Assembly: GCA_947579605.1 (NCBI GenBank)
Contig: OX388318.1
Location: forward strand, 6,944,001 to 7,008,000
Reading direction: 5' to 3'
Length of the DNA stretch: 64,000 nt
Source of the DNA: Athripsodes cinereus
Lineage: Eukaryota; Arthropoda; Insecta; Trichoptera; Leptoceridae
Shown here: piece after piece, positions 1 to 64,000 of the stretch
Layout: every line of letters begins with the position of its first letter
How positions within the stretch are numbered: position 1 is the stretch's first letter
Program-made: the position numbers and the translations under genes
The notes under the pieces: model-generated
Told to the model about the DNA's origin: nothing
The model's input: only the letters and a program-made list of their open reading frames with translations
Database searches by the model: none

Positions 1-1
1 C

Positions 2-58
2 AGTGATTCACCATACAATATGATGGCATTTAAACAAGAGCCAGAGTCTATCATGTAA
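2..58 (+). CDS. possible C-terminal fragment of a gene running in from the left
   Basis: Reading from base 2 gives 18 open codons ending SDSPYNMMAFKQEPESIM and a TAA at 56-58. The K-Q-E-P-E stretch resembles the sumoylation-type acidic tails of transcription factors, and what follows looks like a long AT-rich 3' UTR. Too little is present to name the protein, and 18 codons can be open by chance. Confidence 0.3.
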   Translation, partial: SDSPYNMMAFKQEPESIM

Positions 59-2100
59 ATAAATATGTAACAAACATATTTTATGGTCAGTCTTATGAAA
101 CCTTCTATGTATGTAGATTAATAAAGTTGTCTTCCTCCATTACTTTTTTGGTACAGTGGACCATTGTCTCTTTTGACTCTAAAGGTAGAAAGCCCATATT
201 TTTTACCAGATTTTTAGCTAATCAAAATATTTCACTACACATATTAGACATAAGTGTTCTTGCCAATTTTTATTAAGTGCCAATTTCATATAAAATAAAT
301 GTTGGTGTTAATAGTTTTAGATGTTAATTGTTTTAAAAATGATATAAAATATCTGTGAAAACAGTTGTTGATAAAAACAAATTAACGGTTGTAAAGACAT
401 CACATGATATAATATTTTTTATTATCTTGTGATTAATTGATATAGATGGTTTCATAGCAGACAATATATTTTGTATTCCAATTTTGTTGTAAATAATTGT
501 GAATCATACTATATTTTATTTGTATTAACAGGTTATGAAATGTCAGTAGATTTGTTTTTAATATGAATGCTTAAATATATTTTAAAATTCCCAGTCAGAC
601 AACGTTGAAATTTGCAAGCTGTCCAATGCGGAGAGGCTAATTTAGTGTTGGTGATATTTAAGAAACGTATACTTTTATCATTTGTGCAACTGTCAAAACA
701 GTATAAGAATATATTGTCTATGGCTTTGCAAGCAGTAAACGCAATTGTCAGACTTTGCAACAATATTAAATAAAAAATGTCATAAAATGTGCCTTAATAT
801 GTTAGTGTAACTAATGAATTTTATGTAGTAAAATAATATTATTTCAATATTTTTTGTTTCATATTGCATTCACATTAATAGATAATTATATACCAATGTA
901 TTACTTAAAATTTGATGAAAAAATTCATGTATTTTTCTAATACAAAATGTATGTATTTTTAACTTATAAAGTGACCGGTAAAGTAATAAAATAGACAAAA
1001 TCGTTTTACATCATGAAATTTACGCATATTGGAATTATCTACAAGTAGTAGAATTCCATAATTGGATAAATTGAAAAGAGTGTTTCGTTAAATCAAAAGA
1101 TGTTTCTCCCGTGTTGTTTAATCTATAGTGGAATAAAACATTTGTTTTAATTTATCCAATCTATGTACATTATTTTAACATAAAATACTTTTTATGTGAA
1201 TAGTTGTTCAGAAATTTCATGCAGGAATTAATAATCAATTATCATTCACATTTATAGCTTCCTATTGAAAGAAGTGTTTATGTAAGACAATAAATGAAAT
1301 AGTTATAGTTACAGAGTGCCTTGAAGAATAATGTACAGTTGTAAATAATGTATGTAATATTTTTTTTGTTTTTATTTTCAGTGTTTTTTAAACAATTATT
1401 ATTATTATAATTATGTCTATTGTTATTGTATAGAAGTTACTAGATATAAATGAAGAAATGGCTAAAGCAATTGTCGTGTATTTTTATTAAGTTTTATGTA
1501 ATTTTTTTATCCGTTTGTTTTGTTTGTAAAAATGACTAGTCTGTCGTAAGAAACTTTTTACATAAGACATTAGAATTTATACGATATTGTATTATTCCAA
1601 TTATGTTATCGGGTATGTTTCAAATGTGAAAAGGTATATTATAGAAATGTTATAAAAATAAAAAAGTAATCATTTTATTAATGGTACATATGGTACATAA
1701 GCTTGAGGAAAATCATATTCGAAAATGTGTTTTAATAATATTACAAATATGTTTTGTGTATCTTAATTATTAAATTACTGTATGTACTTTTAGGTCGACT
1801 GAGGACTTTCCTGTCGTTTTAAAGCAAGTGCCAGTTGAAAATCAAATGATTTTAGACACTAAGGATATTTTATTATCAAAAACGTATAATTTTCTATGTA
1901 GATATTGTTATTATCTTTATAAATTTATTGTCATATGTATATTTTATTTTATTTTACAATTTGTACTGTCCATTTTAATGTGCCTTACCTGTATAGTAAG
2001 AATAATGAATGATTGTTATTTTTAAAAACGTCTTTTGTTAAGTTTGAAAAAAAATAATTGTCAGGAATAAAAAAATGTTGCTTTTAATTTGTTGAATGTT
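59..2100 (+). other. AT-rich stretch, candidate long 3' UTR
   Basis: There is no convincing coding frame on either strand. The plus strand has TGTAAATA (Pumilio-type) octamers at 54-61, 488-495 and 1340-1347, and AATAAA at 2066-2071. This would fit a long regulated 3' UTR of the gene ending at base 58, but the same motifs are frequent in any very AT-rich DNA. Confidence 0.25.
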
Positions 2101-3643
2101 TTTTTCTTATTAATAAACTTGGATCAAATTACGCATCCGATAAACCTGGGATTTGATAAAAAAAATTATGAGAGACTTGCCTCGATCGATCGCTGATTGT
2201 TAATTTACCTTTGTTGATCCGCATCTATTTATAAGATTGTTTGAAGTTAAATTATATTGAAGTTTTAAATGACAACCGAAAGAATAAATCTACAAGCAAT
2301 ATAAACAAAAAATTAATTATAAAAAAATTGTAATAGAGAAACTATAATAGTTTTTATCTCTTAATACACAATTTTACTTACTGCAAATGCAAAGTTCATA
2401 ATATATTCCAAAAAGCTACTAATAAAACCATGATAGTTTACGTTAACTTGTTCAAAAGATATTTCATGTGTATAAATGCATATTAATTCATGTATTTTGC
2501 ATATTACGTAACTCAATACTCTTTTACGCTCTCTGATACAATACTATATTAATAAGCAATATTATTATAAACATAATTAGCAATATATAATATATACCTC
2601 TTCAATATATTATGATACCATCAATATACCAAATATTTTTTCATCCTTTAACAGTCTTTTCAAGAGCACAGGACATTGGTTAACAGACATATGTACCTTC
2701 CATCAGCACAGGTTAATTTTTGATCAATTAGTTTTACTTTATCTCATAGCTGATTTTTTGCCTGTGAAACCATAAGTCATTTGATTGCATAATTAAAAAA
2801 AAGAAGTAAATAATACAGATTTTTTGTGGTAGGTACTAAGTAAGTACCTACATAAAATTAATTTAAAATATTATAACGCGATGTTAAGGATTCATTCCAT
2901 GTTTAATTTTAATGATTTTTGAAAAAATAAGTAAAAAGTAACAAAATTTATAAACAAAAAAAAATAGTAGAAGGATATTGTTTATTTTTATGTTTTGTAC
3001 ATTGTACTCCTTCTTTCAGTGTTTTTGTAAATTGGGTATAAATTTTTATATCAAAATGTGGTGCTAACATTTATAGAAATAATTTAATTGATAGTTATTT
3101 ATTTTGTTTATACATCATCGTTATAAATCAAAATAAACAAAACAATGGAAGATATGAAAAATTATAATGGTGACGAGATTATCACTATAATATGATTATC
3201 TAACCGCTGTAACCTAATGTTAAGTAAATAAAATATTTTCAATTTAGGTAAATTATATCCAATTATTTTCTTTTTGCTCAAGTTAATACTGATAGATCAT
3301 TTACACAGCTGATAACTCAGCGTAAAGTGCTATTCATTTGCTTATGTAAATAAGTGAGAATATTTTTTTAGTTTGGTCTTGGCCTATTGGTTTTATTTTT
3401 TGTCAGGACTTAATAAGACAAAAAGAATAAAAAATTTAATGTCATTTGACTATGTTAATTTATAATTTTTATGATTTCCTTATTTTAGTGTTTCCATCTA
3501 TAAAAAAATAATTCCGATGTGTCATTACGATCTCCTCATCCTGTTTTTAATCATTATTTGTAACCATAGTTTAAATAATTATTCTTAAAAGTTTTAAGTG
3601 AAAAATGAGAGCTTGTAAATATTCTGTTTATAATAAAAATATT
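2101..3643. other. gene-free AT-rich intergenic DNA
   Basis: I see no supported gene, structured repeat or RNA here; only short A/T runs and chance reading frames. Confidence 0.6.
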
Positions 3644-3807
3644 ATCAGAGCTGCCCACAGATAATTGTTAATGTGTTACTCAATATCAGAGCTGGCCACA
3701 GATAATTGTTAATGTGTTACTCAATATCAGAGCTGGCCACAGATAATTGTTAATGTGTTACTCAATATCAGAGCTGGCCACAGATAATTGTTAATGTGTT
3801 ACTCAAT
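3644..3807 (+). repeat. 41-bp tandem repeat, four units
   Basis: Exactly four head-to-tail 41-bp units begin ATCAGAGCTG and end TTACTCAAT. The first has one C/G difference (ctgccc against ctggcc); the rest are identical by eye, so the array is young. Confidence 0.93.
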
Positions 3808-4194
3808 GTTTCATCTTTTTTTTCAAGTTCAGTAAAAACTCGGACTGGGGGAGGGTGAGTGTTAAAGCCAAAAGTCTGTTATATGAATATTGTTTTAAAT
3901 AAATCATAAAACTTTTTTTATATAAAATTTCATTACGGGGTCTCCCACAAATGAGGCAGCCTGCAGACCAACATAAAAAGAATCACTTTTTTTTTCAACA
4001 CTCAATTAATTATTCACAGGTTACTGAGTGAATACCCAGCTCTGAAGATAATAATTAATATTATTAATAGTAAATGAGTAACAGTCGTCTAATATTCATC
4101 AACCAATATTTTGCAAATGATTCTAGTTACATTTATGAAATCCTTCTATTTATTTTTTTATATTTAACTATTTGTTATTATCTTAATTATTCTA

Positions 4195-4915
4195 TACAAG
4201 CTTTTGTAACCCGGCATTGCTCGGGTTTAAACAAACAGAAACCGTGCAAATACATGGGTTAAAATTGGTATTTTTAGTTTGTAGTACCTACATAAATCTT
4301 CAAGTGATTTGCCATGAAAAGTAAAGAAAAATATTAGGCGAAAATAAATAGGTTCTTATGGCTAGTACCGAGGTACTTTTGTATTAATTTATACAAAAAA
4401 TAGATTAACATTGTTTATGGATTTTTTACATAATACTATTCTTATTCTACAGTATGGATTTCTATGGTCTCATAATATCCTCCATTATGAAAATAGCTCA
4501 AAATGTCAAAAATATGCAATTTTTATTCTCATAATTCAGGATTTTTTGTCATTAGCAATCACAATGTTTCATTATGTAAACAGTCCCTAATTATTTAGTT
4601 TCAGTATTGTTTTATTTATTGTTACATCCATTTTGAAATTAATTCAATACAATGAGAAATGTTTAACTATAAATATTGGATTTTCATACATTCGCTTGGC
4701 AATTTTGTCAAGCGAATGTATGGGAATCTCATTGAAATTGTAATATCTTTATCAATACATAAGATATTTAAAATGTTTTTAGCCTTAAACCTGCCCAGGA
4801 GATGAGACCTCGTATAGAGTGTATTATTTTACTTCTGTCTTTCCTTATTTCAGAGTCCATTGAGGACATACGCACATACGAACCGACTCAAATATTTATG
4901 TGTGGATTAATTTGT
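4195..4915 (+). repeat. interspersed repeat copy A
   Basis: Segments match 14395-15075 in inverted orientation: the CCCGGC-type end near 4210, the block gatttgccatgaaaagtaaa near 4307, the 'cctgcccagga' block near 4792, and the block around 4850-4905 containing caaatatttatgtgtggatt. The family is not identified. A 14-bp-arm hairpin (4685-4698 with 4709-4722, loop 10) lies inside this copy and seems absent from the other. Confidence 0.7.
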
Positions 4916-7042
4916 CTGTATTAACCATGAAAAGAAAAGACAGAACGAACATTCATTTGGAACAAAGCATAGACTATTTATAACTGGAATGTGGTTGAGT
5001 TTGCATACAGTATTTTTATTTTATATTTGAGAAATTTCGGAGGCTAAAAGTATACAAAAATATAAAAAGTCATGTATCTATAGTTAAGTGGGAAAAGTGT
5101 TTTTATTTTATGCATTCATGTTGCTGTATAACGAAGATTATTGTATTAAGAACACAACGACTTTCATTTTATCGAGAATATAAAAAACCACCAATAAGTA
5201 TTTATTTATTTATTTTTCTATTTCATAATCTAAACTTTATTATGTATTTGTATGATCTTGTGTCATTTTATGTAAAGAATGTTTTTTAAGAAATGTTAAA
5301 TTTTTATGATTAATTATTTTGTCTTCTCTGAATAAAAATATATAAAAAGCTGGCACTTTTTTACTACACTTAGAGAAATTTACTTATTTTGTGTTAGTAT
5401 TTTATATGTTGTATTGCTAAGTTTTCTAGTGGTTATTGTGAAATGTGTGCTATTATTTTATACTTCCGTTGCAATTAATTAAGTAAAATATACTGTAAGC
5501 ATTTCTAATTTGATCGATAGTTTTTAGCGAAAATCATTCCTATTCGATTACCATACGTATTTGGCTGACATTGGGCTTCAATGAGTATAAATATTATCAT
5601 AGCACACTCAAAATTGTTTTTGTCCATTATTTTTTTTTCACACTCATTTAATATTATTTCAGTTTTACGAATAAACAAATATTTTTCTTAACCTCTTATG
5701 TTTATTAAATCATACATTTAGTTTTTTCCATATAATACCTACCTAAATATGGAATATTGTTATGAAAAATCATTAATTTATCTCTTTTTATGGATACGAA
5801 TAAACTATAATTTTTTTATGGTTTCCCATACAAAAATGGGTGTTAATAAGCAATTTTTTTTAATAATAATATGGCCTGTCAAAATGTTCTAAAGTTATAC
5901 ATTCTTTTATTAAATTAGGACATAAAAATAACTGCAAAATTGTACCTATAGGTATAAATAAATAGATATTATAATCTATATAAAAAAAAAGAAAATAAGA
6001 ACTTTGAAAACTATGGCTATCTCAAATGTATGGAGCACGCACATATCTTGTGCTTTTTAATCATTTACTCTTTAATTTCATTGTTTTTACGGAAAGTAAA
6101 AAATACACAATCATGATTACAATTATGCAAAATAAAAAAATATTTTAAGCTTTATTGTGATAAATTAACACAATTTACCAGGCAATTCAAATTCTTCCCT
6201 ACAAATTTATGTGAAATTGAAACTGTCAAGTTAGTTTGTGTAGCGCACCACCAGAGGGCATTGTATCATTTTATAAGAGCATTCCCTTTTATAATTTTCA
6301 CAGATACTTTATTTTTATGATAATGCTCTTAATTCTATTTTTTTAAATGTGGCACAGTAAAAAAGTATCCCATAAACAATTTATTTCACATTGCATGCCT
6401 ATTTTCAGCTACAGTAATAATATGTAGGCTTTGGAATAATTTTATTATGTATTTGGCCAGTAATTTTCCAACCATATTTAGGTAATAATGCGAGTATCGC
6501 ATTTAGTTTAATTATGTTATTATTATTTTTTTTATGTTATAAACATTATTATTATTGTTGATAATGTAGGGAGATATTATATTAAATAAATAAAAATGTT
6601 GTAAGTTATGTTCTTATATAGATTTATTATTATATTATATTGTATTTTGTTACATTGTATCTACAAGTTTCCATGTTTTTGCTCAAACGTTTTATTACCT
6701 ACCAATAATAAAGTTACTATTGAATTTAATCCTCTTTTAATTTAATTTCTTTCTTACATCCGTCTTATTAAAATAAAATAATTCTAGAGTGGTCCATCTA
6801 ATTCGAGGAATTTAAATTTTGAATAGCTCGGTTGAAACCAAAGTTATGAATAAATGATCTTTCTCTTAATTCCTCTCTTTGCTAATATAAACAAAGAAAA
6901 AGATCAAATGTTTTTTCTCTTGTTTCCTTAATTTAGAAAAGAATTCCTTGCAAGTAAAACAAAATTTTAGCATTATAGTTCAGTTCACTATGCTATGTGA
7001 AAATGGTGGATACTTTATTTTGTATCACGAAATCCTCTTGGA
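4916..7042. other. gene-free AT-rich intergenic DNA
   Basis: No supported gene was found. The sequence is A/T-rich with microsatellite-like TTATTA runs around 6510-6570 and no coding frame of note. Confidence 0.55.
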
Positions 7043-7263
7043 ATTTTCAAATAAAATATTTAAAACTTGAATCACTATGTTTATTTGTTACATTAATTTA
7101 AATTACGCTATCGCGATTTCAGTGCACTTGCACCATTGACGAGCTTTTCAAGTCTTGAAAAGCTCGTCAATGGTGCAAGTGCACTGAAATCGCGATAGCG
7201 TAATTTAAATTAATGTAACAAATAAACATAGTGATTCAAGTTTTAAATATTTTATTTGAAAAT
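7043..7263. repeat. 221-bp near-perfect palindrome
   Basis: Two 110-bp arms (7043-7152 and 7154-7263) are exact reverse complements by eye around a single central T at 7153. The arms are flanked by a 14-bp direct repeat AATCCTCTTGGAAT at 7031-7044 and 7301-7314. It lies about 200 bp downstream of the stop of the minus-strand sHSP gene and contains no coding sequence. Confidence 0.93.
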
Positions 7264-7466
7264 GTCTCGTAATTGTTACATAGTCAATGCCTCTAAAATA
7301 AATCCTCTTGGAATATTTAAGGTTTCTTAAAATAATAAAAAAATTACCTCATTCGAGATGTGTGTGATTTTAATAAGTTACATATATATAAGATAATATA
7401 TTAAACATAATGGATGATACTTCTACATTCTGACTAAAGATATTACAAAATATACAATACAATCTG

Positions 7467-8054
7467 TTAAATATCTTCTTCCTTTCTTTTAGATCCTTGC
7501 AGAAGATTTTTTGTTGCTAAAATGTTAACAAATCCATCTCTCACACTGGACTGGACATCTTTAGGATTTATTCCATCTGGTAGCTTGAATTCTGTAATAA
7601 AATGTCTGGACACATATGTCTCGCTTACTCCCTGTTCGGTCCTAGCTGTTCTTTCTTTATGTTCTCCTTCTATAACGACTTTATCGTTCACAACTTTAAC
7701 TTTTACATTCTCTGGTTTATAACTTTTCACATTTAATTTTAATTTGTATTTTTCATTTTCTGAGAATTTATCCACGTCCCAGTTGACGGGAAACATGTCT
7801 TCAACATGTGTGGGTGGAAGGGAGGATGCTATCCGCTGATGTACCCAAGGGATTATTACATTTCTTACTTGTCTCTCTATGACTGGTTTGAGTTTCTTCG
7901 CTTGCTCTTTGAGAGCAGGTTGTATTTTCTTTAACTGCTCTATAACAATGGGTGTCATTTTGTTTATTTGCTCCTCTATTACTGGTTGCAACTTTTTCAT
8001 TTGTTGTTCAATTGCAGGTAGAACTATTTTTGCTATCTGATATTTGGGAGGCAT
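7467..8054 (-). CDS. small heat shock protein with 11-residue-repeat N-terminus
   Basis: A single-exon 195-residue Hsp20/alpha-crystallin family protein, an ATP-independent holdase chaperone by family. The alpha-crystallin domain spans roughly residues 98-182, including YKLKLNVKSYKPENVKVKVV, VVIEGEHKER, YVSRHFITEFKLP and the closing DGFVNI. The N-terminal arm is odd: prolines at 2, 13, 24, 35, 46 and 57 are spaced exactly 11 residues apart, each starting a unit of the form P-h-h-h-E-Q-h-x-K-h-x (h hydrophobic), a lipid-binding-like amphipathic pattern instead of the usual short F/W-rich sHSP arm. The C-terminus is lysine-rich and lacks a clear I-x-I/V tail. The start is the only in-frame ATG before the repeats. 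A two-unit heat-shock motif (agaaacttct, 8344-8353) lies about 290 bp upstream; no TATA box is obvious. Confidence 0.93.
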   Translation of the reverse strand: MPPKYQIAKIVLPAIEQQMKKLQPVIEEQINKMTPIVIEQLKKIQPALKEQAKKLKPVIERQVRNVIIPWVHQRIASSLPPTHVEDMFPVNWDVDKFSENEKYKLKLNVKSYKPENVKVKVVNDKVVIEGEHKERTARTEQGVSETYVSRHFITEFKLPDGINPKDVQSSVRDGFVNILATKNLLQGSKRKEEDI

Positions 8055-10774
8055 CTTTATTATTATTTTTATTGTTTGTGGATACTATTAACTTGCTGAT
8101 TTTCTTTATGTTTCGTAGTTGTCAGATTTGACACAATTTCAATAAATTCTGATGTCAAAATACTTGAATAGTGACACATTTTTTTACCTTTCTCATCCAT
8201 AAATAATAATGATTCTATTCTGTTAATTAAGTACCTATAGACTAAGTTCTTATAGAATATACAAAATACAATATGTAAACCAGTCACTGCTTCCTACGGA
8301 GCAATTTCTAGTATTTTGTAGCATAAGCTAAGTTGGGATGTCCAGAAACTTCTTTTAGGAATTCAAGCTAGTGAACCCGAGGGTCGTCGTTACTGGAGTC
8401 CCTGGAGACAGGACAACACAAAGAGGAAGAAACAAGTTCGCCAGCGATAGCCACTATCACACAAGGGAAAAGCAACCATCAAGCTTATCTAGATAAACCA
8501 GGGCTAAGCCCGACTCATGCAAAAGATACCACTGATCACTGAAACACCCAGACATCTATAAACTCCAAGAAGGCCTTGAAATTCCTTAGACAAATCATCA
8601 GTTCCCCAGACCATTTGGGTCTGAGAGTATTATCACTCATATTCTCAATCATCACATCTCCCCCGCAAACTGAGTTCCAGTCTAACAAGCACACCATGAA
8701 TTATCTGCCAGCACTAGCTCAAATACCTTTATCTTTAGGTCTCCATGGCCCGTTACCAATTGCAGGTAAAGTGATTGAAAGACAGGACACCCTTTTAATG
8801 CTCTCTGTTACATCCAGGAGAAAATAGTAGACAAGCCCTCTTTCCTGCCACACATCCTCTCTGATTAATAGTAGTAATCAAAATATTACCCAAAATCATA
8901 GTATATCTTTGCCCATAATTTATTTTTTCCTAATCTTATAGATTCCCTACTAGAAAGTGAATACATATGTACATATTTTTTGGCTGAGCTGTTTTTTTTC
9001 TACAAAAATCCTAGTTAGCAATAATGTGTATCACATAATATCACAGTGTACTATATTATAATATTACAAATCTATAGTATCCTATAGACATAACAATAAT
9101 CATACCAATGATACATCGATGGCTAACTGGACAAATATTGTATATCCACTTTTTTTAATATCATTGCCTTGTACATTTTGAGAGATAACACATATTTATA
9201 AATCTGATAGAAAGTTGAGAAGTGTATGGTCGAAAAAAAATAATGAAATACTGCATCATAAGACTTTTAAATTTAGAGGAAAGAAAAATAAAATATGACT
9301 GAGTGGAACACAGGATAATAAACTATAGACTTAATATTACTGCTATCTGCTGACTGTTATACCCCTACGGCATGTCGAACAAATAATAAGCATGCGGATT
9401 GTCCCCTTCGTGCCAATAAAAATAAGACATTCAGGATTCTTTCGTTTTTCCGTGGAGCACTTGGCAAATAAGTGGTCTCCAACTCTTCCGTAAGTTTTCA
9501 GGTGTTCGAAAAAATAAAGACACATAAAATTTTAAATTCCAATTATCTTAATTTTTTGTTGGCACAGAAAGGATGGCTTGCATGTTTATTAGTGAACTAG
9601 CTACCCACTTGTGGGATGTACTGTGATGGTGTGGAATAGTACATTCAGAATAGGTACAAATTGTAGTATGTATTATGTAAAGTTTTGAGACCATTTGCCT
9701 ATTCCATGACATTCGATAACTTATGGAAAATAGTAGGAGAATATTTATTTCTTTTTATTATTTACTATACATTGATTACAAGCAAATTCGTATTTTATTT
9801 TTCCTTCTTTATAAATTTGCGTTATCTCTCGAAATGTATAACTGTATAAGGCAATGAACAAATCATAAATAAACAAAACGAATAATGCGCCACCGTTACA
9901 AACGAAAAAGCTTCAGGCGTCCGTCTGTAGAGGGTCCCGGCGTCGAAAATTTTAAAATTGCTGTGAATACAAGGCTATCCCATAACAATGTGTCAACACC
10001 GGATATTTTTTCATGCCGAGTGCCGAAAGTAAATTAAATAACGGCTATATTACCGATATCAAATAATGTAATGTAATAATGTGAACCTTTCTTTTGTCTC
10101 TATTTTTAAAGTTAATTAATTTTGCTTACCTACGCTTAAAAATTCTACCCTCCCGGTGTCAGATTTTCAAAATGATTTAGGAATTTGTTTTTATCGATGT
10201 TATTTTTACTACCAGCTAAGTGATTAACCATTGCATAAGGTTAAATACATAGACATACGTTAAATATGTAAATTTAACACATGAAACTGCCATTATATAA
10301 GATTTAGAATTATTTGGTAGTGCCCCGTACGGGATTAGGACCCGTAATATTTCAATATACAATTATTATACTCTATGCCGTAACCGTAACACATCCTTTT
10401 CGCGGGGTGCTGGGCGACATGTCGAAGGCTCCGAATCTCCGATATTCTTTCTAATAAATCCCGAAGATAGCTTCATAATATTGTGTAGGTATTGTTCTGA
10501 GATACAAGGAAGATTTTTGAAAGACAGTTACAATTTTTTCCAAATCTTTGTAGTCAATAGTAACGGGTATTACATAACGGATAGGTATCGGATTTACATC
10601 ACTACTCCGTACATTTTTATCCTCTTTGTGGAACGGAATAACTGTAGATCTCCGTAAATTTCGGCTTATTTATTTCTATAAGTCTGCTGTTTGTGAAAAT
10701 TTTCTATACAACAATAATTATATTGAAGTGAAGTGAAGATAAGGCGTGTTTTTTCTAAATAATTAAATTGTACA
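8055..10774. other. intergenic region with repeat fragments
   Basis: No supported gene. The less AT-rich block 8330-8830 has no long frame and may be old retroelement. 9343-9530 resembles the SINE-like family at 20629-20880 in rearranged order (gacattcagga, cttccgtaagttttc, ggtgttcgaaaaa). The few hundred bases before 10775 should hold the promoter of the second sHSP; TATAAG sits at 10677-10682 and I see no multi-unit heat-shock element. Confidence 0.5.
9117..9160 (+). mobile_element. solo terminus of a small DNA transposon (MITE)
   Basis: TCGATGGCTAACTGGACAAA and the following bases up to 'ccacttttt' match the left terminal inverted repeat of the complete MITE at 47400-47650. No second terminus is found nearby, so this is a relic or partial copy. 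Confidence 0.7.
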
Positions 10775-12792
10775 ATGTCGCATCATAATATTATATCTGA
10801 TACCGATGACGCTATGATGCATTGGTCTGTTGCTCCTCTCTTCTCCAGGGATTGCTATACTCCATGGAGGGCCCCCGCGAGACCTTCTCCATATCACGAT
10901 GTCATCACCAATGTAATAGCCGGTAAATATCTAGACTAGATGAACTATTCAAAAAAATTATTATGAATTTTCAAGTTATATTTATGTGAATATGTAGTTT
11001 TCTACCTGAGAAATGATAATCCATCCAAAATAAGATGATTTAACGCACACAAAATTAATTATTTGCATATTTTGCACACGATTTACACATCACAATCAAA
11101 ACAAGTATCTGACGCCATGTTGACACAAAAATATAGGAAATGAATTGCAGGATTACCAATATGACAAAAACAATGCATACCATAGAGAAAAATGATAAAT
11201 TTTCAATAAAAAAATTAATTAAATCCATAAATACCATATATATCACTAATTTTATAAAATTAAAGTAATAAATGTGTTTTTGCATATATTAGCACCGTAC
11301 TACCTAACAAACCTAACCCGCAATCAGTCAACGTAATAAATGTGTTTTTGCATATATTAGCACCGTACTACCTAACAAACCTAACCCGCAATCAGTCAAC
11401 GTAATAAATGTGTTTTTGCATATATTAGCACCGTACTACCTAACAAACCTAACCAGCAATCAGTCAACGTAATAAATGTGTTTTTGCATATATTAGCACC
11501 GTACTACCTAACAAACCTAACCAGCAATCAGTCAACGTAATAAATGTGTTTTGCATATATTAGCACCGTACTACCTAACAAACCTAACCCGCAATCAGTC
11601 AACGTAATAAATGTGTTTTTGCATATATTAGCACCGTACTACCTAACAAACCTAACCCGCAATCAGTCAACGTAATAAATGTGTTTTTGCATATATTAGC
11701 ACCGTACTACCTAACAAACCTAACCAGCAATCAGTCAACGTAATAAATGTGTTTTGCATATATTAGCACCGTACTACCTAACAAACCTAACCCGCAATCA
11801 GTCAACGTAATAAATGTGTTTTTGCATATATTAGCACCGTACTACCTAACAAACCTAACCCGCAATCAGTCAACGTAATAAATGTGTTTTTGCATATATT
11901 AGCACCGTACTACCTAACAAACCTAACCCGCAATCAGTCAACTTATTAAATGTGTTTTTGCATATATTAGCACCAGACTACCTAACAACACAAATACAGT
12001 ATATAAGAAAAAGGATTTATAATAATAATATGAGGTATGTCTATTTTCAATTTAATAAATTGTAATAATTTTCCCATTTCATTATTTTGACTTTTTTCCC
12101 CATTGTCTAATTTTGACTTCCGTTGTATTTTGTCCAGTAAACATTGTTTTTGTTATGTTGGTAACAATGAACCATTTCTCTGTGCAAATTTCAACATGGC
12201 CCCCGATATTTATAGGATACTTGTGATACGTCAAGGGCATACGAAAAATGCAAATATTTATTGTTGTGCTTAAAAAATCCACAATTGTGCGACGGATTCT
12301 TGTTCTCCAGGTTGAATACTACATATCTACATAAAAATAGTTCAATAATATCAAGTATTTATGCGTTCATTAAAACTAGATAAGTTCCTAATAGCCAACA
12401 AGAACCAATACCAAGTCTGCATGGATGTCCATCAGTTCGCACCACATGAAGTAGTTGTGAAGACTGTGGGAGATCTAATAATTGTGGAAGGGAAACATGA
12501 AGAAAAGCAGGATCATCATGGATACATCTCCAGACATTTTATTAGGAAATATAAGTTGCCCAAGGATCATGAAGCTGATGATGTTGTTTCCAGCTTGTCT
12601 TCTGATGGTATTTTGAGTATTATAGCTCCGAAGAGGAATCCCGATGCTTTAGAAGGTGAAAGAATCGTTCCTATACATGTCACTGGACCTGTGCACAAGA
12701 CAATAAAGAAAGATAGCCACAATCATCATTCTAGACATCATAAGATAGAGAAACCACAAACACATCAGATTCATGTCCAGCACTTGCATTAA
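10775..12792 (+). CDS. small heat shock protein (lethal(2)essential-for-life type), split by a transposon used as an intron
   Basis: Predicted exons are 10775-10922 and 12395-12792, giving 181 residues. Exon 1 encodes an sHSP N-terminal arm (VAPLFSRDCYTPWRAP). Exon 2 encodes the whole alpha-crystallin domain (YQVCMDVHQFAPHEVVVK, VEGKHEEKQD, YISRHFIRKYKLP, SSDGILSI), a VPI motif and a His-rich tail. Between them lies a 1467-bp element (10922-12388) flanked by the 8-bp duplication TAATAGCC (10914-10921, 12389-12396). Removing the element and one duplication gives an uninterrupted 180-codon sHSP frame. In the present sequence, donor G/GTAAAT at 10923 (element end) and acceptor TAATAG/CC at 12394 (target duplication) restore the frame with one extra alanine. 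Without splicing, translation stops eight codons past the target duplication. A shorter 143-residue frame starting at the ATG at 12361, inside the element end, is also open. Whether splicing happens is inference. Confidence 0.8.
10922..12388 (+). mobile_element. non-autonomous DNA transposon, copy 1, 8-bp target duplication
   Basis: The element is bounded by TAATAGCC on both sides. Its ends are imperfect inverted repeats: GGTAAATATCTAG...ATGAAC at the left and, reading inward from the right, GGAACTTATCTAG...ATGAAC. Weaker inverted similarity continues inward (…TGTAGTTTTCTACC… against …TGTAGTATTCAACC…). It has no transposase. An internal 68-bp tandem array makes up almost half of it. Homologous to 23090-24610 (inverted). 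The 8-bp duplication fits hAT, P or Mutator-like superfamilies; which one is unresolved. Confidence 0.9.
11265..11990 (+). repeat. 68-bp tandem repeat, ten units plus a degenerate eleventh
   Basis: Ten units run from 11265 to 11942 (eight of 68 bp, two of 67 bp lacking one T), followed by a partial diverged unit to about 11990. Each unit contains gcatatattagcaccgtac and cctaacaaacctaacc. Units 3, 4 and 7 carry 'ccagc' where the others have 'cccgc'; the order of variants (units 4-6 and 7-9 repeat the same three-unit pattern) suggests a 203-bp block duplication. It lies inside the transposon, hence within the predicted sHSP intron. Confidence 0.95.
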
Positions 12793-12954
12793 ACTATTTC
12801 CATAATGTTACAGGTATGGTTAGGTAAAATTTCAGATAACATGAACGCATCAATATTAAATTTATGAATTGTCTACAACTATTCACATTGTTATATTGTT
12901 TTTCACTCAAAAAATTATATGATAACGAAATGGTTGTCAATAAATGTGCTGTAG

Positions 12955-13195
12955 CATAAAATAACACCCAACCAACCCTAACCTAAACTACAAATCAGTC
13001 AAACTTAAAAATTTAAGTATACCTACTTGTGACATGTCAAACGCGTGTGAAAAATGCAAATAATTTTGTCCTTAAAAAATCAACAAAACTGATTCTTACT
13101 CTCCATGAAAAATGCTACATACATATCTATAAAAATAATTGATGTTTAGATACGTTCATGTTATTTAGAAAAAATCTATGGTTATCTATGTTTTT
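12955..13195 (+). mobile_element. diverged right-end relic of the 8-bp-duplication element
   Basis: The order of blocks follows the right third of copy 1: an array-like part (ccaaccctaacc … aatcagtca), then cttgtgacatgtcaaacg, then gtccttaaaaaatcaacaaa, ctacatacatatctataaaa and a terminal 'gatacgttcatg' matching ATGCGTTCA near 12361. Confidence 0.65.
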
Positions 13196-14394
13196 ATGTT
13201 CACGTTTCCTTCAAGTCATTTTTCATGTTACATACGTGTGAAGGCTACTAAGTAGTTTATAATTTGAAGCCATTCCTTTTTAATGAGACTGCAATATATT
13301 CGGGAAGACTGAGTTGTTTTTATAACTATATTACTCATGTAAGTGCTTTCACCACAACTTATATAAACAAATCTTAGCACAAGCAACACTCATAAGAGAC
13401 AGAAATGATGGTTCGTTTCTAATAAATTATTAGAACAGTAAATTGATGGTATAATTTATTAGAATTAGACAATTTATTAGAATTTATTACATTGGTGTGC
13501 AGCGAGCGTACTTTACAAATCTTGAAGATTAAATTCTTAGGCTTATATCAGCGAGCAATCTTAAGATTAGGCACATAGCTATTGTGGAAAAGCATTGTCT
13601 GTTTTTAGTTTTTCACATAATTTTAAATCACATAAAAAGTAGGGCTGTTATTCTTTAGCCAGGGTAATTAATGTATAGTGGTTAATGTTGTTACTATAAG
13701 TGTAATTGACTTAATTGCCTTATTAATTGAGTATCGACTGGTTTCATAAAAAATAAAAGTCTCTTAAAATTTTCCCCGGGCGAAGGATCGCTCAAGGTGG
13801 AGACAGATGGTCTACAGAATGAAGCGTGATGGTCACAATCCTCAGGATTGAGGGACCGACGGAGATGATGATGAAAACTTTCCCAAAAAAATTCAGTAGT
13901 GACCATAATAACTAATTAAAATTAAAAGATACTTATTTTTTATGGAACAGGCATATCTATCCATTTTTTGTACTTTATATTTTTTAAATAAAAGCAATAT
14001 AACGAAACAAAGCTTTGTTTAATTTCATTGCCATATTTCCTGATACCTAGTCTATGAACCTATGAGTAGGTATATATCATGTCTGTACTTTATATACCAC
14101 AAGTGGAGTAACCAGCAAACTGTTCATAATAACAGCTTCTGCCCTACATGTCATATAGAAAGATAAGATAAGAATCCTGGGTGAGGTGTTGTAATTATGA
14201 TGAAGTAGGTGGTGAACTCTAGTAACCAAACAAGACATTCAGAATGGGTGACAACGCCAAAAATAGATTAAAAAGGTCTAAACTTACCTAGTAGTAAAAC
14301 AGTGTTTTACTATATTGTGATGGTGTTTCCTCTAAATTACAGTATTTTATTGTCATTGCAGTAAATTGTCATTTTTATAAAAAATATGTACCTA

Positions 14395-15075
14395 TTATTA
14401 ATCCACACAAATATTTGAGTCAGTTTGTATGTCCTTAATGGACTCTGAAATTAGGAAAGACAAATAAAATACTATACGAGGTCTCAAAATCTGGGCAGGC
14501 TTTAGGGTTAAAAACATTATTTATAATTTTAAATATCTTAGAAATTGATAAAAAAAAATAAACACAAAAAACAGTGCTACTTTTTTATTTAATAATTAAA
14601 TATGTAGGTTTCTGGGTATTGGCCACGAGTACCTATTTATTTTGAAATATTTGAAAGTAAAATATTCAAGAATATTGAAGGATGCACATACATTCATTAT
14701 TTAAGTTTTTTTTGAGAATACAGACAACTTAGGTCAGAGTTTCTTTACTTTTTTTTTAATTTCATGGCAAATCACCCGAAAACCTATTTAGTCTATAACA
14801 AACTCAAAATATTTATTCTACATACATCCATGATTTGAATGTGGCATCATATTCAAACTTCAAATTTTTACATAAAGATGAGGTTTTTACTACTTTTGTC
14901 CACGTAGGTACGTGCCTATTTTTTTTAAATCAAAATATGGGCATGACAGAATAGATTTTACTACTTTTTTCCACATAACCACTTAATCCATTTTTATTTC
15001 AAGGAGACTGTCGTTTTAGCACGTGCATTTTTACGGTTGTTTATGCCTGAGAAACGCCGGGTTACAAAAGTTAGT
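14395..15075 (-). repeat. interspersed repeat copy B
   Basis: Inverted counterpart of 4195-4915: atccacacaaatatttgagt near 14401, aggtctcaaaatctgggcag near 14480, ttcatggcaaatcacccg near 14761, and cgccgggttacaaaag near 15055. Divergence is substantial, so both copies are old. Confidence 0.7.
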
Positions 15076-15377
15076 TGTAGAATAGTTTGGTTGTCCCTGG
15101 AAAGTTCGTGAATAAATTCTATAATTCAGTGGAAATTGACAGATCATTCTGGCCTCAAACCAAACTTAATCCAACCGCCATCTATGTTAATTTTTAATAA
15201 CTGTCATGTGCTTCGAGAAAATTCCGGAAGTTTTCCTTCGATAAAATTTCATTTTTCTATCCTATTTGTTTAATAAAAACATACATTTTTTACTCATTTA
15301 ATTCTTATGGTGTATAATAATAAAACTGAATAAAATGTATCGTTTAATTGACAAGTTTGTAGATTGACATCAAAAAA

Positions 15378-15417
15378 GAATCTTCCAGAATTTTCTAGTA
15401 GTTTTTCTAGAATGCTC
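15378..15417 (+). promoter_or_regulatory. two heat-shock elements upstream of the third sHSP gene
   Basis: 15378-15395 reads GAAtcTTCcaGAAttTTC, four perfectly alternating HSF half-sites. 15405-15417 reads TTCtaGAAtgCTC, two perfect half-sites and a third with one mismatch. The clusters lie about 50 and 20 bp upstream of the TATA box, the usual arrangement for strong heat-inducible genes. Confidence 0.9.
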
Positions 15418-15434
15418 CGCAGGTGGCATTGGTG

Positions 15435-15469
15435 TATAAAATGCGCGCGAATCAATGTTTTCATCAGTT
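15435..15469 (+). promoter_or_regulatory. TATA box and initiator of the third sHSP gene
   Basis: TATAAA at 15435-15440 is followed by the insect-type initiator TCAGTT at 15464-15469, a spacing of about 30 bp, placing transcription start near 15465 and a 5' UTR of about 70 bases before the ATG at 15538. Confidence 0.8.
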
Positions 15470-15537
15470 GAATAAAAGCAACCGCGAGAAGTGGCATTGA
15501 AGAGTAAGCATTGAAAGTTTTATAACTGAAAATCAAA

Positions 15538-16053
15538 ATGGCATTGTTTTTGTGGCAAAAACCATCACAAATCTGCGGACAACATTTCGGCCAGGGACTT
15601 GATCCAACCCAAAACACCCAACATTATTTGAGACCCTGGAAATCTATCTCAAGATCCACATCTCGCCAGGATGCCGGTTCGAAAATATCTTTGAATAAAG
15701 AGGGTTTCCATGTTTCTCTGGATGTCCAACACTTTGCTCCAGAAGAAATCTCAGTGATGGCTGTCGGAAATGAAATCGTGATTGAAGGAAAACATGAGGA
15801 AAAACAGGATGAACATGGATCTATTTCGAGACATTTTATGAGAAGATATATCTTGCCAGAGGGACATTCTTCTGATGACATTGTCTCTAGTCTTTCATCT
15901 GATGGGCAACTCACTATCACAGCTCCGAAAAAGAAAATTCCAGAAACACAGGAGAGAGTTGTGCCAATAAAACTCACAGAAGCTCCACACAAACCTGCTA
16001 CAGCCAAAGAAGAAACGAAGACTCCAATGCAGGACTCTAAACCAACACAATAA
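15538..16053 (+). CDS. heat-inducible small heat shock protein, lethal(2)essential-for-life type
   Basis: A single-exon 171-residue Hsp20 protein. The N-terminal arm carries the FGQGLDP and LRPWKSISR patches typical of insect sHSPs. The alpha-crystallin domain covers about residues 52-130 (FHVSLDVQHFAPEEISV, IEGKHEEKQDEHG, ISRHFMRRYILPEG, SSDGQLTITAPKK). The C-terminal extension has a VPI motif at 142-144 and a polar Lys/Thr/Glu tail. By family it binds unfolding proteins as oligomers. Paired heat-shock elements, TATA and initiator lie directly upstream, so strong heat induction is expected. It is the closest relative here of the split sHSP gene 2.7 kb upstream, consistent with tandem duplication. 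The frame is intact. Confidence 0.97.
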   Translation: MALFLWQKPSQICGQHFGQGLDPTQNTQHYLRPWKSISRSTSRQDAGSKISLNKEGFHVSLDVQHFAPEEISVMAVGNEIVIEGKHEEKQDEHGSISRHFMRRYILPEGHSSDDIVSSLSSDGQLTITAPKKKIPETQERVVPIKLTEAPHKPATAKEETKTPMQDSKPTQ

Positions 16054-16130
16054 AACTATCAAAACATAGTCACTTACCATTTAATGCATACTAAATAGTT
16101 TTAAATATTAAGCTGTGATTACTTTAATTA

Positions 16131-16390
16131 ATTCTGTACCTGAGAGCCATTAGGACTTAAGTGCATTTTTGACAAAAATGCCAAAGTTACGAAAAAAGCG
16201 GAAATAACACTGTAGTTGTGAGGCCTAAGTACAGAAATGCTTAAGGTCTATACTATAGAGTCTATGTCATAAGCTGTATATACTATATACAGCCTATAAC
16301 TAGTAAAATGTTTAGATTTTTTCGACTACAAAATTGAATTTGAAAATGGCATTTTAGTACTTAAGACTAAATGGCTCTCAGGTACAGAAT
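16131..16390. mobile_element. 260-bp MITE downstream of the sHSP gene
   Basis: Inverted ends: ATTCTGTACCTGAGAGCCAT at 16131-16150 and its reverse complement at 16371-16390, with weaker pairing continuing inward (…AGGACTTAAGTGC… against …TAGTCTTAAGTAC…). No coding capacity. It begins 77 bp after the sHSP stop codon and may lie in the 3' UTR. No clear target duplication could be assigned. Confidence 0.88.
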
Positions 16391-16428
16391 TTATTTCTCA
16401 TAATGTGCTAATTTTCCTTACTCTATCT

Positions 16429-16500
16429 CAGCGATGCACAAACCGCGGCCCGCGGGCCGCATGCGGCTCTCGGTCGGTATATCTGCGGCCCGCCAGCGAA
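16429..16500. other. short GC-rich, hAT-terminus-like segment
   Basis: CAGCGATGCACAAACCGCGG followed by CCCGCGGGCC is far more GC-rich than its surroundings and resembles the CAG-starting, 'gcggcccgcgggcc' ends seen in hAT families. Only one end is present, so the assignment is tentative. Confidence 0.3.
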
Positions 16501-16529
16501 TTATACAATATATTATACAATAAGAGTTC

Positions 16530-16690
16530 GTCGGTAGCCTGGAGGTAGAGTCTCGGCCTTCAAAACATGGGGTCCGTGGTTCGATCCCAGGTGCCGGCAA
16601 ACTCCCCTTTCACGGCACAAGCTTTTAGCTTAGTGTGAAAGGTGTATAAGGTTGTATTTGGGTTTATAACAAACCCAGATATATCTTTTT
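16530..16690 (+). mobile_element. tRNA-derived SINE
   Basis: A tRNA-like head with an A-box-like tagcctggaggtag (about 16535) and a perfect B box GGTTCGATCCC at 16578-16588, then a non-tRNA body (caagcttttagcttag … gggtttataac) and a T/A-rich end. A related degenerate copy is at 26236-26340. It does not fold as a complete tRNA. Confidence 0.75.
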
Positions 16691-17544
16691 TTTAAAAAAA
16701 AAAAAAAATTGACAATACCAATAATAGAGTCTATCTTCTTTAAAATAAAATAACAGTATTCATAGGTATAAAATTTGTTTTCTATCTCTTCTGTTACAGA
16801 CTGAAGTAAATATACCTTTGCAAGTATTTTTTTTGACACATTTCATGTAAGGTAGGTACTTATCTAATTTTTCCAAGTGGGGACAACTGTGTAGATTTTT
16901 TTTATTGTGTTAATTTTAAGTGTTTTGTTTCCTGAAAAGTGTTTTTATGTTGAGACTGAGCAATTTTGTTTTTTACCTATATTTTGTACTGAAAATAAAA
17001 ATACTCTAGATGATAAGTGTACCTACTGTGTTTTATTTTGTAAATCAATTGGAGTACATTTTGTGCTCCTCTTAGTTTTTTTTTTATTACATATTATTTA
17101 TGCATCTATTTTTGGCATTACAAAGTCAACAAATACTTTAAAAATAAAGTGAATGAAAAGTCAGTCCTGGTTGTAATCTACTCTTTTGGGTATCAAAAAT
17201 ATGGGCTATGAATTTAAGAGCCAAGAATAGATTTGATACTTTCAAAATTTCATTACAGTGAATTCCTTTTGGATAAAATACAAAGGCAAGCATAATACAA
17301 AGAATTTTTTTGAATTGGGATATGGGAGTTAAAGTGCTTAAAAAACAAGAATTGGAATAGGTACTGTTTTTTAAATTCAAATTTTGACAAGAGAAAAACA
17401 GGAGAATGAAAACCAATTGGATCAAACAAAAATCAAAGTTTGGCGAGAAGCAGATACTTGAAGAATTTCCACATTACAGCACTTCAAATATATTTTCACA
17501 GAACACTAAATTTAAAAATGAAACAAAACAAATCCATTTTTCCA
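16691..17544. other. gene-free stretch
   Basis: Nothing supported; AT-rich sequence downstream of the minus-strand gene at 17545, probably including its 3' UTR. Confidence 0.4.
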
Positions 17545-19005
17545 TTAGAGAAATACATCTTTAGATGTATCACCTATCATTTTATTCTCCTTTTTATCAC
17601 TTAATTCAGGTTTCTTTTCATCCTTTGTGATCTCTTTTTCCCTTTCCTCTTTAGACAACACTTCTCGCTCCAAAGCACTAGATAAGATCTCGGCAAGTTT
17701 CTGAGCACAATGAATAATTTCTTTGGCTTCTGAATTTGATAAGAACACTCCAATTCTTTCACCTTCTTTGCACTTTTTAGTTTTTTGTTTAACTTCTTCT
17801 TTGGGTAATTCTGGTGGTTTATAGTTTATTTCAAATGCTTTAATATCTCCATTTATTTTCGGTTCATAAAATGGGGTAGGGCAATCATCATAGAAGAATT
17901 TTTTAGGTAAAGCAGCTAAAGAACTGTTGTAATTTTGCCAGAAGCTATTCCACTCCCCTCTTTCTTTCCCCGGTGTTGATACTGCCGTGTTTATAGATTT
18001 TTCACCACTTTTCCATGCATTACTTACGCTAGGAGGTTGATAGCTTGTACTTCGTAATGCTTTATTTGATGGTCTATCAAATATTGTTGGCTCATTCTGT
18101 TTATGTCCAATGACAGGAATTATATCTACGGGCTTCTTACATGGTGACACATCTCCTGGTGAAGGATCTGAAGTGTAATCTGGAGATTCAGAAGAGAACA
18201 TAAATTCAGAATTTCTCATCAAACTTGATCCAAGAGAAGCCTTTCTTATTAACATTGCAGAACTTGTTCTGCGTCTCACTCCTTGATTCTTAACACAATC
18301 TCTACCACTAAAGTTATTTTGTGGAACATTCTCAAAAGATGCACAAGATCTTGGACTGAAGTTTTGCAATGAGCTCCTTCTTGTGATAGTTTGCTGAGTA
18401 CAAGATGTGATTTTAGAAGACGGAGAGTTGGACATACTTCTTACAGCCATCTGAGAAGAAACTCTCTCAATTCTGCCTGATTTTTCAGAACTGCGTCTTC
18501 TGCGTGAAGAATGTTTAGAAAATTTGTCTCTGCTCTCCCCTTCTGAATCTGCAAAATCAGACATTTGTGAAAGATCAAGGGACATGCGCTGATGGTAGAT
18601 TCTTTTACACTCCATTTCTTTTCTTCTCTCTCGGCTAATATGTGATGATTTCTTGGAACTTTCAGTGAGCCTGGTTTGCCTTAAATTTGCTTCAATAGAA
18701 TATTTTTTAGGATTAGACGTTGGAAGAGAATTTGCTCTATGTGTTTTTCTACTACGAGATAATCGTGCTTCAAACTCTCCAGTTTTTGAGACACTAGTAT
18801 CAGTATCTTGTTTCTCTAGAGCATTTTTCTCTAATATGTAAGATGTTGTCGAAACAGAAGCTGCCCTGTGATGTCTTCCGAGACCACGGGAGGGAGGTAA
18901 AATCGAAGACGGTCTGAGAACCTCTTGCTTTCTTGATAGTTTTTTGGAATAATTTTTATTATCATTTTCTCTTTCGAGTTTAGCTTTATCACTTTTTGAA
19001 CTCAT
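17545..19005 (-). CDS. uncharacterised Ser/Arg-rich protein, 486 residues
   Basis: A single-exon gene that I do not recognise. The length, full openness and clear codon structure make it a real gene. Residues 1-260 are largely disordered by composition, rich in Ser, Arg and Lys, with basic clusters (SSRRRRSSEK at 167-175) and several PKA/AGC-kinase-like sites (RRSSL 209-213, RKASL 254-258). A hydrophobic/aromatic patch at 350-381 (GEWNSFWQNYNSSLAALPKK, FFYDDCPTPFYEP) is the best candidate for a conserved binding motif. Residues 421-450 (LSNSEAKEIIHCAQKLAEIL) should form an amphipathic helix. The C-terminus is Lys/Glu-rich. There is no signal peptide or membrane segment. A cytoskeletal or centrosomal scaffold role is possible from composition, but that is a guess. 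Confidence 0.88.
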   Translation of the reverse strand: MSSKSDKAKLERENDNKNYSKKLSRKQEVLRPSSILPPSRGLGRHHRAASVSTTSYILEKNALEKQDTDTSVSKTGEFEARLSRSRKTHRANSLPTSNPKKYSIEANLRQTRLTESSKKSSHISRERRKEMECKRIYHQRMSLDLSQMSDFADSEGESRDKFSKHSSRRRRSSEKSGRIERVSSQMAVRSMSNSPSSKITSCTQQTITRRSSLQNFSPRSCASFENVPQNNFSGRDCVKNQGVRRRTSSAMLIRKASLGSSLMRNSEFMFSSESPDYTSDPSPGDVSPCKKPVDIIPVIGHKQNEPTIFDRPSNKALRSTSYQPPSVSNAWKSGEKSINTAVSTPGKERGEWNSFWQNYNSSLAALPKKFFYDDCPTPFYEPKINGDIKAFEINYKPPELPKEEVKQKTKKCKEGERIGVFLSNSEAKEIIHCAQKLAEILSSALEREVLSKEEREKEITKDEKKPELSDKKENKMIGDTSKDVFL

Positions 19006-20061
19006 TATTATATCACTTTTTAGTTTAAATTTTCACAACTTTTATTTCAATGAACAATGTATTATACTGTCAACTCTTTGGCAGAACATTTCAAACTAAA
19101 CAGGCACCTGTTAGTAAAACCTCCATACAATACAGGTGAATGAGCACCTAATCAAATCATAAAACACAGTATCCACTTACTCAAACTTAAAACAACATTT
19201 CTAAATAGAGATAGGTACACTCATGATTATTGAATTTATTTTCACTCTCAATTTCCATGAATGGAAAAACGAGAAATACCCAAATCACTGAATAATACAA
19301 TATCTAAGGGGAAATAAATAAGCACTATAAATTATTCAGAAGTGCTAAAAAATATTACATATATCCTGAGTAAACTAAATGAGATTTCTATAATAAATTA
19401 TTATACTTAATTTAATATTAACTTTATCTTTGCTGTGATTCAACCGATTGAAATATTAAAATTTTAAGATAATATTGATGGTGATGTATAGAGGATATTT
19501 CTATGTAGGGGTGTCTGTTGAAGTGAATAATTATTGGTCCCAGGTCGGGGTTGATTAGTGTTTTCTCACGCACGTGCACCAATGTTTTACCCTTGCGTAC
19601 ACTTCATTTAACACAGAGAGTCACCCCATTTTACACAATGTCTGCTTAAATTTAGGAAACTAAATCACCTAGCAGCAGGTCAATATTACAGTAAAATTAA
19701 CTCAACATATTTATTCACTATTTTTTCCAGCTGTCAACCTCTTTTTAAATATTTATATAATGTAAGATTAGATCTAATTTTATATACTAACAGACTATAC
19801 CTTGACCAAGAATTTTTTGTCACAAAATTTTGTCGTAAGACTTCACTTCATAATATGCTTTTCTCTGACTTTCATTACAGCTTATAATTTATTAAAGATT
19901 TTTTTATTGCCAACGTGTTTTAAAAAATAAAAGAAACCACAACAAATATAATTTTTTAATTTGTTTAGAATATTTTATTAAAATATTATAATAACAAGTA
20001 ATCAAGCACAGCATAAAAATTGTTTCATTAAAAATATAATATGATAAAAACACAACATTTG
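19006..20061. other. gene-free stretch between minus-strand genes
   Basis: Nothing supported. It should contain the promoter of the 486-residue gene near 19006-19200 and the 3' UTR of the methyltransferase gene just below 20062. Confidence 0.5.
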
Positions 20062-22321
20062 TCATGAAATTTTTATATAAGATGCTTGAAGAAATAATCT
20101 CGGCACATCTACACCCTCTCTGACATTAGTGGTTCTACGTTTCACATAACCTATTCGTTCTTCTTTAAGTCCTACATTTTCCAATAATGTCCTCATTTCT
20201 TCTAAAGTAAAGAAATAACTCAATGTGTTATCTTGTCTCAAATATAAATTGTCTTGTATCTTATGCCCTGGGCCAAAACGTAATTGTGTCATATCGTAGC
20301 GAGCATAGTCTCTTAAAAAAAATCTTCCTCCAGTACGTAATGCATGCACCAGCGTGTTAATACAAGAAAGATGTAGGTTTGGAGGTAGTGCTGAGAGGAG
20401 GAATATGGCTGTGATAGCTCCAACTCCTTCGGAACCTATTTCATTCATTACTTTATCTCCATCTTCACATAAATTAGCCTGCAAAAAATATATGTATATA
20501 TTTAAATTAAGGGGAATATTTAATTCATGGCACCATAATTTATGCATCATTCAAAATCAAATTTTTTGCCAAATCATTGTTTCTTATTCTTAGTGTATGA
20601 AAAGGTAAATCTAATTGGCTAAAATAAAACTACTAGTACTATACCATCACGGCATATCCCACAAGTGGGGTAGCCAGTAGACCAGCTGCATGTAAGAAAC
20701 ATGCAAGCTGTCCTCTTCGTGCTAATATAAAATCAAGACATTCAGGATGGGTGGCAAACCTCATCGCTAAATATAAGATGTAAAATGTCTTAATTTTTCG
20801 AACACCTGCCTTTTACAGGACACTCGAAAACTTACGGAGAAGAGTGGGAGACCAATTTTTTACTGGGTGCTCCACGGGACCAAAATAAATCCAGTTGACT
20901 AATTAAGAAAGAACAAATATAGAAAATGTTTCAAAAGTTTCACTATGACTACAGACCAAGTGCTAAAAAAGTTGCCTTTAAACTTATTAATTCTATAATG
21001 TACATTGATTACATTTTTTTTATAAAGAATAATAATAATAATATTGTCAATTTATGTATGGGATTATTTAGTGATCTATGAACATATACTCAAAAAAAAT
21101 ACATACATATTAAATACAGTCAATAAACAGAGGGTGAGTTTATCACAATGGTGCAATTGAAAACTAATTATTATCACTTTACCTGGAAAGCCCTAAATTC
21201 AGGTTCACAATACTGAGGATTTCCCCTAACAATATCAACAGCCCTGGGAGAAATATCACAGGCATAGAGAGGTCTCAATTTGGGAAGTTCTTCAGACAGA
21301 GGAAACAATAGTGCACCCGCTCCACACCCAGCTTCTAAAAGACCTCCTTTAATGTCTTCTAATTCTGGAAATTCACGTAGAATCCAGTGTCGATTTTTAA
21401 AAAACCTAAAAAGTTATTTATATTAAAATGAGAAAATAGAGACATTGGGTATGTGCCCTGGTTATAGTTGCACATAGAGAGTAGTTAATTCGTCATAGGC
21501 GAGCACCATTTACTGAATATTCCATAGACATAGTAAAAAAATAAAAGCATGCGAGAAAATGCTTAGAATAATGTGCAAACTTCACGTCGTTAGTTGTCTA
21601 CTAAATGCTTCACCAATCTTTTTTCATACGTTACTTGAAAACTACATCCTATTTCATCCTCTGGAATAGAATAGGTCTCCCACTCTTTTCTATCCGTTTT
21701 CGAGTATTCCGTAAAAAGTAAGTGTTCTTAAAACATCAGATTGTCAGGGTACACGGCAAAAACAGGCTCATTGACAAATTATCATTTTACAGGAGAGCAA
21801 AATATAAAGTTTGAGACATCATTTCAATGTGATTTACAATGAAATGGGCCAGGTTTTTTACATTTTACTCATACCATTCTAAAGAACTCATTGAGGGGAA
21901 AAAAATGCATTTAAATCACGAAAATAAATCAATGAGCTTGTTTTTGCCGTGTACACTTCATATAATATATTTAATCCAACAGTGATGAGGTATGGCATCC
22001 ATCCTGAATGTTATATTTTATTACAACGAAACAATCTGAATATTTATTAAATGCAGTTAGTTTGCTGCCTGTCCTTAACGAGGATTAAAAGAAATTCTCG
22101 AACCTGTCACCATTCCTCTTATAAAAAAGATCCCAGTGTTTCTTTGTTTCCTTTAATGCTTGTACTGCCCGAGCTGAAGGGGCTAAGCGACTTTGTTGCC
22201 GCTCCAAAGCAGCTTCTTGTGACGGATCTAATTCTGGAAGTTCACTATATAACACATCTACTTCATTGGACCACGTCTCTTCACATTCATCGTTTTTAGC
22301 TGGATTCGACTCACTCTCCAT
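20062..22321 (-). CDS. METTL6: METTL6/METTL2-family tRNA 3-methylcytidine methyltransferase
   Basis: Predicted exons on the minus strand are 22321-22104, 21405-21183 and 20478-20062, giving 285 residues, close to METTL6 length and shorter than METTL2. Residues 60-80 (KKHWDLFYKRN … RFFKNRHW) are the family signature. LLEAGCGAG (95-103) is SAM-binding motif I, followed by ACDISPRA (121-128) and, further on, AIFLLSALPP, GGRFFLRDYARYD, LRFGPG and YLRQDNTLSYFF. The family methylates C32 of tRNA anticodon loops (METTL6: tRNA-Ser) using SAM in cytosol or nucleus. The first splice (22104/21405) is needed to rebuild RFFKNRHW; its donor is AG/GTTCGA, a weak site. Intron 1 (21406-22103) and intron 2 (20479-21182) each hold a transposon. 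METTL2/8 remain alternatives. Confidence 0.92.
20629..20880 (-). mobile_element. SINE-like retroelement with ACT-repeat tail, copy a
   Basis: About 250 bp beginning at an (ACT)n-like run, then accatcacggcatatcccac, gacattcaggatgggtggca, cacctgccttttacaggaca and ending tgctccacggga. Near-identical copies lie at 27266-27497 and 53163-53412, all with the microsatellite at the left, so the element's 3' end faces left. Located in intron 2 of the METTL6-like gene. Confidence 0.85.
21749..21954. mobile_element. 206-bp MITE in METTL6 intron 1
   Basis: Terminal inverted repeats of about 26 bp: GTACACGGCAAAAACAGGCT from 21749 and the inverse ending at 21954, with one mismatch in the first 26 positions. 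No coding capacity. Confidence 0.92.
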
Positions 22322-22494
22322 CGGTTTTAGCTTTATTTGTTAACTAAATAATTAAATCTATTTGAAAGCAAACTTTCAATTTAATTCAATACCATATCCC
22401 ATCAAGCAAATCCACTGGCACTGTCAGAACTCACGTTGTTTTTGTTGACATTAGCGATGTCAACAATAACAACGATCTAGTATTAAATATTATA

Positions 22495-22533
22495 TAACGG
22501 GTATTTAATTACTCCGTTATTAAATACCCGTTA
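22495..22533. repeat. perfect hairpin upstream of the METTL6-like gene
   Basis: 15-bp arms TAACGGGTATTTAAT (22495-22509) and its reverse complement (22519-22533) with a 9-nt loop, about 175 bp upstream of the start codon. Function unknown. Confidence 0.85.
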
Positions 22534-22589
22534 CTTTTATTACCGGTGTAAAAAATTGTTGCTTATTGTAACATTGTGTTAATTGAGAC

Positions 22590-22870
22590 TTTGGAAAATT
22601 ATCAAAATGGGGAATAAAACCGCAGTATTTCAAACTTCTATCCGGTTTCAAAAATTCACCGAAGAGGGGATAGGAATTTTAAGTAAAAGCAAAATAACAA
22701 CATTCTGACCTGACAACTAAGACGTATGAAAAAATTACACTTTTGAAAAATTGATTAATAAATTATCAAACTGGGAATTGAAAAAATATTCTTGAAGAGT
22801 TTGTGAAACATTTCAAATTCCATTTCAAAGGGAGGTAGAAATTTCGAGTGCGAGTGAAATTACAGACTTA
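22590..22870. repeat. two diverged direct repeats, third copy at 58110-58220
   Basis: Blocks of the form 'catttcaaattcc … gggaggtagaaatttcgag' recur around 22600-22700 and 22750-22870 and again near 58140-58220 (aatttcaaattcctat … ggaggggtagaaattttgag). An old interspersed repeat of unknown type. Confidence 0.5.
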
Positions 22871-23089
22871 TTAAAGGTTTACATTATTTGGTGTATATAT
22901 ATATATTTTCTATTCTCAGCCAGTTCTCATCGATTTTTCCGTGGATCCCTGGGTGTCCACCTGGACCACTTCGAAAATCACTTCTTTAGTTCCTTTAAAT
23001 TGACTTTTTTATGAGCATTTTTACTTAAAACTTAAAATTTAATTCTTACTTAATATTGCTTTCTTTTGATGACCTCTTGATTTTTTTTC

Positions 23090-24610
23090 GGAATTTATGA
23101 AGTTGCTGTGAACGCATAAATACTTGATAATTTTGAATTATTTTTATGTAGATGTATAGTATTCAACCTGGAGAACAAGAATCCGGCGCATAATTGTGGA
23201 TTTTTTAAGCACAACAATAAATATTTGCATTTTTCGTATGCCCTTGACATATCACAAGTATCCTATAAATATCGGAGGCCATATTGAAATTTGTATGGTT
23301 ATCATAATTACCAACATAACAAAAACAATGTTTACTGGACAAAATACAATGGAAGTCAAAATTAAACGGGGTAAAAAGTCAAAATAATGAAATGGGAAAA
23401 TTATTACAATTTATTAAATCGAAAATAGACATACCTCATATTATTATTATAAATCCTTTTTCGTATATACTGTATTTGTGTTGTTAGGTAGTCTGGTGCT
23501 AATATATGCAAAAACACATTTATTACGTTGACTGATTGCGGGTTAGGTTTGTTACAATTAAACAATTAATTACTAGTTATAAATAAATCCACACTTTATC
23601 AACCAATCCTTGACTAATTTTTTTGCAATGTTTTTACTCTTGCATTTCTTAATAGATGCCGGCATCATATTAAGTATTTTTGGCACGTTATACTCCAATG
23701 TTCTTTTTCCGTACTTATTATTGAATTTTGGCACTACATATCCTTCATTAAATTTAAATCTAGTGTGATGCAAATGACGCGGTTTATCTTTATACTCGGT
23801 TTTCGAAAACTGGTCAAGAACAATTCTCTGCCAGTACAAGCCTTTAGCAGATAACACATTTAACTTTTTAAAGTACAAAGAAATATCATTTCGCGCCGCG
23901 TTACAAATTTGCTCATTTACTAAAAGTCTTAAGATCGATTTCTGTGCGAACATTACTCTTTTCAAATTAGTATTAGTGCAATTGCCCCAACTACTAATAC
24001 CATATCTAATCAACGATTCTGCCAAAGACTTGTATACAGTTATAAGTGTGGACCTATGTAGGTACAAAATATTTTATTCTATAAAACATACCACCTATAC
24101 ATCGTAATCTTTTACAAATACTATTTACATGTAGGTCCCACTTAAATCTATTATCTATAGTTAAACCTAAATATACAAATTTATTTACAATACTTATGAC
24201 CGGACAATCGCAAGACATGGGGAGCTCAACATTTTTATGTATGCACCCATAATCATGAGAGACAATTCCAGGTGTCACACCATCCGCCGCGTTACTGGAT
24301 TTATGGATTGAATTAATTTTTTTTATTGAAAATTTATCATTTTTCTCTATGATATGCATTGTTTATGTCATATTGGTAAACCTGCAATTCATTTCCTCTA
24401 TTTTAGTGTCAACATGGCGTCCGATACTTGTTTTGATTGTGATGTGTAAATCGTGGACAAAATATGCAAATAATTAATTTTGTGTGCATTAAATCAACTT
24501 ATTTTGGATGGATTATCATTTCTCTGGTAGAAAACTACATACTCACATGATTATAACTTGAAAATTCATAATAAGTTTTTTGAATAGTTCACCTATCCTA
24601 CATATTTACC
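23090..24610 (-). mobile_element. non-autonomous DNA transposon, copy 2, 8-bp target duplication
   Basis: Inverted homologue of 10922-12388. Ends are GGAATTTATG at 23090 and …ATATTTACC at 24610, flanked by TTTTTTTC at 23082-23089 and 24611-24618, an independent 8-bp duplication. Both flanks match copy 1 (the cctggagaacaagaatccg block near 23170 and the block near 24430-24560). In place of the ten-unit array there is about one repeat unit plus a LINE fragment. Without array and LINE respectively, both copies are about 0.77 kb. Confidence 0.92.
23573..24359 (-). pseudogene. LINE reverse transcriptase C-terminal fragment inside copy 2
   Basis: Two overlapping frames: upstream FVYLGLTIDNRFKWDLHVNS (the YLG-motif region of RT) and downstream VYKSLAESLIRYGISSWGNC, resembling the thumb region of Jockey-like elements. 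The frames are offset near 24060, and there is no RT catalytic core. Sequence up to about 24315 is LINE-derived; the first codons of the upstream frame (about 24300-24359) are transposon sequence shared with copy 1. Confidence 0.75.
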
Positions 24611-24618
24611 TTTTTTTC

Positions 24619-26235
24619 TTACAACAATAATTAACTAGGAAATACAAAGTACGATTCCTTATTTTCTCCTGTCGTTCCCATAGAAATAGAATAGATGTAA
24701 TCTAAAATATTATACGACATCAGCGATACCTAGCGGCCGTGGGTAGAACTGATTTGGATTGTTATTCTATGACTGTCAAAACAAAGTTGAACTGTCAAAA
24801 CAAAATGAAACTCGTAGGCGATACTTGAAAGTGTGCCCGGTATAAAACGTGCAAATAATCGTATATTTCTATATAATTGCGATATCAGTATATCTGGAGA
24901 AAAAGTTTCTCATGAAAACCTGTCGTTTCCGGCAAAAATAAAATCTAGTTTTAATTATAGCACACGACTTACTATTTTTTCTTACCTAATGTGAGGTACC
25001 GCTAATTTCATTATATTATAATATCTTTTCAGAATCAAAAGTGAGTTATAGTGTCAATAATTTTACAGAATTGTTATGGTTTTAATTTTTTATGAAATAC
25101 AAGTCACTTTGTCGTGTTAATCTATTTAACAAAATGACTACTTTGGAGGAAGGTGGTCATATGAATATTACAATGTAGGTGACTTGACCCAAGGATTAAA
25201 CATATATAGGAAGCACAATAAGGGTTGCACCCTCCCTCACCCATGAATGTCAGTTCCTATGTCATCCATACTCTTCAAGAAAATTGTTTCTAAGGAAGGG
25301 CTCAAGGTTCGCCTGAAGGACTCCCCCTGACAAAATCCTTCCTGAAATATAGGAAGGCAGTGGGACATCATCAGAATTGAGAAAAATGCTAATGGTCTTT
25401 TATCAATTTTCAACTCTTACTAATATTAATTTAATGTTCCAGAGCAAGTTTAAAACAAATAAATTACAAACAAAAACAGTTTTAAAGGAAACAAGGCAAC
25501 TGCACCAAAAACATAGATGCTTGTCAAAATTCTTTATAAATAGCTATACACCAATCACTTACAAGTGTAGTATATTGTAGCGCGCATAGAGAGTTCAAAG
25601 TAGCACCTATGTAACATTTCAAATATAATATTTGTTTATTTAAATCGTCTTAAGCAATATTCAATTTTGTGAAACCTCTGTATTAATTTTTATTTGATGT
25701 AGAAAAAAAATTGTTTATATTTTCTTTTTTCCATAACACTAATTAAATGATTAATCTTAATAAATAAATATCAATAGCATTGAAGTGTTTTTATGATAAA
25801 TCTCCACCACCAAAAGTCGACCTCTTAAGATTATTTTGAAATATATACAATACTACAATATTCTGTAAAATGAATGACCATTAAATTTGCCTAATTCATT
25901 GTCTAAGCATTCTTATGGGTACTATTCCATCAATGACTAGGAGCATTAAATTAATCAAACTAAAATATATCACTATCTTCTCAAAGAGCTCACGATGATC
26001 GTAAATAAATCATCATTGAGGCCTTGTCTTACCCCAATTGTATTAGTACTTACTATGTTTTCTATTTTATGTATAGAATTGTAGCTATGTCAGACAGTTA
26101 GGCAGAGTTATATAAAATTGTATTCAGGTCAGACACTTTTTTCAGCTACATATTTGCTAATTCATTTATTGATTCCACTGACAATATCTGAATAACTTTA
26201 AACAATTTGGTAATGTATAGTAATAAAATAATTCC
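24619..26235. other. gene-free stretch
   Basis: No supported gene. 24642-24722 is an inverted match to about 31978-32047 (shared block containing ttattttctcc and cccatagaaatagaat), so part is an interspersed repeat. The block 25140-25400 is less AT-rich but its frames are broken on both strands. Confidence 0.45.
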
Positions 26236-26340
26236 ATTGTAGCCTGGAGGTAGAGTCTCGGCCTCATGCACAAGAGGTGCGTAATTCGATCCCAGGTGTT
26301 TCCCATTTCACGACACAAGCTTTTAGATTAAAATATTTTA
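26236..26340 (+). mobile_element. degenerate tRNA-derived SINE
   Basis: Shares 'gtagcctggaggtagagtct' with the SINE at 16530 and retains a mutated B box (AATTCGATCCC, about 26282-26292), followed by cacaagcttttag. Confidence 0.65.
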
Positions 26341-26399
26341 CAAGTAAAAATTCTTTAGAGTTTTAAATTTTTTTATTCACCAGTTACATATGTTTCGGG

Positions 26400-26726
26400 T
26401 TACAGGCCCATATTCATACTGTATGATATGTCCTTGTCGTATCTTCCATTCCTTGCAAACATACTTCCCAAATACACATACTCATTCACTTGCTCTAAAC
26501 ATTCATCGTCAACCTTTATTTCACATACCGTTCTTTCACTCTCTCTTTCAAACACCATTACTTTCATCTTCGCGACATTAATTTTTAACCCATTTGCACT
26601 ACAGCTATCATACACACACGAAACAATATCTTGTAAATCACTTTCATTCTCAGCCATTAAGACTAAATCGACTGCATACATCAATGCATTCACCCGAATT
26701 CCATTCAATTCAACACCAACATCCAT
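26400..26726 (-). pseudogene. LINE reverse transcriptase fragment
   Basis: The frame contains a YADD-like motif mutated to YAVDLVLMAE, then NGLKINVAKMKVMVFER and VNEYVYLGSMF, the standard order of RT palm motifs in RTE/Jockey-type LINEs. The catalytic YxDD is altered and both ends are missing. Confidence 0.85.
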
Positions 26727-26916
26727 CCCTCTCAGAGTCTAATTTCATTAACTTAAAACATTCTTAACTAATTTAATCACACATCTGAAGTAAAAACAGT
26801 TTATTACATATATTAAGAGTCCATCGGGATAATCTCACTCAATTTTTAAGAGAAAACGCCAAACCAAACAACATCTAGGTTAATAATAGGTCATACCAGA
26901 TATCATCATCTCACCC

Positions 26917-27180
26917 TCAACGCTCCTCTCGGGAGCACAAGGCAGAATCCAGCCTCCTCATTTCAGAGCGTCTCTGCGCCAATTGCGTCACCTCTTTCCA
27001 CGACATTCCCTGCGCTCTGATATCGTTGTCATAGGAACGGTGTATTGTGGAAGAGGGACGCCTGGGCCGACGGAACCCTTGCGGACGGAAGAACAGTGCT
27101 CTTTTTGGCCAAATATCATTGGGCATTCTCAAAACATGTCCCAGCCAGGACCATTGTCTCTCCTGTATTACGAAAAATTA
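26917..27180 (-). pseudogene. LINE ORF2 C-terminal tail
   Basis: Encodes LGHVLRMPNDIWPKRALFF … MSWKEVTQLAQRRSEMRRLD and a stop, the 'WLGHVLRM … MSWEE … AQDR' tail common to insect LINE ORF2 proteins. The same tail, truncated, recurs at 27490-27660. Confidence 0.8.
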
Positions 27181-27265
27181 TCACAGAAAACATATTTTTA
27201 TTTATTCTAAAATCACAGATATCTAATTATTTTATTCTATTATCATAGAAAACAATTTTTTTTTA

Positions 27266-27660
27266 ATACTACTACTACTATACCATCACGGCATATCCCA
27301 CAAGTGGGGTAGCCAGCAGATCAGCTGCATGTAAGAAACATGCAAACTGTCCTCTTCGTGCCAATATAAAATTAAGACATTCAGGATGGGTGGCAAGCCT
27401 CATCGCTGAATTTAAGATGTAAAATGTCTTAATTTTTTCGATCACCTGCTTTTTACAGGACACTCGAAAACTTACGCAGAAGAGTGGGAGACCAATTCTG
27501 GAAGAGGGACGCCTGGGCCGACGGAACCCTTGCGGACGGAAGAACAGTGCTCTTTTTGGCCAAATATCATTGGGCATTCTCAAAACATGTCCCAGCCAGG
27601 ACCATCGCCTCTCCTGTATTACGGAGATTACAGGTCTCTGCTGGGTGCGCCGGCGCATAT
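27266..27660 (-). mobile_element. LINE tail joined to the ACT-tailed SINE-like 3' region
   Basis: 27266-27497 is a copy of the SINE-like family with an (ACT)n tail; directly adjoining it, 27498-27660 is the LINE ORF2 tail (RRWSWLGHVLRMPNDIWPKR). The junction suggests that the 'SINE' is the 3' part of this LINE family, or that it captured it. Confidence 0.75.
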
Positions 27661-27949
27661 CATTTGTAACATGACACTAGATATAAGAATGTACAAATTG
27701 GAAAAAAAAACATTATAATCATATATGAGTATTTATTTTAAACAGTAAATAACTTATAAAAATATAACATAAAATTATACTATGATAATTTAAAAATTTA
27801 ACTATTCATTTTTTTATTTATTCACTTTTTAACAATGCATTTCTAATAAAAACTTTACTGTGCATTGTTTATAAGTATTAATAAAATAAGTTTGTTTACT
27901 GGCGGGTGCTATAGTTATATATCTGCATTGTATAGTTGTGTGTATATGT

Positions 27950-28050
27950 GTGTGTGATTGCGATTGAAAAAAACTGTTTGTGATTTTTTTTAAATTTGAT
28001 TATGTTTAATGGCCTTGTGCCGTGTATGAAATTATAAATAAATAAATAAA
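27950..28050 (+). mobile_element. 3' tail of a retroelement, ATAAATAA-ended
   Basis: tttaatggccttgtgccgt followed by attataaataaataaat recurs almost identically at 38500-38550. The A/T microsatellite end is typical of LINE or SINE 3' termini. Confidence 0.6.
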
Positions 28051-28526
28051 AAAATTGCATTAATAATAACATTATGCTGTCTTACTCCACATCATTAAGA
28101 TGATAATGGTCTCTTTCCTACTAATGCTGAGGTATACAGTAGTACTTTCTTCATACCTGCAGAGGGAGTTTTGTCCAATGTTATCCGTCACTGACTGTGC
28201 AAATCCTAAAAATGTTTATAATTATGTTAATAATATAAAATATATCCTTTCCTTTATGCGTAAAGCTATGTCTCAATCATAAAATAGATCTCATGAATAG
28301 TATGTTATATGATAATATAATATCATGTAATAACTATAATCTCATCGATGTTCGTAACCTAGAAAATAATATCTAGAATTCATAATATTTTTTAATGTAG
28401 TCGACACTAAGTGAACTCTATCTGCTGTTACAAACAACAAATTATATGGCTTTCTTGGCTGATAATGTTGGACTACTTTCAATTAACACATTGGCGGACA
28501 TATATTTCTTTTAGAATTTAGAATTA

Positions 28527-29167
28527 CATACATACCATCACGCCGCTTCCCTCGCGGGGTAGGCAGAAAGGATCGAGCGCCACTTCCTTCTATCCTTGCA
28601 TACATCTTTCGCTTCCGTCACTGTCATACAATTCCTCATGCATGCTCTCCTGTTCAATGTGCTCAACACGTGACCGTCCTGTAGGATTTGATTTAAATGA
28701 TCTTGCCATTTAATCCTAGGATGTCCACGTCTCCGAGCACCATTCCTCTCAGCCAAATATATCTTCTTAGTCATTCTGTCCTCATTCATTCTTTCCACGT
28801 GCCCAAACCATCTTAACTTATTTACATTCATCCTTGTTATTACACCCACTTTCATTCTACATTCCTTTCGTATATCACTGTTACGCACACGATCTCTCAG
28901 ACTTTTACCACACATCCTTCTCAACGATCTCATTTCAACTGCATTAATGCCACATTCATCCTTCTTTAACCATGTCCACGTCTCACTTGCATACATAAGT
29001 GTTGGCACTAAGATAGCAGAGTGCACCAACCTTTTAGCTGTGGTAGATATGTTTCTATTTGCAATTATTGGTCGGATTGCACCATTTACCTTATTGCCAG
29101 CAACTTTTCTTCTTTCAATATCGCTTTCACACTTCCCATCTCTCGTGAACAAACTACCTAAGTACAA
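28527..29167 (-). pseudogene. LINE reverse transcriptase C-terminal region
   Basis: A 209-codon open frame starting within YLGSLFTRDGKCESDIERR and containing MYASETWTWLKKDE, RSLRRMCGKSLRDRVRN, RWFGHVERMNEDRMTKKIY and RRRGHPRIKWQDHL, the classic insect LINE ORF2 C-terminus. The RT core is missing (5'-truncated). The left end reads cataccatcacgccgcttcc, close to the 3' end of the ACT-tailed repeats. Confidence 0.9.
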
Positions 29168-29219
29168 GTTAGAATTCCGATCGAATTATTATTGAAAGTT
29201 AGTATTCAATATGCATTCA

Positions 29220-29790
29220 AATGAGTTTTCCGGCAGATGGAAAATTAACGGCTATTGCCGTCATTGTCGTTTCAGCCCAAATTTGTTTCGTACTAGGGAT
29301 ATGACGGGTATTACCGACAATGAAAAACTGACTGCAATTACTGTCATTTGATTGGAATGTATAATTTATTATCTAACACATAAAATGACGGCTATAGACG
29401 GCAATGCAATCTGACACAATAAAATAATTTTTATACTTTATTTCTGTACGTATTTATTTAAAAAAACGATAATATTATGAACAAAATAAAATGAATATTT
29501 GAAACATGCAAAAAACTAAAAACAATTAATGCTAAAGGAAATGCATAACCGAACCTTACAAGCATAACCGAAAACAACTCCTTATTACGAGCTATACACT
29601 TGGACATTTTTACTCAAACATTTTATTATAGAGACACTTTCTTCCTACCGCCATATGATTACATGAATTATAAAGTGTCTTTAGCCGTCATTGCACCAAA
29701 AATATTACTTCGTTGTACGGGTATAGCCGTCATTTTCTGGACAAGTGATTTTATTTTGACGGCTATAGCCGGCATAACCGTGAACTTGTT
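29220..29790. repeat. cluster of GACGGCTATAGCCG-like palindromic motifs
   Basis: Variants of a GC-rich near-palindrome occur near 29251 (aacggctattgccgtcatt), 29305, 29387, 29680, 29718 and 29757 (tgacggctatagccgg) in otherwise AT-rich DNA. Motifs left and right of the middle point in opposite directions, as in a foldback element. No coding frame. Confidence 0.6.
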
Positions 29791-30235
29791 AAATATATTC
29801 CATTAATACTGAGACTCCAAACAACATCAGAAGAGGCAAAATCACTACATCAGTAGTAAAAACATTGGTTATTACAATCTCAACAGAAAATTTAAAGGTA
29901 TGTATTCAAGATTTCAGACGTGGAACCTACAAATCACGATATCATCAGGTTGATTGCAGCTTTACGTGAGGATTACAATAATATGCTGAAGGAATTTCAA
30001 AGTCTCAAAACCTCCATTGAACAAAATGGAGATACCTTAGCATCTTTGAACAAAAGCAATGGAATCAACATTAGAATCCAAAATAGCTCAGATAGACATC
30101 ATAGAGCGATCAGTCTCTGATAATAGACACTCTAAAGGAAAGGATTGAGGATGTTGCCTCTGGGGGACACCGGGTGGATACGCTGCGTGTATTATTACTT
30201 TGGGACTAGGTTAATTCATTCTGTGTTGATTGGTA

Positions 30236-30560
30236 CTTCTTCTTCCAAGTCGGTCCCTCAATGCTGAGAATCGTGACCACCATGACCCCAACCAAGCGAC
30301 AAGCTCTCCCTCCGTCCTTACCTTAATTGAGACTAGTTGTGTTTTAATTGGCGACCGGTGTGACGCGGAGGCTAACGCACTTGCCTTTGAGTCACGAGGT
30401 CCCAGGTTCGATTCCTGGCCAGGGCAAAATGAAGAATGACCTTTTTCAAATTGTCCAGGGTCTGGGTGTTACATGTATGTGTTCAGTGCATTGTATATAT
30501 GTGTATCGTCACATTGGTACCCATAATACAAGATTCATATTTTAATTTGGGACTAACTCG
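30236..30560 (+). mobile_element. tRNA-derived SINE, second family
   Basis: A tRNA-like head (gtgtgacgcggaggctaacgc … B box GGTTCGATTCC at 30405-30415) followed by a body with tgggtgttacatgtatgtgt and tttgggactaac. The preceding block from 30236 (aagtcggtccctcaatgctg) is a LINE-3'-like segment, inverse to about 13865-13830. A/B-box spacing fits Pol III promotion, but the tRNA fold is degenerate. Confidence 0.65.
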
Positions 30561-31220
30561 ATCTGTGTGAATTGTCTATGCATGTTATGGTATGTTAATC
30601 ATTCATGGCAATATTATATCCAAATTTTTTATATCTATAAAAGTTTTATAAAATCTTACCTATTAAAAAAAAATCCGCTGTTGAGTTTGGATGCAATATT
30701 TTATTTTTCATGTTTTGGCAATCTCATTTTTGACAAATCTATTAAATGGCCATAATGTTCTCTTTGGAAATCCACAATAATTTTACCATCAGCAGACCAT
30801 TGCTCTTGTAATTACGTTTATAAATTTGATTTGAGGCTCTTCCATCGTGACTTCTAAATTTATGAGATAGTTACAGGTTTGACCTCAATGGCATTATATT
30901 GGAATGTTTCAATGGAAAATTCTCTCCCTCCATATTATATGGCTGTTAAGTAGATGTAATGTAAATACAGTTTTCTATGTATTTTTACTTTTATAATATT
31001 CACAGGATCAGACAGTCAATTGTAGAACATGACAACAAAATGTGAATTCAATAAGTGGACCAGCAAAGACCTAAATTTACCTGGAAGTCTCAAAAAAAAA
31101 CATCAAAGTTAAATGAATCATTATCAATCAACACTACTAACAGTACCGAATTACTAACGATTTTGGGTCAATTTCTACTATAGGTTATCCAGTAGTATCC
31201 ATTATGACAACATAAATATT

Positions 31221-31492
31221 GATGATCATAGTATTACGTATTTTTATTATCTTTCACTGTGTACCGTTACAAGATATCACAGAAGCCATATGGGGGCGAG
31301 GGGTTGCATCTTTTCCAGTGATTGCAATATTATTTACATGCATAATTATGCCATGAGATTTAACTATGTACACGAATAAATCATTATATAAATATAATTT
31401 GTACCCCCTCCCCCATCTCATATCTGGATGCCCCATGATATCTTGTAACAGTATACAGTGAAAGATTAAAATAATAAATACAACTATGATCA
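31221..31492. mobile_element. foldback MITE, 272 bp
   Basis: About 60-bp imperfect inverted arms: GATGATCATAGT at 31221 with its inverse ending 31492, and ctttcactgtgtaccgttac near 31251 with gtaacagtatacagtgaaag near 31445-31464. No coding frame. Confidence 0.85.
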
Positions 31493-32324
31493 TCTTTTAC
31501 ATTAATGTATTTAAAACGAATGATGAATAGATTCAAATGAATGAATAAAGTAAGATGTATTTAACTCAATAAATTAAGATGAATAGATTTAAATGAATGA
31601 ATAAAATAAGAATAAATGAATATAGTAAGATTAAAAATCAATTAAAAGTAAAAAAAAAATGATAAAGTGTATTTCTTCTTCTTCTGTAGGTGCCCTGTCA
31701 GGTCCCCCCGACGTTGGCAATCACTCTGACATAGGTGTCTCGATCCTGCGCTGTCTGGAATAAACTTCGGTATTTTTCATAGCCCACGCATTATCAATTG
31801 GGCCAGATGGCTGAGTTTCTGCTTCATCATTTGAATCACTCATTTCTAATGTGAGAAATAAAATTACCGTAAAATAACAACTTCAATAACAAATTGAGAT
31901 TACACCACGATTATACACAGTATTTGACAGATATTCTTGAAGGATGTTTGACATTTCGATACCAACCGTATGGCAAGCATCGGATGTCGTATAATATTCT
32001 ATTTCTATGGGAACGACCGGAGAAAATAAGGAATCGTATACAAAGTCACTATTCGTTTATTTTTGGATCTCATTTCAGAGTCGAAATATTATAGTGGCTC
32101 GTTGTCCATCTCTAGTTTATGGCTATGTGAACTTTATGGTTATTGGCGCTATGTTTTCTATGATTATGTTATCGGTGTTCAGATAGTGTTCGCAGTGCTC
32201 GGTTTGTTGCTTTGTGATACGTTTGCGTCGTATTTTTATTTAAATAATTAAGTTTTTGAGTTTGTATTACAAAGTTAAACGGTTGAATACTTCTACAAAT
32301 AATCTTTTTGAATAAAAACTCAGT
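31493..32324. other. upstream region of TRNAU1AP
   Basis: 31665-31790 (ttcttcttcttctgtaggtg … cgacgttggcaatcactctg) resembles the 3' end of an insect LINE in inverse orientation. 31978-32047 is the repeat shared with 24642-24722. The promoter and 5' UTR of the gene starting at 32325 should lie near 32090-32320; no TATA box is evident. Confidence 0.5.
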
Positions 32325-35300
32325 ATGAATCCTATGGTCCATTGTCAATTATGGATGGGAAATGTAAGTTCAAGCATAACCTATTAGTTCGTTAAAGTCA
32401 GTATCGTGTATGTTGTCTGGATGTTTTATTTTATATATTTCTTATTAATTTCAGTTGGAACCCAATATGACAGAGAGCTTTATTATGGCTGCTTTCCAAA
32501 AAATGGGAGAAAACCCGCAGAATGTTAAGGTATCCTTTTATTAAGTTTTTATATCTAACACCTAGCTTCAAAAATGTTTTTTTTTTCAGTATCTCGAATT
32601 TTATAGGCGTTAAGCAGTAATTTCTTAATCAAACATAATAATAAGAAAATAGTAAGAAAAAGAAAGTACAAAACAATGCATTGATTTTACCTTAGCATAA
32701 AACAAAAAAATGTAATAATATTTATTTCAGGTGATGCGAAACAAATATACTGGGGAACCAGCTGGTTATTGTTTTGTACACTTTGCAACAGATGAGATTG
32801 CCATTGACGCTATGCACAAGTTGAATGGTAAACCTATTCCCGGCACTAATCCGGTTGTTAGGTTCCGTCTCAATAATGCTGGAAGAGAGAATAGAGTGGG
32901 TCCTGGAGGTAATGAGGAGCGGGAGTACTCCGTTTGGGTAGGAGACCTCTCTAGTGATGTGGATGACTATAGTCTTTATAGAGTTTTCTCGCAGAAATAT
33001 ACATCAATCAAAACTGCTAAAGGTATGTGACAAATATTAATGCATCTATTAACTTCACTTGTAAATTATTTACAATAAATCTTGTTTGTTTGAATGCCAG
33101 TGAACTGTCAAAGTTCTATTAACTTATAAAATTCAGCTCAAATTTTATATGTATAAAATTATAAAGGTTTTAGAGTCTGTCATAATGTTGACCCTGGAAT
33201 CTTTGTTTTTACAGATATCAAATATTCTTCACACAGTAGGTTCTAATCAGTAAATTAATGCACCACTTGAAGTGCCAGCGACCTGCCCACGCCACCACAC
33301 TCCCTCTATTTAGTATTAAATCCTATTGCTCATCTTATTTAATATTAGTAATTTTCAGTTTAAATGCATTTTAAGCTTTAACACAACCAAAATTTGGCTA
33401 ATCTGTAAAAAAAATCAAGATGTAGAGACCATAGTCTCTACTTCTAGCTCTAGTATATTAAATCATAACCCGTTATTGATGTGATCCAATAACTTTTTAG
33501 GACACTATTAGATTCTCAAGAATAAGAACATTATGGTTAGATGGTAATACTGACAGATTTATTTATAAATTGGAATTATAGGCTTACTAAACAGATGACT
33601 TATTCTTAGTTTCTGCCTAGTACTGTTTCACATATCCACTTTCCAGTTTGGCCAAAGCCAAAAATCTATATTTTGAAAATTTCTAGGTGTTGACCGGATA
33701 GTCAATATTATTGAGATATTTTCTTGCAGTGATTCTGGACAGCGCAGGCTTCAGCAAGGGCTATGGATTTGTGAGGTTTGGTAGTGAAGATGAACAGAAA
33801 CATGCCCTGTGGTCCATGAACGGTTATGCAGGATTGGGAACCAAGTTGCTGAAGATATGTACAGCAGCTCCGAAAACAAAAACAGGAGGATCCAGTCAGA
33901 CAAGTCAATACTCTATGTCTTCTGTAAGTAAACATATTATTTAGTTTATATTATCATCTTTGTACATATTTGTATGCACAATACAGTGGGAAATATATTC
34001 TATTTTGAGAATGGATAAACAATGCTTACGCCTGTATTCACCAAGAAAAACTGAACGAACGATCAGCTTAATACCTCCCTCAGCATTTTCTCAACGTAGA
34101 TAGGTATTCACCAACCAAAATTTACAATGCTTAGCTGAGTCGAATTTGATCGTGTGTATCCATGGATACAATGTAAATATTATGAAATAAAACTGACATT
34201 TATTTACGGAAACAGCCATTAAAGTAACTAAAAGTATATTTTTGATAATTGGACCGCCTTTTGCAAACAAGATCCAATCCACATAACAGTCGAATTGAGA
34301 TATTAAAGGATAAAGTTTAAACGCGTTTGAAAGTCAAATTACAAGAAAAAAAATTAGGTTTGTTTTATTATTTGCTGGATATTCCTTCATTTTTTTTGTT
34401 CACATTTAATGCACACAAATTATATGCTCTAATGTAATAAAAATCCGAGAAAATTGTCAGTGGATCTTTTTTGCATAATTACAATCTGTTTGTACAAAAT
34501 TTATGCAAAAAAGATCCACGACGATTATAATGATCACAACTAGCTACTATGACTAAAACCTAGAGCACAATGACTAAAAATAACAGATCATCAAGTGTGC
34601 AGGTGACTTATATGTACTCATATATACCTAGCTTGACAATACTGTTCAGCCTCCCTCTATATCCGTGGCCTTATGACGATATGCATGCAGTTGTGCACAC
34701 ATGCTAATTTAGCAGATACGGAAGTATAGAAAGTCATTCTTCAGTGTTGTTTTATTTATTCAGTATATTAGAAAAATATGCAACAAAGATTAATAAAATA
34801 ATATTAAAACATAAAAAGGAAAAACTAAAAAATAAAACTGAAAATATAAATACCTACTACAATAATAATGAAATAGTAATAATAGTTACAGGGGTAACTC
34901 CGAAATCTTTAATAAATAATTTACAAAAATTAGATTTACCGGTTAATTTGTAAATTAAAATTCAAAAATCTATTATAATAAACACTTGTAATATTGTAAA
35001 AAAGTTTTTGAACACAGATATTTCAGGCACAATGCTGATATTTTGATCCCGCGTTTTGAGCCTAATCCTTTGATATCCTGTATATCTGGATAGGTGAATT
35101 TTTCCCGGCATTAGACTGTTAAGTTTTTGTGTGACCATGACTGATCATATGGAGACTTATCTGGTTGTATAATGCTGAGAAGTGTGGATGGCAATTCTGC
35201 CGCCGCGTAAAAAAAAATAAATAGAAAAATGATTTTCATTTATTGAGATATTACCTCATCTTCGATTTCCAAGTCTGGCTCACCTGAAAATCCATCTATA

Positions 35301-38300
35301 TCATCAAATATTGAAGTGCTACCTTTTAGTTTTTTATAAAAAAATCTTTCGCATCGTTTGGAATAAGATGGATTTGAGGTCTTTTAATTTCGCCTCTGGA
35401 ATTTCTTTTCCATTTGGCCAAAGTTTTGTCATCATTGTTGATTTGAGTTCAAATGGACGACCGTGAATATTTTTTTATATTTATTTTTTCGAAATCTTCA
35501 TCAAAAATTTTCCGCATAAATAATGAGTGAGGAAAACCTTTTCTCAGGCAAATTTCTTTTGTCGCCAGCCAAGAAACGTTGTTCCCATTTTTTGATTCTT
35601 TACCATTTGTTAATGTTTTTTCTAAAACAGCTGAAGATAAAAATACATCCTGCTCGATCCTATTCACTACTAGAGGTTAATTTTGTTTACACTTTTACAT
35701 GATGTGCATGTAATCGTCTGCGGTATAAATTATTATATCCTCTGTTGCATGTTGAGAGCAAATTCTATTTTGCTAAAATCAGTATCGTTTGGCAAAGAGA
35801 ATGTCCTGGCTCCAGATAACAAAAGCTTATCTCACGTAAACTTTCATGGTCAGATAGGAACACTTTAATCATTAAAACAATTTTGCAGCTGTCACTCCAA
35901 AATATAAGCTTTTCTGTTGATGGCTTCAAAAATTGTTTCAAGTGATGAATAAGACAAGATGCAACTTCTGGAGCTCCTCTTCCCGCCTCCCCTTCAACCC
36001 ATACGTTACAATATCCTTTGTCACTGGAGCCAACATGAATCCCCAAGTTATAAACCCATAACTGCCTTTTGTAGAACACAATATTTGTCGGAATGCGTGG
36101 TAATGGCAAGGTTTTTTCAAGATCAAAACTTATTGTCTCTATTTTGGGGTCAGTTCGAGAAGTCTTCATGTCCTGTTTCATCTTGTTGCATCATTAACAA
36201 CTGCCAGCAAATTTCAAATGTTTGTCATGAGCGTTTTCAATTTCTGCCTTATCACATTCGGATGCCGAATTTTGTTTAGCAATGGAAAAAAATCAAACCT
36301 TTTGAAATTAAATGACACAACAACTATTTTATGCAAAACTTTTCATCAATAATAATAACAAAACAATTTTGCAATAAAGATCCTTGAATTATTTGTAGTG
36401 CGTATTCGCTGCATTGAATATTTTGCAATGGGGATCCATGGTCTGTTGATCTTGTTCGCGAAATATATCTGTAGTAATTATTTACTGGATCGAATATTTT
36501 GCAAAAAGGACCCATGCTCTGTGGATATTGTTGGCGAAATATTTTATGGAACGTATTTACTGTATCAAATATTTTGCAATAGGGATCCATGATCTTTGGA
36601 TCTTGTTTGCGAAATATTTTTGAAGTAAGTTTTTACTGGATCGATTATTTGCAATAAGGATCCATGCTCTGTGGAACTTTTTCGAGAAATATATATAGTG
36701 CTGTTTCTTTAACTAACTGTTTAGCGAAATAGATCCATGCTTCATGGTTCCTTTTTGTAAATTATATGTAAGTAATTTTACTTAAAGTACAATTTACATT
36801 AAAAAGTTCCAAGCTTTGTGGATCGTTGTTGGGAAATTAATATTAAAGTTTTTATGATAAATCCGTTTTATGCAATATCATTCCAAAGTATTTGGTTCCA
36901 TTTTGCAAATTAGAATTATACGACAGATTTTACATCACCATACTAAACCGTCGTAACATGAGGATTGAATCTTTTTGGCAAAAAATATTTGTCCGTTTTT
37001 TTAAATGTGGTATCTTGGGACATGCGTTTTTTTTATCATTCCATTAAAGCTTTCGGCTTGATATTTTTTTATATGATACAAGTCGCAAAGGAGAGTCGTT
37101 TGATACATCTAACTCAAAAAATACCTACTTGTGGTTTGGATCTTGTTTGCATAATGCGGTCCAATTATACAAATAAAAATAATTTTTAACCATTTAAAAA
37201 ATATATGTATCATTTAAAAAATTATATGTATATTTTTTAAATATTTATAAATGCCTTTATTTATACAAAATCAAGACTTGAACTTAAATTAATATTACTT
37301 TGATAGCAGTCGATTTGACAGCTAGCATTTCATCGAATCATGCATTGTTGTCAAAGTAGTTTGCCGGTGGGGTTAAAATTAAAAAGAAATTATAAACAAG
37401 GATAGAAAAATAGCTGAAATACTCCGTATATAACTAAAACACACAATAATTCACCATCAAGAAATAATTTTAATTCCTTGCAATATTGAACTATTACACT
37501 ATCCGTGGTATTTTATAACATAGATATGTTTATAAGATAAATAAATAAAAAATATTCATGTTGTTTAGTAAGTACTCTGTAACATGTTTAGTCGAAAGTA
37601 GAACTATTATAATTATTATTATTGGACAACATTAAAGTGTCTTTAACGTGCCAAAGCATCTCAATGATACTGTACAATTCATCAATTCTAGGACATTACA
37701 TCCACATCATATAGAATCTCGGATACACAACAGCATCCATGTCAGAAGACACATTTATGTTGAATTAAATTAAATGTTTTGAATACAATATGTATCCACG
37801 TCAATAATTTAAAACAGAATATAATATTTAATAGTAATTAGTAAATTATAAGGTTTTTAGATCCTTTCTGAATGTCTTAAGATCTGCAGCTTGCCTACGC
37901 TAGCAAGGCAATCCATTGCAGAGGTTGGGTCCCGCCACACAAAAGGCTCTATCCCCATAATTAGTTAAAATTCTCCTCTGCGGGCTCATTTCTTGATATT
38001 TCAACCTGCACAATTCAGCAATATAAACTGGGACATTCTCATTCTGTGCCTTATAAACTAACATTCACACTTTGGACTATAGTCTCCACTGGTAGCCAAT
38101 GAAGTTCCTTTAAAAGTAGAGTCATACGTGTACACCTTTGTACTCCAAAGATAACACGTGCAGCGGACTACAAAACTAATTGCAGCCTATCGATCTGACA
38201 AGCAGGTAATCCCACTAAAATACTGTTACAATATCCTAGTCTGGATATTACCAGAGCCACAATTAGTGACTTCTTGGCGTCTAATGTGAGACACCTTTTT

Positions 38301-39379
38301 ATCCTCCCAATTTGCCGCAGCTGAAAGAAACAAGCACTGACAAGAGAACTAATGTGCTTCTCAAAAATTAGCGAGTTGTCTTTTATGGTTCCCAGAAGTT
38401 TGACCCACGTTGACGGTGCCTTTTATGTGTGATAAGAAAGTGAGACTGCGATTGAAAGGATTGTTTAATTGCATTGAACTATTTGTGATTTTTTTGTAAA
38501 TGTTTAATGGCCTTGTGCCGTATATGTTATTATAAATAAATAAATTAATTAAATAATTTATTTATAAATATACATATACATAAATTAATACATGCCGCCT
38601 ACAAAAATATATTAAATAAATTTTAAATAAAACGCCAACAATACGAAACAAGTATGGCGGACATTATAGAATAATTTTGACAGATCGACGCTGAGCAAAA
38701 GTTAATCCACCTCAATTGGCCGATCAAATTTGAGGGAAATTTTCACTCAAATCACGCTGAGTGAGCCTAAAATATTTTGGTGAATACCAATTTTGATGTT
38801 GATCGTAATTTGAGCTGATCGAACGCTCAGTTTTTCTTGGTGAATACGGGCGTTAGTATTCATAGATTTACCAAGAATAATGTTCTTTTTCATGCCAAAC
38901 ATAAATTTCTCTCATTCAAGAAATTCGGAACATAGGAAGGAAACAAATTTAAGCCATTCACATGTACTTTTTCGGCAGCTACTATTAAAGAGATATAAGT
39001 CAGAAAAATATTTATTACACCTTTACTAATACCAGACATTTTATGTTGATAGGATTATTCCCAGCAAGCTAGTCAACAGTATTACGATCCATCCACTTAC
39101 TGGCAAAACTATTCCGCTGCATGGTCAGGTTATTATGGGAACACTTCCGCTACAGATGGCAGTAGTACAACAGGAACTACCAATACAGATCAGACTGCAA
39201 CACAATCACAGACGCAAACTCCACAGACACCGCAAGATCACAGTATGACCTTAGTGGAACATAGAGTACCTTTGGATGTGGAGGCTATGAATAAACAGAG
39301 CATACAACAGGAGAGAAATCTCTGGGAGGGATTGGATGCTTCTCGGTGGTTACCTTCCGATGTTATGGAAGTCTACTAG
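32325..39379 (+). CDS. TRNAU1AP: tRNA selenocysteine 1-associated protein 1 (SECp43), two RRM domains
   Basis: Five predicted exons, 32325-32363, 32455-32529, 32731-33022, 33730-33923 and 39065-39379, give 304 residues (mammalian SECp43 is about 287). All junctions keep frame with GT-AG sites. RRM1 has RNP2 LWMGNL (9-14) and RNP1 AGYCFVHF (49-56); RRM2 has RNP2 VWVGDL (106-111) and RNP1 KGYGFVRF (145-152). The C-terminal part is Tyr/Gln/Thr-rich (YYDPSTYWQNYSAAWSGYYG), ending in the conserved ERNLWEGLDASRWLP region. By family the protein binds tRNA-Sec and assists selenoprotein synthesis; some insects lost selenoproteins but kept this gene with other RNA roles. The first coding exon is only 13 codons. 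Intron 4 is 5.1 kb because of a DNA transposon. AATAAA lies at 39988-39993. Confidence 0.96.
35449..36290 (-). pseudogene. degenerate transposase of the intron-4 element
   Basis: Upstream fragment (36181-35765): FDLEKTLPLPRIPTNIVFYK, RQLWVYNLGIHVGSSDKGYC, GAPEVASCLIHHLKQFL, LIFWSDSCK and YLEPGHS, which look like the D-, D- and H/E-bearing strands of an RNase-H-fold DDE transposase. A further fragment (35667-35449) has NVSWLATKEICLRKGFPHSL. Frames are offset and stops intervene. I know similar proteins occur widely in insect genomes as repeats but cannot assign a superfamily with certainty. Confidence 0.65.
36400..36760. repeat. degenerate 73-76-bp tandem repeat
   Basis: GGATCCATG-type anchors occur at 36432, 36508, 36583, 36658 and 36731, each followed by a tgtggatcttgtttgcgaaa-like segment. 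Unit identity is moderate. These are the subterminal repeats of the transposon and likely transposase-binding sites. Confidence 0.8.
37850..38430 (-). pseudogene. L2/CR1-type LINE reverse transcriptase fragment
   Basis: The minus strand reads …SLIVALVISRLGYCNSILVG, LPACQIDRLQLVL, SAARVIF and LLKELHWLPVE, the RT-thumb region of L2/CR1 LINEs, with internal stops. It is followed on the plus strand by the attataaataaataaatt retroelement tail at 38500-38550. Confidence 0.8.
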
Positions 39380-40452
39380 ATCATAAAGCATTCATGTTTA
39401 AAATTTAGCTCATTTTATAAATATCTCAGAATTTATTTTATTTTATAATAGTGTTAGATTAAGGAAGGTTTCGTTTATAGGTTAGATAACACCATTTTCT
39501 CAAGGTTATAACTATACCAAATTATATCTAAACATATTGTGTTAAAATTTTATAGTGTTTCATTATTTAATAATTTATATTTTTTTCACAACTCTTTTAC
39601 TACCAGAACAACAGTTATCATTCTATAAAACCAAACATGTAATTGGGCTGTTTAGTGCAACAAAAACCTATCCCACAATCTCAAGAATTTTTAGTTCTAT
39701 CCTCTTGAAAATTTCATACCTCGAATTTTACAGAACATCAAAAATGTAAACCAAATTCATTATAGTACCAAAGTAATAAACAACATATTTTTTTAGTTCT
39801 AGATGAAATATAGGGTTTATGTAGATGTATACATACATTGTTTATCTTATTTTTTTTTTTCAAAATTAGTCATTTATGATTTTTTTTTACCTTCACATCT
39901 AAAACTAAACTTTGAGAGGGTTAGGCTTTTGTTGCACTCAACAACTCAGTTATAAAAACACTGCCCAGTTCTTATTGTTATGTTTCCAATAAATTTGTTT
40001 CAAAATATTTCGTTATTCATCCGTATTATTAATTTCATCAACATAACTACCAATTGGTTATAGCTTATTAGTCATTGGATTGCGACAGGATGACTTTCAA
40101 GATGATTTTAAAGTTTATAAAAAAATTGTACAGATAAATGAATCAAGTGCTTATCAATAAAGAGATGGTAAGATCTTCACATTGTAAACGAAAAGTATCT
40201 TCGATCCTCTCACACCATTCCTGAATTATAAATCTCATCCATTTCTTCTCACACTGTATGCGCACTGTTATTTTACCAATAATTGTAATTACCTGGTGAG
40301 ATAAATCAGACTTGGGTTTACAATAAACTCAGATATCTTTTATTGAAACTATTTATTTTACAAGCAACCGACAAAACACAATACATATTATTGTATAAAA
40401 TTTATACAGATATCATTTATGATAAAATATAGACTAGGATACAAATGGACAC
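39380..40452. other. 3' UTR of TRNAU1AP and intergenic DNA
   Basis: The 3' UTR probably runs to just after AATAAA at 39988-39993. No further gene is supported before the transposon at 40453. Confidence 0.6.
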
Positions 40453-42903
40453 CAGGGGCCCTATTCTCCAATCTCGATTGATAAATGTCACCTGTGAGAT
40501 ATGTCGATTGAAAAACTCGCACGAAAAGTCGAATAGCAGTCTACGACCCTATTCTTGACGCCATTCGAGACTTAAACGGTCGACATTCGAGAAGCTACCG
40601 GCAACGTCGCACTTTTTGTATGTGGTTATCGAAAAATGACATTTATTTATACCTTTTTTCACGAGATGGCGCTGATGGTGCTTTCGTGTGGGGAGTAGGG
40701 GATTCGATCCCGACCCTTTTTTCTAATCCCGGGATTTCGGGATTATCTACAGTTGATCCCGGGATCCCGGGACTAGTCCCGGGATTGTATTGGTAATGTA
40801 AAGTGGGAACAAAAAGTCAGTAGGCCATGTCAAAATCACTTTTTTTATTTATCTGGCAATGAATTTAAGTTTTGAATCTGCAAAAAGTCGGTTAAACAAA
40901 ATTACACTTCAAACTTATTCTAAAATTAACAAACAAGGCACTTCTGTTTATGATTTATAAAACTAACAATTTAACTTTTTTTATATTTTTAAATTGAATT
41001 CTTGTTTTTGAATTTATTTCATAGTTTTAACCCAGAACAGTCTTAGTTTAGTTGGGCAATATATTTTATAATGTTGTTATTTATGTTTGTTTGTATGTAC
41101 TATTTTGGAATATTTTTTTTAAAAAATCAACTTAGATTTATTTAGTTTAACCCATACCAAAATAACACATACCTACTACAGGGAACAATGTTTAAACTCG
41201 TATTTTTAAATTAAATTGACCAGAGACTTTATGAATTATTTATACGAATTAGGTCGATGAGTGATTTTTTATGCTATTTTTTAAAATATCAAATCGCTCA
41301 AGCATTGTTAAAAGACTATTCTAACGCGATTTGCAGTTAAACAATAAATTGAGCTCTCTTCCATGTTCCTTTTCAATATAGTTTTGAAGCATAGTATCAT
41401 TCTTCAAAGATGCTCTTTTGAAAATAAGAACCACTACGAACTTTCTTTACGACCTCATTAATATTGAATCACAATAATCTGGACAATTTATTGAGCGCCG
41501 TTTTGTGGTATAAACCACCGCAAGGGCGCATTTTCATTTTTTTTTTTATTTATTTATTGTTATTTATCAAATTTTAGCATGTTTTATAAATTTAATTTAA
41601 CTATTAAAAAAATTTAATGCATTTCTAATTGTCACAAATTTGAAATATGAAGCATGATACAAAAAATATGAATTCCAATTATAGGTTTTATTATTTGCCA
41701 CAAATTTTATCCACTTAATCATTTGTTTTTAAATTTGTAATTTTTAATAAGTTTGAAAGTAATTTAACACTTAAAAAACAATTATCTTTATAAAACTATT
41801 GAAACTACTAAAAACAATGTACAAAATTTTTGTTATTTTGAATCATTATAAGATAATATTTTAATTTTTGAAAATGAGACGTCAGAGGTTTCAGGCAGCT
41901 ACTACGGGCGCCATCCACCGACTCAATTGAACCGATCAATTGAAACATCAATAATATTGAAGTGTATACATTTTTTGATGTTTGAAGACTGTATAATGTT
42001 GTAAACTTGTCAAGTATTGTAAAAAGCAAATGCCGTTTATTGTCCAAAATAAATAAGTAAATAAATATTCAGGTCATTGGTCAAACTCACCATTACCGAT
42101 TTTAATGACTAATCCTGAGTCCAGTTCTTCATTATCACCATCCAAATCATCAATAAAAGGCGAAAGCCATTTATGTATTAAATAAATAAATAAATAAAAT
42201 ATCATCACTGATAGGTTCATTTGGAGGTATTTTTCTATACAATAAATCACAAACGGCGAAGTGAATACCGTGTGCAAAACAAACTATGTGCTTTGCATTA
42301 ACAAGTTTTCCAACTGTAATTTGGACCATCAGTAAACTATTGCCACAATATCGTATCTAGTGAGATATCGAACTCAGAATAGAGCTCTTTTAAGATACTA
42401 AGACAAGCTTCGGCTGTCAGTGATTCATTGATGCGAATGAGTCCCAAATTCTTGACTTATTGTATGATTGTATTAATCCCGAAAATCCCGGGATTTCTTA
42501 AATTTAATCCCGAAAATTTCGGGACTAAAATACGACCGGGATTCGGGATCCCGGGATCGAATCCCCTAGTGGGGAGGCACGTGACGCACAAAGATGGCGC
42601 TTTTATATGAGGAGTCACAATCAATATCAAATTTTTCGTTATATTTTTATTTAAACTTAAATAGTTTATAAATGTAAACGACCATTGAGTGACTCACGGC
42701 GGTCATTTTTATCAATTTTTGACATGTCGATTGGTGTGACATTCATCTCGAGTGGTTAAATACCACTCGACAAATTCTCGCATGATATCGTGTGACATTT
42801 GTCGTTTACGGTTTTCAAGAATAGGGTTTTTAAGAAATCAATTGAAAGTAATAAAATCTCGCTTACGACATCCATCAATCGAGATTGGAGAATAGGCCCC
42901 CAG
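40453..42903. mobile_element. TIR element split by a hAT insertion
   Basis: Ends CAGGGGCCCTATTCTCCAAT (40453) and, from the right, CTGGGGGCCTATTCTCCAAT (ending 42903), both continuing CTCGATTGAT. Removing the inner hAT leaves about 570 bp with no coding frame, so this is a MITE-size element. Direct repeats flanking it are too short to be sure of (possibly CA). Confidence 0.85.
40696..42568 (-). mobile_element. hAT transposon with 8-bp target duplication, decayed transposase
   Basis: Ends TAGGGGATTCGATCCCG (40696) and its inverse (…GGGATCGAATCCCCTA, ending 42568), flanked by GTGGGGAG at 40688-40695 and 42569-42576. TAGGG ends with 8-bp duplications are the hAT signature. Subterminal CCCGGGAT repeats cluster at both ends. 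On the minus strand around 42295-42230 a degenerate frame reads CFAHGIHFAVCDLLYRKIPP, like the hAT-transposase 'C-x-A-H-x-L-x-L' block; later frames are broken. Inserted in the element 40453-42903, hence younger. Confidence 0.93.
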
Positions 42904-43560
42904 TCGCACGAAGCATGTTTATTACTTAGGTAGGAGAGGCAATACATAAAATACGTAGATCTCATATCATCACTTCACTTTTCACAATATCACGACTGCA
43001 TGTATATAGAAGGAAAAAAGAAATTATTAAAAAGGCTATTTACAAAGTAAGAAATTCCCAACAAGTATATTTCGTCATTATTACATTTTAATACTGACAG
43101 ATTAATAAATAAATAAAACTATACTGGCATCAAAATAATTATGTAGTGTAGTACAATTATGTACCTACATGTTTACAAAAAATACTAAAAGAGGGGCTTG
43201 TTGCTTATGTGAGTCCTTCCAGCCAACCCGGAAAAATTAAAATATAAATTAATTACTCATGATTAAATGGATCACTTACTTACGCAAATATCTCATTTGC
43301 AATATATTATACACATAATAATGGTATAGTATATGTACCGTAAATAAATGTATGATTCATATTCACATGTAATAACTATTTATTTATTGTCTTTATTTAT
43401 TCTTTTTGCACATCATCATTATATAACAGTGTTAACAAAACAATATACAATTTTAAAAAAAACTAGGACGATGTGCATTTTGTGCAGTGGCGAGATTATC
43501 ACTATAAAGTGATTTCTTCCATCTAACCACGATGGACTTAAAGGACATAAACAGTTTAAC
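42904..43560. other. gene-free stretch
   Basis: Nothing supported; AT-rich DNA between two transposons. Confidence 0.5.
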
Positions 43561-43799
43561 TTAACCCGAATTCTCCGGGAATAACAAATACTTATCCAAT
43601 AAATGTGATATTACATATAAACTCTAAGTATATGACAAGATTTGAGACTGTGGAGCTATTTTTTTAATTTTGGAAATCCGTTCCTGAAATATGGGGTGTC
43701 CTCATATGAGGACACTAAGAGAATCCGTGTAGTTTTCATAATATTTTTTCCTATATTATTATTCATATTGTCTTCCACGTTTTACTTATTTTGTATTTT

Positions 43800-44150
43800 A
43801 ATCTTGTTTTAGACGTTTTAAGTTAGATGAAATACTTGTTCTACTAGAAATCGGTGATGAATATGATCAGACTCCTTGAGATATATACATAGAACCTCCT
43901 GAAGTCAGCCAACTTACTGATAAGGAAGATGGAGTTAATAACAATTGCCTGCCTGAAAACCAATTGTGAGCACCTGCGGAGAAATGGAAGCTTTTGAACC
44001 AAGGTGCTGGAGATATTTTTGATAACAATACAATAGAAGAAGCCATATCAAGGCCAAATTTAGAAAGATTGAGTCTACCTCAAAAGACTTCCAAGTTGAG
44101 GGAAAACTTTGTGTCCTGGTATCTTCCCCAACATAAATAACAAACGTTTT
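43800..44150 (+). pseudogene. inverted duplicate of the piggyBac transposase N-terminal region
   Basis: The frame reads LDEILVLLEIGDEYDQTP, stop, DIYIEPPEVSQLTDKEDG, NNNCLPENQL, stop, then APAEKWKLLNQGAGDIFDNN. The first part mirrors minus-strand 46290-46090. At least two in-frame stops make it non-functional. Confidence 0.8.
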
Positions 44151-44278
44151 GAAGGTTTAACTCGATTCAGTACCTAATCAAAAACGATGTAAATAAATTA
44201 TTAAAGAGTATGTGGTAGGGCTATTCTCTTTTTTTCAGATGTATTTTCGTTCAATAAGTGATGTACAGTGGAGGACAA

Positions 44279-45422
44279 CCCAACTAGCACATAAGCTGTA
44301 GAAGCAAAGATATACCACCCTTTTGGAGTCTTGAGTTGAATAAGAGATCTATAATAGTGTTTTCATTCTCCCTAAGCGATATATGTGAACTTTATTTCCT
44401 CATATAACGTCTTGAGTAATATAAAAGCGATACAACAGTAATTAGATATGGTATTCAGCCTAAAGTGATATAGTAGCGTTTAAAGGGGTCACTCTATTAC
44501 TACCTTTCCCGCCTTAGAATGCATAATGGTGGTATACGTCACTATAGGTAATACAAAGGCGGCCGCGACGTCTCTTATACCTCCAGCGGTATAATGTACC
44601 GCATGACTACTCATAAACCACCACTGGCTGCACTATTGGTACGATAGATCCTTTAGCGGTATTAATTGATTCGCCATTTTGTATGCATTGAATAATATTA
44701 TTATAGAGAAATAAAATAAATGAAATTAACAATTTTTACAGAAATATGGTGGTAAACTCGAATATTTATTATAATTCACTCATTTAATTTCATTATCATC
44801 TGTATTTATAACAAATTAAGTAAAAAATATATTTGCACTACTACACTGGTACACACTACACTAGTTTAAAATTATTTTTTCACAATAAAATATTAATATT
44901 TCACGGGCGCTTCAAAATTTTGGTCTAAACATACATGTATTATCACAGTAAAATTACATCTGCACCAATTTTTCGAGGAATATCATACTTTAGCAAACAA
45001 AAATATTACGTACTGATATATGAAAATCCTGATCGACAAAATAGTTATTATGTTTTCACTAATATTGGTATACCTAGTATTGTCAATAAGTATTTAATTG
45101 CAATGTTCCACCACGTTTGTTTACCAACAAATCAGGAAGAAATATTAACAGCTATTGACACGACACCAAGCGGTACACTTCTTAACTAATAGAGCGATCT
45201 TACTGTACTGTACCGCTACTGTATCACCTTTAATGCTATAAAGGCGGTAGAAAGGAGATAACATCACCCAAGGCTGAATAATTTGTGCCCAAACCGGAGG
45301 TATAACGGGGGTATAGCTGGCTATATCGCCAATGTTTAACCCTTTTGTATCACCATTAGGATAAAAAAGACCTGTTAATCAGCTGATTTAGAGCTTCTTA
45401 TACCTCTTGTGTGCTAGTTGGG
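44279..45422. mobile_element. 1.14-kb TIR element inserted in the piggyBac derivative
   Basis: Ends CCCAACTAGCACATAAG (44279) and, from the right, CCCAACTAGCACACAAG (ending 45422), with weaker similarity beyond. Internally there are many variants of ggtata/taccgc/agcggtat motifs near both ends (for example 44520-44680 and 45200-45360). No transposase frame is recognised; the superfamily is unassigned. Confidence 0.85.
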
Positions 45423-45429
45423 AATTACC

Positions 45430-46330
45430 CAAATTTTTCTCTATTTTTAAATCTCTTCGAAAGATTTTTCTTCAAGGATCAAAATCGATCAGATAATTCG
45501 TATGGGTTTATTTTTTATCATCTGTTTTCTCACATTCTTACCAAAATACTCAACCATTGCTTCATCATTTGAAATAGATTGGCTTGAAATGCACATCTTC
45601 ATGCATTTTTTTACATGTGAACAATAAGCGGTCTCAGGTTGTATAATTTGTCTTTTTTATCAAGCTCATTGTTTGATAAAAAGCTAATAGATCTCAAAAT
45701 ATTTTCAAAACTATCTCTTCTCGTTTCTTCATACACTAAGTAATGCACAAACCTTCACCGTTACTCTAATACATAGTTTTCCTTGGAAGTACATTGTATT
45801 CCGATACAATTAGTATAGCAAGAAATGATCAGCATTCATCCTTATTTAGATTTATGTCTTCCCATATATTGGATATACAACACTCTGAACTTGAAATCTC
45901 ATCAAAAATAGCTCAAATAATCCAAATTCGGTAAAACCTTCAAAACGCTGGTTTTTTTATTTTGGAGAAGATGCTAGGTTACAAAGTCTTCCCTACAGAT
46001 TAGATAATCTATTGAGGTGGACTCAATCTTTCTAATTTTGGCCTTGGTATGGCTTCTACTATTGTATTGTTATCAAAAATATATCCTGCATCTTGGTTCA
46101 AAAGCTGCCGTTTCTCCGCAGGTGCTCACAATTGGTTTTCAGGCAGGCAATTGTTATTCACTCCATCTTCCTTATCTGAATTTTCATCAGTAAGTTGGCT
46201 GACTTCAGGAGGTTCTATGTATATATCTCAAGGAGTCTGATCATATTCATCACCGTTTTCTAGTAGAACTAGTATTTCATCTAACTTAAAATGTCTAAAA
46301 CGATATTAAAATACAAAAATAAGTAAAACA
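45430..46330 (-). pseudogene. piggyBac transposase fragment
   Basis: Minus-strand frames give LDEILVLLENGDEYDQTP (about 46285), and further on LRSISFLSNNELDKKDKLYN followed by LRPLIVHM, then NDEAMVEYFGKNVRKQMIKN KP. These match the piggyBac order: 'R-F-x-x-I … lhF-x-dN', 'DKl-x-K-L-R-P-L', then the first catalytic Asp region 'D-E-S/A-M-v-x-f-x-G-r … KP'. Frameshifts and stops are numerous and the C-terminal half is missing. Confidence 0.85.
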
Positions 46331-46790
46331 TGGAAGACAATATGAATAATAATATAGGAAAAAATATTATGAAAATTACACGGATTCTCCTAGTGTCCTC
46401 ATATGAGGACAGCAAAAGTTAAACAAGGCTATATCATGACTGGTTATACATAAATAAACATTGTTTGTGCTACCAAATCCACTAATTATATATGAATTGA
46501 CCGACATATATGTTTTATAGATTTAGAAACGTAAAAAATAAATATTAATATACTTTCGGGAAGAGGTCGTCATTTTTGTGAATTTTCAAAATACGGTTAT
46601 TTTGAAATGATGCACACATCCACCCACGTCTAAAATCAAAGATACAATGATTTGTTTATAAAGAGGAACGTCTTGCTTGTAGGATAGTTCATGTTTTGAT
46701 ATGCTCACGCTTATTTTTTAGTTGTTATGGTCAATTTTAATATATATTGTTTCCATCCTCATATGAGGACACTAGGAGAATTCGGGTTAA

Positions 46791-47399
46791 TAAATAAACA
46801 TTACAAATCAGATCACAAATTAGCAAAAACACGTTGCCAGCAAACAATAACATAATATACATTTTTTTTTGTAATTATTTACAAATTATTTCAAAACTAT
46901 GTACAGATAAATACATTATATCTGTAAAACTTTACACCTGAATTCAATATTCTACATTTTGAACTGCAAGGAATGAATACCTTGGTAAATCTGGAAGATA
47001 TTGTATCACAGTCATAAACTTAATCTCTGTGTACTGAATTGTACTGTAATAAGCCTTTTTTCCTCAATTGATTGACCATAGACCTCTCCCATATGTTTCG
47101 TCTCTGTATTGAGCAGACTACATCTGATTGTCACCGGCCACCTGTTGTATATCCCAATTCCTATGATAATGAAATGATTAAAAAATAGAAGGAATAAGAC
47201 ACATTAATGAATAAATAGAATTAGAAAGACAGCTGGGCCTCCGCATCCCAAGATGACCTTCCTGGATGAACAGACCTTTGAGTCTAACAAGATTATACAT
47301 TGAAGGACCCACCGACCATCCGAATACAAGATTAAGAAGAAGAATAAATAAAATTGAAATATAATAAATGCATGATACTTATCTCATCAATTATTATAT
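46791..47399. other. gene-free stretch
   Basis: Nothing supported, apart from chance short frames. AT-rich with a poly-T run near 46860. Confidence 0.5.
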
Positions 47400-47650
47400 A
47401 TCGATGGCTAACTGGACAAATATTGTATATCCACTTTTTATAGTTTTGAGAAAACTCGACTTGAAAGTTTGAATAGAGTAGTATTTGTATGCAATATGCA
47501 TTTTTTAATTGATCATATCTCGGTTTGTATTGCATGTGGATCAACTATATTTTCAAATATCAAAGACAATGTCACGTTTTACAAAATGTGTATCATAACT
47601 CAATTTTACCAAAAAGTGGACTTACAATATTTGTCCGGTTAGCCATCAAT
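47400..47650. mobile_element. 251-bp MITE, mariner-like
   Basis: Inverted ends ATCGATGGCTAACTGGACAA (47400) and, from the right, ATTGATGGCTAACCGGACAA (ending 47650), continuing ATATTGTA and TCCACTTTTT. TATA lies at the borders, compatible with a TA-duplicating family. A solo end of the same family is at 9117-9160. Confidence 0.88.
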
Positions 47651-47905
47651 ATATGCTTTCAAAGCCACTGCATAGATTATCAAATTATTCAATATACAAT
47701 TTCAATAAAAATTAATACATACTATTTAACACTTGAGTTTTACAATTCAAACTATGTTGATTTTTGGATATTGAAATTTGTGAGGTGTTTCCCAATTAGA
47801 TGTTTAAAATTTTAAATAATGTGAGAACGACTTATTAGACACACATTCATAGAAGTCACAATCCTAAAAAGCGAATGGCTGCCTTGGAACTAACGAAGAT
47901 ATATT

Positions 47906-50900
47906 TCAAGGTGTTACATTCTGTCCCAGTTTGGATGCTATCTTCTGTAATTCATCTTGAGAGAGTGGTAGAGGTTTCAATGTCTCTCCTCCGGCTAAAT
48001 AAGCTCTGAGTCCTTCTTTCTCCTGTAATAGGACCAGAGAGCCTTGCTCCAACTTAGTGGGTACCAGAGATCTTGCAGGAGATGGCAAAACAAAACTTTT
48101 GTTAGCTATATAATCGGTACTCATTTTCTTTTGAGTTAGGTTTTGTAATTTTGGTTTCTTTGTTGGCAGATGAGCACTCAATGATTCCTCACCAAGGCAT
48201 CTTGCAGCCAGACCTGAAAAAAATTAAAGTAAAATAATTTATGCAACATCATTTTATTTGATAAACACTATAAAATAACAGTTTGCATAGTAAATTTAAA
48301 AAGATGTCCTATGTTCTCTTGTGCAGATAATTTACCAATTGATACTTGGTAGAACTGCATACATTTAATATATTGAACTTTGACTTTATTTACAAGCCGG
48401 TTTTTGGAAGCATCCACTCTTTTGGGAGAAATTGTGCCTTTGCGATAAACTCACCCTCTATATATTGATTGTATTTAATATGACTGCACTTTTTTCAAAG
48501 TTGTCTGTGGCCAATGCACAGTAAAGAATGAATAAATAAATCTTAAGTGAAGTGATTATTTAAAAATACAAATTGATTTTGATTTTCACTAATGGGGTGT
48601 TCACATTTGGCGAATATCGCCAGGCGAATTTCAAAATGTATCGCCAGGCGAAAAAACAAAATTCACTGGACATACATTGGTCTTCTCACCTGTTCACACA
48701 TTCCACCGATATAGAAATGATCTGTCAGATGCGCTTTGATTTTGACACTGTTTTCAAAATGGCGTCGAGATGGAGATCGCGAAATGTTTATTTTTAGTCG
48801 AAAATGTTATAGTAGAGGTTATAAGGCGCCTTTTAATTAAGGAAACAAACGCCACAAACCAACAACAAAGATAACAGCTGTCACAAAGCGGGAAACATTA
48901 TAAAATTTATAGGTTATAAAGTTTTTACCATAGATACGAACGCCGCGCACTTCTAAGCATGCGCGAATCATTCAATCAGCCGAAAATGTTGGAAGGAGGT
49001 CAACTCGAGACGATATCGTTTCTACTGGTTTTTATCGTTTCAGACTAGCTGTCACTTTGTTCACACGCTTCAAATGGCTGGCGATATTTTGGTGCCTGGC
49101 GATATTCGCCAAAGTGAGAACACCACATAAGAGGGTGACCTGTGAATTTATTCTTCCTCTACGTATGGGTTTTATGTATCTCTATTCTCTACACCTCGCA
49201 GCCACAAAATTACGTTGTCTGATACTAAACTGAGCATTTGCACCCCACTGTTACAGGAGTATTGAAGGCATTCCCTAGCAGTTCCAAAACTGGAATAACC
49301 AGTGAATTTACAATATTTAATGAACATACATGCTCTCAATGTATTTTTATATGGTAAATCAATTGGCTATTCCAATAGTCGAAAATGTCAATAGTTTAGA
49401 CAAGACATAAAAAATCTGTAAAACAATATTATTTGAGTATAAACATAGGTATTGTAATACTAACTGAGTCCAGAGTTCTTCTTTTTCTTCACAACAGCTC
49501 CTGTTTTTGCACTTTCTTCTTTCATTTTCTCCTTCTCCTTGGCCTCTGCTTCCATATCTAGCACAGCATCCCGCTCCAACTCATCCATATCAAACTGCAG
49601 AGGATTCATTAGTACTTTATCTACTAGATGTCCATTTTGTCTTTCTTCTTTTTTAAACTGAAAACAGAAAAGGAAAAATAAATTTTATTTGCTGCAACTT
49701 AATTGTAGCCATGTTAAGAAAAAATGTATGTTAATATTTTGTATTTATGCGCAATAAAAAAAAATTCTATTCTATTTATTTATCATTTGTCGTCAATGTT
49801 GATTAATAAAATGCTTAAGAGGTAGAAGATTTATACCATGACCCTGTTGAAATAAACAATATTATCTACGGGCAAGCATATTCAAAATTCCTTGCATAGC
49901 TTCACCATCAAATATTACTGTCTGAAACTATACATTTCAGGACTTAAGGACAATGCTGATGGTGATATTTTTCGCAAATATACAACGCAACCAATTTGCA
50001 TCAATGATTATCATCTTGAATATTTTGCTAAAGCTTAAAAAACTGACAACTTTTTTGATATAATATACCTTAACTTTGAGGTCTCTTCTCGAGCGTCCTG
50101 GAAACAGCGACAGCATCAGACTGAAATCTGTCCCCATGGTGTGCAAAGCTCTGTAGAACCTGAGTGTCTCCCTGTGAGTCCACTCTTTACATCTCTTCCC
50201 TCTCATGTATTTCCCTCCACCGCCTCCCCCTAGTCCTCCGTCCCACACCACAGATAGTTGCTGGAGACGTTGTCTGCTCCTTACAGCTTCAGATGTCTCA
50301 ATTACCTGGAGACCAAGTCATCCACCAGTTATACATATATATCTACTAGTTGTCATTATGTTGTCAATACATTCAAATATAAACTATAGAACATTTTATA
50401 TGTGATTTTCTCATAAACCTACCTTTTATAGAAGGCTAAAAACTGTGGAAGGACAAAAAAAGAGTGGAAAGCTTTTTCAATCCTAGGCATTCCACAGATG
50501 CATTTAATAATCAAGACTTGCTGATTAACAGAAGAGATAATGAATCTCACCAAACTCTGCTCATCGATAACAATTTCTCCGTTGGGTCCCAGTTTAACTT
50601 GAGGTACAGGTACAGCTTCATTTTCCTCAGCCTCGGTGCTTTCAGGAACTGTCTCCACAGGAACCACAGGAGGGGCAACTTGGGAAATTTCCCTTTTAAC
50701 ATCCTCCTCCTTGGGTCTAAAACGAATTACATCAAGAGAAATATTGAAATTATACTGTTTATATAAGTGCCAGTAAGTTATCAAGCATTTTTATGAATAA
50801 TTGTTCGAGGATTTGTAAATTCACACAATGAAAAGATATAGTGAATGTATGCAAAATAACATGCTGTTTATTTTTTCCAAAATTCTGTTCCGCTACAAAA

Positions 50901-53045
50901 GGGCAAGTGTGAGTTTTTATTTGCTTATGTTGTGCGTTAGAGAGTTTTGAAGTCACATTTATTAATACAAGTACAGTTTCAGGTATTTCTCACCAGTAAT
51001 GCTTGATGATTTTCATACCCAAAAGTAATATCACTAAATACTTGGTAATATAAAAGAACTTACTGTATGGCATTGTTAGGTGGATTATAAAAGATGAGAT
51101 CTTTCATGGTTCGTGCTTGATGTGGAATATTAGCTCCGACTTTATATCTGTACGCAGTGCGAGGTTTGTGTTGTTGTACAGGATTGGATAATGTTGATGT
51201 GTGGCGAACACGAACTGTACTAGATGGAGTAGAGACAGACGCAGACAATGAGTGGGCGGGAGTGGATGGGAGATGATGAGAACTTGCAGGAGGTGGGGAA
51301 GGTGGGACATCTGCCTCTTCTGCTTCGCTTGCACTTCCCTAAGGAAAAGAATATTGAAATATTATGAATTCACTATAATATTTGTACGAATTTATATGTA
51401 CTTATACTTTCTGATAATCTGGACGTCCCTCATTAACAATAGACAATTCCTACGACAAATGAAATCAGAGCACTAGGTATGTCGTGGTAAGAGGTGACTC
51501 AATTGAAGCACTCTGTATGAAAGAGACTGCCCTGTGCTTTCAGGAAGAGCGCTGAAGGGTAATTGAGTTGATTATTTATATATCTATGTACACTTTAGAT
51601 TTCAACCTTACTTCAAACACTACCCAGATATTGAGAAAACCAAAATCTAGTGGCCGATACCAAAGATTTTTCAAAGGAGAGCGGTAGGTTAGCGAATAAA
51701 TTTGTCAGCAGACGATTTTAAGCCTTTTTAAATTGGCATAGGAATCTTCATTTTTTTCAATATATCCAACTCTATATATATATATATACTTATAGCCCCC
51801 AGATTATCTCCGAGATTTCTATTTAAATTGAAGACGTTGATTGAAGATATTTAATAAATTAAGCAAAGTTTAATCACAACTAACCTGAAAACTATTCCGC
51901 CTTAGAGTGAATCTTGGTGTTGGTTTTAACTTGGGTCTATTAGTTTTGTTTGCACTTGGGAGAGGAATAATTGGATCAAAACTACATTCATCATTTAACA
52001 CTGGATTATTTACATTAGCTTCACTGACAACATTAACATTCAATTTTAAACTATTCTCTACAACAGAATTTGTTGAAGCAGTCTTCTCAGAAAGTTGTTT
52101 ATTCCTCGGAGACAAAACATTATTCAAAACATAATCTAAAGTTTTTTTAACACTCGGTGAGATACACTTGTCACTAGAATGAGATGGAGATTCTTTATGG
52201 TTAGTAATTTTCATTGGTGATTTATCCACTGGTTTATTTTTACGACTGGCAACCATGACATTAATTGTTGGCTTAACAATTCGTCTTCTTAGAGTTATAT
52301 CTTTGGAATTATTACTATTAGGAGATGAAACATTTGTTGCACCGATGATGGGAGATTTTTGAATACTATTAAATGTTTTTGATGATATGATTTCATTATT
52401 TCTTATAATTATCGGAGAAGTTTTCACGTTTTCATCAATATCTTTGTCTATTGGTTTTTCAACATCAGTATCAGTAGATGTTTTAGAAATAGCTTGAGAT
52501 GTTATTGATTTATCTTTATTACGACTTGCAGTACTGATATTGATTGGTGGTTTAACAGTTCTTCTTCTTTGTGATGCACTAGGTGGAATGGTAACTAATT
52601 TTGAACATTCGGCATTCTCTTGAACAACAATTGTTTTTTCCACTTCTTTTACATTTAAATTTTCAGTAATATCATTATTCCTTTTCAGGTTATCATTTCT
52701 ACTTTGTTGCACACTGTCACAATCACTTGACTTCGGTGATGGAGACTTTTCTTGTATTTTATTTTTCCTCGTTGCTACAGTTACATTCACAAGAGGTTTA
52801 ACTGTTCTCCTCCTTTTAGGAGCATTTCCAATATCTTCACTTTCATCCTTGTCAGTAGCATCTTCACTGATTACAGACTTCTTTGGAGAAACTTTAACTG
52901 TGCCTACACTTGACTGCTGATTTGATATGTTTTCATCGGGTCCAGGTTTTTCTGTAATTATCTCATTATCCTGTTCCTTATTTTGTGCCTTTCTTCGTGT
53001 TGGCAACATGGCTACAGCTCGTATTCTGGGTCTTCTAGTAGACAT
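47906..53045 (-). CDS. BDP1: transcription factor TFIIIB component B'' (BDP1)
   Basis: Six predicted coding exons (minus): 53045-51885, 51338-51064, 50716-50551, 50305-50069, 49657-49465, 48213-47906, giving 779 residues with all phases consistent. BDP1 with TBP and BRF1 recruits RNA polymerase III to tRNA and other genes in the nucleus. The SANT/Myb domain is at about 574-620 (EWTHRETLRFYRALHTMGTD, FSLMLSLFPGRSRRDLKVKF), preceded by the conserved VKLGPNGEIVIDEQSL near 519-534. The N-terminal 387 residues are low-complexity and hold three copies of RRR-x-V-K-P-x-x-N-x-x-x-A-[ST]-R. Start: the ATG at 53045 follows an acceptor at 53055; a 5' UTR exon probably ends at 54119 (GAAAG/GTAAGC). Compared with vertebrate BDP1 it lacks the long C-terminal repeats, as in other insects. 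Intron 5 contains a MITE. Confidence 0.95.
48593..49127. mobile_element. 535-bp MITE in BDP1 intron 5, TAA target duplication
   Basis: Ends TGGGGTGTTCACATTTGGCG (48593) and, from the right, TGTGGTGTTCTCACTTTGGC (ending 49127), both continuing GAATATCGCCAGGC. Flanked by TAA at 48590-48592 and 49128-49130, as in PIF/Harbinger insertions. No coding capacity. Confidence 0.9.
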
Positions 53046-53162
53046 GATTGTAATCTGAAAATAATGCACACATTGCTTTCAAATAAATTATAATGATAAA
53101 TGGTAATGATTCAAAATAGATGTACCATACTATGTTTCTAGGTACTATCTTTTTTTCAACAA

Positions 53163-53412
53163 TACTACTACTACTACACCATCACGGCATATCCCACAAG
53201 TGGGGTAGCCAGCAGACCAACGGCATATAAAACATGCAAGCTGTCTTCTCCGTGCCAATATAAAATCAAGACATTCAGGATGGGTGGCAAACCTCATCGC
53301 TGAATTTAAGATGTAAAATGTCTTATTTTTTCGAACACCTGCCTTTTACAGGACACTCGAAAACTTAAAGAGAAGAGTGGGAGACCAATTCTTTACCGGG
53401 TGCTCCACGGGA
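53163..53412 (-). mobile_element. SINE-like retroelement with ACT-repeat tail, copy b
   Basis: Starts at (ACT)n, then accatcacggcatatcccac, gacattcaggatgggtggca, and ends tgctccacgggat; near-identical to 20629-20880. Lies in the predicted 5' UTR intron of BDP1 (53055-54118). Confidence 0.85.
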
Positions 53413-53443
53413 TTTTCAAGAATTAATATTGTAATTTTCTTCA

Positions 53444-53764
53444 TTAGTATGGTATAAAAAACGCACAATTATTATTTTGTGCTTTTTTTCCAATAAAGGT
53501 CAAGGGACTTTGCATCTCTTGTATCACCGCGACCATAATAGATCTATTGTGACATCCTTCTGTGTCATATCTCACTCTCAAGATGAGGTGCGTCATGTAG
53601 CTCACTATTTGTCTTGGTGTGAGAAGCCTCACCTTCTCAGAGTCCAGCAGTGGACCACCGAGGATGTGACTTCGGTTGCGAGCGAGTTCATCACAGTTAC
53701 AGAGGACGTGGATAGGTGTTTCATTATCCACTGAACAAAATCTTTTGTGCTTAAAAAAATCCAC
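53444..53764 (-). pseudogene. LINE ORF2 C-terminal zinc-knuckle fragment
   Basis: The frame contains FCSVDNETPIHVLCNCDELA RNRSHILG and LLTPRQIVSYM, matching the 'C-x2-C … E-T-x-x-H-x-L-x-C-x-C-x-x-L-x-x-x-R … L-G' C-terminus of R1/Jockey-type LINE proteins. Only the 3' end is present; the first codons overlap a transposon relic. Confidence 0.75.
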
Positions 53765-53880
53765 AAAATTTTACCGGATTCTTATTCTCCAGGTAAAAAA
53801 CTACATATCTGCATAAAAATCATTTGAAATAATCAAAGTTTACATGCGTTCACATAAACTTAATAATTTTTTTCAAAGAT
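53745..53880 (+). mobile_element. right-end relic of the 8-bp-duplication element
   Basis: gtgcttaaaaaaatccacaa, gattcttattctccaggta, ctacatatctgcataaaaa and acatgcgttcacat follow the order of the right end of copy 1 (12268-12370). Confidence 0.7.
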
Positions 53881-54300
53881 GTATCTGAACTGAAGATTGT
53901 CAAAATATAAATAAATATTATTTTATTAGTAAGCAAAAATAAAAGGCACCAAATTTTTATATTATATTAATAATTGGTTAATACAATATGAGAAAAAAAT
54001 TATTGTGTTCAGTACCATAAATATTATATCCCTATGAAAGATGGTAAATATATCGCAAAGAACGAATACTTACGACATTATTGTGCTGAATTATACAAAT
54101 ACAACGATTAACGCTTACCTTTCTTTACGAGTCGCTGTTTTTATTAATATAATGTAACATTGATAATGACGAAGTAGTAAAAATGATAATAGAGCTTGGA
54201 TCCGAAATATTGCGAAACAAACAAGTATTAAACGCCATATGCATGCCATATGATTTGACAAGCGGCTCGAAATTTGTCATTTTATGCCACAGAGTAATTT
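53881..54300. other. BDP1 5' UTR exon and promoter region
   Basis: The minus-strand splice donor at 54118 implies a non-coding first exon from 54119 up to somewhere near 54160-54230. No TATA box is apparent. The remaining sequence shows nothing. Confidence 0.4.
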
Positions 54301-55593
54301 CTAGTCATGTGTAACACAGATCCGACCCGAGTCAAATGTTCGGATCCTTCCAAATTGACCCGTGGGTCTACAGATCACTTACGGATCTTATGGGTCCTAA
54401 TGATCTGTTTGAGTGAAGACCCGTTGGATCTGTGAGGACCCGATGACCCGAAAGATCTGTTTGAGACGATGACATGTAGGATCCGTTTAAGCGGATGACA
54501 CGTAAGTTCTGTATGTTTTGTTCACAAATTGAATAGAATGACCGTTTGTACTTACCCATACATACAAATCCGTATTCTAATAATATATTGTGTTTTATTG
54601 CTGGAAAGTATCGCAAAGTTTTGCTAGTCTCTAAAAACGTTTTTCACAAAATAATACTACAATACACAAACACAAAATATTTCACAAAAAAATATCATGG
54701 CGTAACATTTTATGAAACCAATAGACCATTAAAGGTCACGTGGTCTTGTCTATGGATTTGCTTTTGCTTGGGGGGCAAGCAATCAGATTGCGCAAATCAT
54801 CCTTGTAGGATGTTATGCCATAAGAGAAAAAAAAAGAAAGTCAGACGACAAAATAATAACAAAATCGACACTGACAGTTTTTTTGATTATTAGGTATCTA
54901 TTCTTTAGGCGCCCCACCTAATATTACACCGTAAACACTGTGAATGTGTTGTGTTGGGATGCCTGATGCCCCTCAATGATTTTTCTGTGACGTCATCCTT
55001 TAATGGTCTATACTTTTTCATATAAAATGTTTACCTTTGATCAATAGCTTATCCACTATTTATTTCAACTAAACCTTTGCACAGTTCACAATAAAAAGTA
55101 TTTTAGTATTTGAAATTAATTGGTAGTATGTTGTTTTTTTTCCTTTATTTATATTGCTTTTTTTTTGTTTATGCATTATTTCTCTTGACTGTTTTTTTTA
55201 TTTGTATTATTTGTAAAGGCTGATACAGCTGTTTGTTATGTAAATAAATAAATATTTTATGGCCAATAAATGTCATTATTATTATTATTCTTATAATTAT
55301 TGAGTACTATATTAAGTGCAAAAATCTCCATACCGTATGAAAGACATAGTGGATCATAGACAATAAGCTATCAACACCGGAAACAGCTCCGACCCGTAGA
55401 CACAGGTATATGCTGCAACCGGAAAGACCCGTGACCCGTGTATGTACCTACAGCGGAAACGGGTCCGAGCTAAAGACATAGATCTGGGTTGTAACCGGAA
55501 AGACCCGTGACCCGAATCAAATGTTCGGCTCACTGCTATCAGTGGACCCGAACGGGTCGGGTCGCCTCAAAGTGATCTGTTACCCATGACTAG
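54301..55593. mobile_element. TIR element rich in GACCCG motifs
   Basis: Ends CTAGTCATGTGTAACACAGA (54301) and, from the right, CTAGTCATGGGTAACAGATC (ending 55593). AATTT flanks both sides (54296-54300 and 55594-55598). GACCCG or its inverse occurs many times within about 200 bp of each end (54310-54450; 55390-55565). The ends and subterminal repeats resemble hAT elements, but the visible direct repeat is only 5 bp. A second MITE is nested inside. Confidence 0.8.
54724..55008. mobile_element. 285-bp TA-flanked MITE nested in the 54301-55593 element
   Basis: Ends GACCATTAAAGG (54724) and its inverse CCTTTAATGGTC (ending 55008), with TA on both sides (54722-54723 and 55009-55010), a Tc1/mariner-type signature. 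No transposase. Confidence 0.85.
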
Positions 55594-55599
55594 AATTTC

Positions 55600-56150
55600 C
55601 GCAAAGATAATCATAGATTTCACCTATTAGACTCGCTCATTTGGACGATTCGACTAAAGTAGCATTCACATTGCTTCACTTTGGATGATCATCCAGAGTG
55701 TCAGGGTCAAACCTGTTCATCGAAAGTGAACACGTCTGTTCACATTTGTTCATCCTATGCTTTCACTGCCGTGTCAACACTCACGGTCATGTTGTATGTA
55801 GTTTGATGTATTTACGTAAAAAAATAATTGAATAAATAAAGATATGAAAAATAACACTTATTAACAATTAAAACAATATAATATAATTCTCAACAGCATG
55901 ATAATTTTGTACATGATTCCGACTTTCAATACAAATTCATAGATAAAAGTTGTTTATGGTCGTTTCAGTGAAAGGTCCTTTCATTGAAATTATGTCGAGT
56001 AGCAATCGCTTTCATCCGTCATCGCTAGTGATCACTCAAACGTCAAGTTAACTGTCAGAGCGATAATCACCCTGCTATGAATTCGGTTGTTCGGTTTTAC
56101 GCCCGACGACATCCATCGAGTGATCACTCGACGACTCTATGAACGCTGCC
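55600..56150. other. repeat-derived stretch, unassigned
   Basis: Contains tgttcac/gtgaaca blocks (55700-55765) recurring near 57985-58010 and atcgctagtgatcactc / cgagtgatcactcgacg blocks (56020-56130). Looks like decayed TIR elements; borders cannot be placed. Confidence 0.35.
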
Positions 56151-56512
56151 CAGAGGCCTGAGTCAACAACACACTTTCGTCTCACGTTCCCGCTCCGTTA
56201 GCGTTCGGGTGCAGACGATGTTGCAAGCAAGTGTCAATTTCGTTGCTAAGATACACAATAGTTACGAAAATTAACACTTTGGCAGAGGCCTGAGTCAACA
56301 ACACACTATCGCGTCACGTTCCCGCTCCGCTAGCATTCGGGTGCAGACGATGGTGCGCCAAAGTGTTAATTTTCGTAACTATTGTGTATCTTAGCAACGA
56401 AATTGACACTTGCTTGCAACATCGTCTGCACCCGAACGCTAACGGAGCGGGAACGTGAGGCGAAAGTGTGTTGTTGACTCAGGCCTCAGAGGCCTGAGTC
56501 AACAACACACTT
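56151..56512. repeat. foldback repeat cluster, three direct and one inverted copies
   Basis: CAGAGGCCTGAGTCAACAAC begins at 56151, at 56283 and at about 56486, and occurs inverted ending near 56488. The interior also folds: ttcgtaactattgtgtatct near 56365-56390 is the inverse of about 56249-56275. The composition is much more GC-rich than the surroundings. It has no coding frame. Confidence 0.85.
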
Positions 56513-57216
56513 TCGCCTGCTAGTGCTCATCACTAGAGGTGGGAATAACTGTTATTTCAAAATAATTTTCAACCAGTAATCGGTATTTGTAAATAACAGT
56601 TATTAAAATTTGTTATTTAATAACGATCAAATTGTAAAAAAAAAAACTACATCATAATATTTAAAGAATCCGAATAAAATCTAATGATGCTAAAATATTA
56701 TTATTATCGTATCAAATGGAAATACATTTGCCTACCAATGCAAAAAATTTCTCACACATAGAATACGCATAAAAATTATATTTTGTGCATGATGATGTGC
56801 AAGAAGAATAAATAAATAAATAAAAAAAAAATCATCCAAAATAATATATCACCAGTTTCAAATCAAACAAATATTATATTCAAAATAAACGAATGATTAC
56901 GTTTAAACGAAACGATTGTGTTCCTCCAAAAAATTCAAATAACTACACAACAAAATAGTTCAAAATAAAAACAAAATAACTGCCATCGTTTAATAACATC
57001 CGAAGTTATTAAACCATTATTAAAAAACTGTCGTAACAATGTGGTACGTTATAATATAACTAAACGAAAACGAAATAACTATAGTCGTCGACAATAACTA
57101 AACGGAATAACGATAACCTTGTTATAACAGTTGAATAACGCCGTCGTCGAAAATAACATTTATGTTATTTACAAGAAACTGTTAGAAGTTAGAGTTAGTT
57201 CTAGTTTAGTTATTCT
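56513..57216. other. AT-rich stretch with AATAACNGTTATT motifs
   Basis: Repeated aataac/gttatt words, starting at actagaggtgggaataactg (56533). The 'ctagaggtggga' start resembles hAT ends, but no second end was found. Confidence 0.35.
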
Positions 57217-57322
57217 ATGTCTTGATTTGTTAAATCGACGTTTCGGTGCACAGGATATCATTCATATCCTGAAGATGGGGCCAGCAAGTGCACCGAAACG
57301 TCGATTTAACAAATCAAGACAT
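57217..57322. repeat. long hairpin with inner hairpin
   Basis: 35-bp exact arms, 57217-57251 and 57288-57322 (containing cgacgtttcggtgcac), with an inner hairpin aggatat-cattc-atatcct at 57252-57270. The right part, cctgaagatggggcc … gaaacgtcg, resembles terminal motifs of Penelope-like elements. Confidence 0.85.
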
Positions 57323-57544
57323 GGCAAACCCGAAAACAAACAACCATATATTACTTTTGCACAGTTTGACACAAAAGAGCGCTGGTATCGGTAATTTCCG
57401 CTGCGAGTGTACCAATGTTTTGACCTTGAGATTGATTGTAAGAGCCTGTAATTGTCATGAAATATCTTTTATGACTTTACGTGATACCAATTTTATGACT
57501 CATTATTAATAGCATTGAAAAGAATTACAATTACAATGGAAAAA

Positions 57545-57979
57545 TTACGTTATCGGCCAGCTGGTCATTTATACTACTAGGAACATCGTGTATTATAACT
57601 CTAGGAAGTCTTGCCTTGGAGATCGCCGCTGAGAAACCACCATTCTTCAGTTTTTCAAATGTAAGTATGTTGCCTGCTCCTTCCTTGGTCGAAGTTTCGA
57701 TGAGAATGTCAGCACCTCCACCTGAAAGCCATCTGTTACCGGGTCAAGAATTTTTCTTACCTGTTCTTTAGTAGAGGAACTTGATTTGCCCTCTGGGTCA
57801 TCTGGACGGATGACTACAGCAGGTCCTCTCAAAGGACAAGGTCTATTTATTGCAGGGGCGACGATTTTTCCAGTCCGCTGGGCATAGGTCTCTCTCGAGG
57901 GCAGTTCCAAAATCGCTGTCGGCTTTTCGGCAATTAACTTGGATATACTCTCCTTCAACTTATCTACTACTTCAGTCAT
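57545..57979 (-). pseudogene. LINE ORF1 (gag-like) fragment
   Basis: The upstream frame includes SSSSTKEQVRKILDPVTDGF; after a frameshift near 57735 the reading continues GGADILIETSTKEGAGNILT, then LPRVIIHDVPSSINDQLADN. The order 'L-x-P … R-x-x-k-x-G-g … R-x-P-x-v-i-i-x-D-V-P' is that of insect non-LTR ORF1 proteins. No zinc knuckles remain. Confidence 0.75.
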
Positions 57980-58985
57980 TCCGGTGAACAGACGTGTTCA
58001 CTTTCAGTGAACGTTATAGATCAAGGCTCGTTGGGTGTCTACGTGCGGCCTGCGAAGCACTTGCACACTTCTTTGAATAATAGTCGGTACAAGTACCCGT
58101 TACTTTTTTGAAAGAGGTATTTTGAGAAAGAAAATCGAGGAGTTTTGAAAAATTTCAAATTCCTATATCATTTTGAAAATTTGGCGACGGAGGGGTAGAA
58201 ATTTTGAGGTGAAGTAAAATTATCAAATGTTCCATTTATGGAGTATATTCTTGTACGGACCGGTAGGAAATCTAATTCTGAAATTTGGCCCGGCTGCTGA
58301 AAAGGTTGGCGACCCATGATCAATTGTACTCTGTCCCTCACTGGCTATAGCATAATGTCTAATGTCGAGTTTGCAATTAAAGATAGAATTACATATTATT
58401 GTATTTTAAATTTATTAAAATGAATAGTGAACGTTTATATAATATTAGTAACTGATTTTATTTTGGGAAGCTACCAAAATGGTAAGTAATTTACTCGTGT
58501 GTGTTATGAACCTTGAATCATTTATAATTTATTATCAATATAAAATATACATAGCCGTATCCTATTAAAATATAGGATGGGCGTGTGCTGATGAGTAATA
58601 GTAATTACTATGAGTAAAAATATGTATTTTTTTAGGCTCATTATATCGATTGTCCCTCAAACCTACTTTTGATGCATATTCCCCCACAATGTTAAAGTGA
58701 TTATTATGTTTATCCTTTATCATTTATTTTTGTCAGATTTTACTCCCATACTCATGTTATTAATATTTTTTATATAAGCATGTAAGTAATACAACAAGGG
58801 AACTAATTATTTGTACGGCTATTAATCCAATCATTCAGCAAGAAAATATCAGCATTTAAGTCATTTGCACAGCAAACAATGTTTTCATCCGCAATAAATA
58901 AAAAATAAGCGCAACACTTGTTATACAAACAAACTTGGTTTATCAGCAAATTAAAAAAAAATAACAGCTTAATAAATACTCGCAC
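57980..58985. other. gene-free stretch
   Basis: No supported gene. 58110-58220 matches the repeats at 22590-22870. 58240-58325 (gaaatttggcccggctgctg, ggttggcgaccc) resembles a transposon end of uncertain type. Confidence 0.4.
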
Positions 58986-58989
58986 AACA

Positions 58990-59420
58990 AAATAATTAAT
59001 TGACCAGCAGAATTGTTATTTGAGCAGCAGAATTATTATTTGACCTGCAGAAAATATTAGATAAAAAATATTTTTCACACACCAATTTACCTTCGAATCT
59101 ACATTAAGTTTTTGTGATTTCTTATCAAATTAATGATGACTACGAAAATAATGCCAGTTTCCGCTTTGCTATATTAACAAAATATCTAACTGAAATGTCG
59201 AAAAACGCTAGTGTCCTTCATTCAGATGCTACATATAAAATCACATAAAAAGATGCTACCTACATACAAAGATTTATTATTTGAACAAGATTAAAATTTA
59301 ACTTTCTCAAGTTTTATTAAAATTAGCTCCCGTTTTGCTGCTCATTTATTTATTTTGCTGGACAAATAATCATTATGCCGGTCAAATAATAATTTTGCTG
59401 GTCGATTAAATTTAGAGTTT
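58990..59420. repeat. inverted clusters of a GACCAGCAGAATTATTATTT motif
   Basis: At 58999-59050 three copies of 'tga[cg]c[ac]gcagaattattattt' run in one direction; at 59325-59410 three or four inverse copies (aataataattttgctggtc) run in the other. Further single variants flank (58830-58870; 59460-59550). No coding frame. Confidence 0.75.
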
Positions 59421-61274
59421 TACAATAGAATTATTTGCAATAGAAATATATTATTTTCGCTGGGCATAAGTAGCATATCAACATGATATATTTATCGGCA
59501 GAATACATTTTTCTGCTGAACATAACATTAATATTATGCTGATGGTTTAAATGATAGCCATACAATAATATTATTTCTTGATAGTAAAATAAGTGTCACT
59601 TCAGTCTTCAACATTTAATCTGGAGGTCGCAACCTGCCTCCCCTCACTATAAATATATTTACCACTACAACACTTATTTTTTTTTAGGTCAATTATAAAT
59701 TTTGTCGAAAATATTGATCTTAAAAACTTATGATTTAAAGCCAAGTTCTGTGTATTTTTAATACAATTATTCAAAGATGTTAATTTTACGTCATTTTATA
59801 GCTATTCAATTTAAATTTAAAAAAATATCCTTTACTCTTTGGTCCATACAAAGTAACAGTGTCCATATAATAACTGGGAATCTTAGTAAAATAATATAAT
59901 AAAGATGAGAGGAAAAAGGGGCTGATTCGTACACGGGGTTCATTCGTGCAGCTCAAGTATCAGTGTCCTCTTTTACTACACCAAACCATTATACGTGCGT
60001 AAGTTACTCGTATATATGCCTTTTTCCTTGCGTGATTTGACGCCAGTCTGCGAGCAGAGTAGGACTTGCTGTGTTTTTTGTGCTAGTAAGTATTTTTTAC
60101 ATTATCTTATAAATTCTTTGTTAGTAATGAATAATTACCACGATGCACTATCTTAGCAATACGATGGTATTAGAAAATACTTAGGAACTACTTTTACTGT
60201 AATATTTGAAGGCATTATGAGTAGTTTTAATATTATTTGGTATTCTTTGTCAAAGATTTGATGAGCTCGTACAGAATTAAAAGGGGCACTCTCATACTGT
60301 ACGAATGATGTGCCCCATGTCAGCACAAATTATTATTTTATAATCTTAATTGTTAACCGATTTTTTTGTAGAAGCTCATTTTGAATAAATTAAAATAAAA
60401 CACTAAATTTTCATAAAAGATAACTATAAAAATGTTTTATTTAATTTATTTATTATTACATTTTAGAAAAATAGTGAGAGATTACAAAAAAATGTACACC
60501 AAGTGGAGAAGTAGACGAAATGGCAAACTGGCATTGCTATTGAAAAAGTAATGAAAAATAAACATCACTTAGAACATCTGCAGCTAAGTATGATGTAAAA
60601 GCAACAGCAATACAAAGCCGGATATTAGTTATAAAACAGAAGGAAGCGAATAAAATTAACACATCAAAAAGAACATTCAAATCAAAGTATTCCTTTGAAG
60701 CACACCAAGTATTTTCTTCAGAAGAAGAATCTGTTTTTACCCATTACCTATTACAATGCTCTCAAATGTATTGTGGGCTAACTTGCCTTCAAGTTCAGAA
60801 ACTGGCATTTGAGTATGCAAAAGCCAATAGTCTTGTAAACCCAAAAAGCTGGAAAAAAATCAGTCTGGTGTAGATTGGCTGAGTAAGTTTCGCACCCGGA
60901 ATCCACAATTAAGTTTAAGAACACCAGAAAATACAAGTGCTGCTAGAGCATATGCTTTTAACAAAACTGCTGTTACGGACTTTTGGGAAAAGTTGAAAAG
61001 CGTTTATGTAAAGTATAAGTTTTCACAAAACAGAATATACAATTTCGACAAATCAGGAGTTACCACACTATTGAATACACCTAAAATTCTGGCAGATAGA
61101 ACTCAAAAGCAAGTCGGTCAATTTGTGTCTGCTGAGAGAGGAGAGCTAGTAACATTTGGAGGCATCATATCCGCAAGTGGAATTACAATACCACAATTGT
61201 TTATATTTCCTCAAGTCCATTACAAAGATCATTTTTTTAAGGTGCTCCTGAGGGCAGCTTAGGTTTTGCTACAA

Positions 61275-62055
61275 AAAATGGATGATGATGATTTTGGATG
61301 ATTTTATTTATGACGCCGTTTTACAGTCTCTAGACCGTCTCAAGGGCGCCAGTGAAGAGTTCAGTCTTTAATTTGCCTCTGAAGCTAGTGACCGTCTGAC
61401 CATCTCTCAGCAGCACCGGTAGGCGATTCCACGTAACTGGTCCAACAACACCAAAGGCCCTCTCGTAGAAATTGGACTTACCGGCTCTATTGGGCTCAGT
61501 AAGTCTATTTACGGCCAGTTCCATAGAGCGGTCTTCTAGTGGTCGAGTCAAGGGGACAAAGCTCTGTGAGGCACGATGGTGCCATTTTGTTAATAGCCTT
61601 GTACACCAAAAGGCACACCTTGAATGTCACCCTTTCCTCGACCCTCAACCAGTGTAGTCGTTCTAAGAGGGGAGTGATGTGGCATCTTTTGCCCTCTCGG
61701 AAAATGAGCCTGGCAGCACTGTTGAACGCCAGCTGCAAACGATTGAGAAGGCTTTGAGGTAGTCCAGCATAAACAACGTTGCAATAGTCCAATCGTGAGA
61801 CAACAAATGCTGTCACCAGATCCCTAATGGCAGTTTCGGGAAGAAATCTAGAGACGTGATTCAGCCGCCTTATATAGTGGAAAGCTGAACTGACCGTTCT
61901 GGAGACCTGAGCCTCCATCGAAAGAGAGCTGTCGAGCAGTACACCAAGGACAGACACTGTACAAGAGGGATTAACCAGTGTATCAGCAATAGATATCGGA
62001 TCCATACTCAACAGGTGCTGCCGTTGATGGATCAATAGCGACATTTTCATTGACG
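61275..62055 (-). pseudogene. L2-type LINE 3' fragment inserted in the pogo-like gene
   Basis: Minus-strand frames: SVLGVLLDSSLSMEAQVSRT, VVSRLDYCNVVYAGLPQSLL, RLIFREGKRCHITPLLERLH, LVYKAINKMAPSCLTELCPL, then in a shifted frame FYERAFGVVGPVTWNRLP. This is the RT thumb and C-terminus of L2/CR1 elements. The left end carries the microsatellite-like tggatgatgatgattttgga, the element's 3' end. Pogo coding sequence continues on both sides. Confidence 0.92.
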
Positions 62056-62714
62056 TTTAAAACACATCCAAAAATATACAACCTGTACAAAAGATAACCG
62101 GATACTTTTACTGTGTGATAATCACGAGAGTCATGTTACTATTCAAGCTGTAAATTACTCTAGAGAAAATGGCATTGTTTGTCTTTCTTCTCTGCCACAT
62201 ACAGCACACAAGTTGCAGCCATTAGATATAGGCATATTTGGCACATTTAAGGCCAAATTAAAAATAGCGTATAACGATTGGCATGTTTCAAACCCAGGAA
62301 AAAATTTTACCAAAATTGTGTAAAATAGCTTATTTTGAATCATTAACGTCAAAGAATATAACAAAAGCATTTGACAAACCTGGAATATGGCCACTTAATA
62401 AATTGATTTTTTGTGATGCAGGTTTTGCTCCTGTTGAAGCTTACTTATCTCAGCCAGAACCTCTTGATGCTCCTACAGTCAACAATATATCTATTCAAGT
62501 AAAATTCGAGCCACAAGTTATCTCAAAAAGTACACAAATTTGGTTCTTCATTGCTAACACAAGAAGATTCATCAACTTTTACCATGCCAGAGATGATTCA
62601 ACCTTACCCCACAATTACCAAAAAATCAAAACAATCACAGAAAGGAAGACAACCAGGTCAATCAAGAGTATATACCTACTGATAAACCGGAAAAATTAAG
62701 ACTCGAAGAAATTG

Positions 62715-63235
62715 CTAAATAAATAAATAAATAATAAAATAAAATAAACTTTATTGTGACAATAATAATTACATTGTACAAAAGGCGGGTTTATTGCCAA
62801 ATGGCAATTTCTGCCAACCAACCTGATGTTGAAAAGAAATAAGAAAAATTATAAAGTACATGCCAGAACCATAGAAGAATACAAAATAATAAATAAATAT
62901 AATAATAATAATAAATATACCCATACAAAATATACCATATTCAAGAAATACATAAATAAATAAATATTGAACATGCATAAAGTGGAATGGGGAAGGGGGA
63001 CAAGGAAGGGGATGGAATTATGATGGGTTATTGAGGGCAAGATAGTGATGTTTCAGTCTACTTTTGAAAATGGAAATTGAAGGAGCAAGTCTGATCAATA
63101 AAGGCAAATCATTCCATAACCGAGCTGCATGTATAGTGAAGGAAGATGTGACAAATGATGTTCGATGAGTGGGAATAGTTAACGTACCAAGTGCACCAGA
63201 ACGAAACGAATTTTTAAAAATCTAAAGAGTTAAAA
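62715..63235 (-). mobile_element. LINE 3' end inserted in the pogo-like gene
   Basis: The minus strand encodes RSGALGTLTIPTHRTSFVTS and AARLWNDLPLLIRLAPSISI FKSRLKHH, the C-terminal 'A-x-x-l-W-N-x-L-P … F-K-x-x-L-k' of CR1/L2-like LINEs. The left end is an (ATAAATA)n tail. It splits pogo coding sequence near the codons for RLEEIAK. Confidence 0.85.
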
Positions 63236-64000
63236 AAAATGAACACGAGAGGAAGAAGAAGGGAAAAGAAATCAAACGGGCCATAAATCTATTAGATGAC
63301 ACAGATTACTCCATTAGTTTGAAAACTATTGGTTAAAAAAAGAAAACTGTCGAGAGTGATAGGAGTGAAGCTGATTCCCATTTAAGTTTAAGAGAAAGTT
63401 TTGCATCGCCTGAAGATATGTTGATTGACTCTGACAATCAATCTCCTGCCTTGATTAATCTCGACATGATACAAGATGGATGCTTTATTTTAGTGAAATT
63501 TGAAAAAAAAAATCAGTTGTTCATTACAATGCAAGGTGATTCGTCACTATAGTAACACTGAATACAAAGTGAGCTTTTTAAGGAGTAAACTCAAGTGCTG
63601 GAGTTTTGTATTCCCAATAATTAAGGATGAAGCTACAGTTGATTTTAATGACATTCTTTTAATTTTACTGACTCCTAAAGAAGCCGCTAGTGCCAGAACT
63701 GCAGATATTCTTAATTTTTCTACTGATCTTAGTGGCTATAATGTTGAATGATCTTATTGGTTTTTGGATTTTGTTTGTTTAAGTTCATTTTTTTTTTATT
63801 TATATTCAAATAACTATCACTATGTTTCTAACTATTTAATAATTTTCCACATTTTAAAGCTTACTTGGGATTATATTTTTTTTTCACATATAGCTTTGTT
63901 TTTTCTCTACCACCTTGCACGAAAGTGCCCCACAACATGTACGAAAGTACTCGACCCCAAAAAGTCAGCTGCAGAATATTTTATTGCAGATGTTCCTGAT

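Follow-up and report, generated by a model that had tools for sequence, protein, structure and literature searches.

When a DNA transposon is found inside the coding frame of a small heat shock protein (sHSP) gene, is it removed from the message as a newborn intron, or is the gene simply broken? This question is raised by a locus of the trichopteran Athripsodes cinereus, located in a 64,000-nucleotide stretch of contig OX388318.1 (assembly GCA_947579605.1, positions 6,944,001 to 7,008,000 of the forward strand), hereafter the window, whose own numbering is used throughout. A sequence-only reading of the window had proposed that a transposon became an intron of a stress gene here. The birth of an intron is rarely seen with the element, the duplication and the empty site intact, and at this locus every piece is readable. 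The interrupted gene and the element are laid out as follows.

10775..10921, plus strand: 5' part of the sHSP coding frame, 49 codons, N-terminal region, with 26 of 49 residues identical to the database protein P0002
10914..10921, plus strand: left target-site duplication (TSD) TAATAGCC, exact 8 bp
10922..12388, plus strand: non-autonomous DNA transposon of 1467 bp with TSDs and long imperfect terminal inverted repeats (TIRs, about 250 bp), of which a second copy has its own 8-bp TSD
11265..11988, plus strand: 68-bp tandem array within the element, 10.7 copies, 98% matches
12389..12396, plus strand: right TSD TAATAGCC, whose AG at 12393-12394 is the proposed in-frame acceptor
12397..12792, plus strand: 3' part of the sHSP coding frame, 131 codons covering the alpha-crystallin domain and the His-rich tail, with 96 of 131 residues identical to P0002

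The insertion of a transposon into the sHSP frame is certain. The 1467-bp TIR element and its exact 8-bp duplication, as described before, were reproduced in coordinates, lengths and duplication, and the insertion point was placed just upstream of the alpha-crystallin domain with the element in forward orientation. The TIRs are imperfect, with 10 of the outermost 13 bases matching (counted by eye), while the inverted-repeat arms, element positions 56-254 against 1221-1418, share 67.6% identity over ~200 bp. Among the frames of at least 60 aa, the largest lying wholly within this copy (copy 1) encodes 76 aa. With a TSD of fixed length, TIRs and no transposase frame, the element is a non-autonomous cut-and-paste DNA transposon, and its 8-bp TSD and GG termini are reminiscent of the hAT, P, Merlin or Mutator-like superfamilies. 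A 33-base exact pattern taken from the 68-bp array gave 0 matches in viral contigs and 0 in prokaryote contigs.

Two further copies of the element were located in the window.

23090..24610, minus strand: second copy, flanked on either side by TSD GAAAAAAA, with other sequence in place of its middle
53745..53869, plus strand: partial third copy limited to the 3' end, 77%

Copy 2 runs from 24610 to 23090 between the two halves of its own exact 8-bp duplication GAAAAAAA, and the TSD is thus exactly 8 bp at both copies that retain both ends in the window (2/2). The left ends of copies 1 and 2 are identical over nine bases (GGTAAATAT) and the right ends differ at one base in nine (ATAAATTCC versus ATAAGTTCC). 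Both arms of copy 2 match copy 1 at 92-93%; its tandem-array middle has for the most part given way to other sequence. Since copy 2 has these ends and a TSD of its own, the boundaries of the element are supported independently, without recourse to the sHSP frame. The replaced middle of copy 2 comprises some 744 bp and contains two frames (24054-24359 and 23573-24067), both of which we take by eye to resemble the C-terminus of a LINE reverse transcriptase; a Pfam search of these two frames gave no match. Just 3' of the stop codon of the interrupted gene, at 13024-13140, there is a degenerate sequence related to the right arm, 72% over 127 bp.

Removal of the element and one duplication recreates the empty site, a frame of 180 open codons, all intact, as had been claimed, and the encoded 180-aa protein matches the HSP20 family of Pfam (PF00011) at 9.3e-25. 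Of 14 database match sequences examined, only P0002 and P0003 have the N-terminal region in common with the interrupted protein, to which they are 66% and 61% identical; they group with it in a 33-protein tree with support of 100/98, and both cross the insertion point gap-free. These two orthologous proteins make the empty site the deduced ancestral state. When the form with one additional Ala was aligned instead, each score against P0002 and P0003 was 10 lower, which is the cost of one gap. An old intron at the insertion site was also considered and is disfavoured by the gap-free orthologous proteins together with the exact duplication, the orthologues being compared here as protein, where an intron position is invisible.

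Among the best 120 of 991 protein matches to the interrupted gene, the top identity was 66% (P0002) and the best E-value belonged to P0001 at 49% identity, and the intact neighbouring sHSP reached identities of at most 58% among the best 120 of 518. As the best identities are only 66% and 58%, the species seems to be absent from the protein database, so that a missing spliced product there is uninformative. The nearest named proteins point to an insect host. The coding frames of the other two sHSP genes located in the window are each continuous, in agreement, at the level of coding frames, with the description of the relatives as intronless. Clustered insect sHSP genes tend to be intronless according to the cited portion of PMC2745388, so a tolerated intron at this locus would be informative.

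Whether an intron is made depends on the sites available to the spliceosome, listed here with the one further reading frame of interest.

10923..10928, plus strand: splice-donor-like site CCG/GTAAAT, element positions 2-7, score 7.72 (metazoan frequency matrix)
12118..12137, plus strand: acceptor-like site TTTTGTCCAG, last base 12137, score 9.44, rank 2 of 55, identical letters in copy 2
12291..12310, plus strand: top acceptor-like site TTCTTGTTCTCCAG, last base 12310, score 10.27, rank 1 of 55
12361..12792, plus strand: 143-aa frame from an ATG in the 3' end of the element, in phase with the whole alpha-crystallin domain, full HSP20 match at 5.8e-25

Without splicing, the sHSP frame enters the element and stops after five codons (NVIA-GKYLD-stop). 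The GT at element positions 2-3 and the AG inside the right duplication are present as proposed, and joining 10922^12395 keeps the frame and gives 181 aa with the one added Ala. Splice sites were scored with metazoan frequency matrices that were not trained on the species and were calibrated on n = 4 introns: two in a METTL6-like gene (22103-21406 and 21182-20479, located by homologues, with the join checked) and two in a TFIIIB B'' (BDP1)-like gene (50550-50306 and 50068-49658, with one exon placed via PDB matches and borders set by eye). By these matrices, the donors of the four mapped introns scored 5.19-7.77 and their acceptors 2.61, 7.71, 11.5 and 12.14. The element donor falls within the mapped-donor range, ranks second of all GTs between 10775 and the element end and belongs to the top 1.6% of window GTs. 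Its GGTAAAT is common to both copies retaining a 5' end, copy 2 being identical over GGTAAATAT.

The acceptor side is different. By the same matrices, the in-frame acceptor 12394 (TAATAG/CC) scored 1.09 and ranked 22 of the 55 AGs in 10991-12499, below all four mapped acceptors, the weakest of which scored 2.61, and two AGs lie in the 20 nt before it, versus none in each of the four mapped introns. The CTCCAG of the top-ranking site at 12310 is kept in all three element copies. A donor joined to 12310 would give a product ending NVIAG and then a stop; in a message with this junction (10922^12311), the next in-frame ATG would be the one at 12361, which a manual count puts 48 bases from the first base of the stop codon. 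Joining to 12137 leads to a premature stop as well, with a product of 78 residues. Of the 31 GT-AG pairs by which the C-terminus is restored, 10923/12394 has the top score, so any in-frame product would probably be the one proposed at the outset. An alternative in-frame acceptor, the CTAG at 12379, would add DKFLIA and is missing from copy 2. Neither of the other two element copies lies inside any of the four introns mapped in the window. As a separate observation, the highest-scoring donor-like site of the region, GAG/GTATGT (9.73), is found at window position 12035 inside the element, and it is conceivable that it pairs with acceptor 12137 or 12310 to define a cryptic exon of the element.

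The frame-preserving geometry of the insertion was evaluated by simulation, in which the element was placed forward at 1599 positions within the window's three sHSP frames, the 8 outermost positions at either end of each frame being excluded. An in-frame AG inside the TSD, used with the element's own donor, arose at 223 of the 1599 positions (14%, about one in seven). Admitting every AG that falls in the TSD or in the final 12 element bases raised the forward counts for the three frames to 361/527, 334/500 and 389/572; for reverse insertions the counts were 65/527, 38/500 and 86/572. What makes the forward share high is the donor-to-CTAG distance in the element, which is fixed and frame-preserving. 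If both orientations are equally likely, the prior of the exact proposed configuration would be roughly 7%. Taken alone, the in-frame splice fit is weak evidence for an intron and no stronger than suggestive.

The age of the insertion bears on what the intact frame signifies. Copies 1 and 2 diverge by 6.4% in each arm, and when the changes across 125 aligned columns were polarised by taking copy 3 as the outgroup, 7 were assigned to copy 1 and 3 to copy 2, with 4 ambiguous. If the copy 1 changes came after insertion, the insertion is not very young, the date of copy divergence being a rough upper bound only. For a neutral frame, the chance of having no stop or frameshift was roughly estimated from the substitutions and the four gaps between copies 1 and 2 as about 0.17 at 3.2% divergence and about 0.03 at 6.4%. 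The 180 intact codons would thus mildly favour continued function, and only mildly because the changes on the copy 1 lineage may predate the insertion.

The description as a stress gene holds for membership of the HSP20 family (PF00011) and is weak on heat induction. No perfect three-unit heat-shock element (0 perfect 13-mers) was found in 8055-10775 upstream of the interrupted gene, where two one-mismatch elements occur at 8340 and 10509, whereas the intact sHSP neighbour at 15538-16053 has five perfect, partly overlapping 13-mers upstream (15100, 15212, 15217, 15378 and 15383, spanning 15095-15405). Strong heat induction is improbable for the interrupted paralogue, so that heat-shock RNA-seq, put forward as a check on splicing, may be the wrong test.

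The reading we prefer, though we would call it no better than an even call, is that one sHSP paralogue is present here as a mostly disrupted or hypomorphic allele, perhaps with some in-frame splicing. The DNA transposon would have inserted forward into the sHSP coding exon just before the alpha-crystallin domain, so that a read-through message would terminate after the five element codons. The left end of the element would supply a good donor-like motif for putative use; joining it to either of the best-matching acceptor-like sites of the right arm, 12310 or 12137, would yield a truncated protein, and a minor in-frame product with the additional Ala could result from use of the weak AG within the right duplication. 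A disrupted allele is favoured because the donor is normal but acceptor 12394 scores below all four mapped acceptors and has AGs just upstream, because the acceptors ranking first and second lead to premature stops, and because chance would give the in-frame fit at 223/1599 forward sites. On the other side stand the 180 intact flanking codons with the neutral-decay figures, which mildly favour function, and the 33-protein tree, in which the branch of the interrupted protein (0.29) resembles that of P0003 (0.28), though that of P0002, whose letter make-up was flagged, is far shorter (0.0055). Moreover, one real mapped acceptor is also weak (2.61), and the matrices are general metazoan ones, with n = 4.

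Efficient splicing of the element as a new, introner-like intron, with the acceptor in the duplication or at CTAG 12379 and the sHSP still made, is possible though somewhat doubtful. It would accord with a donor score comparable to those of the mapped introns, with 10923/12394 being the best-scoring of the 31 C-terminus-restoring combinations, with complete frames on either side of the element, weakly with the neutral-decay argument, and with the comparable transposon-made intron of Drosophila sechellia presented in the cited part of PMC3296678, but the acceptor is weak, with two AGs just before it and higher-scoring acceptors upstream, the in-frame fit is common by chance, and the other two window copies lie outside the four mapped introns. 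Of the proposal that the transposon became an intron, the insertion, the donor-like left end and the AG in the duplication stand, while the intron status itself is put in doubt by the weak, outscored acceptor. A shortened sHSP started at ATG 12361, with 12 residues from the element and duplication followed by the whole alpha-crystallin domain and lacking the original N-terminal region, appears unlikely: its 143-aa frame is open with a full HSP20 match and its ATG is also present in copy 2, but no heat-shock element with at most one mismatch, the only promoter signal searched, lies inside the element, and an open stretch of 28 bases easily arises by chance. The insertion might also be polymorphic or haplotype-specific, with other alleles retaining the intact 180-codon gene and splicing unneeded for survival. 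The exact TSD, the intact flanks and the ancestral empty site implied by the two orthologous proteins agree with this, and it is compatible with the preferred disrupted allele, yet as an explanation of its own we consider it very unlikely.

Exonic DNA transposons such as maize Ds and C. elegans Tc1 are spliced out near their ends, with several sites commonly used. Tc1 is spliced out of exons in this way, and Giroux et al. in 1994 are said to have described maize Ds as a 'de novo intron'. The splicing of Ds and Tc1 is documented by RNA evidence; for the sHSP element, the site scores suggest the use of multiple sites. A more general idea, tentative and rather doubtful, is that a long-TIR transposon with the donor G/GTAAAT makes introns in insect genes upon forward insertion with a right-phase AG, the sHSP gene being caught at intron birth with its acceptors competing. 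The locus could reveal which acceptor the spliceosome uses when a strong wrong one competes with a weak right one; if the element is not spliced, it would be an ordinary insertion allele within a redundant gene family.

Transposon insertion is an accepted route to introns, with 35 events tabulated in a 2012 review, Drosophila among the genera in the section cited (PMC3443670). Introners, as presented in the cited sections of PMC9860276, include families that are DNA transposons with TSDs and TIRs; one splice site comes from the element and the other is co-opted at the insertion site, as in Chrysochromulina (Fig. 2C), and certain insertions add codons (Fig. 2F, 2G). The sHSP element is similar in having a TSD and TIRs, a candidate donor from the element and a candidate acceptor from the duplicated target. 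Introner families, however, occur many times as introns, with median lengths of 30-654 nt, and within animals and land plants the same sections give only two groups, both animals (PMC9860276), whereas the element here has a single known genic copy of 1.47 kb and its splicing is predicted. In the Doc1053 intron gain of D. sechellia GM26034, the cited part of PMC3296678 describes a TSD-flanked transposon in a gene with the frame kept; that case involves a retrotransposon and an annotated gained intron, unlike the DNA transposon and predicted splicing at the sHSP locus. Among the papers listed by a literature search, none was seen to report an intron of transposon origin in an insect sHSP gene.

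Repeats were also observed elsewhere in the window. Both introns of the METTL6-like gene (20479-21182 and 21406-22103) carry pieces of one repeat family in opposite orientations, and further members, up to 94%, occur near 9384-9630, 27264-27499 and 53158-53412. A tandem array with a 41-bp unit (4 copies, 99% matches) lies at 3643-3807.
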